From Deltaproteobacteria bacterium (lineage in GTDB: Bacteria > Desulfobacterota > Desulfuromonadia > Desulfuromonadales > Geopsychrobacteraceae): 48,495 nt of DNA. Every line of letters starts with the position of its first letter. Within the stretch, counting starts at the first letter, position 1. Of this stretch, positions 1 to 48,495 are shown piece by piece. Location of the stretch: contig JAJRQB010000072.1 of NCBI GenBank assembly GCA_024280485.1, positions 1 through 48,495 on the forward strand, in the 5' to 3' direction. The translations under genes were made by a program, and so were the position numbers. The notes beneath the pieces were generated by a model, which made no database searches, was not told the origin of the DNA, and saw only the letters and a program-made list of their open reading frames with translations.

Positions 1-891
1 CGCCAACTTTAGCCGCGAAAGATCGGCAGGGTCAAGGTTGATCTGACGAGCCCAGTGTTGCAATTGTACGAGGTCAAGGCTTGAGTTCCGCACATGGGTC
101 TGTGGGTGGCCGCAGGCGATCTTGACCAGCTTGGCGAATTGCCCGGAGAGAACAAGACTTGAGACTTTTTTACGAGCGCAGGCGTCGAGGCAATAGCCGA
201 TATGATCCCCCATCATCACAAAGGCTTCATCCGGCAGATGCGGCAACTGCTTGCGGGCTGCAGCTTCGCTGGTTCGACCGGTACTCAAAACCACTTGCTC
301 AGTACCACTGGCCAGGGCCACATCGAGCGCGACTTCCAGGGTATCTGTCCATGCTTTGTGGCTGATGGGCCTAACAATCCCGGTCGTACCGAGGATCGAC
401 AATCCACCAACAATACCGAGGCGCTCGTTCATAGTCTTGGTAGCACGTTCCAGTCCCTCGGGGATAAAAATCTCGACCCGAAAACCGCCCGAGGGGAAAA
501 TGGTCCGCAGTGCGGTTTCAATCATCTTTCGCGGTACCGGATTGATTGCCGGCTCACCGACGGGGAGAGCCAGACCCGGTTTGGTAATGGTTCCAACTCC
601 AAATCCAGCGACAAACTTGAGCTCAATATCAGCAGTATGACTCAAGCGCGCACAGATCTCGGCCCCGTGAGTGACATCCGGGTCATCGCCAGCATCCTTA
701 ATCACTGAAGCAACCGCGCAATCCCCTTCACGAAAACAACGTTCAAGCATAAACCGAACTTTGTCACCGGCCGGCATCGGCAGTTGAACAGCTTCAGCAG
801 GATGACCATCACGCAACAATAACGCAGCCCCCAAGGTAGCGGCGGCGGCACAAGCGCCGGTGGTATATCCGCTGCGCAGCTGCTTCTTCAT
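1..891 (-). CDS. cbiD: Cobalt-precorrin-5B C1-methyltransferase CbiD (partial, 3' end cut by window edge)
   Basis: CbiD methylates C1 of the corrin ring from SAM in the anaerobic (early cobalt insertion) cobalamin pathway in the cytoplasm. I translated 297 codons from an ATG at 891-889; the frame is open to base 1. The N-terminus carries the family signature RSGYTTGACAAAA (from residue 6), and the Gly-rich segments VAGFGVGTITKPGL and LGIVGGLSILGTTGI fit the family. Usual length is about 360 residues, so some 60 are missing. The start lies 6 bases after the cbiC stop, so the two are probably co-translated as the last visible genes of the riboswitch-led operon. No internal stops were seen. Confidence 0.93.
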   Translation of the reverse strand, partial: MKKQLRSGYTTGACAAAATLGAALLLRDGHPAEAVQLPMPAGDKVRFMLERCFREGDCAVASVIKDAGDDPDVTHGAEICARLSHTADIELKFVAGFGVGTITKPGLALPVGEPAINPVPRKMIETALRTIFPSGGFRVEIFIPEGLERATKTMNERLGIVGGLSILGTTGIVRPISHKAWTDTLEVALDVALASGTEQVVLSTGRTSEAAARKQLPHLPDEAFVMMGDHIGYCLDACARKKVSSLVLSGQFAKLVKIACGHPQTHVRNSSLDLVQLQHWARQINLDPADLSRLKLA

Positions 892-897
892 GAGCTG

Positions 898-1530
898 TTA
901 AGCCTCGGCCTGAATCATCAAGGCATTGAGGATGGTCACGGCGATTGCCGAACCGCCCTTGCGCCCCCGACAGCAGATATGGGTAAGTTCACTGCGATAC
1001 AAAGCTTCTTTGGACTCGGCGGCGCCGACAAAACCGACCGGCCCCCCAACCACCAGGCAAGGGTCGACTTCTCCCGTCTCAGCCAGCCGCAACAATTCAA
1101 ACAGCGCCGTCGGTGCGTTACCGATCAGGAAGAGATTGCAGCCTTCGGTAACCCCTTTACGCAGAGCCATGATTGAGCGCGTCACACCCTGCTCTTTGGC
1201 GGCGGCAGCGACATCTGCATCGGCCACATAACAGGCCGCCGTGCCCCCAAGTTTAGCCAGACGCGTCTTATTGATCCCGGAGAGGACCATATTGGTGTCG
1301 CAGAGGATCTTTGCCCCGCCGCGTAGCGCGTCTATTCCACGTGGCACGGCGGCAAAAGAGAACTCGGTTGTTTCAGTAAAAGTGAAATCGGCTGTCGTAT
1401 GAATCACCCGCCGCACAACCGGCCACTGCTGTTCGTCAAACTGGTGCGGACCGACCTCGGCGTCGATCATTCGAAAACTCTCCGCCTCAATTTCTTCTGG
1501 TTTCACAATCACGGGACCTTCGCTTGCCAT
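898..1530 (-). CDS. cbiC: Cobalt-precorrin-8 methylmutase CbiC (CobH family)
   Basis: CbiC moves a methyl group from C11 to C12 to give cobyrinic acid. The 210 residues match the family length. The catalytic histidine lies in RRVIHTTADF (His44), and the LCDTNMVLSGI and CLVVGGPVGFVGA segments are characteristic. The ATG has a strong ribosome site (GGAGGT, 5 bases upstream). It sits between the thiC/bzaF-like gene (113 bases upstream, with a long inverted repeat in the gap) and cbiD (6 bases downstream). A short product with no fused domain argues for the anaerobic CbiC rather than a fusion form. Confidence 0.95.
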   Translation of the reverse strand: MASEGPVIVKPEEIEAESFRMIDAEVGPHQFDEQQWPVVRRVIHTTADFTFTETTEFSFAAVPRGIDALRGGAKILCDTNMVLSGINKTRLAKLGGTAACYVADADVAAAAKEQGVTRSIMALRKGVTEGCNLFLIGNAPTALFELLRLAETGEVDPCLVVGGPVGFVGAAESKEALYRSELTHICCRGRKGGSAIAVTILNALMIQAEA

Positions 1531-1582
1531 TTCGTACCTCCGAAAACAGAATTCAAAAACACTTTACAAGCTGATCAGCCTC

Positions 1583-1630
1583 AAGATTACTTCATGATTT
1601 AATCAGGATTTAAAATCGTGAAGTAATCTT
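1583..1630. repeat. Long near-perfect inverted repeat between bzaF and cbiC
   Basis: Arms 1583-1600 and 1613-1630 are 18 bases each and complementary at 17 of 18 positions, with a 12-base loop. It lies in the 113-base gap after the bzaF-like stop. No T-run follows the stem on the minus strand, so it does not look like an intrinsic terminator. An mRNA stability or processing hairpin separating bzaF from cbiC-cbiD, or a REP-like element, is possible; neither is shown. Confidence 0.7.
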
Positions 1631-1643
1631 AAGTCAAAAATAG

Positions 1644-2951
1644 TTAGATCTTGTCGCCGCGCAGGTCCTTCTTGAACAACTCGCCAGCCCCGCGCGAAGC
1701 GCAGAAATCACCGCACATGGTACAGGTATCTTCATCTTCAGGAGTCCGGCTGGCGCGAATCGCACGGGCATCTTCAGGGAAGAGAGCCAGTTCAAACTGC
1801 TTCTCCCAATCAAGATCACGCCGCGCCTTGCTCATCTCTTTATCGCGCTGACGACCCCGCTCCGGGTATTTGTTCATATCGCCAATATAGGCCGCAATCT
1901 TGGCCGCCTTGACCCCATCGATAACGTCCTGCTCGTTGGGTAGAGCAAGATGCTCTGCAGGCGTGATGTAGCAGATCAGATCAGCACCATAACGGCTCGA
2001 CTGCGCAGAACCGATGGCGGCAGCGATATGGTCGTAGCCAGGAGCGACGTCGGTGGTAATCGGTCCGAGCATATAGTAGGGCGCATCGCCACTCATCCGT
2101 TTTTGCAAACGGATGTTGGATTCGACCTCATCGAGCGGCATGTGTCCCGGCCCTTCAACCAGCATCTGGCAACCCATCTCACGCCCGAGTTCGGCCAACT
2201 CGCAGTTGATCAGCAACTCCTGAACCATAGCACGGTCATGGCTGTCGTGGATCGCGCCAGCACGCAGGCCGTTGCCCAGGGAGAGCACCACATCATACTT
2301 CTTGAGAATGGCACAAACCCGGTCAAATTGCTCATAGAGCGGGTTTTCGCGACCGTTCTTCATCATCCAGGCGACCATCGACACCCCACCCTTGCTGACC
2401 AGCCCACCGTAACGGTAGCCCTGCTTGCGCAGGCGCTCAATCGTATAGAGATTGATGCCACAGTGAATCGCCATAAAGGCCATGCCGTCAGCGCACTGTT
2501 TTTCGATGATATCGAAGAGCATCTCATCATCCAGCTTATTCGGATCGCCATACTTGCGCGCCGCTTCGCAAAAGGCCTGATAAAGCGGCACATTTCCAAC
2601 CGGCAGATCGACCGCTTCGATAATCTCGCGCCGGACTCGGTCAAGATCGCCACCGACCGAAAGCTCCATCAGAGTATCTGCACCTGCCGCTTGTGCCGCT
2701 TTGGCCTTGCGGATCTCGGCATCATAATCGACGATATCACTACTGGTGCCGATCGATGCATTAACCTTGGTGCGCATCCCCTTGCCGATCCCTGCGGAGA
2801 GCGGGTTACGGATAATATTATTCGGGATCACCACTTTCCCCTCAGCGACCATCTGGCGTACGAACTCTTCAGTTAAACTTTCATTCTTTGCCACCGCCTG
2901 CATCTGCGCGGTGATGATACCCTGGCGGGCTGATTCAATCTGAGTTGCCAC
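1644..2951 (-). CDS. bzaF: ThiC-family radical SAM enzyme, probably BzaF (5-hydroxybenzimidazole synthase)
   Basis: 435 residues of the short ThiC family with the C-terminal iron-sulfur motif C410-x2-C413-x3-C417. ThiC makes the thiamin pyrimidine from AIR; its paralogue BzaF turns AIR into 5-hydroxybenzimidazole, a cobamide lower ligand. I favour BzaF because the gene lies in a B12-riboswitch operon with cobT, and positions that are near-invariant in ThiC are changed: NGLRAG (227-232) where ThiC has DGLRPG, ELSVG (96-100) where ThiC has DLSTG, SKGGV (186-190) where ThiC has SRGGS. The start is GTG with GGAGGT 9 bases upstream. It begins 7 bases after the cobB stop, leaving no room for a TPP riboswitch. 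A true ThiC remains possible. Confidence 0.8.
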   Translation of the reverse strand: MATQIESARQGIITAQMQAVAKNESLTEEFVRQMVAEGKVVIPNNIIRNPLSAGIGKGMRTKVNASIGTSSDIVDYDAEIRKAKAAQAAGADTLMELSVGGDLDRVRREIIEAVDLPVGNVPLYQAFCEAARKYGDPNKLDDEMLFDIIEKQCADGMAFMAIHCGINLYTIERLRKQGYRYGGLVSKGGVSMVAWMMKNGRENPLYEQFDRVCAILKKYDVVLSLGNGLRAGAIHDSHDRAMVQELLINCELAELGREMGCQMLVEGPGHMPLDEVESNIRLQKRMSGDAPYYMLGPITTDVAPGYDHIAAAIGSAQSSRYGADLICYITPAEHLALPNEQDVIDGVKAAKIAAYIGDMNKYPERGRQRDKEMSKARRDLDWEKQFELALFPEDARAIRASRTPEDEDTCTMCGDFCASRGAGELFKKDLRGDKI

Positions 2952-2958
2952 TGCTCTG

Positions 2959-4386
2959 TTACCTCCTGAAATTTGGTAAATTATTTTTCACTGTCTTGCA
3001 AAACTGGATAAAATTCTCCGCCAACTGCGGATTACTCGCGAAATGTAAATGTACATAACTGGCAAGAACATTCTTGTAGCTGAAGCCTTCACTCCCCAGG
3101 TCGGCCCCGCCCTTACGGCTGAGGCGATAACTTCGTTTGACCCTCTCGGGCATATCAAGCTCCGAATAGTGAAACTCGTGGCCACGCGCGACAGTGCCCC
3201 GTGGACCGAGCGGCGTATCGACGCTAAAGGTCACTTCGCGATAGCCGAGAGCCTTGCGTTTTTTCAGCAGTTTAGCCTGGGCCGGAAAGATGCCGCAAAG
3301 CGCCTGGCCGTTCAGCCCCGCGCAGAGCAGCAGAAGGCCTCCACATTCAGCGTAGATCGGCAGACCGGCCTCGGCCAGAGCACGCACTTTCTCGATCAAC
3401 CCGACATTGGCGGCCAATTGATCGAGGTAGAGTTCCGGATATCCACCCGGTAGGTAAAGTCCGTCGATCTCTTCGGGGAGAGATCCCGCCAGCGGCGAAA
3501 AAAAAACCAGTTCAGCCCCAGCGGCTTCAAGTCGTTCCAGATTCTCCGGATAGCAGAAGCAAAAGGCCGTATCGCGGGCCACAGCAATTCTTACGGCAAT
3601 CTGTCCCCTCACCCCCAACCCCTCTCCCTGAGGGAGAGGGTGGCTGGAAGCCGGGTGAGGGGGAAGGCTGCCCAGAAGTCGCTCAAGGTCGAGGTGCTGC
3701 TCAATCAGATCAGCATGGACCGAATAATCAATGAGTGCATCTTCGGCAGTCACCAGCCCCAGATGTCGTTCCGGCAAGTTAACCTGAGCATCACGGGGCA
3801 AACATCCGAGGAGCGGCGGCAGCCCCGATGTGGAGTTGAGTGCCTGCTCGAGGAGTTCACGGTGCCGCTCCGAGCCAACCCGGTTAAAGATCACCCCGGC
3901 AAATTGCAAACGGGGATCGAATTCGACAAAACCCTTGACCAAGGCTGCGGCACTACGGGCTTGCGAACGGGCATCGACCACCAACACAATCTGACCATTC
4001 AGCCAACGGGAGACTTCAGCGGTTGAGCCTTCATCGGAATCACCTGATGCCCCATCAAATAGGCCCATGACCCCTTCAACCAGAGCAATATCAGCCCCCT
4101 CACAACCGCGCAAATAATTATCGCGTACAGCCTGCTCACCACACATCCAGCCATCGAGATTGCGGCTGATCCGGCCACAGGCTGCGGCATGGTGCCCGGG
4201 GTCGATAAAATCAGGCCCGACCTTGAAGGGAGCCACAGATAATCCCCGCCGCTTCAGCGCCGCCAGCAAGCCCAGCGTCAGAGTAGTTTTACCGCTCCCA
4301 CTCGCCGGAGCGGCGATGACCAGTGGCGAGGGCCCTGCTTTTTCGCGCTTCTCATTTCTCACTTCGCGCCTCATCTCCCTAGCCAT
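2959..4386 (-). CDS. cbiA: Cobyrinate a,c-diamide synthase CobB/CbiA, with a repeat-encoded linker
   Basis: Amidates the a and c side chains of cobyrinic acid with glutamine and ATP. The P-loop ASGSGKTT (28-35) opens the synthetase domain. The C-terminal glutaminase domain has the nucleophile Cys348 in YAECGGLLLL and the LYLPGGYPE segment. The 475 residues slightly exceed the usual ~450-460. The excess is about 20 residues (241-262, with PLPQGEG and LGVRG) encoded by a palindromic repeat inserted in frame exactly in the linker between the domains. The ATG overlaps the cobC end by 8 bases; the ribosome site is weak, so an internal start is possible. Confidence 0.95.
   Translation of the reverse strand: MAREMRREVRNEKREKAGPSPLVIAAPASGSGKTTLTLGLLAALKRRGLSVAPFKVGPDFIDPGHHAAACGRISRNLDGWMCGEQAVRDNYLRGCEGADIALVEGVMGLFDGASGDSDEGSTAEVSRWLNGQIVLVVDARSQARSAAALVKGFVEFDPRLQFAGVIFNRVGSERHRELLEQALNSTSGLPPLLGCLPRDAQVNLPERHLGLVTAEDALIDYSVHADLIEQHLDLERLLGSLPPHPASSHPLPQGEGLGVRGQIAVRIAVARDTAFCFCYPENLERLEAAGAELVFFSPLAGSLPEEIDGLYLPGGYPELYLDQLAANVGLIEKVRALAEAGLPIYAECGGLLLLCAGLNGQALCGIFPAQAKLLKKRKALGYREVTFSVDTPLGPRGTVARGHEFHYSELDMPERVKRSYRLSRKGGADLGSEGFSYKNVLASYVHLHFASNPQLAENFIQFCKTVKNNLPNFRR
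3605..3662. repeat. Palindromic repeat element inside the cobB coding sequence
   Basis: Nested inverted repeat: outer arms 3605-3614 and 3653-3662 (10 of 10 complementary) and an inner stem 3621-3629 / 3631-3639 (9 of 9 complementary). The CCCTCACCCC...CTCTCCCT/AGGGAGAGG type is, to my knowledge, a dispersed intergenic palindrome in many proteobacterial genomes. Here it is read through without frameshift and makes residues about 241-262 of CobB. Confidence 0.8.
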
Positions 4387-4978
4387 TCAACAGTTGTACG
4401 GTCGTGTAACTATCGGCAAAATAATCGATGATGTTTCGACAGCCATAACTCTGTTCGATGTGAAACATCTGGGTGAGCGGCGCGCCGATCGCGTCAAGCA
4501 GGATGACCCGGTTAACTCCACCGTGGGCCACCAGAGCTATCTCTTCCCCCTGATGTTTCTCCAGCAGCTCATCAAGGACAAGTCGGACGCGATCTGCCAT
4601 CTGCTGTAAACTTTCGCCACCAGGCGGGGCAACCTGAACCAGATCATCGAGCCGAGCCTGCCATTCGACCGGCCAGCGCTGTTTGATTTCATCCCAGGTC
4701 AGCCCTTCCCAATCGCCGATGTCCAGTTCGCGCAAGCGCGCATCCTGAAGCGGAACCAGATCCCGATCCGCTGCGATCAGCCCGCCACCATAAGCACTAC
4801 GCGACAGGTCACTGCTATAGACGGCCGTCAGTGGGGAGGTCTTGAGGTGTTCTGCGTAGGCTTTTGATTGCTCAATGCCGAGGTCGGTCAGCGCCACATC
4901 GGCCTGTCCGTTATAGCGCCGGGTTTCAAAACCACAAACCTGGCCATGTCTCAACAGATGAATACGGGTTTTCAACAT
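4379..4978 (-). CDS. cobC: Alpha-ribazole phosphatase CobC (histidine phosphatase family)
   Basis: Removes the phosphate from alpha-ribazole-5'-phosphate, or from the cobamide phosphate, during nucleotide-loop assembly. The phosphohistidine signature LLRHG lies near the N-terminus (His10 from the ATG at 4978), followed by RRYNGQADVALTDLG, and a second catalytic His occurs in LVAHGGVNR. The product is 199 residues, normal for the family. I chose the ATG at 4978 over a GTG one codon earlier. It starts 5 bases after cobS and its 3' end overlaps cobB by 8 bases, indicating coupled translation. Confidence 0.93.
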   Translation of the reverse strand: MLKTRIHLLRHGQVCGFETRRYNGQADVALTDLGIEQSKAYAEHLKTSPLTAVYSSDLSRSAYGGGLIAADRDLVPLQDARLRELDIGDWEGLTWDEIKQRWPVEWQARLDDLVQVAPPGGESLQQMADRVRLVLDELLEKHQGEEIALVAHGGVNRVILLDAIGAPLTQMFHIEQSYGCRNIIDYFADSYTTVQLLNG

Positions 4979-4983
4979 CACGA

Positions 4984-5739
4984 TTATCCACTAAATGTTG
5001 CCAGTATCAGCAACAGCACCAGCACCTCAACCATCTCAGTCACTGCACCGAGGACATCACCGGTAATACCACCGAGTCGCATTTCGAAATAACGCAGGAT
5101 CAACATGGTCGCAATCCCGAGCAAAAAGACCAGAAAGATCCCCTTGCCCCAAAAGAGGACCAGCGCTGCGACAATCAGAGTCGCGGTTCCACGTAAAAAT
5201 TCCGGCTGTCCAACGTTATCGACAAATGCGCTGCCGGTCCCACCCTCTTTGCGCACATAGGGTGAATAACATGACAGACAGAGCTGCATCCAACGGCCAG
5301 CAGTCGGCATAAAGATCAGCGCTGCATTTTTGAGCTCGAGCGGCACATGATAAAGACTCAAATACTTAAGGAGCAGCACCATAATCAGACCGACCGCGCC
5401 GACCGCACCAACCCGGCTATCCTTCATGATCTCCAGCGCCGACTCGCGATCCCGTCCACCAGCGAGGCCATCTATCAGGTCAGCCACACCGTCAAGGTGC
5501 AGAGCGCCGGTCACGGCAATCAGTAACAACACCAGCAGGCAATCGAGGACCGCACGCGGGAGCAAGCCTTCCAGCAACCAGTTGGAGACACAAAGACCCA
5601 GCCCGATGAGCAGGCCGACTGCTGGAAAGAGCCCCATACTGCGGCCCAACTGCTCAGGGGTAGCTTCAATATCTCTACCGACCGGCAGGACCGTCAGGAA
5701 AGAGACTGCCAGGCGAAAGTCGTCCCAGCGTTCTCTCAT
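4984..5739 (-). CDS. cobS: Adenosylcobinamide-GDP ribazoletransferase CobS (cobalamin synthase)
   Basis: Integral membrane enzyme joining adenosylcobinamide-GDP to alpha-ribazole(-phosphate). The 251-residue hydrophobic protein carries FLTVLPVG near the N-terminus and the metal-binding signature [16 protein letters not shown] at about 81-96. Several Leu/Val-rich membrane segments follow, including two near the C-terminus. The ATG overlaps the cobT stop (ATGA), with GGGGAGG upstream. Length and motifs are standard. Confidence 0.95.
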
Positions 5740-6797
5740 CGGCCCTCCCCTTCAGAAACTCCGGCATCGTCAAAGGTCAGGACTTCACGTAACACCCGAA
5801 GACCAGCTTCGATCAGGGTCATCGCCAGCGCAGCGCCTGTTCCTTCGCCGAGGCGCAGATCAAGATTGAGGATCGGCTGTTGACCGATCCGCTGTAGCAT
5901 ATGCCGATGACCAATCTCAACCGACTGGTGGGCAGCAAAAATATAATCACGTACATGGGGATGTAGTTCTGAAGCGATCAAGGCTCCCGCAGTCGAGATA
6001 AAACCATCGACCACCACGGGAAGGCCTTCAGCAGCGCAGCCAAGCACCAGTCCGGCAATACCGGCAATTTCGAAGCCACCGACCTTGGCCAACACATCGA
6101 CCGGATCGGACGGGTCAGGCTTATTTATGTCAAGAGCACGCCTGATCACGCGTATTTTCTGACCGAGCGCAGCGTCATCAATTCCGGTGCCACGATGGGT
6201 CACCTGCACTGGAGTTAATTCCGTAAATATTGCGACAATCGCAGAGGAGGGGGTGGTGTTTGCAATCCCCATATCACCTGTTCCCAGCAAGTCGATACCA
6301 TCAGTTTTAGCCTGAGACGCAAGCTCAACCCCGGCCTGCAATGCGGCCAATGCCTGTGCTCGACTCATCGCCGGACCAGTGGCAATATTGTTGGTCCCCA
6401 TGGCGATCTTGCGATCGATAAGTCCTTCTAAACCGTTGAAGTCATGATTGACCCCCATATCAACGACCCGCACCTCCGCACCGGCATGGTTCGCCAGCGC
6501 ATTAACTGCCGCGCCGCCATCGATAAAATTATAGACCATCTGTGGCGTAACCTCAGCGGGAAAGGCACTGACCCCTTCGGCAGCAACGCCATGGTCACCA
6601 GCAAAGGTGTAGATCCGCTTAGCACGGATATCTTCGCGTCCGCTGATCGCAACATAGCGGCGACTCAGCTCCTCAAGACGTCCCAAAGATCCGGGTGGTT
6701 TGGCCTGCCGGTCAATCCGTGACTGGACTAAGGCCAACGCCTCTTCACTGACGGGTTGAACCTTATCGAGAACAGCTTGCAGATTAAAATCAGACAT
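5736..6797 (-). CDS. cobT: Nicotinate-nucleotide-dimethylbenzimidazole phosphoribosyltransferase CobT
   Basis: Activates the lower-ligand base by transferring phosphoribose from nicotinate mononucleotide. The 353 residues include [11 protein letters not shown] near the N-terminus, the [10 protein letters not shown] phosphate-binding segment (family usual is GIGNTT, so Ala replaces the second Gly), and the catalytic-Glu region [13 protein letters not shown] near the C-terminus. A GGAGG site precedes the ATG, which lies 42 bases after cobU. With the BzaF-like protein in the same operon, the expected substrate is 5-hydroxybenzimidazole or a derivative; this is inference. Confidence 0.95.
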
Positions 6798-6839
6798 GAA
6801 AATCCTCCAGGCTTTTATTCAAGCCAAATCAATACGAAA

Positions 6840-7361
6840 CTATTTAAGTTTGAGCGGCAAGCCGGAAACAACCATCCAGGCCTCGTCAGCGGCGGCAGCC
6901 AGACGCTGGTTGACAATGCCAGCCAGATCACGAAACTGACGAGCCATGCGATTTTCAGGGATAATACCACTCCCCAATTCATTGCTGACCAGATAAAGAG
7001 GCTCATCCAGCTGCCAGGCCAGTTCAATAAAACGATCGACTTCGGCTAAGACCGGTCCCGATTTTTCATCAAAATGAAAATAGAGATTAGTCACCCAAAG
7101 GGTAACGCAATCGAGCAACAAGGCAGACTTACCCACAGCCGATTCTATAAGTTTATCTGACAACCAGAGCGGTTCTTCAAGCAGGTGCCAACGCTCGCCC
7201 CGGACCTCTTGATGCATTCGCACCCGCTGCAACATCTCATCGTCTTCGGCCTCAGCAGGAGCGATATACAGGAGCTCACCCGGATGTTCTTCACAGCACT
7301 GTTGAGCAAAACTGCTCTTGCCGCTGCGCGTGCCACCGGTGATAAAGATCATCTGACCCAT
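6840..7361 (-). CDS. cobU: Adenosylcobinamide kinase / guanylyltransferase CobU
   Basis: Phosphorylates adenosylcobinamide and transfers GMP to it. The 173-residue protein begins with the P-loop TGGTRSGKSSFAQ and contains LLDCVTLWVTNL (Walker B-like) and LVSNELGSGIIPE, all typical. AAGGAGG lies just before the ATG. It is separated from the upstream cobO by 205 bases filled largely by a MITE-like repeat (7403-7569), the one large gap in an otherwise tightly packed operon. Confidence 0.95.
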   Translation of the reverse strand: MGQMIFITGGTRSGKSSFAQQCCEEHPGELLYIAPAEAEDDEMLQRVRMHQEVRGERWHLLEEPLWLSDKLIESAVGKSALLLDCVTLWVTNLYFHFDEKSGPVLAEVDRFIELAWQLDEPLYLVSNELGSGIIPENRMARQFRDLAGIVNQRLAAAADEAWMVVSGLPLKLK

Positions 7362-7402
7362 AACCGCCTCCTTCGTTACTTAAGCGCTGAGAAACAACCT
7401 GC

Positions 7403-7569
7403 TAACAGTCTGTCGGCCTTGCCGGACCGAAGCGAAAATTTGAGCGTTTGAGACCAGATTTTCGCTCGTTTGCAGGCTCATAGCCATAGCTATGGGGCAA
7501 AAAGGAGCGGGAATCTGGACCAAAAGAACAAATTTGCAGCCGGTTCATGGAAAGCCCGACAGGCTGTTA
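7403..7569. repeat. MITE-like dispersed element, copy A (cobO/cobU gap)
   Basis: 167 bases bounded by imperfect terminal inverted repeats: 7403-7420 and 7552-7569 are complementary at 16 of 18 positions and end in TAACAG/CTGTTA. Inside are the palindromic core CATAGCCATAGCTATGG and a hairpin with arms 7431-7442 and 7455-7466 (11 of 12 complementary). A second copy lies at about 41181-41340. The outer TTA (7567-7569) is the cobO stop codon. No coding sequence is evident, so if mobile it would need a transposase in trans. Confidence 0.75.
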
Positions 7570-8085
7570 ATATTCTATTCCTTGCCGGGCGCCGACGCCC
7601 TGATTATAGGGGTGGCGCAGGGCTTCCATTGAAGTCACCAGATCGGCGCGTTCAATCAGTTCGGCCGGAGCATGACGCCCGGTCAGCACCAGTTCAGACA
7701 TCTGAGGTCGTGTATCAATAAATTCAAGAGCATCCTCCAAAGCCAGATAGCCCCGCCGGAAAAGACCATTGAATTCATCAAGCACCACAAGATCGTAGTC
7801 CTGTGTGATTTGCTTTTTTGCCAGAGCAAAGGTCTGCTGAACATCTTGCGCCACGGCTAGAGGGTCAGCTGCATCATAAATCCCGCCAAGTCCGGCATCG
7901 ATGATATCGATCCCGGAGAGTTGACGCAGTATTGTCAATTCGCCGCTGGTTGAATCGGCCGGCTTAAGAAAACGGACCAGCAGCACCCGCCAGTCGTGAC
8001 CGAGGGCACGCAAAATCAAGCCGGCAGACGCGGTGGTCTTTCCTTTGCCATTTCCGGTATAGATCTGCAGCAAACCCCTGGACAT
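7567..8085 (-). CDS. cobO: Corrinoid adenosyltransferase CobO/BtuR (CobA type)
   Basis: Transfers the adenosyl group of ATP to cob(I)alamin or corrinoid intermediates. The 172 residues carry the family P-loop GNGKGKTTAS (11-20), then LLVRFLKP, and LVVLDEFN with the C-terminal GVGARQGIEY. It is the first gene behind the cobalamin riboswitch and terminator; a GAGGA site lies before the ATG. The TAA stop lies in the terminal repeat of a MITE-like element, yet the C-terminus looks complete. PduO-type or EutT enzymes are excluded by the P-loop. Confidence 0.95.
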   Translation of the reverse strand: MSRGLLQIYTGNGKGKTTASAGLILRALGHDWRVLLVRFLKPADSTSGELTILRQLSGIDIIDAGLGGIYDAADPLAVAQDVQQTFALAKKQITQDYDLVVLDEFNGLFRRGYLALEDALEFIDTRPQMSELVLTGRHAPAELIERADLVTSMEALRHPYNQGVGARQGIEY

Positions 8086-8098
8086 ATTATCCTCAACG

Positions 8099-8130
8099 TA
8101 AAAACCCCGCTGCCGCAGGGCACCGGGGTC
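8099..8130 (-). terminator. Intrinsic terminator of the cobalamin riboswitch
   Basis: On the minus strand a GC-rich stem (CCCCGGTGCC paired with GGCAGCGGGG, one mismatch, 3-base loop) is followed directly by a run of five T, 14 bases before the cobO ATG. Its place between riboswitch and first gene suggests transcriptional attenuation: adenosylcobalamin binding would favour the terminator. Confidence 0.8.
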
Positions 8131-8179
8131 ACATCACACAAGACTCCGGCCCTCTCCCGCGAAAGGGGCAGTGAAACAG

Positions 8180-8352
8180 ATCCGGGCAGGTCTCCTGGCT
8201 TGTGGGTCAGCTTACTGACCGGCCCTTCCCGCTCTGTTCTAACAGAGCAGTGGTCTGCCGGTGTTCATCACCACTTACAGTTGCGGGGCAGCGAGGGCTT
8301 TTCACCCTCTTCCCTATTCTCCCGTCATCAATCAGCAATGACAGGCACCAAA
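8180..8352 (-). promoter_or_regulatory. Cobalamin (adenosylcobalamin) riboswitch
   Basis: On the minus strand the conserved elements occur in order: GGTGCCTGT (8349-8341), the GGGAGAATAGGGAA segment, GTGAAAAGCCCTCGC, TGCCCCGCAACTGTAA, and the B12 box AAGCCAGGAGACCTGCC (8201-8185). This is the full cobalamin aptamer. It precedes a terminator and cobO, so it should turn the whole cob/bzaF/cbi operon down when coenzyme B12 is plentiful. The region between it and engB (8353-8409) shows no clear -10/-35 pair. Confidence 0.97.
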
Positions 8353-8409
8353 ATCTTATTAATTGTTGTTTTCAGTTTCTAGCAGAGCATCCTTTAAAAA
8401 GCAATCAGT

Positions 8410-9003
8410 TCAACCCTCCTCAGCTTCAAGGGCGGCCTCAATCAGCTCCCAAACCGCCTCGGTCCCTTCTCGAGAATGAGCCGAAAAAAGAGTGAACGCA
8501 TCCTTCGGTAATCCAGACACTTCGGCAATCTGTTTGAGATGTTGATCGCGTTTGCCACGCGCTAACTTATCGATCTTGGTCACCACCGGGATGGTCGGAA
8601 CAGAAAATTCCTCCAGCCAGTCGAGCATCTGGATATCCTCTTCACGCGGCACACGCCGAATGTCAAAGATAAAGACCACAGCACGCAGGTTGTCGCGTGT
8701 CTCCAGATAGGTGCGCATCATCGGTCCCCACTGCTTTTTAACGGCCAGCGGGACCTTGGCAAAACCGTAGCCAGGGAGATCGACAAGGCTGAAGGTTGAA
8801 TTAATATCAAAAAAATTAATCAACTGAGTCCGCCCCGGAGTTGATGATGTCCGCACCAGTTTCCGCCGATTGACCAACACATTGATCAGTGAGCTCTTGC
8901 CGACATTACTGCGCCCGGCAAAGGCTATCTCAGGGAGATCGCTTTCAGGATAATTAACAGGTCGTGTGGCACTTTTTACGAATTCAGTAGAGACGATTTT
9001 CAC
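8410..9003 (-). CDS. engB: Ribosome biogenesis GTP-binding protein YsxC/EngB
   Basis: Essential GTPase for late large-subunit assembly. G1 [13 protein letters not shown]3 DLPGYGFA and G4 TKIDKL are visible, in the family order. I chose a GTG start at 9003 (VKIVSTEF) because GGAG lies 6-7 bases upstream; this gives 197 residues, typical. An upstream TTG at 9030 would add nine residues. The gene is transcribed toward the riboswitch operon but is functionally unrelated, and is divergent from the ferritin gene. Confidence 0.95.
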
Positions 9004-9095
9004 AGGAACTCCGAGGAAAGCAATCGGCAAAAGCTGGACATGCGCAGAATAGCCGATTTCCTACTCTTTGGGCAACAACCTCTCTTGTGAAAGTA

Positions 9096-9124
9096 TTGGT
9101 CTCACAGATAAGATGGTGTATACT
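9096..9124 (+). promoter_or_regulatory. Candidate sigma70 promoter for the ferritin gene
   Basis: TTGGTC (9096-9101), 17-base spacer, TATACT (9119-9124). The -10 is strong and the -35 is a half match. A start near 9131 would give a 75-base leader containing the dyad at 9154-9173. Confidence 0.5.
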
Positions 9125-9153
9125 ATCCTTTTTGTGGTGCAGGATTAATGAGT

Positions 9154-9173
9154 CCTATGATGTTATCCATAGG
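9154..9173. promoter_or_regulatory. Dyad in the ferritin leader, possible operator
   Basis: CCTATG and CATAGG form a perfect 6-base dyad with an 8-base spacer, about 25 bases downstream of the predicted transcription start of the ferritin gene. It could be a repressor site or a small RNA hairpin. It does not match a Fur box that I recognise. Confidence 0.4.
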
Positions 9174-9205
9174 CACCAAAAACTCGTCAATGAAGGGTTA
9201 TTATT

Positions 9206-9718
9206 ATGATCGGTCAAAAACTTCAGGATGCAATCAATGATCAGATCGCGTTTGAGATTTCATCCGCGCTGATATATAAGGCGATGCAGGCTTATTTCGA
9301 AGCAGAAGACCTTCCCGGCTTTGCCAACTGGATGGACGTGCAGTATCAGGAAGCACTCTTCCACGCTGACAAATTCTTCAATTATGTCTGCGAAACCGGC
9401 GGTCGCGCTGCCATGCTACCTTTCGAGGGGGCACGCAACGATTACGCGTCTCCACTGGAAGCCTTCCAGGTAGCGCTTGCACATGAGCAGATTGTCACTG
9501 CGCGCATCGGGAAAATCATGGATCTTGCCCGACAGGAGAATGACCACGCTGCGCAGATCATGCTGCAGTGGTTCATCACTGAGCAGGTTGAGGAAGAAGC
9601 TACTGCTGGCCTTATCATTCGAAAATTGCAAAGGGTCGAGGGCGACGGTCGTGGGCTGTTAATGCTCGATCAGGAGTTAGCTCAACGCGTATTCACCCCA
9701 CCGGCTGGGGCTGCCTGA
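9206..9718 (+). CDS. Ferritin (FtnA-like) with an altered ferroxidase ligand
   Basis: A 170-residue four-helix non-heme ferritin for cytoplasmic iron storage and oxidation. Aligning to FtnA by position, the ligands Glu17, His53, Glu94, Gln127 and Glu130 are present, but the bridging glutamate expected at 50 is alanine (codon GCA at 9353-9355; the local motif is QEALFHA where EExxHA is usual). Glu49 is next to it and could compensate. AAGG lies about 10 bases before the ATG. The rubrerythrin-like gene follows after 38 bases, probably in one transcript ending at 10306. Confidence 0.92.
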   Translation: MIGQKLQDAINDQIAFEISSALIYKAMQAYFEAEDLPGFANWMDVQYQEALFHADKFFNYVCETGGRAAMLPFEGARNDYASPLEAFQVALAHEQIVTARIGKIMDLARQENDHAAQIMLQWFITEQVEEEATAGLIIRKLQRVEGDGRGLLMLDQELAQRVFTPPAGAA

Positions 9719-9756
9719 GCTGGTTGTCACAATTTATTATCTAGAGGAGAGAAAAG

Positions 9757-10245
9757 ATGTCTGATGTTCAAGATGCACTGAAGCGTTCGGTTCAGACCGA
9801 AAAAAACGCCATGAATTATTATCAAATTGCTGCCAAGCACATGAAGGATGAGGGCGCAATCAAGACCTTCGAACTACTGGCCCGTGAAGAGCGTGAGCAC
9901 GCCAAACAATTCTTCGACAGCTACACAGGCGACGATATGCCGAGCTTTGAAGAGTTTATCAATGCTCCGCCTGAAAATGAGTCTGATTGGCTTTCTGATC
10001 TCGAAAAAGCGATAGCCAGTGGTCTTGACGAGCGCAAAGCGATGGAACTGGCACTTGATAAAGAGAAAAAACTCGAAGAGAGCCTGCGCTACATGGCTTC
10101 CAAAATAGAAGACCCAAGCGTTGCAGCGATCTTTGAAGCAAACGCCAAGTCGACTCACAACCATTATGTCATTATTGAGTCCGAGTATGCTCGTCTGATG
10201 GGGATGGTTCACGAAACCGATATCGACACCTTTGTTCGCGAATAG
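9757..10245 (+). CDS. Rubrerythrin-like (erythrin) ferritin-family protein without rubredoxin domain
   Basis: 162 residues of the ferritin-like diiron fold. Glu15 lies in the first helix and the first ExxH is REEREH (Glu45, His48); helix three has DKEKKLEE. The expected second ExxH in helix four reads AKSTH (Lys131...His134), so one carboxylate seems missing. The C-terminus ends without a CxxC rubredoxin domain, unlike classical rubrerythrin. A GAGGAGAG site precedes the ATG. A role in peroxide or iron handling is likely from context with the upstream ferritin; activity is not provable from sequence. Confidence 0.88.
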   Translation: MSDVQDALKRSVQTEKNAMNYYQIAAKHMKDEGAIKTFELLAREEREHAKQFFDSYTGDDMPSFEEFINAPPENESDWLSDLEKAIASGLDERKAMELALDKEKKLEESLRYMASKIEDPSVAAIFEANAKSTHNHYVIIESEYARLMGMVHETDIDTFVRE

Positions 10246-10270
10246 TTTCAATATCAGGTAAATAGAGTTA

Positions 10271-10306
10271 AAAAGGGTTCCGCCGATTGACGGAACCCTT
10301 TTTTTA
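10271..10306 (+). terminator. Intrinsic terminator after the ferritin/rubrerythrin pair
   Basis: AAAAGGGTTCCG, loop, CGGAACCC then a long T-run: a perfect GC-rich stem with T tail, 26 bases after the rubrerythrin-like stop. The A-run on the opposite side means it may also act on the minus-strand gene ending at 10361. Confidence 0.9.
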
Positions 10307-10360
10307 TCAGATCAAAAAGATGAAATCCACAGACTATCCCCCTGCAATCAGTCTTCATCC

Positions 10361-10930
10361 TCAGTTTTTCTTGTCGGAATCTTTCTCATCACTGAACAGA
10401 TCTTCATCGCCCATCATCCCTTCATGCATACTATCGCCCATCATACCCTTGTGCATTCCCTCGCCCATCATACCCTTGTGCATTCCCTCGCCCATCATAC
10501 CCTTGTGCATTCCCTCGCCCATCATACCCTTGTGCATTCCCTCGCCCATCATACCCTTGTGCATGCCTTCGTGCCTCATGCCCTTGTGCATACCTTCGTG
10601 CCTCATGCCACAATGATGGTTGTCATCTGCACCTCCGGTCAGGGATTGATAGTCTTTCTTCATTTCGTTCATCTCAGCACGAAGTTTTTTCAATTGCCCC
10701 AGAGTGGTCTCATCGTTACTTCGCGCCTTACGAATTTCATCACGCTTGTCGTTTATTTTAATCTTGATCGAGTCTAACTCTGCGCTCTGTTCGTCAGAAA
10801 CAGCGCTTGTTTGATCTGAGTCGTCACCGTGGTCACAAATCATCTCACCACAGCTACGGTGGGCCATAGCGGTTCCTGCGAAAAAGAAGAATGCGACAAA
10901 AATCATCAATCCCAAGTTTATGCTTTTCAT
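10361..10930 (-). CDS. Secreted Met/His-rich repeat protein, probable metal binder
   Basis: 189 residues from the ATG at 10930, chosen because AAGGAG lies 6 bases upstream; a longer frame to 11014 lacks a site. Residues 1-22 are a signal peptide (LGLMIFVAFFFFAGTAMA). The middle is charged and helical, resembling the coiled segment of Spy/CpxP-like or heavy-metal-resistance proteins. The C-terminal half is a tandem nonapeptide MGEGMHKGM, with HEGMHKGM variants, followed by an acidic tail. Clustered Met and His suggest copper, silver or nickel binding in the periplasm; this is inference. I do not recognise the family firmly. Transcription appears monocistronic. Confidence 0.8.
   Translation of the reverse strand: MKSINLGLMIFVAFFFFAGTAMAHRSCGEMICDHGDDSDQTSAVSDEQSAELDSIKIKINDKRDEIRKARSNDETTLGQLKKLRAEMNEMKKDYQSLTGGADDNHHCGMRHEGMHKGMRHEGMHKGMMGEGMHKGMMGEGMHKGMMGEGMHKGMMGEGMHKGMMGDSMHEGMMGDEDLFSDEKDSDKKN
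10410..10598. repeat. 27-bp tandem repeat (minisatellite), seven units
   Basis: Seven consecutive 27-base units from 10410; the four at 10437-10544 are identical and the outer ones diverge. Being a multiple of three it encodes nine residues per unit on the minus strand (MGEGMHKGM) in the Met/His-rich protein. Copy number can change without frameshift. Confidence 0.95.
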
Positions 10931-11085
10931 TTTTATCTCCTTAGCAAAACAGTTCAGATCCAGATAAACGACGACCTTCTCAGGCAATCCTCTCTCAACT
11001 GAAGGCATTGACAATCATCTTACCTCAAAATTCATAAACAGCAATCAACCTACCCCCAACATGTGCCATACAAAGAAAAGAATAG

Positions 11086-12549
11086 CTACTCGTCCGGCTC
11101 ACCGAAAAAATCAATAATGAAGGTGGCGCCACCACCACGAGTTTCAGTTACCCGGACTTTCCCCGCATAAAGTCTTACGATCTTACGTACGGTCGCCAAG
11201 CCAATGCCGCTACCAGCGACATGTTTGACATCTCTCCCTCGTTGAAAAGGCTCAAAAATCTGATCCTTTTCGTCTTGCTGTACACCAGGGCCATGGTCGA
11301 TAACTCGAAATTGTACGCGATCATGTAACCTTTCACCACAGACTTCTATTAAGGGATTTGTTTCAACAGCATATGCCAAGGCATTACGCAGAAGGTTGCG
11401 AAACAAGTCGACCAACAAACTCTCCGGAACCTTCAAGGACGGCAAGTCAGCAACTTCAATACGTGCCTTATTTCTCAATATCTGGACAGCCAATTCTTGT
11501 CGCACTTCATCAAGCACGCGGTTCACCGACACCGGCTTAGTTGGTCGAGCAACCTCTCCAACTCGCGCCAGAGTTAAAAGATCTTCGAGCAGGGCCTGCA
11601 TCCTACGTCCGGTTGTCTCGATCTCCTGCAAGCAACTAACCGCAGTGTCATCAAGCTTGGAGCTATATTGTTCCAGTAAAAACTCAGAGAACCCGATCAA
11701 CGGGGTTAATGGCGAACGGAGATCATGCGAGACCGTGGAGACAAAAGCATCAAGATCGGCGTTTGCTTGTTTCAATTCAGCTTCATAACGTAAGCGTTCG
11801 GTTATATCCCGGCAAACACCCAGCTTCCGCACTCGGCCATCGGCCTGAAATAAAGGGGAGTGGATAATTTCATAAGTACGTCCGGAAATTGGTAATTGTC
11901 GCTCCTGACGTACATTCTCCCCCTTTTTGATTTGCGGTAATGGGCAGTCATCACAAATACGCGGCAGGCCGTGCATCACCTCATAACACTTGCGATTATT
12001 GAGTTCTCCATAAAGTTCCTGCATTGCACGATTCATGAAGCTAAGCTCAAAATCCTCGGTGCAGATATAGGCCAAATCTGTCATACCATCGAGGACTGCA
12101 CTTAAATTCCGTTGTTCATGTTCAAGTTCTACAGTCCGTTCTTCAACCTCTTCCTTAAGATTCTGCTGCAACTCTTTCAGGCGGGTGATGTCAACGAAGG
12201 CTTCAATGCCGCCGATCATTTCGCCATCGGCGTCATAGAGGAGATCAATATTCTTGGTCAACTCAACCCGGTGACCATCACGGTGAAGGACCGAGCAACC
12301 AATCCCAGTTATCGGCTTAGGGACGTTGACCCCAAATAAACCGCAGTGTTTATCACAGGGGGTACCCTCCAGAAAAGAGCAGTGTCTACCAACAGCTTCA
12401 GTGGCTGGATAACCGGTAATTCTTTCAGCTTCATCGTTCCAGTAGACGATTTCCATGTCAATATTGACCATGAAAAGGCCTGTAGGAATCGTCTGCATCA
12501 GTTTTTCAAGGGGATAGGCTTTAAAGAAGCGCTCTAATTGACTGTCCAT
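11086..12549 (-). CDS. PAS-PAS sensor histidine kinase
   Basis: 487 residues. The first PAS domain (about 10-125) has a Cys-rich GTPCDKHC...GIGC pattern, the second (about 145-260) a CDDCPLP pattern, as in a group of PAS domains common in deltaproteobacteria; a metal or redox role is possible. HisKA follows with the phosphorylatable His in STVSHDLRSPLTP, then HATPase with NLLRNALAYA and GSGIGLATV. No transmembrane segment is evident, so it is probably cytoplasmic. I chose the ATG at 12549 (GGGAG upstream) over one at 12573 overlapping comF. No response regulator is adjacent. Confidence 0.9.
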   Translation of the reverse strand: MDSQLERFFKAYPLEKLMQTIPTGLFMVNIDMEIVYWNDEAERITGYPATEAVGRHCSFLEGTPCDKHCGLFGVNVPKPITGIGCSVLHRDGHRVELTKNIDLLYDADGEMIGGIEAFVDITRLKELQQNLKEEVEERTVELEHEQRNLSAVLDGMTDLAYICTEDFELSFMNRAMQELYGELNNRKCYEVMHGLPRICDDCPLPQIKKGENVRQERQLPISGRTYEIIHSPLFQADGRVRKLGVCRDITERLRYEAELKQANADLDAFVSTVSHDLRSPLTPLIGFSEFLLEQYSSKLDDTAVSCLQEIETTGRRMQALLEDLLTLARVGEVARPTKPVSVNRVLDEVRQELAVQILRNKARIEVADLPSLKVPESLLVDLFRNLLRNALAYAVETNPLIEVCGERLHDRVQFRVIDHGPGVQQDEKDQIFEPFQRGRDVKHVAGSGIGLATVRKIVRLYAGKVRVTETRGGGATFIIDFFGEPDE

Positions 12550-12569
12550 CTGCTCTCCCTCGTCAAAAA

Positions 12570-13304
12570 TCATCCATTTCCATGCCGTGGTGCTCGAGCA
12601 ATGACCGCGATATTGACGTTCATTGCACCGACATCTTTTAGAGCCTGAGTACAGGCAGACACAGTTGCACCGGTGGTCATAACGTCGTCAACAAGCAAAA
12701 CCTTACACCCATCCAATCTGCGCGTGGCAACAAAAGCATTGTTCAGGTTCTTCGCTCGCTGAAGGGCATCCAATCCCTGTTGGCTGTGTGAATCAACAGT
12801 TCGTTTTAAAATTGCTTGTTCTAATGTTAATTGCAAGTTGTGCGCCAGCGCTCTAGCTAGCAATAACGACTGATTAAAACCACGTTGCCGCAGACGGGAT
12901 AAATGTAAGGGGACCGGTACGATCACATGTTCGTCGATATCTGGTGGAATTTGCGCATATAGTAATTCAGCCAGGGGCTGATCTAGATCAACAGCACCAG
13001 CGTACTTAAATCGCTGCAAGGCCTGCTTCATAGCACCGGAGTACAAACCAGCCGCGTAGACAGCTGAGAAAGCCGGCAGTTCCCGACTACAATCAGCACA
13101 ATAATGGCTGCTACCTGAGGATGCAATAAATGGCAGAGCACATCGACTACAGCGCCCAGAGGGTAAGGGAGTAATGGTAGAGGTACAGAGAGTGCAAAAT
13201 GATGATGCGGGTGCTGCGGAAGTTAATGCGCCCAGGCAGATAGGACAAGCTGCCGGAAAGAGGAAGTCAACCAAACCACCTATTTGCTGCCCGATCCAAT
13301 TCAT
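12570..13304 (-). CDS. comF: ComF-family phosphoribosyltransferase-like protein
   Basis: Members are tied to natural transformation or DNA uptake in some bacteria; the exact reaction is unsettled. The N-terminus has four Cys pairs (CPIC, CTLC, CSRC, CADC) forming zinc-binding knuckles, and the C-terminus the PRTase signature VLLVDDVMTTGAT. I chose the ATG at 13304 (MNWIGQQ), preceded by GGGAGGGGGG; an ATG five codons earlier also exists. It follows gpmI by about 25 bases and its stop abuts the kinase start. Confidence 0.9.
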   Translation of the reverse strand: MNWIGQQIGGLVDFLFPAACPICLGALTSAAPASSFCTLCTSTITPLPSGRCSRCALPFIASSGSSHYCADCSRELPAFSAVYAAGLYSGAMKQALQRFKYAGAVDLDQPLAELLYAQIPPDIDEHVIVPVPLHLSRLRQRGFNQSLLLARALAHNLQLTLEQAILKRTVDSHSQQGLDALQRAKNLNNAFVATRRLDGCKVLLVDDVMTTGATVSACTQALKDVGAMNVNIAVIARAPRHGNG

Positions 13305-13328
13305 CCCCCCTCCCGACATTCGGGAGTC

Positions 13329-14852
13329 CTAACGCGAGAGCAGGCTGGAGCCTGTCATCTGTAGCGGCACCGGAAGTTCGAGCAAGTCGAGCAGAGTTGG
13401 AGCAAGATCTACCAGGATACCATCCGCAAGGCGGCGCTTTTTGCCTTGGTCAACAAATATCAAAGGAACAGGGTTGCTGGTGTGAGCAGTGTGGGGACCG
13501 CCGCTTGAGTCCCGCATCTGCTCACAGTTGCCATGATCGGCACTGATCAAAAGAGAACCTCCCGCAGCCAGAACCCGTTCAACAACCTGACCGACGCAAT
13601 CATCAACAGTCTCTACTGCTTTAATAGCGGCTCCCAGATCTCCAGTATGCCCGACCATATCGCAGTTAGCATAGTTGACGATGATTAGATCATATTCGTC
13701 AGTAGCGACCCGAGCCAGCAATTTTGAGGTCAACTCAGCGGCACTCATTTCAGGTTTCAGATCGTAAGTCGCGACCTCTTTGGGAGATGGTATCAATACC
13801 CGTTCTTCACCATTAAAGGGCCGTTCGACTCCACCGTTAAAAAAGAACGTCACATGGGCATATTTTTCGGTCTCGGCGATCCTCAGCTGCTTTAATCCTG
13901 CAGTTGAAACCACTTCTCCGAGAATTTTTTCCAGAGGGTCAGAGGTAAAAGCGACTGGCAGTTCAAAGGTTTCATCATACTCGGTTAAACAAACAAAGCC
14001 CTCAAGAGAGAGTTTCTTGCTGCGTGGGAAACTATTGAAATCTTTATCGTTGAAGGCACGGGTTATCTCACGTGCACGGTCCGCCCGAAAATTGAAAAAG
14101 AGAACGCCATCACCGTCTTCAATCTCGCCGCCACCGTCAATCACCCAGGGCTCGACAAATTCATCAGACTGATCTGCTGCATAGGCAGCGGCAATCGCCT
14201 CGGCAGAGGTTGAAGCCGTTTGCCCTACACTGTTTGTCATCAACTGATAGCCACGCTCAACCCGATCCCAGCGTTGGTCACGGTCCATGGTCCAGTAGCG
14301 CCCCGTAAGGGTTGCGATACGTCCAACACCAACAGTCTCAATCTCCCTTTCGAGTTCGGCCAGATAACCGGCACCACTGCGCGGTGGCGTATCCCGGCCA
14401 TCAAGGATGACATGGATACAGACGTCGCTAACCCTGATCTGGCGGGCCAGACGTAAAATGGCATAAAGATGGCTGTTATGAGAATGGACGCCACCGTCAG
14501 AGAGCAGCCCCAGCAAATGAAGGGTGCCACCTGAAACAGCTAAACGACGGCAGAGTTGAACCAGTTGCGGATTATCGGAAAAAGAACCGTCGTCAATAGC
14601 ACGGCTGATGCGGGTCAAATCTTGATAAACGACCCGTCCGGCACCAATATTAAGATGACCAACTTCTGAGTTTCCCATCTGGCCAGCAGGAAGTCCGACC
14701 TCCAACCCAGAGGTCACAAGCCGACTTGTCAGATAGTCACTCTGCAAGCGATCAAGGTGAGGAGTCTCGGCAAGACAGGCGGCGTTGGCGTCACAACTGT
14801 CGTTGATCCCCCAGCCGTCGAGTATCATCATGACTACAGGTTTTGTCGGCAA
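13329..14852 (-). CDS. gpmI: 2,3-bisphosphoglycerate-independent phosphoglycerate mutase
   Basis: Interconverts 3- and 2-phosphoglycerate using two metal ions. The 507 residues match the family. [11 protein letters not shown] carries the first metal ligand, [14 protein letters not shown] the phosphoserine loop, and [11 protein letters not shown] the second metal site. It starts with TTG at 14852, three bases after the lapB-like stop, with GAGG 7 bases upstream; no later ATG fits better. Part of the comF-gpmI-lapB run. Confidence 0.96.
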
Positions 14853-14854
14853 AG

Positions 14855-16222
14855 TCAGGCCTCACGCAGCCCATGAGGAATGGCCTTTTGTAGCTGTGGA
14901 CGCCCCTGCTGAATCTGCTGACGTTCAGGCACAACCAAACTATCAAAAGCGCCACAGTTCCCACAGCGGCTTTTCCAGGTGTTGCTATCGGTTCCGCATT
15001 CTTCACACACAAAACCAAGACTCAGGTGACTATCGATCTTAAGTGCCAGGCGATATTCCTTGATGGCCTCATCGATCTGTTGGCGGCGACGGTTCGCTTC
15101 TGCCAACAGCAGGTGCAATTGTGGAAAATCGACACCTGAACTCTCAACAGCATGTAGTTGCTCAATCGCTTCGTCAACCATCTCAATCCGCAGACAAAAA
15201 CGACCAAAATAGAGGCGCAGCAGCAGATCATCCCCATTTTCCAGCAACTGCTTGCGATAAAAGCTGAGGAGACCGGAGGGATCTTCTGCTTGCATATAGC
15301 AGTCTTCAAGGCGTGCCAAAAATATACTGCGCTTTTTCGCAATGTACCCAGCCTGAAAAACTTCGGCAGCTTTTCCAATATCCCCTTTTTGAAGATGAGC
15401 ATCACCCAGGGAGACACGTGCCGGAGTCGCAACTTTCTCTTCACGACTTAATTCTTCAAACGCTGAGATTGCTTGATCTATCGCACCCTTATTTAATTCA
15501 GCCAGTGCTATTTCGTAACGAAGTTCAAGCAACAACTCTTTTTCTGCTGCTACCTTGCTTCCACCTGAAGCGGCCTTGATAATTCTCTTTTGCAGCGACA
15601 GTGCATCATCCCATTCCTGCCGTTCGATTTGCATATCACGTAATGCTCTAAGAGCTTTGCGATTTTCACCATCGATAGAGATTAAGCTGCGATAGGTTTC
15701 TATTGCGTCATCAAGCCGACCGGCGGCACGATAAACTGCAGCAAGCTTAAAGAGGACTTCAATACTCTTAGGCTCAAGGTCACCCGCTTTAAGAAGGAGA
15801 TCTATCGCCTGCTGACTATTCCCTTCCTGCTCAGCGACATTGGCCAAAGCCAAATGAATATCGACCCGTTTGCGGTCTCGATCCAATGCTTTCTGTAGCA
15901 GGGTATGAGCTTTTTTAAGATCACCAGAGAGGAGACGACCGACACCCTTACGATAAATATTGAGGGTTTCTTCACTTCTTTTCATGCGGCGCGAACCACG
16001 CCAACTTGAAGCTGAACGACCAAGAAGACTAAGGATATGTACGCCATTCCCTAGCAACAGGCCGAACAGTACCGCCGCAATCAGGAATATCGGAGTTGGA
16101 AACGTAAAACTTTGGTCGGCAGCTAAAAAGACCGTCATATCCCCCGGGTTAATCCCCGAAAAATAGAGGAAAAAGAGGGCAAAGAGGACAAAAACGAACA
16201 TGAACAGGGCTATAACGATCAT
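14855..16222 (-). CDS. lapB: LapB/YciM-like TPR protein with C-terminal rubredoxin-type zinc ribbon
   Basis: In E. coli LapB is an inner-membrane adaptor controlling LpxC turnover and LPS synthesis. Here 455 residues start at the ATG at 16222 (GGGGAG upstream). Two N-terminal membrane segments, about 1-20 and 38-62, precede a long series of TPR-type helices and a C-terminal CEECG...CGNCG metal knuckle. E. coli LapB has a single N-terminal segment and about 389 residues, so this is a longer relative. Role in LPS control is by homology. Confidence 0.82.
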
Positions 16223-16321
16223 GGACTTCTCCCCGAGCCTACCCTCTTGGGGGCAGGCGGATGACCTGTTGCAATGAATAGTCATTGAACAGGCAAGAAT
16301 TACATTTATAAAGGCTCGTTA

Positions 16322-16696
16322 TCAGCCATCGATAAAGCCTTGGTTATTCGCCGTACTTTTCAACTTCTGATTACATTCTACACAGTAACGTGAAAAAGGA
16401 CGAACTTCCATGCGGCGCGCCGGGATTTCTTCTTCACAGCGAGCACAGAGACCGTAGACTCCACCATCAATCCGCTCAAGTGCTGCATCGATATCAGCTG
16501 CCGCACGCCGTTGAGCGTTACTGAGGTTCATCAAGACTTCTTGATTGTAACTGTTAGACGACATGTCACCAATGTCGGGCACGCCATCCTTACCAAGTGT
16601 CTGTGACTCAGCATAAGCCCGTTCGGCCTCATCGAGTAATTCTTCACGCATCTGTACCAGCCGCTGGCGGGCTAGTTCAACTTCTTCTGGATCCAT
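16322..16696 (-). CDS. DksA/TraR-family zinc-finger protein (first copy)
   Basis: 124 residues: an N-terminal coiled coil (RQRLVQMREELLDEAERAY) with a DIGDMSSNS tip region, and a C4 zinc finger CARC...YCVEC. This resembles DksA-like RNA polymerase secondary-channel factors of deltaproteobacteria. The acidic coiled-coil tip typical of DksA (DxxDxA) is only partly present (PDIGDMS), so regulatory activity is uncertain. It is preceded by rlmH and followed by the lapB-like gene, same strand. A second member lies at 35462. Confidence 0.88.
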   Translation of the reverse strand: MDPEEVELARQRLVQMREELLDEAERAYAESQTLGKDGVPDIGDMSSNSYNQEVLMNLSNAQRRAAADIDAALERIDGGVYGLCARCEEEIPARRMEVRPFSRYCVECNQKLKSTANNQGFIDG

Positions 16697-16727
16697 TGTA
16701 CGCTATCTACCCTCCCTCAATATATTT

Positions 16728-17198
16728 TTAACGGTTGTGATATGGCTCATTACGCAGGATGGTGCCGCTGCGATAAAGCTGCTCCAACAACAGCAGTCTT
16801 GCCATTTGATGAGTTAATGTCATCTTTGACAGTGACAAGAGTAGGTCGGCTCGTGAGCGCACCGCAGGATCGAGCCCATAAGGGCCACCGATGACCAGGC
16901 ACCAATCTCGCCCAGCATGCAGCATCTCCTCCTGTAATCGCTCGGCAAGACCTTCGGAACTGATCTGCTTCCCTTTTTCATCGAGCACAATGGCTACCGC
17001 GTCGGCAGGAATGCGCTCCAATATTCTAGCACCTTCGCGCCTGACGAGACCGGCAACATCCTTCAATTGCCCCTGCTCTTCTTTCAACTCAACAATTTCT
17101 ATAGAATAATGTCGCTGTAGCCGCTTCAGGTACTCGGCTGCGCCCTGCTTGAGCCAGTCCTCGGACAATCGACCGACACAGACAAGACGAAATTTCAT
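16728..17198 (-). CDS. rlmH: 23S rRNA pseudouridine-1915 N3-methyltransferase RlmH
   Basis: SPOUT methyltransferase acting on the 70S ribosome. The 156 residues match the family exactly, with LVIGGPYGLDPAVRSRAD (SAM-binding knot region) and the C-terminal LLLEQLYRSGTILRNEPYHNR. The ATG overlaps the rsfS stop by four bases, implying translational coupling. Confidence 0.97.
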   Translation of the reverse strand: MKFRLVCVGRLSEDWLKQGAAEYLKRLQRHYSIEIVELKEEQGQLKDVAGLVRREGARILERIPADAVAIVLDEKGKQISSEGLAERLQEEMLHAGRDWCLVIGGPYGLDPAVRSRADLLLSLSKMTLTHQMARLLLLEQLYRSGTILRNEPYHNR

Positions 17199-17569
17199 GC
17201 GATCCCGGTATCGGCCAGTGCTACCTGCGGCGCTTCACTCCAAAGACCTTCGAGGTCATAAAAGCTGCGCACAGTTGGCTGAAAAACATGAACCATAAAA
17301 TCACCATAATCGAGCAACGCCCAACGCCCTTTGTCAATCCCATCGGTCGCCAGTGGCGTTATCCCCAATTCCTTGAGACCAAGGCGAATCGATTCAGCGA
17401 TGGCGGAGACCTGTCGGTCAGAACGACCTGAGGCGATCAGCAGATAGTCAGTCAACGTGGAAAGTTCTTGTACGTTCAGTAATTGCAGATCGAAGGCCTT
17501 CTTTTCAAGACCCAGTTCTACGGCTTTTAATGCATTTTTTTCGGCGTCCAAAATTGATCCTTCAATCAC
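17195..17569 (-). CDS. rsfS: Ribosome silencing factor RsfS (Iojap family)
   Basis: Binds L14 and blocks subunit joining under starvation. The 124 residues have the family core TDYLLIASGRSDRQVSAIAES and the C-terminal WALLDYGDFMVHVF. It starts with GTG at 17569, overlapping the nadD stop (GTGA), and overlaps rlmH at the other end. The nadD-rsfS-rlmH order is widely conserved. Confidence 0.97.
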   Translation of the reverse strand: MIEGSILDAEKNALKAVELGLEKKAFDLQLLNVQELSTLTDYLLIASGRSDRQVSAIAESIRLGLKELGITPLATDGIDKGRWALLDYGDFMVHVFQPTVRSFYDLEGLWSEAPQVALADTGIA

Positions 17570-18219
17570 CCGACAGCGAGCTGTCGGTAAAGTTGGTGCT
17601 GGTAAATATACTCGGCAACCCTCGCTGAAATCAGCTCAATAACGGGCTCACCTGAAGCGAGTCTGTTACGGATTTCTGTCGAAGAGATATCGGCTGCGGT
17701 CTGCCTGACCAGCTGAACCGAAAAGCCTGATTTACCAGACAGTTTTAAAGCGTCGGCATCATAGCAGAAGCGATCTGTCACCGCAACAGGAAGCAACTGT
17801 TCAAGGCTACCCTCAAATCCGGGTCGAGCGGCAACGGCAATATGACAAAGATCAAACAATTGGTCGTAAGATTTCCACGTGCCAATCTCAGCAAAGGAGT
17901 CGAGTCCCATGATAAAAGTAAATTCGTCAGAAGGGTATATGTGCCGCAGCTCTTCGAGAGTCTTTACTGAAAAGCTACGTCCTCCCCGGCGACCCTCCAG
18001 ATCGCAAGCCACGAAATGCGGAAAGGATTCTATCGCGGCTTTAACCATGGCGAAGCGATCAGCAAAAGAGACCGCATCGGCCAGATCCTTGTGGGGAGGA
18101 AAACAGGCAGGCATGAACCAGATCTGGTCGAGCGTACAAGTCTGAAGCACCTCACTGGCAATATGCAGATGCCCGTTATGAATCGGGTTAAATGTCCCGC
18201 CGAGTATCCCGATGCGCAT
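17566..18219 (-). CDS. nadD: Nicotinate-nucleotide adenylyltransferase NadD
   Basis: Makes deamido-NAD from nicotinate mononucleotide and ATP. The 217 residues begin with GILGGTFNPIHNGHL, the nucleotidyltransferase signature (GGTFxPxHxGH). FIMGLDSFAEIGTWKSYDQL and the C-terminal ISSTEIRNRLASGE motif are standard. ATG at 18219, 14 bases after proA. It belongs to the proB-proA-nadD-rsfS-rlmH run. Confidence 0.97.
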   Translation of the reverse strand: MRIGILGGTFNPIHNGHLHIASEVLQTCTLDQIWFMPACFPPHKDLADAVSFADRFAMVKAAIESFPHFVACDLEGRRGGRSFSVKTLEELRHIYPSDEFTFIMGLDSFAEIGTWKSYDQLFDLCHIAVAARPGFEGSLEQLLPVAVTDRFCYDADALKLSGKSGFSVQLVRQTAADISSTEIRNRLASGEPVIELISARVAEYIYQHQLYRQLAVG

Positions 18220-18233
18220 AGCGACCCGTCCGT

Positions 18234-19490
18234 CTATTCGCGGACCTGCCCATCACCCAGCACAATAAACTTGCGGGTGGTCAGATCCTCTAGCCCCATC
18301 GGGCCAAATGAGTGCAATTTGGAAGTCGAGATGCCGATCTCAGCCCCGAGACCGAGTTGCCCCCCATCCGAAAAACGGGAAGAAGCATTGACCATCACAA
18401 CGCTCGAATTGATCTCACGTAAGAAGCGTTGCGACATCGCATAGTCACGCGTAATAATCGTCTCGGTATGCAATGAACAGTAGCGATTGATATGATCACG
18501 GGCCTCATCGAAACCATCAACCACCTTAACCGCCAGAATCAGATCCAGATATTCAGCCGACCAGTCCTCTTCGGTCGCAACGTTCATCTCCGGCACCAGA
18601 TTACGTGAGGCTTCACAGCCACGCAACTCAACCCCGGCCCTTATCATGGCTGCGGCAATCTGCGGTAAAAAAACCGGCGCGGCATCTCGATGCACCAGCA
18701 GAGTCTCGAGAGCATTGCACACTCCAGGACGCTGAACCTTTTCATTCAAGCAGATTTTTTCCGCCATGTCGAAATCGGCATCGGCATCAACATAGGTATG
18801 ACAGACCCCCTTGTAGTGCTTAATCACCGGAATCCGCGAATGCTCACTGACGAAACGGATCAGCCCTTCACCGCCGCGTGGAATAATCAGATCGATATGC
18901 TCTTCAAGTTTGAGCAATTCAGTCACCGCACTGCGATCACTGGTGGTGACCACCTGTAAGGCTTCTGCGGGGAGACCTATCTCGGCAAGTGCTTTCTGCA
19001 ACACTTCACCAATGGCACGGTTAGAATGAATAGCCTCAGACCCGCCGCGCAGGATAACAGCATTACCACTCTTGAGACAGAGCCCTGCGGCATCAGCCGT
19101 AACATTGGGGCGTGACTCGTAGATGATCCCGATGACACCGAGCGGAATCCGCTGGCGCCCAACCCGAATGCCATTGGGACGCACCCACATGCCCGTCACC
19201 TCACCGACCGGATCAGGTAGAGCGGCAACTTCACGCAATCCACCAGCCATCGACGCGATCACCTTATCAGAAAGCTCAAGACGATCCAGCATCGCAACAG
19301 CCATACCCTTGTCGCGAGCAGCTTGCAGATCGAGGGCGTTAGCCTGTTGCAAGACACTAGCACTCGCCTCCAGACGTGAAGCCATCTTCAACAGCAGTTC
19401 ATTCTTGACCCCCGAAGAGAGAGTCGCGATAACCCGAGAAGCGACGCGGGCCTGACTTGCAAGTTCCAACATTTCGCTTGCCATACTCAT
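18234..19490 (-). CDS. proA: Gamma-glutamyl phosphate reductase ProA
   Basis: Reduces gamma-glutamyl phosphate to the semialdehyde in proline synthesis. The 418 residues match the family, with the catalytic Cys in [19 protein letters not shown] and the cofactor-site [20 protein letters not shown]. The ATG at 19490 overlaps the proB stop by four bases, with GAGGAGG 7 bases upstream, so ProB and ProA are co-translated. Confidence 0.97.
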
Positions 19491-20641
19491 GCTTCAACCT
19501 CCTCTACAGTGTCACCAATCAACACCAGATTGTCACGATAGACCGCTTCGTCACGATATTGATACCCGAGGATCTGCTCAATCTCTGCACAACGATGTCC
19601 CTTGATCTGTCTCAGTTCGACGCTGTTATAGCTGGCAACACCGATCGCAAAAGGGATGCCATTTCGGTCACAGATATGTACAGCATCACCACGTTCAAAA
19701 TCGCCCTCGACAACCACAATCCCGGTCGGCAACAGACTCTTGCCGGAGTCAGCAACAGCCCTGACTGCGCCATCATCGAGTAGAAGTTTGCCACTAGGCT
19801 GCATCGTTAGCGCGATCCAACGCTTGCGCGCACTGAGCTTTGAAGCCGAGGCTAAAAAGAGGCTACCGACCTCGTCACCTTCGATGACCTGCCGCAGTAT
19901 CCCAGGTGCGCGACCATCGACGATCATGGTTGGAATCCCGGCGAGACTGGCTTTCTGTGCGGCCTGGAGCTTGGTCTGCATGCCACCAGTCCCCAGAGTT
20001 CCACGCGATGATCCCGCCATCGCCATGACCTCAGGGGTTATTTTTTCGATGAGTGGCAGAAACTGCGCACCCTTATCGCAAGCAGGATCACCGTCATAGA
20101 AGCCAGCCACATCAGAGAGGATCAACAACAGATCCACCTCCATCAAACTGGCAACCTGTGCCGAGAGGTTATCATTATCTCCAAAGCGGATCTCTTCGAC
20201 CACTACCGTATCGTTTTCATTGACGATCGGGGTTACCCCATACTCCAACAGAGCGTCGAATGTATTGTGCGCATTTAGGTAACGTCGCCGGTTTGATAGA
20301 TCATCGCGGGTCAACAGGACCTGAGCAGCGACACGGTTGTGGCGCTGAAAAACCTCTTTGTATGCACGCATAATGCGTGGTTGGCCGATGGCAGCAGCAG
20401 CCTGTTTTTGGGGAATAGTCTTGGGCCGTCCCGCAATTCCAAGTGAGTTACGCCCTGCAGCGACAGCCCCCGAGGAGACCAGGATCACTTCAATACCACG
20501 TGCGCAGAAGTCACAAATATCCTCGGCCAACTGAGCGATCATCACTCCATCGAGCCCTTCGGCTGTCGAGATAACTCCACTACCGACTTTAATTACGACC
20601 CGTTTGAGATTCTGCAGAATGTCTGCACGTACAGTATTCAT
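19487..20641 (-). CDS. proB: Glutamate 5-kinase ProB with C-terminal PUA domain
   Basis: First step of proline synthesis, feedback-inhibited by proline in characterised enzymes. The amino-acid-kinase core has [22 protein letters not shown] and [12 protein letters not shown]; a PUA domain follows from about residue 275. Full-length, about 384 residues. I chose the ATG at 20641 (MNTVRAD) over a GTG at 20659; neither has a strong ribosome site. The 77 bases to obgE hold no obvious terminator. Confidence 0.95.
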
Positions 20642-20718
20642 AGTCAGAGCAACTTTCACATCAATATCAAAAAATCCGATAGAAGCCTAAAAATATTAGC
20701 CTTTACAGATTATTGCTG

Positions 20719-21765
20719 TCAACCTAAGGGATCGTAGTCCCCCTCTGCGGAATCAGATTCCGGCAAGCGTGATTCTTCAAGCCGAGTCGCCGCAACCTGC
20801 ACCAACTCCTTGACCCCTTCGCGGGTGACTGCCGAAATCAAAAAGACTTCATGCCCCTGAGCGATAAAGTCTGGCCTGAGTTGTTCAGCCTGCTCTTTGA
20901 CTTCAGGGATATCGATCTTAGTAAAGACCACCAGTTGGGGCTTACTGGCCAGTTTGGGATCATAACGTTCGAGTTCAGTATTGATCAGGGCAAAATTTTC
21001 GACCGGATCGCCAGTTTGCAACATGCTCAGATCGATCAGATGCAGAAAAAGATCGGTACGCTCAACGTGCCGCAAAAAACGGGTGCCGAGGCCGTGTCCT
21101 TCACTGGCCCCTTCGATCAGGCCCGGGATATCTGCGACAACCATCGTTCGGTCACCGAGATCCACAACACCCAGATTCGGAACAAGAGTTGTAAAAGGAT
21201 AATCTGAAATCTTCGGCTTTGCTGCTGAAATGACCGATATCAGGGTTGATTTCCCAGCATTCGGCAGCCCGATCAAGCCGACGTCGGCAAGCAGTTTCAG
21301 CTCAATCCGCAACTGCCTGACCTCACCAGGCATCCCGGGCTGAGCATGACGCGGTGCACGATTTCGACTGGTCTTGAACCGGGCATTTCCACGACCGCCA
21401 ATCCCCCCTTTGAGAAACATGACCTGCTTATCAACCTCAGTCAGATCGAGTAATTGCTCTCCGGTTTCATCATCGTAGATCAAAGTCCCGGCAGGGACAT
21501 GCAGATAGAGATCATCCCCCCCCTTGCCGTGTTTGTCACTACCAAGGCCCGGCATGCCGTTTTTTGCACGGTGATGCCGCTGATAGCGGAAATCGAGAAG
21601 GGTCGTAAGGCTGGGATCTACAACAAAATAGATATCACCACCACGACCACCATCGCCACCATCAGGTCCACCCATTTCAACAAATTTTTCACGTCGAAAT
21701 GACACACAACCACGGCCGCCATCACCTGAACGGGCTTCGATTAATACCTGGTCAACAAACTTCAT
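20719..21765 (-). CDS. obgE: GTPase ObgE/CgtA
   Basis: Ribosome-associated GTPase. The N-terminal Gly-rich Obg fold (GDGGRGCVSFRREKFVEMGGPDGG...) is followed by G1 GLPNAGKSTLI, G3 DIPGLIEGA and G4 FTKIDIP. The 348 residues end in an acidic tail. It lies downstream of rpmA but a strong terminator (21880-21925) separates them, so some transcription must read through or a weak local promoter exists in 21766-21880; I saw no good -10/-35 there. Confidence 0.97.
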   Translation of the reverse strand: MKFVDQVLIEARSGDGGRGCVSFRREKFVEMGGPDGGDGGRGGDIYFVVDPSLTTLLDFRYQRHHRAKNGMPGLGSDKHGKGGDDLYLHVPAGTLIYDDETGEQLLDLTEVDKQVMFLKGGIGGRGNARFKTSRNRAPRHAQPGMPGEVRQLRIELKLLADVGLIGLPNAGKSTLISVISAAKPKISDYPFTTLVPNLGVVDLGDRTMVVADIPGLIEGASEGHGLGTRFLRHVERTDLFLHLIDLSMLQTGDPVENFALINTELERYDPKLASKPQLVVFTKIDIPEVKEQAEQLRPDFIAQGHEVFLISAVTREGVKELVQVAATRLEESRLPESDSAEGDYDPLG

Positions 21766-21879
21766 GGATTTATTCTCGCAAAGTTAAAAACTGTCCAAAA
21801 ACTCTATAACGATACTTTAAAACGACGGATTTGATGCTCGCACTTTACCAGCATGGCGAAGACGGACGCGCCTGCCACC

Positions 21880-21925
21880 AAAAAAAAACAAAGCCCGGGG
21901 TCCGCTTTCGCGAGCCCCGGGCCAT
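21880..21925 (-). terminator. Intrinsic terminator after rpmA
   Basis: Perfect 8-base GC stem (arms 21893-21900 and 21915-21922), with flanking bases, followed on the minus strand by a T-rich run (TTTGTTTTTTTTT). It lies 28 bases after the rpmA stop and before obgE. Confidence 0.9.
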
Positions 21926-21953
21926 GTCAATCCTGTTCAGGTTGAGATTTCTC

Positions 21954-22208
21954 TCAGGCTGAGTAGACGCTGATAAACTGGCGTCCCTTGGCCTTGGTCT
22001 CAAATTTGACCTCACCCTCGATCAGGGCAAACAGGGTGTAATCACTACCACAACCGACATTGCTGCCAGGGTGGAATGTGGTTCCGCGCTGACGCACAAG
22101 AATCGATCCGGCGGTTACTTGCTCACCACCAAAACGCTTGACGCCCAGACGCTTGCCCGCACTATCGCGACCGTTTCTCGTACTACCGGCGGCTTTTTTA
22201 TGTGCCAT
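21954..22208 (-). CDS. rpmA: 50S ribosomal protein L27
   Basis: 84 residues starting [16 protein letters not shown], the basic N-terminal arm near the peptidyl-transferase centre, and [15 protein letters not shown]. There is no extra cleavable N-terminal extension of the Firmicutes type. AGGAGGCAAC lies just before the ATG, 11 bases after rplU; the two form one operon. Confidence 0.98.
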
Positions 22209-22219
22209 GAGTTGCCTCC

Positions 22220-22528
22220 TTAAGCTTCGATTGCCGCGACTTTAAGTCGGGTAATAGGTTGACGGTGGCCGTACTTTTTACGGTACCCTTTGCGTCGCTT
22301 GGATTTGAAAACAAGAATCTTCTTGTCTTTTTCCTGAGCAACAATCTGCGCCTTAACCTTGACGCCTGGTACGAGAGGTGTTCCGATACGAACCTCTTCG
22401 CCACCGACCATGAGGACGTGCTCGAATTCAACTGTCTCACCGACAGCACCTTCGAGCAGCTCGACCTTTAAAAGGTCGCCTTCGGAAACTTTGTACTGTT
22501 TTCCTCCGGTCTTGATCACCGCATACAT
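22220..22528 (-). CDS. rplU: 50S ribosomal protein L21
   Basis: 102 residues beginning [18 protein letters not shown] and ending in the conserved [14 protein letters not shown] region with a short tail, typical of L21. Transcribed from the near-consensus promoter at 22585-22613; the leader is about 50 bases. First gene of rplU-rpmA. Confidence 0.98.
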
Positions 22529-22584
22529 GTTAAATACCTCACTCTGTTAGACTTTACGACGCCGACACAGCACCGCAGCGGGAC

Positions 22585-22613
22585 AATATAGCCATGCCTC
22601 CATATTCTGTCAA
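22585..22613 (-). promoter_or_regulatory. Strong sigma70 promoter of rplU-rpmA
   Basis: On the minus strand TTGACA (22613-22608), 17-base spacer, TATATT (22590-22585). This is a near-consensus housekeeping promoter with predicted start near 22577, fitting a ribosomal protein operon. Confidence 0.85.
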
Positions 22614-23028
22614 GCAAAAAAACAGCGCACCAGAGACCACTCACAAGCGCAGGGCCGGCCTTGTGCCAGAGTAGCCGCTGGACAGTTCGTTTCGCCCCAG
22701 ACTGAGAAACCAGACCAGCGTAGCCAGAACTCCTCGACACCAGCACCGCACCCCGATACCCGCATAAAACCTGGGGGTATCGACCCTCCCCCCACTAATC
22801 GCGCCCGGCACAAAATCATCAGTTATTAATTAATAACTCCTTTACTGCTCCCGTCAAAGTTGACTATGATCTACCCATATAAAATCGCGAGAATGAGATC
22901 CAGAATTCGAATAAAAGGAGGGGGGCACCATAAATCAGGTGTTGACACCAGACCGGACTTGCCGTGCCCACAACTGACCGCTCACAACTGACACAACCCA
23001 ACAACACCGCGTCCACAGGGGCTGGCGC
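22614..23028. other. Intergenic region between rplU and the PilZ gene; no gene seen
   Basis: About 415 bases between divergent genes. It holds an orphan ribosome-site-like run AAGGAGGGGGG (22915-22925) without a following reading frame, and a direct repeat CACAACTGAC at 22969-22978 and 22983-22992 just before the PilZ gene. No convincing plus-strand promoter, terminator or RNA gene was recognised. Confidence 0.5.
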
Positions 23029-25068
23029 ATGAACCCTTCCGACAGCCACCCGGCTCCCGCGCCCGCAACCTGCCAGAGCTCAACGATTCAACACACCAGA
23101 GAGGTCCCCCGCAAACGCCTGGTCAACATGCTAAACTACCTGAACTTTCAGGACGGCCTGATTCAGGTCAACCTCAAACATCCCCGCTACGACCAGACCG
23201 TCACCCTCTCCGCCCATCCCGAACCCTGCCTCGGGAAACAACTTGAATGTCGGTGGGACGCATCGGCCGAACTTCCAGCCCAGATCGACAGCTACAGCCT
23301 GACAAATTTCACTATCAGCGACAGCCGACAGCTGCTGGTCAAGCCACAACTGCTGCAGCTCAACGATCAGGGAGTGAGCTTCATCCTGCCACACGCCTGC
23401 CAGGAGATCAGGGTCCGCCGCACCAAACGACATGACTGCGAACAGGTCAAGGTCCAATTCCTGCAAAATGGCGCGGTATTCCCCGGCCGACTAATCAATT
23501 TCAGTCTGGATTCCTTCCAAGTGGAACTGACAACTCGTCCGCCGCAAACATTTCTCTGGATCAACGGCGCCGAAACAGTCACCCTCAGCTTCACGGTCGG
23601 ACAGGAAACCCTCTATTCGGGGATTTGCCGCATCCTCAAACAGACCCCAAACCAAACCAAACGTATTCTGGTACTGACACCGATCAGCGATCAGATCCGC
23701 AGGTTCAAGCCGAAGATCTTCCGCAGCACCCGCAACCAACTTACACCTTCACCCAACATCCGTTTCGTGCATCCGCTCTCCGGAAAATTAATTGAGCTGA
23801 AAATCACCAATATCTCCGGCTCCGGCTTTGCGGTCGAAGAGAGGCTCGATTCAGCGGTGCTTATTCCGGGGTTGATCATCCCGCAAATGAAACTGGTCTT
23901 TCCCAACCAGAGCACAATCCCCTGCCGCACCCAGGTCATCTATTCCAAGCTGGACCAGAGCGATCCTGAGCAGAACCTGCTGCAATGCGGATTGACCATT
24001 CTCGACATGGAGATCAGTTGCCACGTGCAGCTCATGGCCAGCCTGCATCAGGCACACGACCCCAACTCCTATCTCTGCAACCAGATCGACCCGGAGACGC
24101 TCTGGAAGTTCTTCTTTGAATCGGGGTTTATCTACCCGCACAAATATGCGGAGATCCAGGCAAACAAGCAGGGGTTCAAGGAGACCTACCTGAAGCTCTA
24201 CACCCAGAACCCCGACATCGCCCGCCATTTCATCTATCAGGATAAGGGGGCCATTCTGGGGCACATGTCGATGGTCCGTTTCCATAGCAACACCTGGCTG
24301 ATCCACCATCATGCCGCCGCCCAATCAGAATCAAAACGGACCGGGCTGATCGTCCTCAATCAGGCGGGACGCTCGCTGAATGACTCGCAGAGCCTCTACT
24401 CGGCCCACATGAATTTCGTCATGTGCTATTTCCGTCCAGAAAACCGTTTCCCGATGCGGATCTTCGGTGGGGTTGCGCAACACTACCAGAACCCGAAAGA
24501 ATGCTCGATCGACCCCTTCAGCTACTCTATTTTCCGCCAGCCCGAGCAGGGCGGCACGCGACCCCTACCGCCCTGGGACGTGGCGGAAGTCGTCACCCAG
24601 GATCTGGATGAGCTTGCCAGGTACTACGAACATGTTTCGGGGGGCCTCATGCTCAATGCCCTCGATCTTGAAGCAGGGAGCGTCGATGACCACGAACTGA
24701 GCACCAGGTATCGAGCCCTCGGCTTCAGCCGCTCCCACGCCCGGTTTTCCCTTAAAAAAGAGGGGGTCCTCAAGGCCATCTTTTTGGTCAGCCTGTCGGA
24801 TATCGGGTTGAACATGTCCAGCCTGACCAATTGCATCAAGGTGATTGTTCTCGACCCACAGGATCTTCCGCGGCAAACCCTCAACCAGATGCTCTCCTTT
24901 CTTTTGGACAGCTTCAACCAACAGGAGATGCCGGTCCTGCTCTACCCGCAAAGCTATGCTGCCCATGTCGGCATAACCTCCGACAAAACCTACAACCTCT
25001 GGGTGCTCAACTGCCACAATCTGGATCCCTATTTCCAGTTCTGTGAGCGATTTACCCGCAGGAGTTAG
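23029..25068 (+). CDS. PilZ-type c-di-GMP-binding protein with C-terminal acyltransferase-like domain
   Basis: 679 residues. Two PilZ-like modules are visible: RRTKRH (130-135) with NFSLDSF (157-163), a degenerate (D/N)xSxxG, then FRSTR (231-235) with NISGSGF (261-267), a good match. Residues about 350-679 look like a GNAT/N-acyltransferase-like region (QDKGAILGHMSMVRF, STRYRALGF); I cannot name the substrate. No signal peptide or membrane segment. The ATG follows an AGGGG site. The next gene starts 6 bases later, so both are co-transcribed. Role inferred: a c-di-GMP-responsive effector; binding needs testing because the first module lacks the motif glycine. Confidence 0.75.
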   Translation: MNPSDSHPAPAPATCQSSTIQHTREVPRKRLVNMLNYLNFQDGLIQVNLKHPRYDQTVTLSAHPEPCLGKQLECRWDASAELPAQIDSYSLTNFTISDSRQLLVKPQLLQLNDQGVSFILPHACQEIRVRRTKRHDCEQVKVQFLQNGAVFPGRLINFSLDSFQVELTTRPPQTFLWINGAETVTLSFTVGQETLYSGICRILKQTPNQTKRILVLTPISDQIRRFKPKIFRSTRNQLTPSPNIRFVHPLSGKLIELKITNISGSGFAVEERLDSAVLIPGLIIPQMKLVFPNQSTIPCRTQVIYSKLDQSDPEQNLLQCGLTILDMEISCHVQLMASLHQAHDPNSYLCNQIDPETLWKFFFESGFIYPHKYAEIQANKQGFKETYLKLYTQNPDIARHFIYQDKGAILGHMSMVRFHSNTWLIHHHAAAQSESKRTGLIVLNQAGRSLNDSQSLYSAHMNFVMCYFRPENRFPMRIFGGVAQHYQNPKECSIDPFSYSIFRQPEQGGTRPLPPWDVAEVVTQDLDELARYYEHVSGGLMLNALDLEAGSVDDHELSTRYRALGFSRSHARFSLKKEGVLKAIFLVSLSDIGLNMSSLTNCIKVIVLDPQDLPRQTLNQMLSFLLDSFNQQEMPVLLYPQSYAAHVGITSDKTYNLWVLNCHNLDPYFQFCERFTRRS

Positions 25069-25074
25069 AGACTC

Positions 25075-27378
25075 ATGGTGATTAAAAAGAGCCCTGAAAA
25101 CGACCAGGACCGCCCACTGTACAACAGCCGGATTATCGAGCCCTACATCAAGCTAATTCTAAAGGCCGGTTTCTCCCAAGTCGACGTCAACAATCTGCTG
25201 ACATACGCCCAGATGCAGCCCTACGAAGTTGCCGACCAAGGACACTGGTTCAGCCAGAATCAAGTCGATCGTTTTTACGAGAGGGTGACCCGGCTGACCG
25301 GCAACTCAAACATTGCGCGCGATGCTGGGCGCTTTGCCGCCTCACCCGGCGCCCTCGGAGTCATGCAACAGTACCTCCTCAGCCTGCTCGGTCCGGCACG
25401 GGTCTTTCGCCTGGTCAACAAGGCGGCGGCCAACTTCACCCGTTCCGCCAGCTATCAGGCCCGACGGATCAACCGCAACAAGATCGAGATCCGCGTGACC
25501 CCCAACGCGGGGGTTAAGGAAAAATCTTTTCAGTGTGAAAATCGCAAAGGCTTCTTCGAGGCGATCCTGATGATGTTCAACTACCGTCTCCCAGACATCA
25601 GCCATCCCGAGTGCCTGTTCGAAGGCGATGCGGCCTGCCGCTACATCATCTCATGGCAAGATGAGCCAGCGGCGCTCTGGCAGAGTCTGCGCAACTATCT
25701 TATCGCCGCCTTGCTGCTCGGCAACCTGGCCCTGCTCCCCTTCGCCTATCCCATGGTCCGGGACCATCTGGCCCCAACCTCCATACTTCTGGCCCTGCTC
25801 GTCTCACTGATTGCGGCGCGTTCCGAGAAGAAGGCGCTCAGAAATAGCCTGCAGGAGATCTGGTCCGCCGCCGAAGATCAGGTATCCCGAATCAATACTC
25901 ACTACAACAACGCGCAACTGGCCAGCGAAATCGGCCAGGTCATCAGCAGCAAGATCAAGGACGGCCTCCTCGATGCGGTGGCATCGATTCTGGAGAAGCG
26001 TCTCGATTTCGATCGCGGGATGGTGCTGATGGCCAACTCCGAGCGGACCCAGCTGCAGTTTCGCGCCGGCTACGGCTATACTGAGGAGCAGAAGCGACTC
26101 TTGGAAGAGACAGCCTTTCACCTTGATCGCCCTGAATCACAAGGTCCCTTCATCGTCGCCTTCCGGGATCAGACCCCGCTACTAATCAACGACGTCAATG
26201 TCATCGAAGGGACCCTCTCCCTGCGCAGCCTGGCGTTGATAAAGATGCTCGGCTCCCGCGCCTTCATCTGCTGTCCGATCATCTGCGAAGGTAAATCGGT
26301 CGGCCTTCTGGCGGTCGACAATCGCGAATCGAAACGACCGCTGGTCCAGAGTGATATCAGCCTGCTCATGGGAATCGCTCCGATCATCGGCATCAGCATC
26401 CACAATGCCGAGCTGCTGCAGACCCGCTCCCAGCAGTTCCAATCGACTCTGAAGGTGCTGGCCGCCAGCATCGATGCCCGTGATTACATGACCGCCGGGC
26501 ACTCGGAGAAGGTCACCGAATATACCGATGCCATCTGCCAGGCGATGAACCTTTCGCCGGAATTTTCGGAGATGATGCGAGTGGCGGCGCTGCTCCACGA
26601 CTACGGCAAGATCGGAGTGCCCGATTTCATCCTGAAGAAACCGGGCCGCCTGAGCAGCGAAGAACAGGCTCTGGTCCAGACCCATCCCGGTCAAACTCGG
26701 GAAATCCTGGAGCGGATCCATTTCGAAGGGATCTACCGCCAGATCCCGGAGATCTGCTGGGCCCACCATGAGAAGATGGACGGCAGCGGCTATCCGCGCG
26801 GCCTCCAAGGGGATGAAATCCCCCTGGGGTCCCGGATCATCGCCGTCGCCGACTTCTTCGAGGCGATCACCTCTAAGCGCCACTATCGCGACCCCATGCC
26901 GTTCGATATCGCCCTGAACTTACTGCAGGATGTCAGCGGCTCCCACCTCGATCCGGAAATCGTCACGACCTTCATCCGCTACTTCACCACCCAGAAAGCC
27001 TGTCCGGTGAGCACGCAGAAACCGCTGGACCACGAGATCCAACGGCGCCAGCTGAGGATTGCCTGCCGGACCCAGGTCTCCTGCCGCGCCTTGAACCGAA
27101 CTTTCTCCGGCACCAGCGCCTACCTGAGTACCAGCGGGATGTACGTAGCGATGGACGGCGAACTCGACGAAGGGAGCCTGCTCGACATCGTCTTCGCCCT
27201 GCCCGAGGAGGCGAACCGGCTGGTGCGAGCCAAGGCCCGCGTCGTCTGGGTCAATGATCACAGCCAGCGACCGGCCCCGTCATTGCCGGTCGGCTTCGGC
27301 CTGGAGTTTTTGGAGATCCAGCATGAGGCGAGGCACGCCCTGGAAGACTTTATCCACCACGCGCAGAAGTGTGCGTAG
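25075..27378 (+). CDS. V4R-like / GAF / HD-GYP / PilZ signalling protein, c-di-GMP phosphodiesterase
   Basis: 767 residues. Residues 20-195 resemble a V4R-type sensory region ending C-LFEGDAACRYIISW. Two hydrophobic segments at about 207-225 and 233-248 anchor it in the membrane. A coiled coil and GAF domain (about 285-450) follow. The HD-GYP domain (455-640) has HDYGK (508-512), HHEKMDG (564-570) and GYP (572-574), so the catalytic residues are complete. A C-terminal PilZ domain (about 655-760) has RRQLRIACR and YLSTSGMYV. It should hydrolyse c-di-GMP and sense it in the same chain. Co-transcribed with the PilZ gene; terminator at 27388. Confidence 0.9.
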   Translation: MVIKKSPENDQDRPLYNSRIIEPYIKLILKAGFSQVDVNNLLTYAQMQPYEVADQGHWFSQNQVDRFYERVTRLTGNSNIARDAGRFAASPGALGVMQQYLLSLLGPARVFRLVNKAAANFTRSASYQARRINRNKIEIRVTPNAGVKEKSFQCENRKGFFEAILMMFNYRLPDISHPECLFEGDAACRYIISWQDEPAALWQSLRNYLIAALLLGNLALLPFAYPMVRDHLAPTSILLALLVSLIAARSEKKALRNSLQEIWSAAEDQVSRINTHYNNAQLASEIGQVISSKIKDGLLDAVASILEKRLDFDRGMVLMANSERTQLQFRAGYGYTEEQKRLLEETAFHLDRPESQGPFIVAFRDQTPLLINDVNVIEGTLSLRSLALIKMLGSRAFICCPIICEGKSVGLLAVDNRESKRPLVQSDISLLMGIAPIIGISIHNAELLQTRSQQFQSTLKVLAASIDARDYMTAGHSEKVTEYTDAICQAMNLSPEFSEMMRVAALLHDYGKIGVPDFILKKPGRLSSEEQALVQTHPGQTREILERIHFEGIYRQIPEICWAHHEKMDGSGYPRGLQGDEIPLGSRIIAVADFFEAITSKRHYRDPMPFDIALNLLQDVSGSHLDPEIVTTFIRYFTTQKACPVSTQKPLDHEIQRRQLRIACRTQVSCRALNRTFSGTSAYLSTSGMYVAMDGELDEGSLLDIVFALPEEANRLVRAKARVVWVNDHSQRPAPSLPVGFGLEFLEIQHEARHALEDFIHHAQKCA

Positions 27379-27387
27379 CTGCAAAAA

Positions 27388-27428
27388 AGATGGGCGCTAC
27401 CCGCCTGCTGCCGGGAGCGCCCATTTTA
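27388..27428. terminator. Bidirectional terminator between HD-GYP and methyltransferase genes
   Basis: Stem ATGGGCGCT-CCCG (27390-27403) with CGGG-AGCGCCCAT (27412-27424), flanked by A-run on the left and T-run on the right, between convergent genes. Works for either strand by structure. Confidence 0.85.
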
Positions 27429-27452
27429 TAAAGCCTGCAATGTCAAACAACC

Positions 27453-28262
27453 TCAGCCGCCCGGTCTGACCCCGCGACAGGCGATCAGGGGAGTGTAGGT
27501 AAAGCGTCTGGGGTCGGCAAAGAAGGTCTGGAATTCACTCAGGAATTCGGCATGTCCGCCGGGGTACTCGGCAAAGGGGTAGTCCACCTGACTGGCGGCC
27601 ACGTCCAGCTTTTTGGTCCAGTTGAAACGGTTGATCTCATCCAGTTCACCGAAGATCAGATGATGGGCGGAGAGATCGAGGTCGATCTGCTCAAAATCGA
27701 GATCATAGAGATAGGAATAAAGCTTGCGTCCCATGTAGGGGTCGAAATCACCGCGCTCTTCCAGATAGCCCATCACGCCGGACAGGGCCCTCTCCAGACG
27801 CTCTGGCAGGCTGTAATGGTTCAGGCTGTTGTGGTCGAGATCGACCAGGCAGAGAATCCCGCCCGGTCTGAGCAGGCGGGTGACATTTTTCACCAGCTCG
27901 AAACTCTGCCGCCGGTGGTATTCGAGGACGAAGCGTACCCAGATGAAATCGAACTCTCCCAGATCGTCCAACGGCTGATAAAAATCCCGGCAGACATATT
28001 CAGCCCCGCAGCTGCCGTAGTGGCTTCTGGCATGCTCAACCCGCGCGGCCGAACCATCCAGTCCGACGGCGCTCCCCCCCGGCTGAACCAGCTGCTGCAA
28101 GAAAGATGTGGTCTTACCCGACCCGCAACCCAGATCCAGCACCCGCATCCCCGGCTTGAGCCCGGCCCAGCCGGTCTGTCTGGCCAGAGGTTCGAACGGG
28201 GTTTTCAGATCAAGGCGCAACGCCTCATCCGCACTCTCCATCAGATAGTTATTACTGCTCAT
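27453..28262 (-). CDS. Class I SAM-dependent methyltransferase, substrate unknown
   Basis: 269 residues with motif I VLDLGCGSGKT, acidic motif II VGLDGS, CRDFYQPLDDLGEFDFIWVRFVLEYH (motif III region) and LLRPGGILCLVDLDHNS, a Rossmann methyltransferase of the UbiE/COQ5-like superfamily. The substrate cannot be told. AGGGG lies before the ATG, 7 bases after the rng stop, so it is the last gene of the radical SAM-rng transcript, convergent with the HD-GYP gene. It may belong with the two signalling genes as one block; this is inference from position. Confidence 0.85.
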   Translation of the reverse strand: MSSNNYLMESADEALRLDLKTPFEPLARQTGWAGLKPGMRVLDLGCGSGKTTSFLQQLVQPGGSAVGLDGSAARVEHARSHYGSCGAEYVCRDFYQPLDDLGEFDFIWVRFVLEYHRRQSFELVKNVTRLLRPGGILCLVDLDHNSLNHYSLPERLERALSGVMGYLEERGDFDPYMGRKLYSYLYDLDFEQIDLDLSAHHLIFGELDEINRFNWTKKLDVAASQVDYPFAEYPGGHAEFLSEFQTFFADPRRFTYTPLIACRGVRPGG

Positions 28263-28269
28263 ACCGCCC

Positions 28270-29772
28270 CTAACCTATTGCGATTTCAAACTGCTCAATA
28301 TGGAATCCGGGACGAGAATTAATGATGATATTGCGCCCGGTCCCTTGCTCAATCTCATCTATCCCGGTCCGTTCTTCATCGATAAGAAGACCGGCAATGG
28401 CAGGATGGGCCAACAAGGTAATACGTCCATCAGGTAAATCCTTGAGTTCACGTTGAAGCTCACGAAGGATTTCGTAGATAATCGTCAGATGCCCTTTGAC
28501 GTAACCATTCCCATCACAATAAGAGCAGGGCTCACAGAGGGTGCGTCCGATCGATTCCCGCACCCGCTTACGCGTCATCTCAACCAGACCGAGCTCACTG
28601 ATTTTGAGGATATTGGTTTTATTTTTATCGTTCTTGAGCACTTCTTCAAAGGCAGCATGTACCTTGTCACGATGAGCCTCTTTTTCCATATCGATAAAAT
28701 CGACGATAATCAAACCACCGATATTACGGAGTCGCAACTGAAAGGCAATCTCCTTAAGCGCCTCCAAGTTGGTCTTGAGTATCGTATCTTCAAGATTATG
28801 CTTGCCGACATAGCGACCGGTGTTGACATCGACTGCCACCAAAGCTTCGGTCTGCTCGATGATGATAGAGCCGCCACTTTTGAGCCAGACCTTCTTCCCT
28901 AACGCACGTGAAATTTCAACTTCAAGCCCGAAGGAATCAAAAATCGGTTCATCACCATCATAAAGTTCAATACAGTAATTCAGCTTGGGCATAAAGGTGC
29001 GAATGAAGCGGACGATTTTATTGTATTCATCCTGAGTATCAACAATGATCCGTCGCACATCTTCGGTCAGGATATCACGTAAAACCTTGCTGGTGACATC
29101 AAGGTCTGAATGGATCAAGGCCGGGGCCTTGCGTTCTTCAACACCCGAGCTGATATCCTTCCAGAGTTCGATCAGAAATTCCATATCGGCCCTCAGATCG
29201 GCCTCACTCTTCCCTTCAGAAACAGTCCGAACGATAAATCCGGAGCCTTCGGGCTTCATCGCTTCAACCAGTGCGCGCAACCGTTCACGTTCTTCCTCGT
29301 CATCGATCCGACGTGAAATTCCGACATGATCTACCGTCGGCATATAAACGAGATGTCGGCCTGGCAATGAGATATGAGAGGTGATCCGAGCACCCTTAGT
29401 ACTGATCGGTTCCTTAGAGATCTGCACCAGGATTTCCTGACCCTCCTTTAGCAGATCTTCTATCGGCGGCAGTGGTTGCTCAAGCTCCTCAGCCTGATCG
29501 GTCCCGGAATTATCGCCATCAACATAACGGGCCACCTCATTCATTTCATCAAAAACATCAGCCACATAGAGAAAAGCCGCCTTCTCCAGCCCGATATCGA
29601 CAAAAGCCGCCTGCATCCCCGGCAACACGCGGATGACCCGCCCCTTATAGATATTGCTTACAATCCCCATTTCGCGCTGGCGCTCGATATAGAGTTCGGC
29701 AATATGCCCACCTTCCAACAACGCCACACGAGTTTCGTGTGAGGTTGTGTTGATCACCAGCTCCCTGGTCAT
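28270..29772 (-). CDS. rng: Ribonuclease G (RNase E/G family)
   Basis: Endoribonuclease for rRNA and mRNA processing. 500 residues from the ATG at 29772, chosen because GGAG lies 6 bases upstream (ATG at 29784 is less likely). S1 domain MGIVSNIYKGRVIRVLPGMQAAFVDIG, catalytic ALVAVDVNTGRYVG, and GLIIVDFIDME; the zinc-link motif CEPCSYC is present. No long C-terminal scaffold, hence RNase G rather than E. The neighbourhood with rplU-rpmA is conserved, but here a 5-kb block intervenes. Confidence 0.95.
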   Translation of the reverse strand: MTRELVINTTSHETRVALLEGGHIAELYIERQREMGIVSNIYKGRVIRVLPGMQAAFVDIGLEKAAFLYVADVFDEMNEVARYVDGDNSGTDQAEELEQPLPPIEDLLKEGQEILVQISKEPISTKGARITSHISLPGRHLVYMPTVDHVGISRRIDDEEERERLRALVEAMKPEGSGFIVRTVSEGKSEADLRADMEFLIELWKDISSGVEERKAPALIHSDLDVTSKVLRDILTEDVRRIIVDTQDEYNKIVRFIRTFMPKLNYCIELYDGDEPIFDSFGLEVEISRALGKKVWLKSGGSIIIEQTEALVAVDVNTGRYVGKHNLEDTILKTNLEALKEIAFQLRLRNIGGLIIVDFIDMEKEAHRDKVHAAFEEVLKNDKNKTNILKISELGLVEMTRKRVRESIGRTLCEPCSYCDGNGYVKGHLTIIYEILRELQRELKDLPDGRITLLAHPAIAGLLIDEERTGIDEIEQGTGRNIIINSRPGFHIEQFEIAIG

Positions 29773-29873
29773 GACTGACTCCATTTAAACTAGATATATT
29801 GTGAATTAAGACGATTATTAATTATCAGCAACGCCAGCACGGACCTTGGTTAAACAACCTGCCGCATTGCGCT

Positions 29874-30272
29874 TTATCTATTAAGAATGATCGCGGTTTT
29901 CCTCACGCCAAGTTGGCGTACGGCCTCAACCTCTAGCGAAAACAGGTGGGCAGCAATCCGCAACGGACTCCCCTTGACCAATTTAAGTTCCATTTCGTTT
30001 TCAACTAACTCAATTGCAACAACATCCCCTCTCAGGTCAACCTTCTTCTCCAGGCCCTTTTTGATCTGCACCGCCTCGACCCGTTCACTCGCGAGAAAAT
30101 CAGTAATTTTTCGAGCGAAATCGATGCTGATATCAGGCAGCGGTACACGATAAATACTGGCCGCCACGGATGCAGAAGGAGAAGGAACTCCCGCAGCAGG
30201 AATCTCTGCGGCAATAATGGAAAAGCCTTCGGGCAACTGATCGTTCAAACGCTGAGCAACCTCATCTGCTGC
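29874..30272 (-). pseudogene. 3' part of the radical SAM-DUF2344 gene, downstream of an in-frame TGA
   Basis: Reading on in the same frame past the TGA at 30275-30273 gives AADEVAQRLNDQLPEGF... to a TAA at 29874. The junction fits DUF2344 (TIGR03936) proteins, where the segment ending DIELxEP is followed directly by a xEEVxxRLNxxLPEGF-like segment. No ATG lies near the junction; a TTG at 30248 with GAGG 11 bases upstream could re-initiate and yield 124 residues. So the part is either a separately restarted peptide, a readthrough or selenocysteine-decoded extension, or the remnant of a gene broken by a nonsense mutation. The residual frame is intact, so decay, if any, is recent. Confidence 0.75.
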
Positions 30273-32369
30273 TCAAGGTTCAAAGAGTTCAATATCGACC
30301 AGTTCGGCCTCACTCTCCACCCCCATCGGCAAGGCTTCGAGATAGGAGACCTTCGGGGTTGGATGGAAGCCCTGAGAAAAACGTATCGGCAGTCTGGCAC
30401 GACGCACCGCGCGCTGAAACATCGTCAAATATTCCAAATGTGCAACCATCTTCGCCCGGCCGCGCTTAGCCAGTTTCAGACGGACCCGGAAACGCAGATC
30501 ATTGTCAACTGGTCCCTGCGGGTTGACTGAAGCCAGCGGCAACTGCTGCGGTTGCTGCAGGCGCATCTTCACCACTTCAAAATCGCAGACCCCGCAAGCG
30601 CTACAGTCGCCATCGCGACAGTCGGGCGTCCCAGCCAACTCCAGGGCTTTTTGCCGTTCTTTGACAAAAAAACTCTTCGGCAGACCGCAGTCGATATGAT
30701 CCCATGGCAGGACCTCACCCTCATCGCGCTCACGCAGATACCAGACGGGATCGATTTCAGCATCGATAAAAGCCTGTTGCCATTTGCCAAAGTTGAAATG
30801 CTCACGCCAACCGTCAAATCGGCACCCCGCAGCCAAAGCTGCTTCGAGAACCCGACCCAAACGCCGGTCGCCGCGGGCAAAGACCCCTTCAAGAAATGAG
30901 AGAGAGGCTTCGTGATATTTAAATTTCAACTTTTTTGCGCGCAAACCACCCTTGAGCAGTCCCTGCATACGTAAGATCTCATCGATGCCGAGCTGAGGTT
31001 CCCACTGGAAAGGGGTATGTGGTTTGGGCACGAAGGTCGAAACCGCGACATTGACATCGGCGCCCCCTTCGGTGCCCTTACCGCTACGCTTGACCCGTGC
31101 AGAAAGATCGATGATTGCCTGCAGGTCTTCGTCGGTTTCGGTCGGCAGTCCCATCATATAATAGAGCTTGATCACCCGCCAGCCGAGAGTAAATGCGTTG
31201 GTCGTCGTCTCGAGCAGTTCCTCTTCAGTGATCCCCTTATTGATCAGTTGTCGCATTCGCTCACTGCCGGCCTCAGGGGCCAGAGTGAAACCGGTCTTGC
31301 GAACCTTCTTGATCTCCTCCATCAAGCCTTCAGTCAAGGAGCCAACACGCAGGCTTGGAAAAGAGACAGCGACCCGCTCTTTTGCATATTTAGACATCAA
31401 ACCCTTCAAAAGCGGTTCGATGCAACTGTAGTCTCCGGTCGAGAGTGAAAGGAGCGAGATCTCCTCGTATCCCGAGTTAGTCAAGGCGGTTTCGACCAGT
31501 TCGGCAATCTTCTCCGGGCTACGTTCACGCACCGGACGGTAGATATAACCCGCCTGACAAAAACGACAGCCACGGGTGCAGCCGCGAGCAATCTCCATCG
31601 CGACCCGGTTATGCACCGTCTGCATAAAGGGGACGAGTGGAGCAGTCGGAAAGGGGGCGGTTTCAAGATCCGCCAAAAAACGCCGGCGAACTGTTGCGTA
31701 ACCTTCCTTTAATGGTTTTATTTCGGCAACCCGGCCATCTTCCTTGTAGACAATATCGAAGTAGGATGGGACATAAATCCCCTTAATGCAGGCCAGTTTG
31801 TTCAAAAGTTCTGAACGAGACAAGCCTTCTTTACGTGCGGCGCGCACAGCATTAACCAGCTCAACCAGGGCTTCCTCACCATCGCCGATCAGAGCGCAAT
31901 CGAAAAAATCGGCGAGGGGTTCGGGGTTGAAGGCGCAGGGCCCGCCGACAACAATAAGCGGAGCATCTTCACTTCTATCGGCGCGGCGCAGTGGCAAGCC
32001 AGCCAGTTGCAACATCCCAAGCACGTTGGTGTAGCTGAGCTCGTACTGCAGGGTGAAACCGATAATATCAAAGTCAGCCAACGGCAGCCCGCTCTCCAGA
32101 GAAGAGAGCGGAGCACCATCTCTTTCGAGAAGTTCGGCCATATCGGGCCAGGGGGCATAAACCCTCTCAGCGGAAATGCCTTCTAAATCATTGAGGATAC
32201 GGTAGAGTATCGGAAAACCAAGATAGCTCATCCCGATCTCGTAAACATCGGGGAAAGCCAGGACCATACGTAAATCGACCTGATCTGTACTCTTGCTGCG
32301 GCTGCCCAGTTCACCACCAAGATAGCGGGAGGGACGACTGACTTCAGTCAGCCTCTTAAAATCGCTCAT
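30273..32369 (-). CDS. Radical SAM protein (TIGR03960 type) with truncated DUF2344 domain
   Basis: 698 residues. The N-terminal part resembles the B12-binding-like region of this family (VYEIGMSYLGFPILYRILND). The radical SAM cluster CTRGCRFC is followed by QAGYIYRPVRERSP. A second Cys group, CRDGDCSACGVCD, lies near 600. The DUF2344 domain begins at about 640 (RVRLKLAKRGRAKMVAHLEYL) and is cut at DIELFEP by TGA; the continuation is in the same frame. In Geobacter-type genomes this family neighbours rng, as here. The biochemical role is not established. Confidence 0.88.
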   Translation of the reverse strand: MSDFKRLTEVSRPSRYLGGELGSRSKSTDQVDLRMVLAFPDVYEIGMSYLGFPILYRILNDLEGISAERVYAPWPDMAELLERDGAPLSSLESGLPLADFDIIGFTLQYELSYTNVLGMLQLAGLPLRRADRSEDAPLIVVGGPCAFNPEPLADFFDCALIGDGEEALVELVNAVRAARKEGLSRSELLNKLACIKGIYVPSYFDIVYKEDGRVAEIKPLKEGYATVRRRFLADLETAPFPTAPLVPFMQTVHNRVAMEIARGCTRGCRFCQAGYIYRPVRERSPEKIAELVETALTNSGYEEISLLSLSTGDYSCIEPLLKGLMSKYAKERVAVSFPSLRVGSLTEGLMEEIKKVRKTGFTLAPEAGSERMRQLINKGITEEELLETTTNAFTLGWRVIKLYYMMGLPTETDEDLQAIIDLSARVKRSGKGTEGGADVNVAVSTFVPKPHTPFQWEPQLGIDEILRMQGLLKGGLRAKKLKFKYHEASLSFLEGVFARGDRRLGRVLEAALAAGCRFDGWREHFNFGKWQQAFIDAEIDPVWYLRERDEGEVLPWDHIDCGLPKSFFVKERQKALELAGTPDCRDGDCSACGVCDFEVVKMRLQQPQQLPLASVNPQGPVDNDLRFRVRLKLAKRGRAKMVAHLEYLTMFQRAVRRARLPIRFSQGFHPTPKVSYLEALPMGVESEAELVDIELFEP

Positions 32370-32468
32370 ACTTTAATCTTTATTACCTCTTATTTTTTGA
32401 CGAAAAGGAGGAAATTAACACGTCAAACCTTTGAAAAACAAGGAGAAAAAACAAATCCTGCAAAAGAA

Positions 32469-32771
32469 TCAGACATCCTCGGCACGACCTCCCCAGAGAC
32501 TGTCATGGGCGAACTGCTCACGTAAACGCTCTTCTGGATGCTGCTCGAGAAATTCGCTGCGCGAGCAATTAAACAGATACTCATGGAAATAAGAACGTAA
32601 AATCCGGTAAGACTCGTTGATCCGTTGAATTTTTTCCGGATCGGATCCCGCCCCGGAGTCTGGATGGTAACAGCGGACCAGCTCGCGATAACGCTCTTTG
32701 ACTTGGCGCAAGCTGACCCGCTCGGGAAAACTGAACTCATCAAGCGCAGCACGCAATTCTGAGTATTGCAT
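32469..32771 (-). CDS. Small J-domain (DnaJ-like) protein
   Basis: About 100 residues. VSLRQVKERYRELVRCYHPDSGAGSDPEKIQRINESYRIL is a J domain with the invariant HPD. There is no Gly/Phe-rich or zinc-finger region, so it is not DnaJ itself but a small DnaK partner of unknown client. I chose ATG 32771 (GAGAG 9 bases upstream) over one at 32780. Divergent from radA, with the radical SAM gene about 100 bases downstream. Confidence 0.8.
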   Translation of the reverse strand: MQYSELRAALDEFSFPERVSLRQVKERYRELVRCYHPDSGAGSDPEKIQRINESYRILRSYFHEYLFNCSRSEFLEQHPEERLREQFAHDSLWGGRAEDV

Positions 32772-32938
32772 CGAAATCATCTCTCATGTGGGAAGCCAGA
32801 GCCTGACGGACTATCCAATTGACGAGTATAACCCAATGCTGCAAGCAATTGACAGTTCCCCGGGCAAACCTTAGGATGAGTTTCTTCAGAGTAAAATTAT
32901 AGCTTCCAAACTTCTTGATTTTCGATACAGAGGCGATC

Positions 32939-34291
32939 ATGGCCAGGCAAAAGACCTTCTTCACCTGTCAACAGTGTGGTTTCCAGACCCCGAAATGGCT
33001 CGGAAAATGTCCGGATTGCAACCAGTGGAATACCCTGGCTGAAGAACAGAGTCAGCCACAGCAGGGAGGCCGCGCGCTTCCATCCCCGGGCAAACCGCAG
33101 AAAATGGCGGAAATCACTAGCACTGCCGAGGATCGGGTCAGTTGCGGTATCGCAGAACTCGACCGGACTCTGGGCGGCGGTCTGGTTCCGGGCTCGTTAA
33201 TCCTGGTCGGCGGAGATCCCGGCATCGGCAAGTCTACCTTGCTCCTGCAGGCCATCGATCAACTAGCTAAAACCGGCACTGCCCTCTATGTGACCGCCGA
33301 GGAATCGACCCGCCAGGTCAAACTCCGCGGCGAACGGCTCGGCGCAACTTCTCAAAATCTATACCTGCTCGCCGAGACCTCCCTCGAACAGATTCGCAAA
33401 CGGGTCGCCGAACTCAACCCTGATTATCTGGTCATCGATTCGATCCAGACTATCTTCACTAACAGCATCGAGTCGGCCCCTGGCAGCGTCAGCCAGGTAC
33501 GTGAGTGCGCCGGTCAGCTGATGATACTAGCAAAGGGGGAAGGAATTCCAACCTTTCTGGTCGGCCATGTCACCAAGGATGGTTCGATCGCCGGCCCGCG
33601 GGTGCTGGAGCACATGGTTGACACCGTGCTCTATTTTGAGGGCGACCCCGGCCACCCCTACCGAATTCTACGCGCAGTCAAAAACCGCTTCGGTTCGACC
33701 AACGAGATCGGCGTCTTCGAGATGTGTAGCAACGGCTTGCGCGAGGTCGCCAACCCTTCGGAACTTTTCCTGGCCGAAAGACCGGAAAAGAATGCCGGCA
33801 GTGTCGTCGTTCCCGCCCTGGAGGGCACCCGTCCGATCCTGGTCGAACTCCAGGCACTGGTTTCCAGCAGCAGTTTCGGCACCCCGCAGCGCACAGCAAT
33901 TGGAATCGATCACAAACGGATGGCCCTGCTGGTCGCCATCCTCGACAAAAAAGTCGAGTTACAACTCGCTGGGCAGGATATCTTTGTCAATGTCGCCGGT
34001 GGGGTGCGCCTGGACGAGCCCGCTATCGATCTAGCGACCATCGCTGCCCTGATCAGCAGCCACCTCAACCGCGCAGTTGAGTCGCAGACCGTCATCTTCG
34101 GTGAAGTTGGCCTGACCGGTGAGGTGCGTGCGGTTTCACAACCTGAGCTCAGAATCAAGGAAGCGGCGCGCCTCGGTTTCAATCGCTGTATTTTGCCGCA
34201 GGGAAGCCTGAAGAACATTACGACTCCAAAGGGAATGACACTGGTCGGCATCCGCCATGCCAGCGAACTGTTGGATCTGATCTTCAACTAA
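32939..34291 (+). CDS. radA: DNA repair protein RadA (Sms)
   Basis: RecA-like helicase aiding branch migration in recombination. 450 residues from the ATG at 32939 (GAGG 5 bases upstream). Zinc finger [18 protein letters not shown], Walker [11 protein letters not shown], the [11 protein letters not shown] motif specific to RadA, and a Lon-protease-like C-terminal domain ([17 protein letters not shown]). Complete and typical. moaC follows after 32 bases on the same strand. Confidence 0.97.
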
Positions 34292-34323
34292 ACACGCATA
34301 TAATCAATGCAGGGAGCTGTTCA

Positions 34324-34812
34324 ATGAGTGAAAAATTGACCCACTTCGACTCCGAAGGTAAAGCGATCATGGTCGATGTCGGCGACAAGATATCAACCAG
34401 TCGCAAAGCACTGGCATGCGGTGAAATCCAAATGCAACCGACAACCCTCAAACGGATACTGGATCGCAACATAGAAAAAGGGGACGTCTTCGGCATCGCA
34501 CGGATTGCCGGAATTATGGCCGCCAAACAGACCCCCAATTTGATACCTCTTTGCCACCCTTTGGCACTGACCTCTGTCGAACTGGAATTTGTTCCACGCG
34601 CTGAAGATGGTGTTGTCGAGATCGCAGCCACCGCAAAGGTGAACGGTCAGACCGGAATCGAGATGGAAGCACTAACGGCGGTCTCGGTCGCAGCATTGAC
34701 CATATATGACATGTGCAAGGCAATCGACAAATTGATGGTCATTGGCGCGATACGTCTCCAGAAAAAAAGTGGTGGCAAGAGTGGAGAGTTCATTAGGCCT
34801 CAAGACTCCTGA
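34324..34812 (+). CDS. moaC: Cyclic pyranopterin monophosphate synthase MoaC
   Basis: Makes cPMP in molybdenum cofactor synthesis. The 162 residues include [55 protein letters not shown] (active-site residues) and the C-terminal KSGGKSG. AGGGAG lies upstream of the ATG. Partner moa genes are not in the window. It begins shortly after radA, possibly co-transcribed. Confidence 0.97.
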
Positions 34813-34888
34813 GTCTGCGATTTTACTTGGCACTATCTGTAGTTTTTTGTTAAATTTCATTGATCTATCTAGCGCTAAAGGCTGTTTG

Positions 34889-35404
34889 ATGTCGCAGTTC
34901 AAAATTCGCAAAAAGTTTCTTTTTGCTCTCGGTCTGATAAACCTGTTGTTAGTGACGCTACTGCTTCTGTGTATTATCCAGCAACAGGCCACCGGCAAGA
35001 TCGTTATTCTGGCCGCGATTATACTCCCGGTCTTGGCACTTTTTATCGAAAGCTGGCGTCGACAGATCAGCGTAAATGAAGATTCCATTGTCGCCTGTCG
35101 GCTGTTTCGCACAAAGAGAATCCCTTTTGGCGAAATCACCTCAGTCGATACGGTTAGAATTAGAAGACGTGTCTTTGTCAGCGTTAGTACAGAAGCCGAC
35201 TTCTTGCTCTTTTCAAACAACTACGACCACTTTGACCAACTGATAGAGCGACTACAAGAGCGACTGCCACATGCCGTGATCAGCGATGAGACCAGAGCCT
35301 TGGGGGCTGATCTACCACTAAAAAGCAATGACCTCTTCTCGATCTGGCTGGCGGTCGTGGTGCTTGTGCTAATTATCTATGTCCAACTGGGGGGCGCATT
35401 CTAA
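34889..35404 (+). CDS. Membrane protein with PH-like cytoplasmic segment, unknown function
   Basis: 171 residues from the ATG at 34889 (AAAGG 7 bases upstream; the frame is open to 34742 but overlaps moaC). Two N-terminal membrane segments (about 10-28 and 34-50), then a soluble stretch (about 52-145) with VNEDSIVACRLFRTKRIPFGEITSVDTV, reminiscent of a bacterial PH/DUF304-type domain, and a C-terminal membrane segment (about 152-168). No catalytic motif. Not recognised further. Located between moaC and the second dksA-type gene. Confidence 0.7.
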   Translation: MSQFKIRKKFLFALGLINLLLVTLLLLCIIQQQATGKIVILAAIILPVLALFIESWRRQISVNEDSIVACRLFRTKRIPFGEITSVDTVRIRRRVFVSVSTEADFLLFSNNYDHFDQLIERLQERLPHAVISDETRALGADLPLKSNDLFSIWLAVVVLVLIIYVQLGGAF

Positions 35405-35461
35405 GCCCATTTCGGGTTATAGTTGTCAACATCGTCAAATCGGTTTTGCGAGGCACTAATT

Positions 35462-35842
35462 ATGAATAAAAAAATGAACAAAAAAATGAATAAAAAACAG
35501 TTATCAGAATTCCGTACCCTGCTGCAGTCACAGATGAGCGAACTGCTGGAGGATGCCGGAAAAACCGTTTCTGATATGACCGAAGATAATATCAACTTCC
35601 CGGACCCTACCGACCGGGCAAGCCTCGAATCCGGTCGCAATTTCGAACTGCGCATCCGTGATCGTGAACGAAAACTGATCAACAAGATTCGTGAAGCGCT
35701 CGAGCGCATCGATGATGAATCTTTTGGACAGTGCGAAAGCTGCGAAGAGCAGATCGGCACCGAGCGTTTGCGTGCCCGTCCCGTCACCACCTTATGCATC
35801 GACTGTAAAACTGAACAAGAGCGGCAGGAGAAAATCGGCTGA
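35462..35842 (+). CDS. DksA/TraR-family zinc-finger protein (second copy)
   Basis: 126 residues from the ATG at 35462 (GAGG 8 bases upstream). The coiled coil (QLSEFRTLLQSQMSELLEDAGKTV) with DPTDRASLE near the tip, and a C4 zinc finger CESCEEQIG...CIDC, resemble DksA more than the copy at 16322 does. The N-terminus MNKKMNKKMNKK comes from a tandem 12-base repeat and gives three in-frame ATGs, so the exact start is uncertain. It precedes the GAF kinase by 76 bases. Predicted role: RNA polymerase secondary-channel regulator. Confidence 0.88.
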   Translation: MNKKMNKKMNKKQLSEFRTLLQSQMSELLEDAGKTVSDMTEDNINFPDPTDRASLESGRNFELRIRDRERKLINKIREALERIDDESFGQCESCEEQIGTERLRARPVTTLCIDCKTEQERQEKIG

Positions 35843-35918
35843 CCTGCAACCCACCTCCCATCGATTTCCTCACGGTCGAAGCAGTAAATTGCGGCCGCGC
35901 ATCAGGCGATGACAGCTC

Positions 35919-37787
35919 ATGGAGAAGACATCCCAACGAATAGCTCAATTGACCCTGGTATCACGCCTTGGTCAGTCACTGAACGCCGCAACCAACCTCG
36001 AAAGCCTTTACGCGGTTATTCCTGCTGTTTTATTCGAACATGCTTCTTCAACAGGCGTCATTCTCCGTCCAGCTCTGGATGAAAATAACAATCTCAAATC
36101 ACAATACATGAGGACCGCAATAACAGACCCGGCCCAATTGGCGTATCTCCTCCAGCAAGAACAGACGATCAGCGAAAAAGTGTTGCGTAGCGGTCGCAGC
36201 CACCTGGAGACTCTGCTTGACAAACAAGGCAAACTCCCTCCCTGCCTCTACTGTATTCCACTCCGTGTCCATGGTCACAACCTTGGTACACTCAGTTTTC
36301 TCGGGGGCAGCGGTGAAGAACGTGCTCCTTTCCGCCTCGATCAACAACAATTGATGCTGACCTGCAGTTTTCAAATCGCCCAGGCAATAGAGCAACAACT
36401 AACGACAGAGCGACTGCGTCAAGTATCAGCAGCAGATGCGCAGAACCTGCAGGATATCTCGCTGCTTTACCGCATCAGTCAACTCTTGCACAGCACGCAG
36501 GCAACAGACAACTTGATACATCTGATTCTTTCGCTGCTGGTCCATCCTCAGGGTGGAGCCTTTCAACGCGCGATGCTCTTCATGGTCAACGAACGCAGTA
36601 ACAGCTTGCAAGGCATTCTAGGTGTCACCCGCGAAACGGCCGGATTGCTCCTCCCGGAAGGGCTACCTGCCGAAAGTCAGCAACTCCTGATACCACCTGA
36701 TGTAATGAATGCTCAGAAGCAAACTGAATTTTCCCGTCAGGTCATGCAGTTACGTGTACCTCTGGATGACTCGCACAGCTGCATAGCTCGTGTTGTGCGG
36801 GAACAACAGGCAATCCTGATCGAACGTCCACCGCACCCTGATGACAATTTTTCTCAACAAATAAGACTCCGGGATCATGCCTGCATCCCTCTGATTGCTC
36901 GTCAGCAAGTGCTCTGTGTCCTCGCAATCGACAACTTCGGCACCCAAGAAAAAATCACGGGGCAACGCCTGAGATTTATGGAACTTTTTGCCGCTCAGGC
37001 AAGCATAGCACTCGATAATGTCCAACTTGTTCATAACATCGAATCAGCCCATCAAAGCCTTCGAGAAACTCAAGAACGGCTCATGCAACGCGAAAAGATG
37101 GCGACAATCGGTGAAATGTCCGCCTCAGTGGCTCATGAATTACGCAACCCTCTTGTTTCAGTGGGGGGGTTTGCGCGTCGGTTGTGCCAGAAACTACAAC
37201 CTGACAGTAATGAATTTCAGTACGCCACTATCATCCACGAAGAGACCAAGCGGCTGGAGAAAATGCTCAATAAAATCCTCAACTTTTCCCGCCAGAGCGA
37301 CTTGGCTCCGACCTCTTTCAGCCTATACCGGGTTCTCGAACAAGCCCTTTTGATTGAAAGAGAAAAACTTTCAAAAGCTGGCATTGCGTTGACAACCGAA
37401 ATGACAGATCACTTGCCCCCACTACAAGGAGACCCAGAGCAAATCGAGCAAGTTCTAGTCAATCTGATCAGCAATGCTCGCCAGGCAACACAACAAGGAG
37501 GTCAGTTAACTCTGCGTTTAAAAGAAGCTCATCTCCGAGGAGATAAAGCCGTGCGGATTGAAATTCAAGACACCGGCGAAGGAATCCCACCAGAGATGTT
37601 ACGCAACATTTTCACTCCCTTTTTCACAACCCGCAAACAAGGGACCGGTCTCGGTCTGTCGATCTGTCACCGAATTATTGAACACCACCAAGGAGAGCTC
37701 AAGGCCGCCAACCACCAAAATGGTGCTATTTTCAGCATCACCCTCCCGCTTCATCTCAAACAAAAGCCCGTCAAAAAACGTGATTGA
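35919..37787 (+). CDS. GAF-domain sensor histidine kinase
   Basis: 622 residues. Two GAF-like domains (about 15-165 and 185-365), a coiled linker, HisKA with His in MSASVAHELRNPLVSVGGFA, and HATPase with NLISNARQATQQGG, DTGEGIPPEM and GTGLGLSI. No membrane segment. The NtrB/AtoS-like H-box and separate ATPase suggest it could pair with an NtrC-type regulator; one lies at 44104 but pairing is only speculation. No strong ribosome site before the ATG. Follows the dksA-type gene on the same strand. Confidence 0.9.
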   Translation: MEKTSQRIAQLTLVSRLGQSLNAATNLESLYAVIPAVLFEHASSTGVILRPALDENNNLKSQYMRTAITDPAQLAYLLQQEQTISEKVLRSGRSHLETLLDKQGKLPPCLYCIPLRVHGHNLGTLSFLGGSGEERAPFRLDQQQLMLTCSFQIAQAIEQQLTTERLRQVSAADAQNLQDISLLYRISQLLHSTQATDNLIHLILSLLVHPQGGAFQRAMLFMVNERSNSLQGILGVTRETAGLLLPEGLPAESQQLLIPPDVMNAQKQTEFSRQVMQLRVPLDDSHSCIARVVREQQAILIERPPHPDDNFSQQIRLRDHACIPLIARQQVLCVLAIDNFGTQEKITGQRLRFMELFAAQASIALDNVQLVHNIESAHQSLRETQERLMQREKMATIGEMSASVAHELRNPLVSVGGFARRLCQKLQPDSNEFQYATIIHEETKRLEKMLNKILNFSRQSDLAPTSFSLYRVLEQALLIEREKLSKAGIALTTEMTDHLPPLQGDPEQIEQVLVNLISNARQATQQGGQLTLRLKEAHLRGDKAVRIEIQDTGEGIPPEMLRNIFTPFFTTRKQGTGLGLSICHRIIEHHQGELKAANHQNGAIFSITLPLHLKQKPVKKRD

Positions 37788-37949
37788 CTGAGCAGACAAC
37801 CAACAGCCCATTTGTCCCTACGGCCTCAAAGACATCACGGAAAAACAGCAGTTTATCAACTCTGCTGACGGCAGCCTCGAGCTCCTAGACGAGCGGCAGC
37901 AACTCGCCTCCCCCCTCCTACTAAAAACAAAACCTGAGCCCCTCACCAA

Positions 37950-37977
37950 TTGACAACCTTTCGGAATCCGCTAGAAT
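37950..37977 (+). promoter_or_regulatory. Sigma70 promoter of the CBS-domain gene
   Basis: TTGACA (37950-37955), 16-base spacer, TAGAAT (37972-37977); predicted start near 37984, leaving a leader of about 40 bases before the CBS gene. Confidence 0.8.
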
Positions 37978-38022
37978 TGTTGAAGTAATATTCATCTCTG
38001 AGATTCAGAATGGAGGCTCGCA

Positions 38023-38463
38023 ATGACCAAAACAATCCGTGACGTACTGAAAAGCAAGGGAGGCACCATAATCAGTATCGGTGCTGACGCGACCGTTTAT
38101 GAGGCGCTGGAATTGATGGCTTCCGAGAATGTCGGAGCCCTTCTTGTTATGGAGAGAGAGAAGGTGACCGGTATCATCTCCGAGCGTGAATATGCGCGAA
38201 AAGTGATTCTCGAAGGACGCTCATCCCTCAAGACGGCCGTTAAGAAGATCATGGTCACCAATGTCCTCTACTTCACCCCTGAGATGAGTGTGGAAGAGGG
38301 TTTGGCATTGATGACCGACAAGCGCTGCCGCCATTTTCCTGTTTTTGAAAATAAGAAGTTAGTCGGAATGATATCCATCGGCGACTTGGTTAAAGCACAT
38401 ATCTCTGACAAAGATTTCTTGATTGACCAACTGGAGAACTACATCCTCGGCCCCCCGACATGA
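38023..38463 (+). CDS. CBS-domain pair protein
   Basis: 146 residues consisting of two CBS motifs: residues 8-63 (VGALLVMEREKVTGIISERE) and 72-130 (CRHFPVFENKKLVGMISIGDLVKA). Such stand-alone pairs bind adenine nucleotides, often as energy sensors, and partner enzymes are unknown. GGAGG lies 8 bases before the ATG. Own promoter at 37950; a terminator follows at 38669. Nothing in the neighbours fixes its role. Confidence 0.92.
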   Translation: MTKTIRDVLKSKGGTIISIGADATVYEALELMASENVGALLVMEREKVTGIISEREYARKVILEGRSSLKTAVKKIMVTNVLYFTPEMSVEEGLALMTDKRCRHFPVFENKKLVGMISIGDLVKAHISDKDFLIDQLENYILGPPT

Positions 38464-38576
38464 CTCATCATTACTGTTCAGTTCGCCGGGAGAGCCAGTC
38501 CTGTACCGCCGAGGGACCTTCTCAAGAGAGAATCCAGAATACAGGTCAAGACAAACCCATCTCTAACGGCAGGGAT

Positions 38577-38595
38577 AAGCCCTACCGTAGGGCTT
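38577..38595 (+). other. Perfect hairpin in the 3' region of the CBS gene
   Basis: AAGCCCTA and TAGGGCTT form a perfect 8-base stem with a 3-base loop. No T-run follows, so it is not a simple terminator. It lies in the 205 bases between the CBS stop and the terminator, where no reading frame is convincing; a 3'-UTR-derived RNA or stability hairpin is conceivable. Confidence 0.5.
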
Positions 38596-38668
38596 CAAAT
38601 GATCATTTCAGCTATAAATTTATCGGCATATGCACCCCTAAAAATCCTCACCAGCGTCACCAAAGAAA

Positions 38669-38705
38669 AAGAGGTTAGCGATTTTTCGCCAACCTCTTTT
38701 TAATT
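38669..38705 (+). terminator. Intrinsic terminator downstream of the CBS gene
   Basis: AGAGGTTAGCG paired with CGCCAACCTCT (one A-C mismatch), preceded by an A-run and followed by TTTTT. Ends the CBS transcript. Confidence 0.85.
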
Positions 38706-38846
38706 CAATAACCACAATATAAAACCTGCTCGGTCCTTGAGCTCTTCTCTCCCTACTTAAACACTTATTGCTCAAAGCGGATGAAACTGGCAGCAATCAT
38801 CCCTGCACCCAGACATTAATACTACAGGCTGAGCTCCCGCATGAGC

Positions 38847-39047
38847 TTAATGCATGGGCCACGGCGCACGCTGCTCCAGTCCGTCCCATGGCACACCGAG
38901 ACTCTGACGAATTTCATCCCTTTCAACATCCACCCAACCACTGGCGCGACGAATTTTTTTGATTTTCATGTTCGCAACCAGGATGTCGAGCATGTCATTA
39001 CGAACCATGTCAAAACGGCCATCCCCATACATGACACGTATCAGCAT
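38847..39047 (-). CDS. Small conserved-looking protein (Geobacter short family)
   Basis: 66 residues, beginning MLIRVMYGDGRFDMV and containing RRASGWVDVERDEIR. I recall similar short proteins with R(V/I)xYxDGRxDMVK and SGWVxxGxDxIR in Geobacter genomes; function unknown. The ribosome site is excellent (AAGGAGGT, 5 bases before the ATG), which supports a real gene despite the small size. Basic and likely cytoplasmic, no Cys. It lies alone between the CBS terminator and the sRNA candidate. Confidence 0.72.
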   Translation of the reverse strand: MLIRVMYGDGRFDMVRNDMLDILVANMKIKKIRRASGWVDVERDEIRQSLGVPWDGLEQRAPWPMH

Positions 39048-39223
39048 AACGTACCTCCTTGCTACAATTTACTCTGGCTGATTCAACAATCAAAGCCCCA
39101 AAGGAAACAGGGTTAGCTCTACTGACTGAGGGCTTACGAGGCAGTCGTCCCCGCTCTCAACATTCAGAATATAATTAATCACCGAAAAATGAAACCTTTT
39201 TCGTCAACAATACAACTTTCTTC

Positions 39224-39251
39224 TTGACAACTCTTCGTGGATGGTTAATAT
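39224..39251 (+). promoter_or_regulatory. Near-consensus sigma70 promoter of a short transcript
   Basis: TTGACA (39224-39229), 16-base spacer, TAATAT (39246-39251). Predicted start near 39257-39260. No gene follows before a strong terminator ending at 39322. Confidence 0.75.
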
Positions 39252-39256
39252 TCTCA

Positions 39257-39322
39257 GTCAACGGATGCTCTAAGTATCCGGAAGCCCGGTGACCCCCCCC
39301 CTCCGTCACCGGGCTTCTTTTT
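39257..39322 (+). ncRNA. Candidate small RNA, about 66 nt
   Basis: Between the promoter at 39224 and a Rho-independent terminator lies a short RNA with two hairpins: CGGAT/ATCCG (about 39262-39280) and GCCCGGTGAC (39284-39293) paired with GTCACCGGGC (39305-39314), then TTCTTTTT. The terminator loop is CCCCCCCCTCC, able to pair with Shine-Dalgarno GGAGG. I do not recognise a known family. It could instead be a strong attenuator without downstream gene. Confidence 0.6.
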
Positions 39323-39500
39323 ATTTACGCTCCACCCCGCCAGCACATCCCGATGCCCACGATAAAACATATCATTATTTCAAACCTTTAAAAAATTAAA
39401 ACGCCCCAATCTCTCCGCTTGCGACCGGGCCCTATTGCAGTTATCATTTAAATTGAACTGTGGCACCACCTTCTTGCATAAATAGAAAGTTGAGAGAAGC

Positions 39501-39950
39501 GTGAAAAAACATTTATTACTTTGTGTCGAAATTGAAGAGACTGCCGCCCGCATCTATCGCCAGCTAGCGACCTCCAACAAACTGCCCAGACAATTAAAGG
39601 TAATCCTGAAGAGCCTAGCGGATGACGAAGACGATCATGCATCACAACTGCGTTTTGCACTGCGCTTTTCTACCGGCTCAGATTTCACCCTTAAATCATC
39701 AGACCTGGCTCCCACTCAGGCTTTGCTGGACCGAGCAAAAGCCCTGCTAGAAAAAACCATCCAGCTAGATTTTGATGTCAAACAGGTGATCGAGGCAGGG
39801 ACAGAACTGGAGCAGGATTTCTGCAGTATACATATCGAAAACAGCCTGGAGTTCAAAGACGAAAGCTTGAAAAAGATGTTTGCAGCACTGGCCCAGGACG
39901 ATAAAATTCATAACCAGAAATTATTCGACGCCAAAACAAAGTTTCTATAA
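39501..39950 (+). CDS. Ferritin-like domain protein, unknown role
   Basis: 149 residues, GTG start with a weak ribosome site (GAGAGAA). First helix IEETAARIYRQLA, then an ExxH in LADDEDDHASQL. In the fourth helix ExxH is replaced by DDKIHNQ, and helix three carries ELEQDFCSIHIENSLEF. This pattern is a distant rubrerythrin/ferritin-like four-helix bundle with a partial diiron site. It is the third ferritin-like gene in the window. A clean terminator follows at 39970. Confidence 0.72.
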   Translation: MKKHLLLCVEIEETAARIYRQLATSNKLPRQLKVILKSLADDEDDHASQLRFALRFSTGSDFTLKSSDLAPTQALLDRAKALLEKTIQLDFDVKQVIEAGTELEQDFCSIHIENSLEFKDESLKKMFAALAQDDKIHNQKLFDAKTKFL

Positions 39951-39969
39951 AATCTGCTTTTATTAAATC

Positions 39970-40008
39970 AAAAAGGCCCCATTCGAGCATGCCGAACGGG
40001 GCCTTTTT
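39970..40008. terminator. Bidirectional terminator between ferritin-like gene and hypE
   Basis: AAAAAGGCCCCATTCG paired with CGAACGGGGCCTTTTT, A-run on one side and T-run on the other, between convergent genes; usable for both strands. Confidence 0.92.
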
Positions 40009-40025
40009 GTAAAATAATCGCTGTC

Positions 40026-41042
40026 TCAACAGATTCGCGGCAGTTGCTCTCCGGCAAGCATCTCGATTGCTCGCAGTCCCCCAATGGCTGTGCGCATCAT
40101 CACACGGCCTGCTGAAGTCTCAGTCACTTCACCAATAATGACCGCTTGCTCGCCGAACTCGCAAGTCTGCATTGTCACCAAGGCATCCTCAGCAATATTG
40201 GCGGCAACAATCGCCAACAACTTGCCTTCATTGGCAACAAACAACGGGTCGAGACCAAGAATGGCACAGGCTCCTGCCACCGCATCGCTCACCGGCAAGG
40301 CCTCTTCTGCCAGACAGATATCTACCCCTGACTGCAAGGCGATCTCCTTAAGCGTTGTCGCCACACCACCACGCGTTGGATCACGCAACACATGAATAGC
40401 GGTTCCATATTCAGCCAACAATCGGGCAACCATGGCGTTCAAGGGGGCGCTGTCGGTCGCAATCTCTGATTGCAGGGCCAACCCCTCACGACTGGCCAAC
40501 ACCGCCATGCCATGATCACCGATATTACCGTTGATCAACACCTTGTCTCCTGGCTTGGCTCCACGACCAACCGGCCTCAGTTCATGATCAAAGACTCCGA
40601 GTCCCGAGGTATTGATAAATATTTTATCACCCTTGCCACGTGGGACTACCTTGGTATCTCCAGTGACAATCTTAACTCCTGCCTTATCGGCTGCGACCTT
40701 CATCGACTGAAGAATCTCTCGCAGTTCAGCCAGCCTGAGCCCCTCTTCGAGGATCAAGCCGACACTCAACGCCATAGGCCGAGCACCACTCATTGCCAAA
40801 TCGTTCACCGTACCGTTAACGGCCAGGTCCCCAATATTTCCGCCAGGAAAACGAATCGGATCGACCACGTAGCTATCAGTGGTAAAGGCAATTTGATCAC
40901 CCTTGATCCCATTGAGGACCGCAGCATCGTTCTGCTCGGCCTGATCGACCTGGGACAGAATCGGGATAATCAACTCATCAAGCAGTTGATGGCTCAACTT
41001 CCCGCCGCTGCCATGACCAAGCAGGATAATATCATCCTTCAC
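40026..41042 (-). CDS. hypE: Hydrogenase maturation protein HypE
   Basis: Dehydrates the carbamoyl group on its C-terminal Cys to cyanide, donated to the hydrogenase iron. The 338 residues resemble PurM: LGHGSGGK near the start, FTTDSYVVDP, GDTKVVPRG, LRDPTRGGVATTL, and the essential C-terminal PRIC. Starts at GTG 41042 with AAGGAG 7 bases upstream. Separated from hypD by 295 bases containing a dispersed element. HypF, its usual partner, is not in the window. Confidence 0.96.
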   Translation of the reverse strand: MKDDIILLGHGSGGKLSHQLLDELIIPILSQVDQAEQNDAAVLNGIKGDQIAFTTDSYVVDPIRFPGGNIGDLAVNGTVNDLAMSGARPMALSVGLILEEGLRLAELREILQSMKVAADKAGVKIVTGDTKVVPRGKGDKIFINTSGLGVFDHELRPVGRGAKPGDKVLINGNIGDHGMAVLASREGLALQSEIATDSAPLNAMVARLLAEYGTAIHVLRDPTRGGVATTLKEIALQSGVDICLAEEALPVSDAVAGACAILGLDPLFVANEGKLLAIVAANIAEDALVTMQTCEFGEQAVIIGEVTETSAGRVMMRTAIGGLRAIEMLAGEQLPRIC

Positions 41043-41180
41043 AAATATACTCCTTCAAGCCACCGCAAAAGGGGGCAGATAAGGGTTCAGCTGCAAGGCT
41101 TGCGAAAGCTGAAAGCTGAGGCGTAGCTACGTCGAAGATTGAAGATTGAGCATAACGCAGCAGATGAGGCCGACAGGCGA

Positions 41181-41340
41181 CTGTCGGGCTATCCGAGCTG
41201 TAGCGAAAATCTGGGTGTTTGAGAACAGATTTTGGCGCCCTCGAGAGCTCATAGCCATAGCTATGGGCTGAAGATTAGCTAAAATATGGTCCAAACAGTC
41301 AGATTTGCAGCCAGCTCATGGCTAGTCCGAGAGTTTCCTA
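41181..41340. repeat. MITE-like dispersed element, copy B (hypD/hypE gap)
   Basis: About 160 bases alignable end to end with copy A at 7403-7569. Shared blocks include AGCGAAAATCTG/AGCGAAAATTTG, TTTGAGAxCAGATTTT, the palindromic core CATAGCCATAGCTATGGG, and ATTTGCAGCC followed by TCATGG. The outer end again coincides with a stop codon (hypD TAG, 41340-41338). Terminal repeats are weaker than in copy A. A further ~85 bases toward hypE contain short GCTGAAAGCTGA-type repeats and no gene. Confidence 0.75.
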
Positions 41341-42432
41341 ACAGTCCCCGTATTTATATTCCGCAGCGCAGGTTCCTTCGCTGCTCACCATACAAGCACC
41401 AATCGGATGCTCCGGTGTGCAAGTCTTACGGAACAGCGGACAATCCTTTGCGCTGACTTTCCCCTTAAGGATTTCGCCACAGAGGCAACCCTTGTGTTCG
41501 CGCGGTTCCTCCACCTCGACCGGCAGGGCGATTAAAGCGTCAAACTTTTGGTAGGCTTCGCGCAACCGCAGACCGCTCTCCGGGATCAGGCCTATTCCAC
41601 GCCATTCAGCGTCACAGGGCTCAAAAACCTTGGCCAGTATTGCCTGCGCTGTTTGGTTGCCTGCGGGTTTAACGATACGGCTGTACTCACATTCGACCTT
41701 TGCTTCGCCCGCCACAACCTGTCGCACCAACATCTGAATACCACGCAGCATATCGACCGGTTCAAAACCTGTGACCACACAGGGCACACCAAAGTCTTCG
41801 GCCAGAGGTTGGTAGGCATCTGATCCAATCACCGCACTGACATGGGCAGGACAGATATAGCCATCAACCTTGAGTTCAGGATCACTGGTCAAGGCGATCA
41901 TCGGGGCTGGCATCGTTTTATGCGCACAGAGCACGAAAAAATTTTTCAGATTCCGCTTTTCTGCTTCGAGCAGACTGCCGCCTATGGTCGGAGCCGTTGT
42001 CTCGAATCCAACTCCGAGAAAGACGACTGTCTTCTCGGGATTCTTTTCTGCTATTGAGACTGCATCAAGCGGCGAGTAGACGATCCGCACATCGGCACCT
42101 TCGGCTTTTTCGCGCTGCAGATTACTGGTCGAACCGGGCACACGGACCATATCGCCGAAAGTAGCAACAATCGTCTGCGGTCGGCGTGCGTAAGCCACCG
42201 CCTGATCGACATAACTGATCGGGGTCACGCAAACCGGGCAGCCTGGGCCACTCACCAAGCGCACCTGCGCAGGCAACAAACTGCGAATGCCGTGCTGGTA
42301 AATCGACATGGTGTGAGTGCCGCAAACCTCCATCAGGGTCATACGGCCATCATACCCCTGAACATCTTTGCTGATTGCTGCGACCAGCGCTTTTGCCAAT
42401 GCCGGATCGCGATATTCACTGCTGTACTTCAC
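41338..42432 (-). CDS. hypD: Hydrogenase maturation protein HypD
   Basis: Iron-sulfur scaffold that, with HypC, assembles the Fe(CN)2CO unit. The 364 residues carry EVCGTHTMSIYQHGIRSLLP, GPGCPVCVTP, GFETTAPT, and the Cys-rich C-terminus CLCGEILKGKVSAKDCPLF...GACMVSSEG typical of HypD. The GTG start overlaps the hypC stop (GTGA), so the two are co-translated. Confidence 0.97.
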   Translation of the reverse strand: MKYSSEYRDPALAKALVAAISKDVQGYDGRMTLMEVCGTHTMSIYQHGIRSLLPAQVRLVSGPGCPVCVTPISYVDQAVAYARRPQTIVATFGDMVRVPGSTSNLQREKAEGADVRIVYSPLDAVSIAEKNPEKTVVFLGVGFETTAPTIGGSLLEAEKRNLKNFFVLCAHKTMPAPMIALTSDPELKVDGYICPAHVSAVIGSDAYQPLAEDFGVPCVVTGFEPVDMLRGIQMLVRQVVAGEAKVECEYSRIVKPAGNQTAQAILAKVFEPCDAEWRGIGLIPESGLRLREAYQKFDALIALPVEVEEPREHKGCLCGEILKGKVSAKDCPLFRKTCTPEHPIGACMVSSEGTCAAEYKYGDC

Positions 42433-42662
42433 ACTTCGACTCCGCCACCAGCGTCGAGGACTTCACGAAAGATATCGAGAGTCTTCTGTGCTTCGACCGG
42501 ATCGATCTTTTCAATCGCGAATCCGGCATGGATCAACACATAATCGCCGACAACCGCATCTTCCAGCATCAGCAGGCTCGCCTCACGGCGCACGCCATCC
42601 ACCTCACAGATTGCAGTCCCCTCAGCAATTTCGACAATTTTCATCGGTACGGCCAGACACAT
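42429..42662 (-). CDS. hypC: Hydrogenase assembly chaperone HypC
   Basis: 77-residue HypC/HybG family chaperone. Starts MCLAVPMKIVEI with the essential Cys2 used for iron binding; GDYVLIHAGFAIEKID is the conserved core. I chose the ATG at 42662 because AAGGAG precedes it; the frame is open to 42707. The 86-base gap to hypB holds a degenerate repeat. Confidence 0.96.
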   Translation of the reverse strand: MCLAVPMKIVEIAEGTAICEVDGVRREASLLMLEDAVVGDYVLIHAGFAIEKIDPVEAQKTLDIFREVLDAGGGVEV

Positions 42663-42684
42663 GATTTTATCTCCTTGCAGTCCT

Positions 42685-42714
42685 CGCCACGGAGGCACTA
42701 AAGACACTGAGAAA
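42685..42714. repeat. Possible remnant of a CACGGAG-type dispersed repeat
   Basis: The hypB-hypC gap contains CGCCACGGAGGCACTAAAG followed by ACACTGAGAAAA. It resembles the CACGGAG(A/G)CACAGAG repeats scattered in many environmental genomes. Only one copy is seen here, so the call is weak. Confidence 0.35.
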
Positions 42715-42748
42715 ACCTGAAAAAAGTAATTCTGCTAAAGTTTTTACT

Positions 42749-43480
42749 TTACCCTCTGGCCTTCTCGGCCACCTTTTCCTTCAGCCACCCGTACCACTGG
42801 TCGAGGCCTTCTCCGCTGTAACAGGAGACCTCAAATATCTGGATACCGGGATGCACCCGTTCGGCATATTCACGACATTTGGCAACATCGAATCGGACAT
42901 GGGGCAGCAGATCAATTTTATTGATCAGCATAATTTCACTGGCACGAAACATCTGCGGATACTTGAGAGGCTTATCTTCCCCCTCGGTGACCGACAGTAG
43001 CGATACCTTGAAATCTTCACCCAGATCAAAAGACGCAGGACAAACCAGATTGCCAACGTTTTCAATCATCAGCAGCTGCACCGCATTGAGATCAAAATAC
43101 TCAAGACCATGACCAACCATATGGGCATCAAGGTGGCAACCTGCCCCGGTATTGATCTGATGGGCCGGAGTGCCTGTCGCAGCGATTCTGTCGGCATCAT
43201 TGGTCGTTTGCTGATCACCTTCGAGAACGGCAAAATTGATTTCACTCTTCAAATCAACCAGAGTCTTCTCGAGCAGAGTGGTTTTACCACTGCCTGGCGA
43301 GCTGACCAGGTTGAGGGTGAATATTCCCTGGTTGGCAAAAAGCACGCGGTTCCCTGCCGCCAGACGATTATTTTTAGAGAGGATATCCTCCTCCACGCTA
43401 ATGGTCTTGCGTGACACATCGCTCTCTGCGTGATGATGGTGGTTATGATCAGCAGGGCCGCAGCCACAGTCGATACACAT
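42749..43480 (-). CDS. hypB: Hydrogenase nickel-incorporation GTPase HypB
   Basis: Delivers nickel to the large subunit precursor. The 243 residues begin CIDCGCG, the high-affinity N-terminal nickel site, followed by DHNHHHHAE. The SIMIBI GTPase domain has SSPGSGKTTLLE and LEGDQQT; NKIDLLPHVRFDV is G4. ATG 2 bases after the hypA stop; hypA-B are coupled. Confidence 0.97.
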   Translation of the reverse strand: MCIDCGCGPADHNHHHHAESDVSRKTISVEEDILSKNNRLAAGNRVLFANQGIFTLNLVSSPGSGKTTLLEKTLVDLKSEINFAVLEGDQQTTNDADRIAATGTPAHQINTGAGCHLDAHMVGHGLEYFDLNAVQLLMIENVGNLVCPASFDLGEDFKVSLLSVTEGEDKPLKYPQMFRASEIMLINKIDLLPHVRFDVAKCREYAERVHPGIQIFEVSCYSGEGLDQWYGWLKEKVAEKARG

Positions 43481-43482
43481 GA

Positions 43483-43824
43483 TCAGTCGATCTCCATTTC
43501 CTTAATGCGTAATTCCTCACCACAGATCAGGTCGCCGGAAGCACTGTCACAAGCGGGACAACAGGCCAGCAGATCGGTCAGTGGGTAATCCAGCGCGCAG
43601 TCGCGGCAGCGAGCCTTGGCCGGAACCGCTTCGATAATCAGCCGACTCCCTTCCAGCAGGCTGTTTTTACTACAGGCTTCGTAACAAAACTCCAGGGCTT
43701 CGGCAACAACTCCAGCCAGGGACCCAATCTCCAGGGTGACAGAATGGATCTTTTTGGCCTGCTGCCCTGCGGCGGTGCGCAGCGCAATCTCGACAATGCT
43801 CTGAGTGATTCCAAGTTCGTGCAA
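43483..43824 (-). CDS. hypA: Hydrogenase nickel chaperone HypA
   Basis: 113 residues with MHELGITQSIVEIAL (His2 binds nickel) and two zinc-binding Cys pairs (CRDC...CPAC). Starts with TTG at 43824, AAGGA 6 bases upstream; the second residue is the required His, which supports this start. First gene of hypABCDE. A small hairpin (43836-43850) lies just upstream of the ribosome site. No clear promoter was seen in 43851-44060 on this strand. Confidence 0.95.
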   Translation of the reverse strand: MHELGITQSIVEIALRTAAGQQAKKIHSVTLEIGSLAGVVAEALEFCYEACSKNSLLEGSRLIIEAVPAKARCRDCALDYPLTDLLACCPACDSASGDLICGEELRIKEMEID

Positions 43825-44064
43825 AACTTTTCCTTTTCCCCAACGGGGAAGGTTCCGCTATAGTCTTAATAATTCGTTGTTCTGTTCCGTCAGACTTTCA
43901 ATCGACTTGCAAAAAAAGCAAGAGACCCATAAAAAGGCGGCACTCTTTTTGTATATTATCCAGATGCCGGTCACGACAGAGCAATTACTATAGATTCAAT
44001 CCGGCAGAAAAATCAAGCAGCGAAAATCCATATTCTGCCCTTAATTCACATATTTAGAGTATTT

Positions 44065-44078
44065 AACCGTATACGGTT
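44065..44078. promoter_or_regulatory. Perfect 14-bp palindrome before the response-regulator gene
   Basis: AACCGTATACGGTT lies 26 bases upstream of the regulator ATG and about 240 bases from hypA on the other strand. A GGTATAC-like relative occurs in the hydrogenase upstream region at 45595-45601. Plausible regulator binding site, perhaps autoregulatory. Confidence 0.45.
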
Positions 44079-44103
44079 CACGAGTCCCACGGAGCACTGA
44101 CTG

Positions 44104-45480
44104 ATGCAAACCGGCAAGATCTATATCTGCGATGACGACCAGGGCGTGCAAAACCTGCTAGAGAAGATGCTTAATGCTCAAGGACACAAGGTTAATGCCT
44201 TTGGACAGGGCCAACAGCTTCTTCAGACTCTTGCTGAACAGGAAGAGGATTTCCCCGATCTGATCCTGGTCGATGTGCGCATGCCTGACATCGACGGCCT
44301 CGACCTGCTACGTCGCATCAAGGCCCAGCGTCCGGTCCAGAAAGTCGTGATGATGAGCGCCTTCGGCACGGTGCGCAGTGCAGTCGAAGCGATGAAACAA
44401 GGCGCCCACGACTTTCTACTCAAGCCCTTCACCTCGAGCGAACTCTATCATCTGGTCGATAAGCTGGTCGAACATAACCGTCTGCTCAACGAGAATCGCT
44501 CACTCAAGGCCGAAATACGCCGCCGCTTTGACCCCGAACAGGTCATTTATCGCAGTCCGGCATTCGGCAAGGTTTTTGAGATGGCGAAAAAGGTCGCACC
44601 CAGCGAGGCGAGCATCCTGATCACCGGCGAGAGCGGTGCCGGCAAAGAGGTTATCGCCTCAACCATCCACTACAGCAGCAACCGCCGCGACCGGCGTTTA
44701 CTGACCATCAACTGTGCCGCCCTGACCGATACCCTGCTCGAAAGCCAACTCTTCGGCCACATCAAAGGCGCCTTCACCGGTGCGGTAGCCAGCCATCAGG
44801 GGCTGATCGAAGAGGCTGAACATGGCACGCTGTTTCTGGATGAAATTGGCGACATCAGCCCTGCACTACAAGCCAAACTTCTGCGAGTACTACAAGAACG
44901 CGAATATATCCCGGTCGGATCAACCAAGGTGCGTCACGCCAACGTACGTTTCATTGCCGCGACCAACAAATGCCTTGAAGATGAAGTCAAGGCGGGCAAC
45001 TTTCGCGAGGATCTCTTCTACCGCTTGAATGTCATTACCCTGCACGTCCCACCCCTGCGCGAACGCTCTGAAGATATCCCGCTACTGGCCCACTTCTTTA
45101 TTGAACGCTTCGCTGGCCGTGATCAGCTCCGCATCGAGCAGGCCGCTATGCAGATGTTGACCGAATACAGCTGGCCGGGTAATGTTCGTGAATTGGAAAA
45201 CATCATTGAGATGTCGGTCATTCTGGCAGAAAATGGTGAGATCAGCACTCAGCACCTGCCGACAAAACTTGCCCTTGAGGCAGTCACTCCCATGGCCGCA
45301 CCCAAGAAAGGGATGAGCCTCGAAGATGTCGAACATCTCTACATCGAGCAGGTTTATCGTCAAACCCGCTTTCATAAAGTCCGCACTGCACAGATTCTGC
45401 AGATTGCTCGACGTACCCTCGATCGCAAGCTCCAGCAATACAACATTCTGAAAGAAAACCTTCAAACTGAGACAGAATGA
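44104..45480 (+). CDS. Sigma54-dependent response regulator (NtrC family)
   Basis: 458 residues. Receiver domain with DDD (10-12), phosphoacceptor Asp in ILVDVRMPD and Lys in LLKPF. The AAA+ domain has Walker A GESGAGKE, the sigma54-contact loop GAFTGA and LFLDEIGD. The C-terminal HTH (KVRTAQILQIARRTLDRKLQQY) is Fis-like. Position between hyp genes and the hydrogenase suggests it controls them, like HoxA/HupR-type regulators; no adjacent kinase. GGAG lies 9 bases before the ATG. Confidence 0.94.
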   Translation: MQTGKIYICDDDQGVQNLLEKMLNAQGHKVNAFGQGQQLLQTLAEQEEDFPDLILVDVRMPDIDGLDLLRRIKAQRPVQKVVMMSAFGTVRSAVEAMKQGAHDFLLKPFTSSELYHLVDKLVEHNRLLNENRSLKAEIRRRFDPEQVIYRSPAFGKVFEMAKKVAPSEASILITGESGAGKEVIASTIHYSSNRRDRRLLTINCAALTDTLLESQLFGHIKGAFTGAVASHQGLIEEAEHGTLFLDEIGDISPALQAKLLRVLQEREYIPVGSTKVRHANVRFIAATNKCLEDEVKAGNFREDLFYRLNVITLHVPPLRERSEDIPLLAHFFIERFAGRDQLRIEQAAMQMLTEYSWPGNVRELENIIEMSVILAENGEISTQHLPTKLALEAVTPMAAPKKGMSLEDVEHLYIEQVYRQTRFHKVRTAQILQIARRTLDRKLQQYNILKENLQTETE

Positions 45481-45594
45481 CACATTCTGTTCACTTCTGT
45501 CTCAAACCCATCCCTGCCCGACCCATAAATCCCTTCATCCGATCAACTCCAAACCTCTGTTTTAATTAAACTATCTGCTCCGCTTATGGCAAAC

Positions 45595-45608
45595 GGTATA
45601 CAACTTGC
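45595..45608 (+). promoter_or_regulatory. Candidate sigma54 (-24/-12) promoter of the hydrogenase genes
   Basis: GG (45595-45596) and GC of TTGC (45605-45608) are exactly 10 bases apart, as sigma54 requires. The -12 TTGC is perfect; the -24 (CGGTAT rather than TGGCAC) is poor. Predicted start near 45619, giving a leader of about 140 bases with a stem CCCGTC/GACGGG (45679-45702). Confidence 0.4.
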
Positions 45609-45757
45609 CATTTCCTGCCGATCTGAATCGCTGTTTTTTCCGCATTGCACCAATTTCAAAACGGTAAAAAACAGGCTGCCCGTCACCCTTCTTTGCGACG
45701 GGGAGAATCCAATATCAGAGTGGCTCGCTGTGTGAGCCCGAAGCAGGAGAGAGATTA

Positions 45758-47317
45758 ATGGCAAAAATCGTTATCGACCCCATCTCACGCGTCGAAGGTC
45801 ATATGAAGATCGAGGCCGTGGTCGAGAATGGGGTAGTCAAAGAAGCAAAAAGCTCCGGCATGATGTATCGCGGTCTGGAGAATATTCTTCTCGGTCGTGA
45901 CCCACGCGATGCAGCCCGAATCATGCAACGCATCTGCGGGGTCTGTCCGACCTCCCACGGACTGGCTGCAGCCTTCGCCCTCGACGAAGCTTACGGCGTT
46001 AACGGTTCTATCACCGACAACGGGCGAATTTTACGCAACCTGATTCAAGGTGCCAACTTCGTCCAGTCACACATCCTGCATTTCTATCAGCTTGCAGCTC
46101 TCGACTACGTCGACGTCACAGCTTGTGCCGACTACAGCGGTAGCGATCCTGACCTGAAAAAGGTTAAGGACTTTATCGCCCGCGGTCATCTGGGGCCATT
46201 TGTCCCCCGCTACGAGGGGGACTATCGGCTGAGCAAGCAAGAGAACCTCGCCGCAGTTGCCCACTATGTCAAAGCTCTCAACATGCGCCGTCTGGCTCAT
46301 GATGCGGTTGCTGTGTTCGGCGGCAAGATGCCGCACAATATGTCGATCGTTGCAGGTGGCGTTACTGCCACGCCGACAATCGACAAAATTGCCGGATTCA
46401 TCTGGCGCATGGAACAGTTGATCGACTTCATCAACAGTTACTACCTGCCTGACGTCCTGATGGTCGCGAATCGCTACAGTGACTATTTTGGTATCGGTGC
46501 TGGCTGCAAACAGTTTATGTCGTTCGGCTGTTTCGACCTGGACAGCAATCCCGACCTGACCAAGAGACATCGTTGGCTACCGCAAGGAATCGTCAGTTCC
46601 GATCTGAAACTGCGGCGTCTCGACCCGAGCAAGATCACCGAAGAAGTTGCCAACAGCTGGTTTAAAGAGACCGGCCCCGTCCATCCCTACGACGGCAGCA
46701 CCGATGCCGATCGTGAGAAGGCTGGCGCCTACAGCTGGATCAAATCTCCGCGTTACGACGGTGAGGTTCTTGAAGTCGGCCCACTGGCACGGATGCTTGC
46801 CAGCTATGTCTCTGGCGACAAGGCCGTTCAGGGACAGGTCAACGGCGTCCTCGGTAAATTCAACGCATCACCTGATGCGCTCTTCTCAGTCCTCGGCCGC
46901 CACGCATCGCGTGCCATCGAGACCAAATTGGTTGCCGAAAAACTCAAAGACTGGGCTCTGCAACTTCAGCCGGGCCAGCCGACCTTTACCGACTTCAACC
47001 TCGACGTAAACAGTCGCGGCATGGGTCTGCATGAAGCCCCGCGTGGTGCACTGGGCCACTGGATTGTGGTTGAAGGTGGCAAGACCAAAAACTACCAGGC
47101 CGTTGTTCCGACCACCTGGAACGCTGGGCCAACGGATGCCAAAGGCCAACCCGGCCCCATGGAGCAGTCCCTGATCGGCACCAAGGTTAAAGATGAGCGT
47201 AACCCCTTTGAACTGGTGCGAATTGTCCGCTCTTACGATCCCTGCCTCTCCTGTGCGGTTCATGTGGTCACCCCTAAAGGTGAAGACCTCGGCCGTTTCG
47301 TGGTTGGAGCAGAGTGA
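45758..47317 (+). CDS. [NiFe] hydrogenase large subunit
   Basis: 519 residues carrying the catalytic Ni-Fe site. N-terminal RICGVCPTSHG (Cys60, Cys63) and C-terminal DPCLSC (Cys496, Cys499) supply the four Ni-Fe ligands. After His502 a 17-residue tail (VVTPKGEDLGRFVVGAE) is expected to be cut off by the maturation protease encoded next. AGGAGAGAG lies before the ATG. The product is co-exported with the Tat-bearing small subunit. Group-1-type membrane or periplasmic uptake enzyme is likely; the exact subgroup I cannot settle. Confidence 0.96.
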   Translation: MAKIVIDPISRVEGHMKIEAVVENGVVKEAKSSGMMYRGLENILLGRDPRDAARIMQRICGVCPTSHGLAAAFALDEAYGVNGSITDNGRILRNLIQGANFVQSHILHFYQLAALDYVDVTACADYSGSDPDLKKVKDFIARGHLGPFVPRYEGDYRLSKQENLAAVAHYVKALNMRRLAHDAVAVFGGKMPHNMSIVAGGVTATPTIDKIAGFIWRMEQLIDFINSYYLPDVLMVANRYSDYFGIGAGCKQFMSFGCFDLDSNPDLTKRHRWLPQGIVSSDLKLRRLDPSKITEEVANSWFKETGPVHPYDGSTDADREKAGAYSWIKSPRYDGEVLEVGPLARMLASYVSGDKAVQGQVNGVLGKFNASPDALFSVLGRHASRAIETKLVAEKLKDWALQLQPGQPTFTDFNLDVNSRGMGLHEAPRGALGHWIVVEGGKTKNYQAVVPTTWNAGPTDAKGQPGPMEQSLIGTKVKDERNPFELVRIVRSYDPCLSCAVHVVTPKGEDLGRFVVGAE

Positions 47318-47826
47318 TGGAAGTCGCAGCACTCTTCGCGGTCGATCAAGCGCCACTACTGGTGATGGCCGTTGGCAACATTCTGCGCATGGATGATGGT
47401 TTTGGCGATGCGGTCCTGAACCGCCTTGCAGAGCTGGATCTGCCGGAATGCGTTGAACTGTTCGACGCCGGAACCAGCGCTATCGATTTGATGGAGATCT
47501 TTAACGGTCGCGACAAGCTGATCGTGATTGATGCGGTGCGTGGTGGTCAGGAACCCGGCACCCTGTATCGCTTCAGCCCCCAAGAAGTCGAAGCGGGTGC
47601 CCTGCCGATGAACTCACTGCATCAGGTCGGGCTATTGGAGACGCTCAAACTGGGGGAACTGGTCGACTGTAAGCCGCGAGAAACGGTGGTTATCGGCTGC
47701 CAGCCAGAAGTCACCGGACTAGGAATCGGCCTAAGCGACGCGGTCAAGGCACAGATCGAGCGGGCCAGCGAACTGGTGCTGCAGGAAATCAATAATTTTT
47801 TAAATTCAAAGACTCAGGAGATATAG
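47317..47826 (+). CDS. Hydrogenase maturation endopeptidase (HyaD/HybD family)
   Basis: 169 residues. AVGNILRMDDGFGDAVL is the family N-terminal signature, with Asp where HybD has the nickel-ligand Glu (DDGFG versus DEGFG). The other nickel ligands fit: Asp in VIDAVRGG and His in NSLHQVG. The ATG overlaps the large-subunit stop (TGATG), so it is translationally coupled. It should cleave the tail of the preceding subunit. It lies between the two structural genes, an uncommon place. Confidence 0.94.
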   Translation: MEVAALFAVDQAPLLVMAVGNILRMDDGFGDAVLNRLAELDLPECVELFDAGTSAIDLMEIFNGRDKLIVIDAVRGGQEPGTLYRFSPQEVEAGALPMNSLHQVGLLETLKLGELVDCKPRETVVIGCQPEVTGLGIGLSDAVKAQIERASELVLQEINNFLNSKTQEI

Positions 47827-47829
47827 ACA

Positions 47830-48495
47830 ATGGCTCTTTCACGACGTTCATTTTTAAAAACGTCTGCAGGGACTGCCGCGGTTCTCGGCGTCAGCCTGTT
47901 TGATAATCCAACCCTACGCAACGCCTTTGCCGGTGCCATTCAGGAAACCCCGGTGGTCTGGCTGGCCTCAGGTTGCTGTAGCGGCTGCACGGTATCGTTG
48001 CTCAACAGCCTTGCGCCGCGTATCCAGGATATTCTGCTCGATCAGGTCCTGCCTGGTCACCACATTTCACTCGGCTTCCACCTGACCATCATGGCCGCCA
48101 GCGGTGACATGGCGATGCAGGCGATGTATGACACCGAAGAAAAACCTTTCATCTTGGTGGTCGAAGGTTCGGTCATGACCGCCGCGAACGGTACCATGTG
48201 TGAAATCGGCGAAAGCCACGGACACGGTATCCCCGGGACCGATCACATCAAGCGGATGGGCCGCAAGGCTAAAGCGGTCATCGCTGTCGGTAGCTGTGCC
48301 TCATACGGCGGTGTAAACAAAGCCAACATGAACCCGAGCGGTTCAATTGGCGTCAAGGAATTTTTCAAGCAGGAAGGGATCGACACTCCGACCATCAACC
48401 TGCCCGGTTGCGCGATTCACCCCGACTGGTTCGTCGGCACTCTGGCGGCATTGCTGCTCGGTGGTCCAGAATCGATCAAAGTCGATAAAAATGGA
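47830..48495 (+). CDS. [NiFe] hydrogenase small subunit, Tat-exported (partial, cut by window end)
   Basis: 222 codons from the ATG at 47830 (AGGAGATATAGACA before it); open to the window end. The N-terminus SRRSFLKT and hydrophobic stretch to AFA form a Tat signal peptide. ASGCCSGCTVSLLN is the proximal cluster start, and GSCASYGGV and NLPGCAIHPDWFVG supply further cluster ligands. The iron-sulfur relay connects the active site to a quinone or cytochrome. The small subunit follows the large one and the protease, opposite to the usual small-first order. Confidence 0.95.
   Translation, partial: MALSRRSFLKTSAGTAAVLGVSLFDNPTLRNAFAGAIQETPVVWLASGCCSGCTVSLLNSLAPRIQDILLDQVLPGHHISLGFHLTIMAASGDMAMQAMYDTEEKPFILVVEGSVMTAANGTMCEIGESHGHGIPGTDHIKRMGRKAKAVIAVGSCASYGGVNKANMNPSGSIGVKEFFKQEGIDTPTINLPGCAIHPDWFVGTLAALLLGGPESIKVDKNG

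Follow-up and report, generated by a model that had tools for sequence, protein, structure and literature searches.

A lone TTA to TGA change (leucine to stop) at codon 699 very probably gives an ordinary stop codon in an otherwise normal gene for a B12-binding radical SAM/DUF2344 protein, either as an error in the assembly or as a young nonsense mutation. The gene lies in a window of 48,495 nucleotides (the whole stretch of DNA that was analysed) of the draft genome G000, and its parts are listed in Table 1. Under the proposed explanation one substitution would interrupt the gene and the UGA would be read as any other stop; we infer both the direction of the change and termination at this codon if the base is real. 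The two sub-cases are about equally likely. In the case of a base error or a minor allele in the assembly, the cell would make the full 831-residue protein, and in the case of a young and real nonsense mutation it would make a 698-residue product without more than half of the TruA-like C-terminal domain.

Table 1. Coordinates in the window of the interrupted radical SAM/DUF2344 gene and its parts.
Feature	Position	Strand	Remark
Full frame, B12-binding radical SAM/DUF2344 gene	29874-32369	-	831 codons with the TGA included, followed by TAA
698-residue ORF ending at the TGA	30273-32369	-	TIGR03960 region and first 71 residues of DUF2344
In-frame TGA, codon 699	30273-30275	-	TTA in the nearest relative
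132-codon tail	29877-30272	-	Rest of DUF2344; purifying selection still acting
Short hairpin, TGA within its 5' arm	30253-30275	-	Different predicted fold in the nearest relative

The interrupted frame and codon 699 in relatives

Translation of the full frame yielded 698 residues, the TGA, 132 further codons and a TAA in a single frame, confirming the coordinates and lengths in an earlier note on this DNA, which had the TGA splitting the gene without a frameshift. The same note held that the continuation is normal DUF2344 sequence, and it does complete the TIGR03936 profile (residues 628-825), of which the 698-residue product reaches only positions 1-70 of 209; the Pfam DUF2344 profile behaves likewise. 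When the TGA is translated as a residue, the full frame passes the curated cut-offs of both TIGR03960 (766.9 bits vs 462.3) and TIGR03936/DUF2344 (167.8 vs 71.9); it differs from known proteins of this fused kind by the one in-frame TGA. An RNase G family gene adjoins it. A literature search for TIGR03960 or TIGR03936 found no paper.

The nearest relative, G007 (protein 96% identical; DNA 92-93% identical over long matches to the window), has TTA at codon 699, one substitution from TGA. Leucine occupies the site in seven of the eight same-genus relatives and valine in one, the codons other than that of G007 being CTT, CTG, TTG, CTG, GTG and TTG, with CTG in G008. Across 111 family loci, with the window itself excluded and some genomes present twice from two collections, the site holds V in 31, L in 22, M in 11, I in 8, a gap in 9, Cys in 1 and others in fewer. 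The earlier note had proposed aligning relatives at this residue; a sense codon in all eight same-genus relatives, with no stop at the site in the 111 loci (including the nine with a gap there), supports its option of a nonsense mutation or sequencing error. Because the nearest relative has an ordinary leucine codon, a hidden selenocysteine is not the likely reading of the lone stop, which is most probably a sequence error or a nonsense mutation of recent origin.

An orthologue row, at least partial, was obtained in 59 of the 60 genomes searched (G000 and 59 relatives), G013 having only a paralogue of ~40% identity; a few partial rows end short of codon 699, and row L028 was left out of a 30-row comparison of relatives. 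TGA at codon 699 was found only in G000 among the genomes searched. Two of the 59 have an internal stop, namely G000 and G003 (TAG at residue 732, a different site), and the 44 family genomes searched contain the same two. Among the 111 loci, stops in relatives occur only at residue 732 (L006) and at residue 615 (L101, near the domain boundary).

Selenocysteine, readthrough and re-initiation at the UGA

Selenocysteine inserted at this UGA by SelB and tRNA-Sec is hardly credible, even with the machinery at hand. The earlier note had suggested looking for selA, selB and selC, and the G000 assembly contains tRNA-Sec (anticodon TCA) and adjacent SelA and SelB on contig C153. They are directly followed by selD, with an in-frame TGA in SSG-U-AAKIGP (cluster at G000:C153:79461-83766, L172), which we take to be the usual Sec/Cys site of SelD. 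Judged by this gene content, G000 evidently does decode UGA as selenocysteine elsewhere. The DUF2344 gene thus resembles selenoprotein genes with a bacterial SECIS element, such as the selD of G000, in having an in-frame TGA and selenocysteine machinery in its genome, and the hairpin that starts at the UGA also speaks for this reading. It differs from them in that the site is other than Cys in nearly all homologues (Cys in just one of the 111 loci), the UGA is kept neither in the eight same-genus relatives nor in the 111 loci, and the hairpin does not fit the bacterial SECIS model. As given in a review (PMC13188914), the model asks for a stem of 4-16 bp with an energy of -7.5 kcal/mol or lower and a 3-9 nt loop that begins 16-37 nt downstream of the UGA and has G in its first two positions; some real SECIS elements lie outside it, according to the same text. 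Scanned for unbroken stems only, the selD positive control fits the model with a GUG loop 33 nt after the TGA on a 9-bp hairpin of -14.2 kcal/mol. SECIS prediction, a further check named in the earlier note, found no hairpin fitting the model at the DUF2344 TGA, where the best structure at 16-37 nt spacing is at +1.3 kcal/mol. By chance, 44 of 800 codons of the radical SAM/DUF2344 gene pass every SECIS rule. Selenocysteine at codon 699, one of the options in the earlier note, was rejected on the residue in homologues and the SECIS geometry. The gene offers a clean example that an in-frame TGA need not be selenocysteine even with complete selenocysteine machinery; what decides the matter is the residues that relatives have at the site, together with a SECIS positive control taken from G000 itself.

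The perfect 6-base hairpin that the earlier note placed on the TGA is present (30275-30270 pairs with 30258-30253). In a 50-nt fold the hairpin has 8 bp and a 7-nt loop, and of the GGU that the note located in the loop two bases are paired. The loop begins 5 nt after the UGA. The fold is only modestly more stable than chance (z -1.85; 8 of 200 shuffles at least as stable), and perfect 6-bp hairpins start on 26 of 2040 TGA triplets in the window, both strands counted, and on 7 of 816 codons of the radical SAM/DUF2344 gene. The same stretch of G007 is not predicted to form the hairpin, and Rfam gave no match up to E 5 over 30150-30350. Genome-wide reassignment of UGA was also rejected, as TGA terminates 15 of the 35 window genes.

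Functional readthrough, in which a near-cognate tRNA would decode the UGA at a low level, yielding some full-length product and keeping the tail under selection, is very unlikely. The constraint on the tail is in its favour, as is a survey that has reported bacterial in-frame stops with dN/dS below 1 and argued for frequent readthrough (PMC7918605). The survey kept only stops common to at least two species to limit artefacts (PMC7918605), whereas the stop at codon 699 is in one genome only, and a stop of recent origin would account for the constraint just as well. The mark of programmed readthrough, a stop kept among relatives at the site, was found neither in the eight same-genus relatives nor in the 111 loci. 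Among 42 tRNA matches of G000 (ARAGORN; 150 of 194 candidates scored), only tRNA-Sec reads UGA and no other opal suppressor was seen, in a set that is incomplete, tRNA-Trp, tRNA-Tyr and tRNA-Ile (anticodon GAT) being likewise unseen.

A protein in two pieces, with termination at the TGA, re-initiation at TTG 30248 and assembly of the products, is highly improbable. The TTG lies nine codons past the TGA, and a GAGG is located ten bases upstream of it. Six of the eight genomes compared have this GAGG at the same position, and in the five relatives among them it encodes part of an unbroken frame, so it did not come about as a signal for initiation in G000. The cut would also fall inside the modelled TruA-like fold, before its midpoint, and no relative among the 111 loci has a stop there, the two found being those at residues 732 and 615. 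For the programmed readthrough and re-initiation that the earlier note had listed, no positive evidence emerged beyond the constrained tail.

The tail and the TruA-like domain

Judged by substitution patterns, the tail is still under purifying selection. Between G000 and G007, dN/dS is 0.187 in the tail (12 nonsynonymous and 19 synonymous differences), 0.077 in residues 1-627 and 0.023 in residues 628-698. In each of the 11 pairs compared, the dN of the tail exceeds that of residues 1-627. On the G000 branch, 22 synonymous and 4 nonsynonymous codon changes precede the stop and 6 and 4, respectively, follow it, a lean towards relaxation in the tail that is not significant (Fisher p 0.18). Between G003 and G006, dN/dS is 0.165 past the TAG of G003 and 0.043 in both residues 1-627 and residues 628-731. 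Because constraint on the tail is kept, the stop must be of recent origin, not real or bypassed, three cases among which the tail data do not choose.

A model of the C-terminal domain (residues 601-831, with Leu in place of the TGA) was built on 62 aligned sequences and has a mean pLDDT of 87.9. Among solved structures it comes closest to the TruA-type pseudouridine synthases (best Foldseek E 4.8e-8), with PUS3 matching at Z 14.6 over 194 aligned residues and 3.5 A; the domain sequence profile against TruA was not significant (best E 0.059), and the relation rests on the fold. An earlier paper lists DUF2344 with a pseudouridine synthase family in one Pfam clan (PMC7955657), so the relation is not new. 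In the model the stop is residue 99, between a predicted strand (85-95) and helix (101-111), and it removes the rest of the domain, including the invariant Leu-Pro at 712-713. A 698-residue product would be unlikely to keep a working C-terminal domain. As a separate observation, the catalytic Asp of TruA, in the motif that we took for the comparison, seems lost from DUF2344 (window 29877-30488, reverse strand) in both alignment registers considered. This hints that DUF2344 may be an RNA-binding domain without TruA activity, carried by a radical SAM enzyme whose gene adjoins one of the RNase G family.

Lone stops in sister drafts and the second copy

Lone stops were counted in stretches of sister genomes homologous to the window genes, a stop being internal if over 25 codons away from both ends of the gene. 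Two of 37 ORFs (10361-11014 and 34742-35404) and hits of 55% identity or less were left out, and five stops nearer to an end than this limit (two in G007, two in G001, one in G004) did not count as internal. G007 has one internal stop in 35 genes (12,485 codons), where the homologue of 19487-20659 has TAG for TGG; G003 has one in 12 genes (4,308 codons), namely that in the radical SAM/DUF2344 gene; and G006 has one in 5 genes (2,167 codons). The last is a TGA that replaces a glycine in GDPGIGKST (L038, G006:C38), in the homologue of window 32915-34291, which we take to be RadA and its Walker A motif. G001 has none in 21 genes (7,954 codons) and the single-contig G004 none in 11 (4,180 codons). 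Outside G000, whose stop prompted the study and which is no unbiased sample, the total is three lone stops in 31,094 codons, a small control; we estimate that such a rate would need many base errors, were all three errors. A stop within the Walker A motif of RadA leaves little room for readings other than an error or a broken allele, so a single TGA of this kind in one of the drafts is not in itself a signal.

A known parallel is the interrupted coding sequences of bacteria, caused by nonsense mutations and sequencing errors, which share with the DUF2344 gene a lone break and full-length relatives. In one study, 28 of 73 resequenced interrupted genes of M. smegmatis were sequencing errors and none of the 28 was a miscalled base, whereas the DUF2344 change is a substitution (PMC1852416). 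Searching the literature for lone nonsense codons and assembly errors in genomes from metagenomes gave no result.

Independent DUF2344 stops in two of nine same-genus genomes (TGA 699 in G000, TAG 732 in G003) bear on a further reading, in which the TruA-like domain would be being throttled or lost in the genus, with stops tolerated through leaky readthrough or a tail dispensable under some conditions. The chance of the lone stop of G003 falling in codons 699-831 is ~3% (133 of 4,308), a figure calculated after the fact, and the two stops are a weak basis; the reading is quite unlikely. Were it true, the gene would become a further example of a conserved and probably RNA-related enzyme in which stops are retained.

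The G000 assembly holds a second, intact copy of the gene on contig C131 (L034:6389-8911), which shares 68% identity with the copy in the window, 68-71% with its own genus and 80% with a genome of another genus. Replacement by this copy was rejected. Being closer to another genus than to its own, it is either on a contaminant contig or a transfer. A search of plasmids returned 23 records, all below 60% identity. Apart from the gene, a stretch of ~150-160 bases occurring at window 7406-7569 and 41181-41333 matches L034 4949-5111 at 75.6% and 79.1%, respectively, with no Rfam family reaching its gathering score on it, and a cobalamin riboswitch (RF00174, 125.3 bits) is located at window 8168-8367 on the reverse strand.
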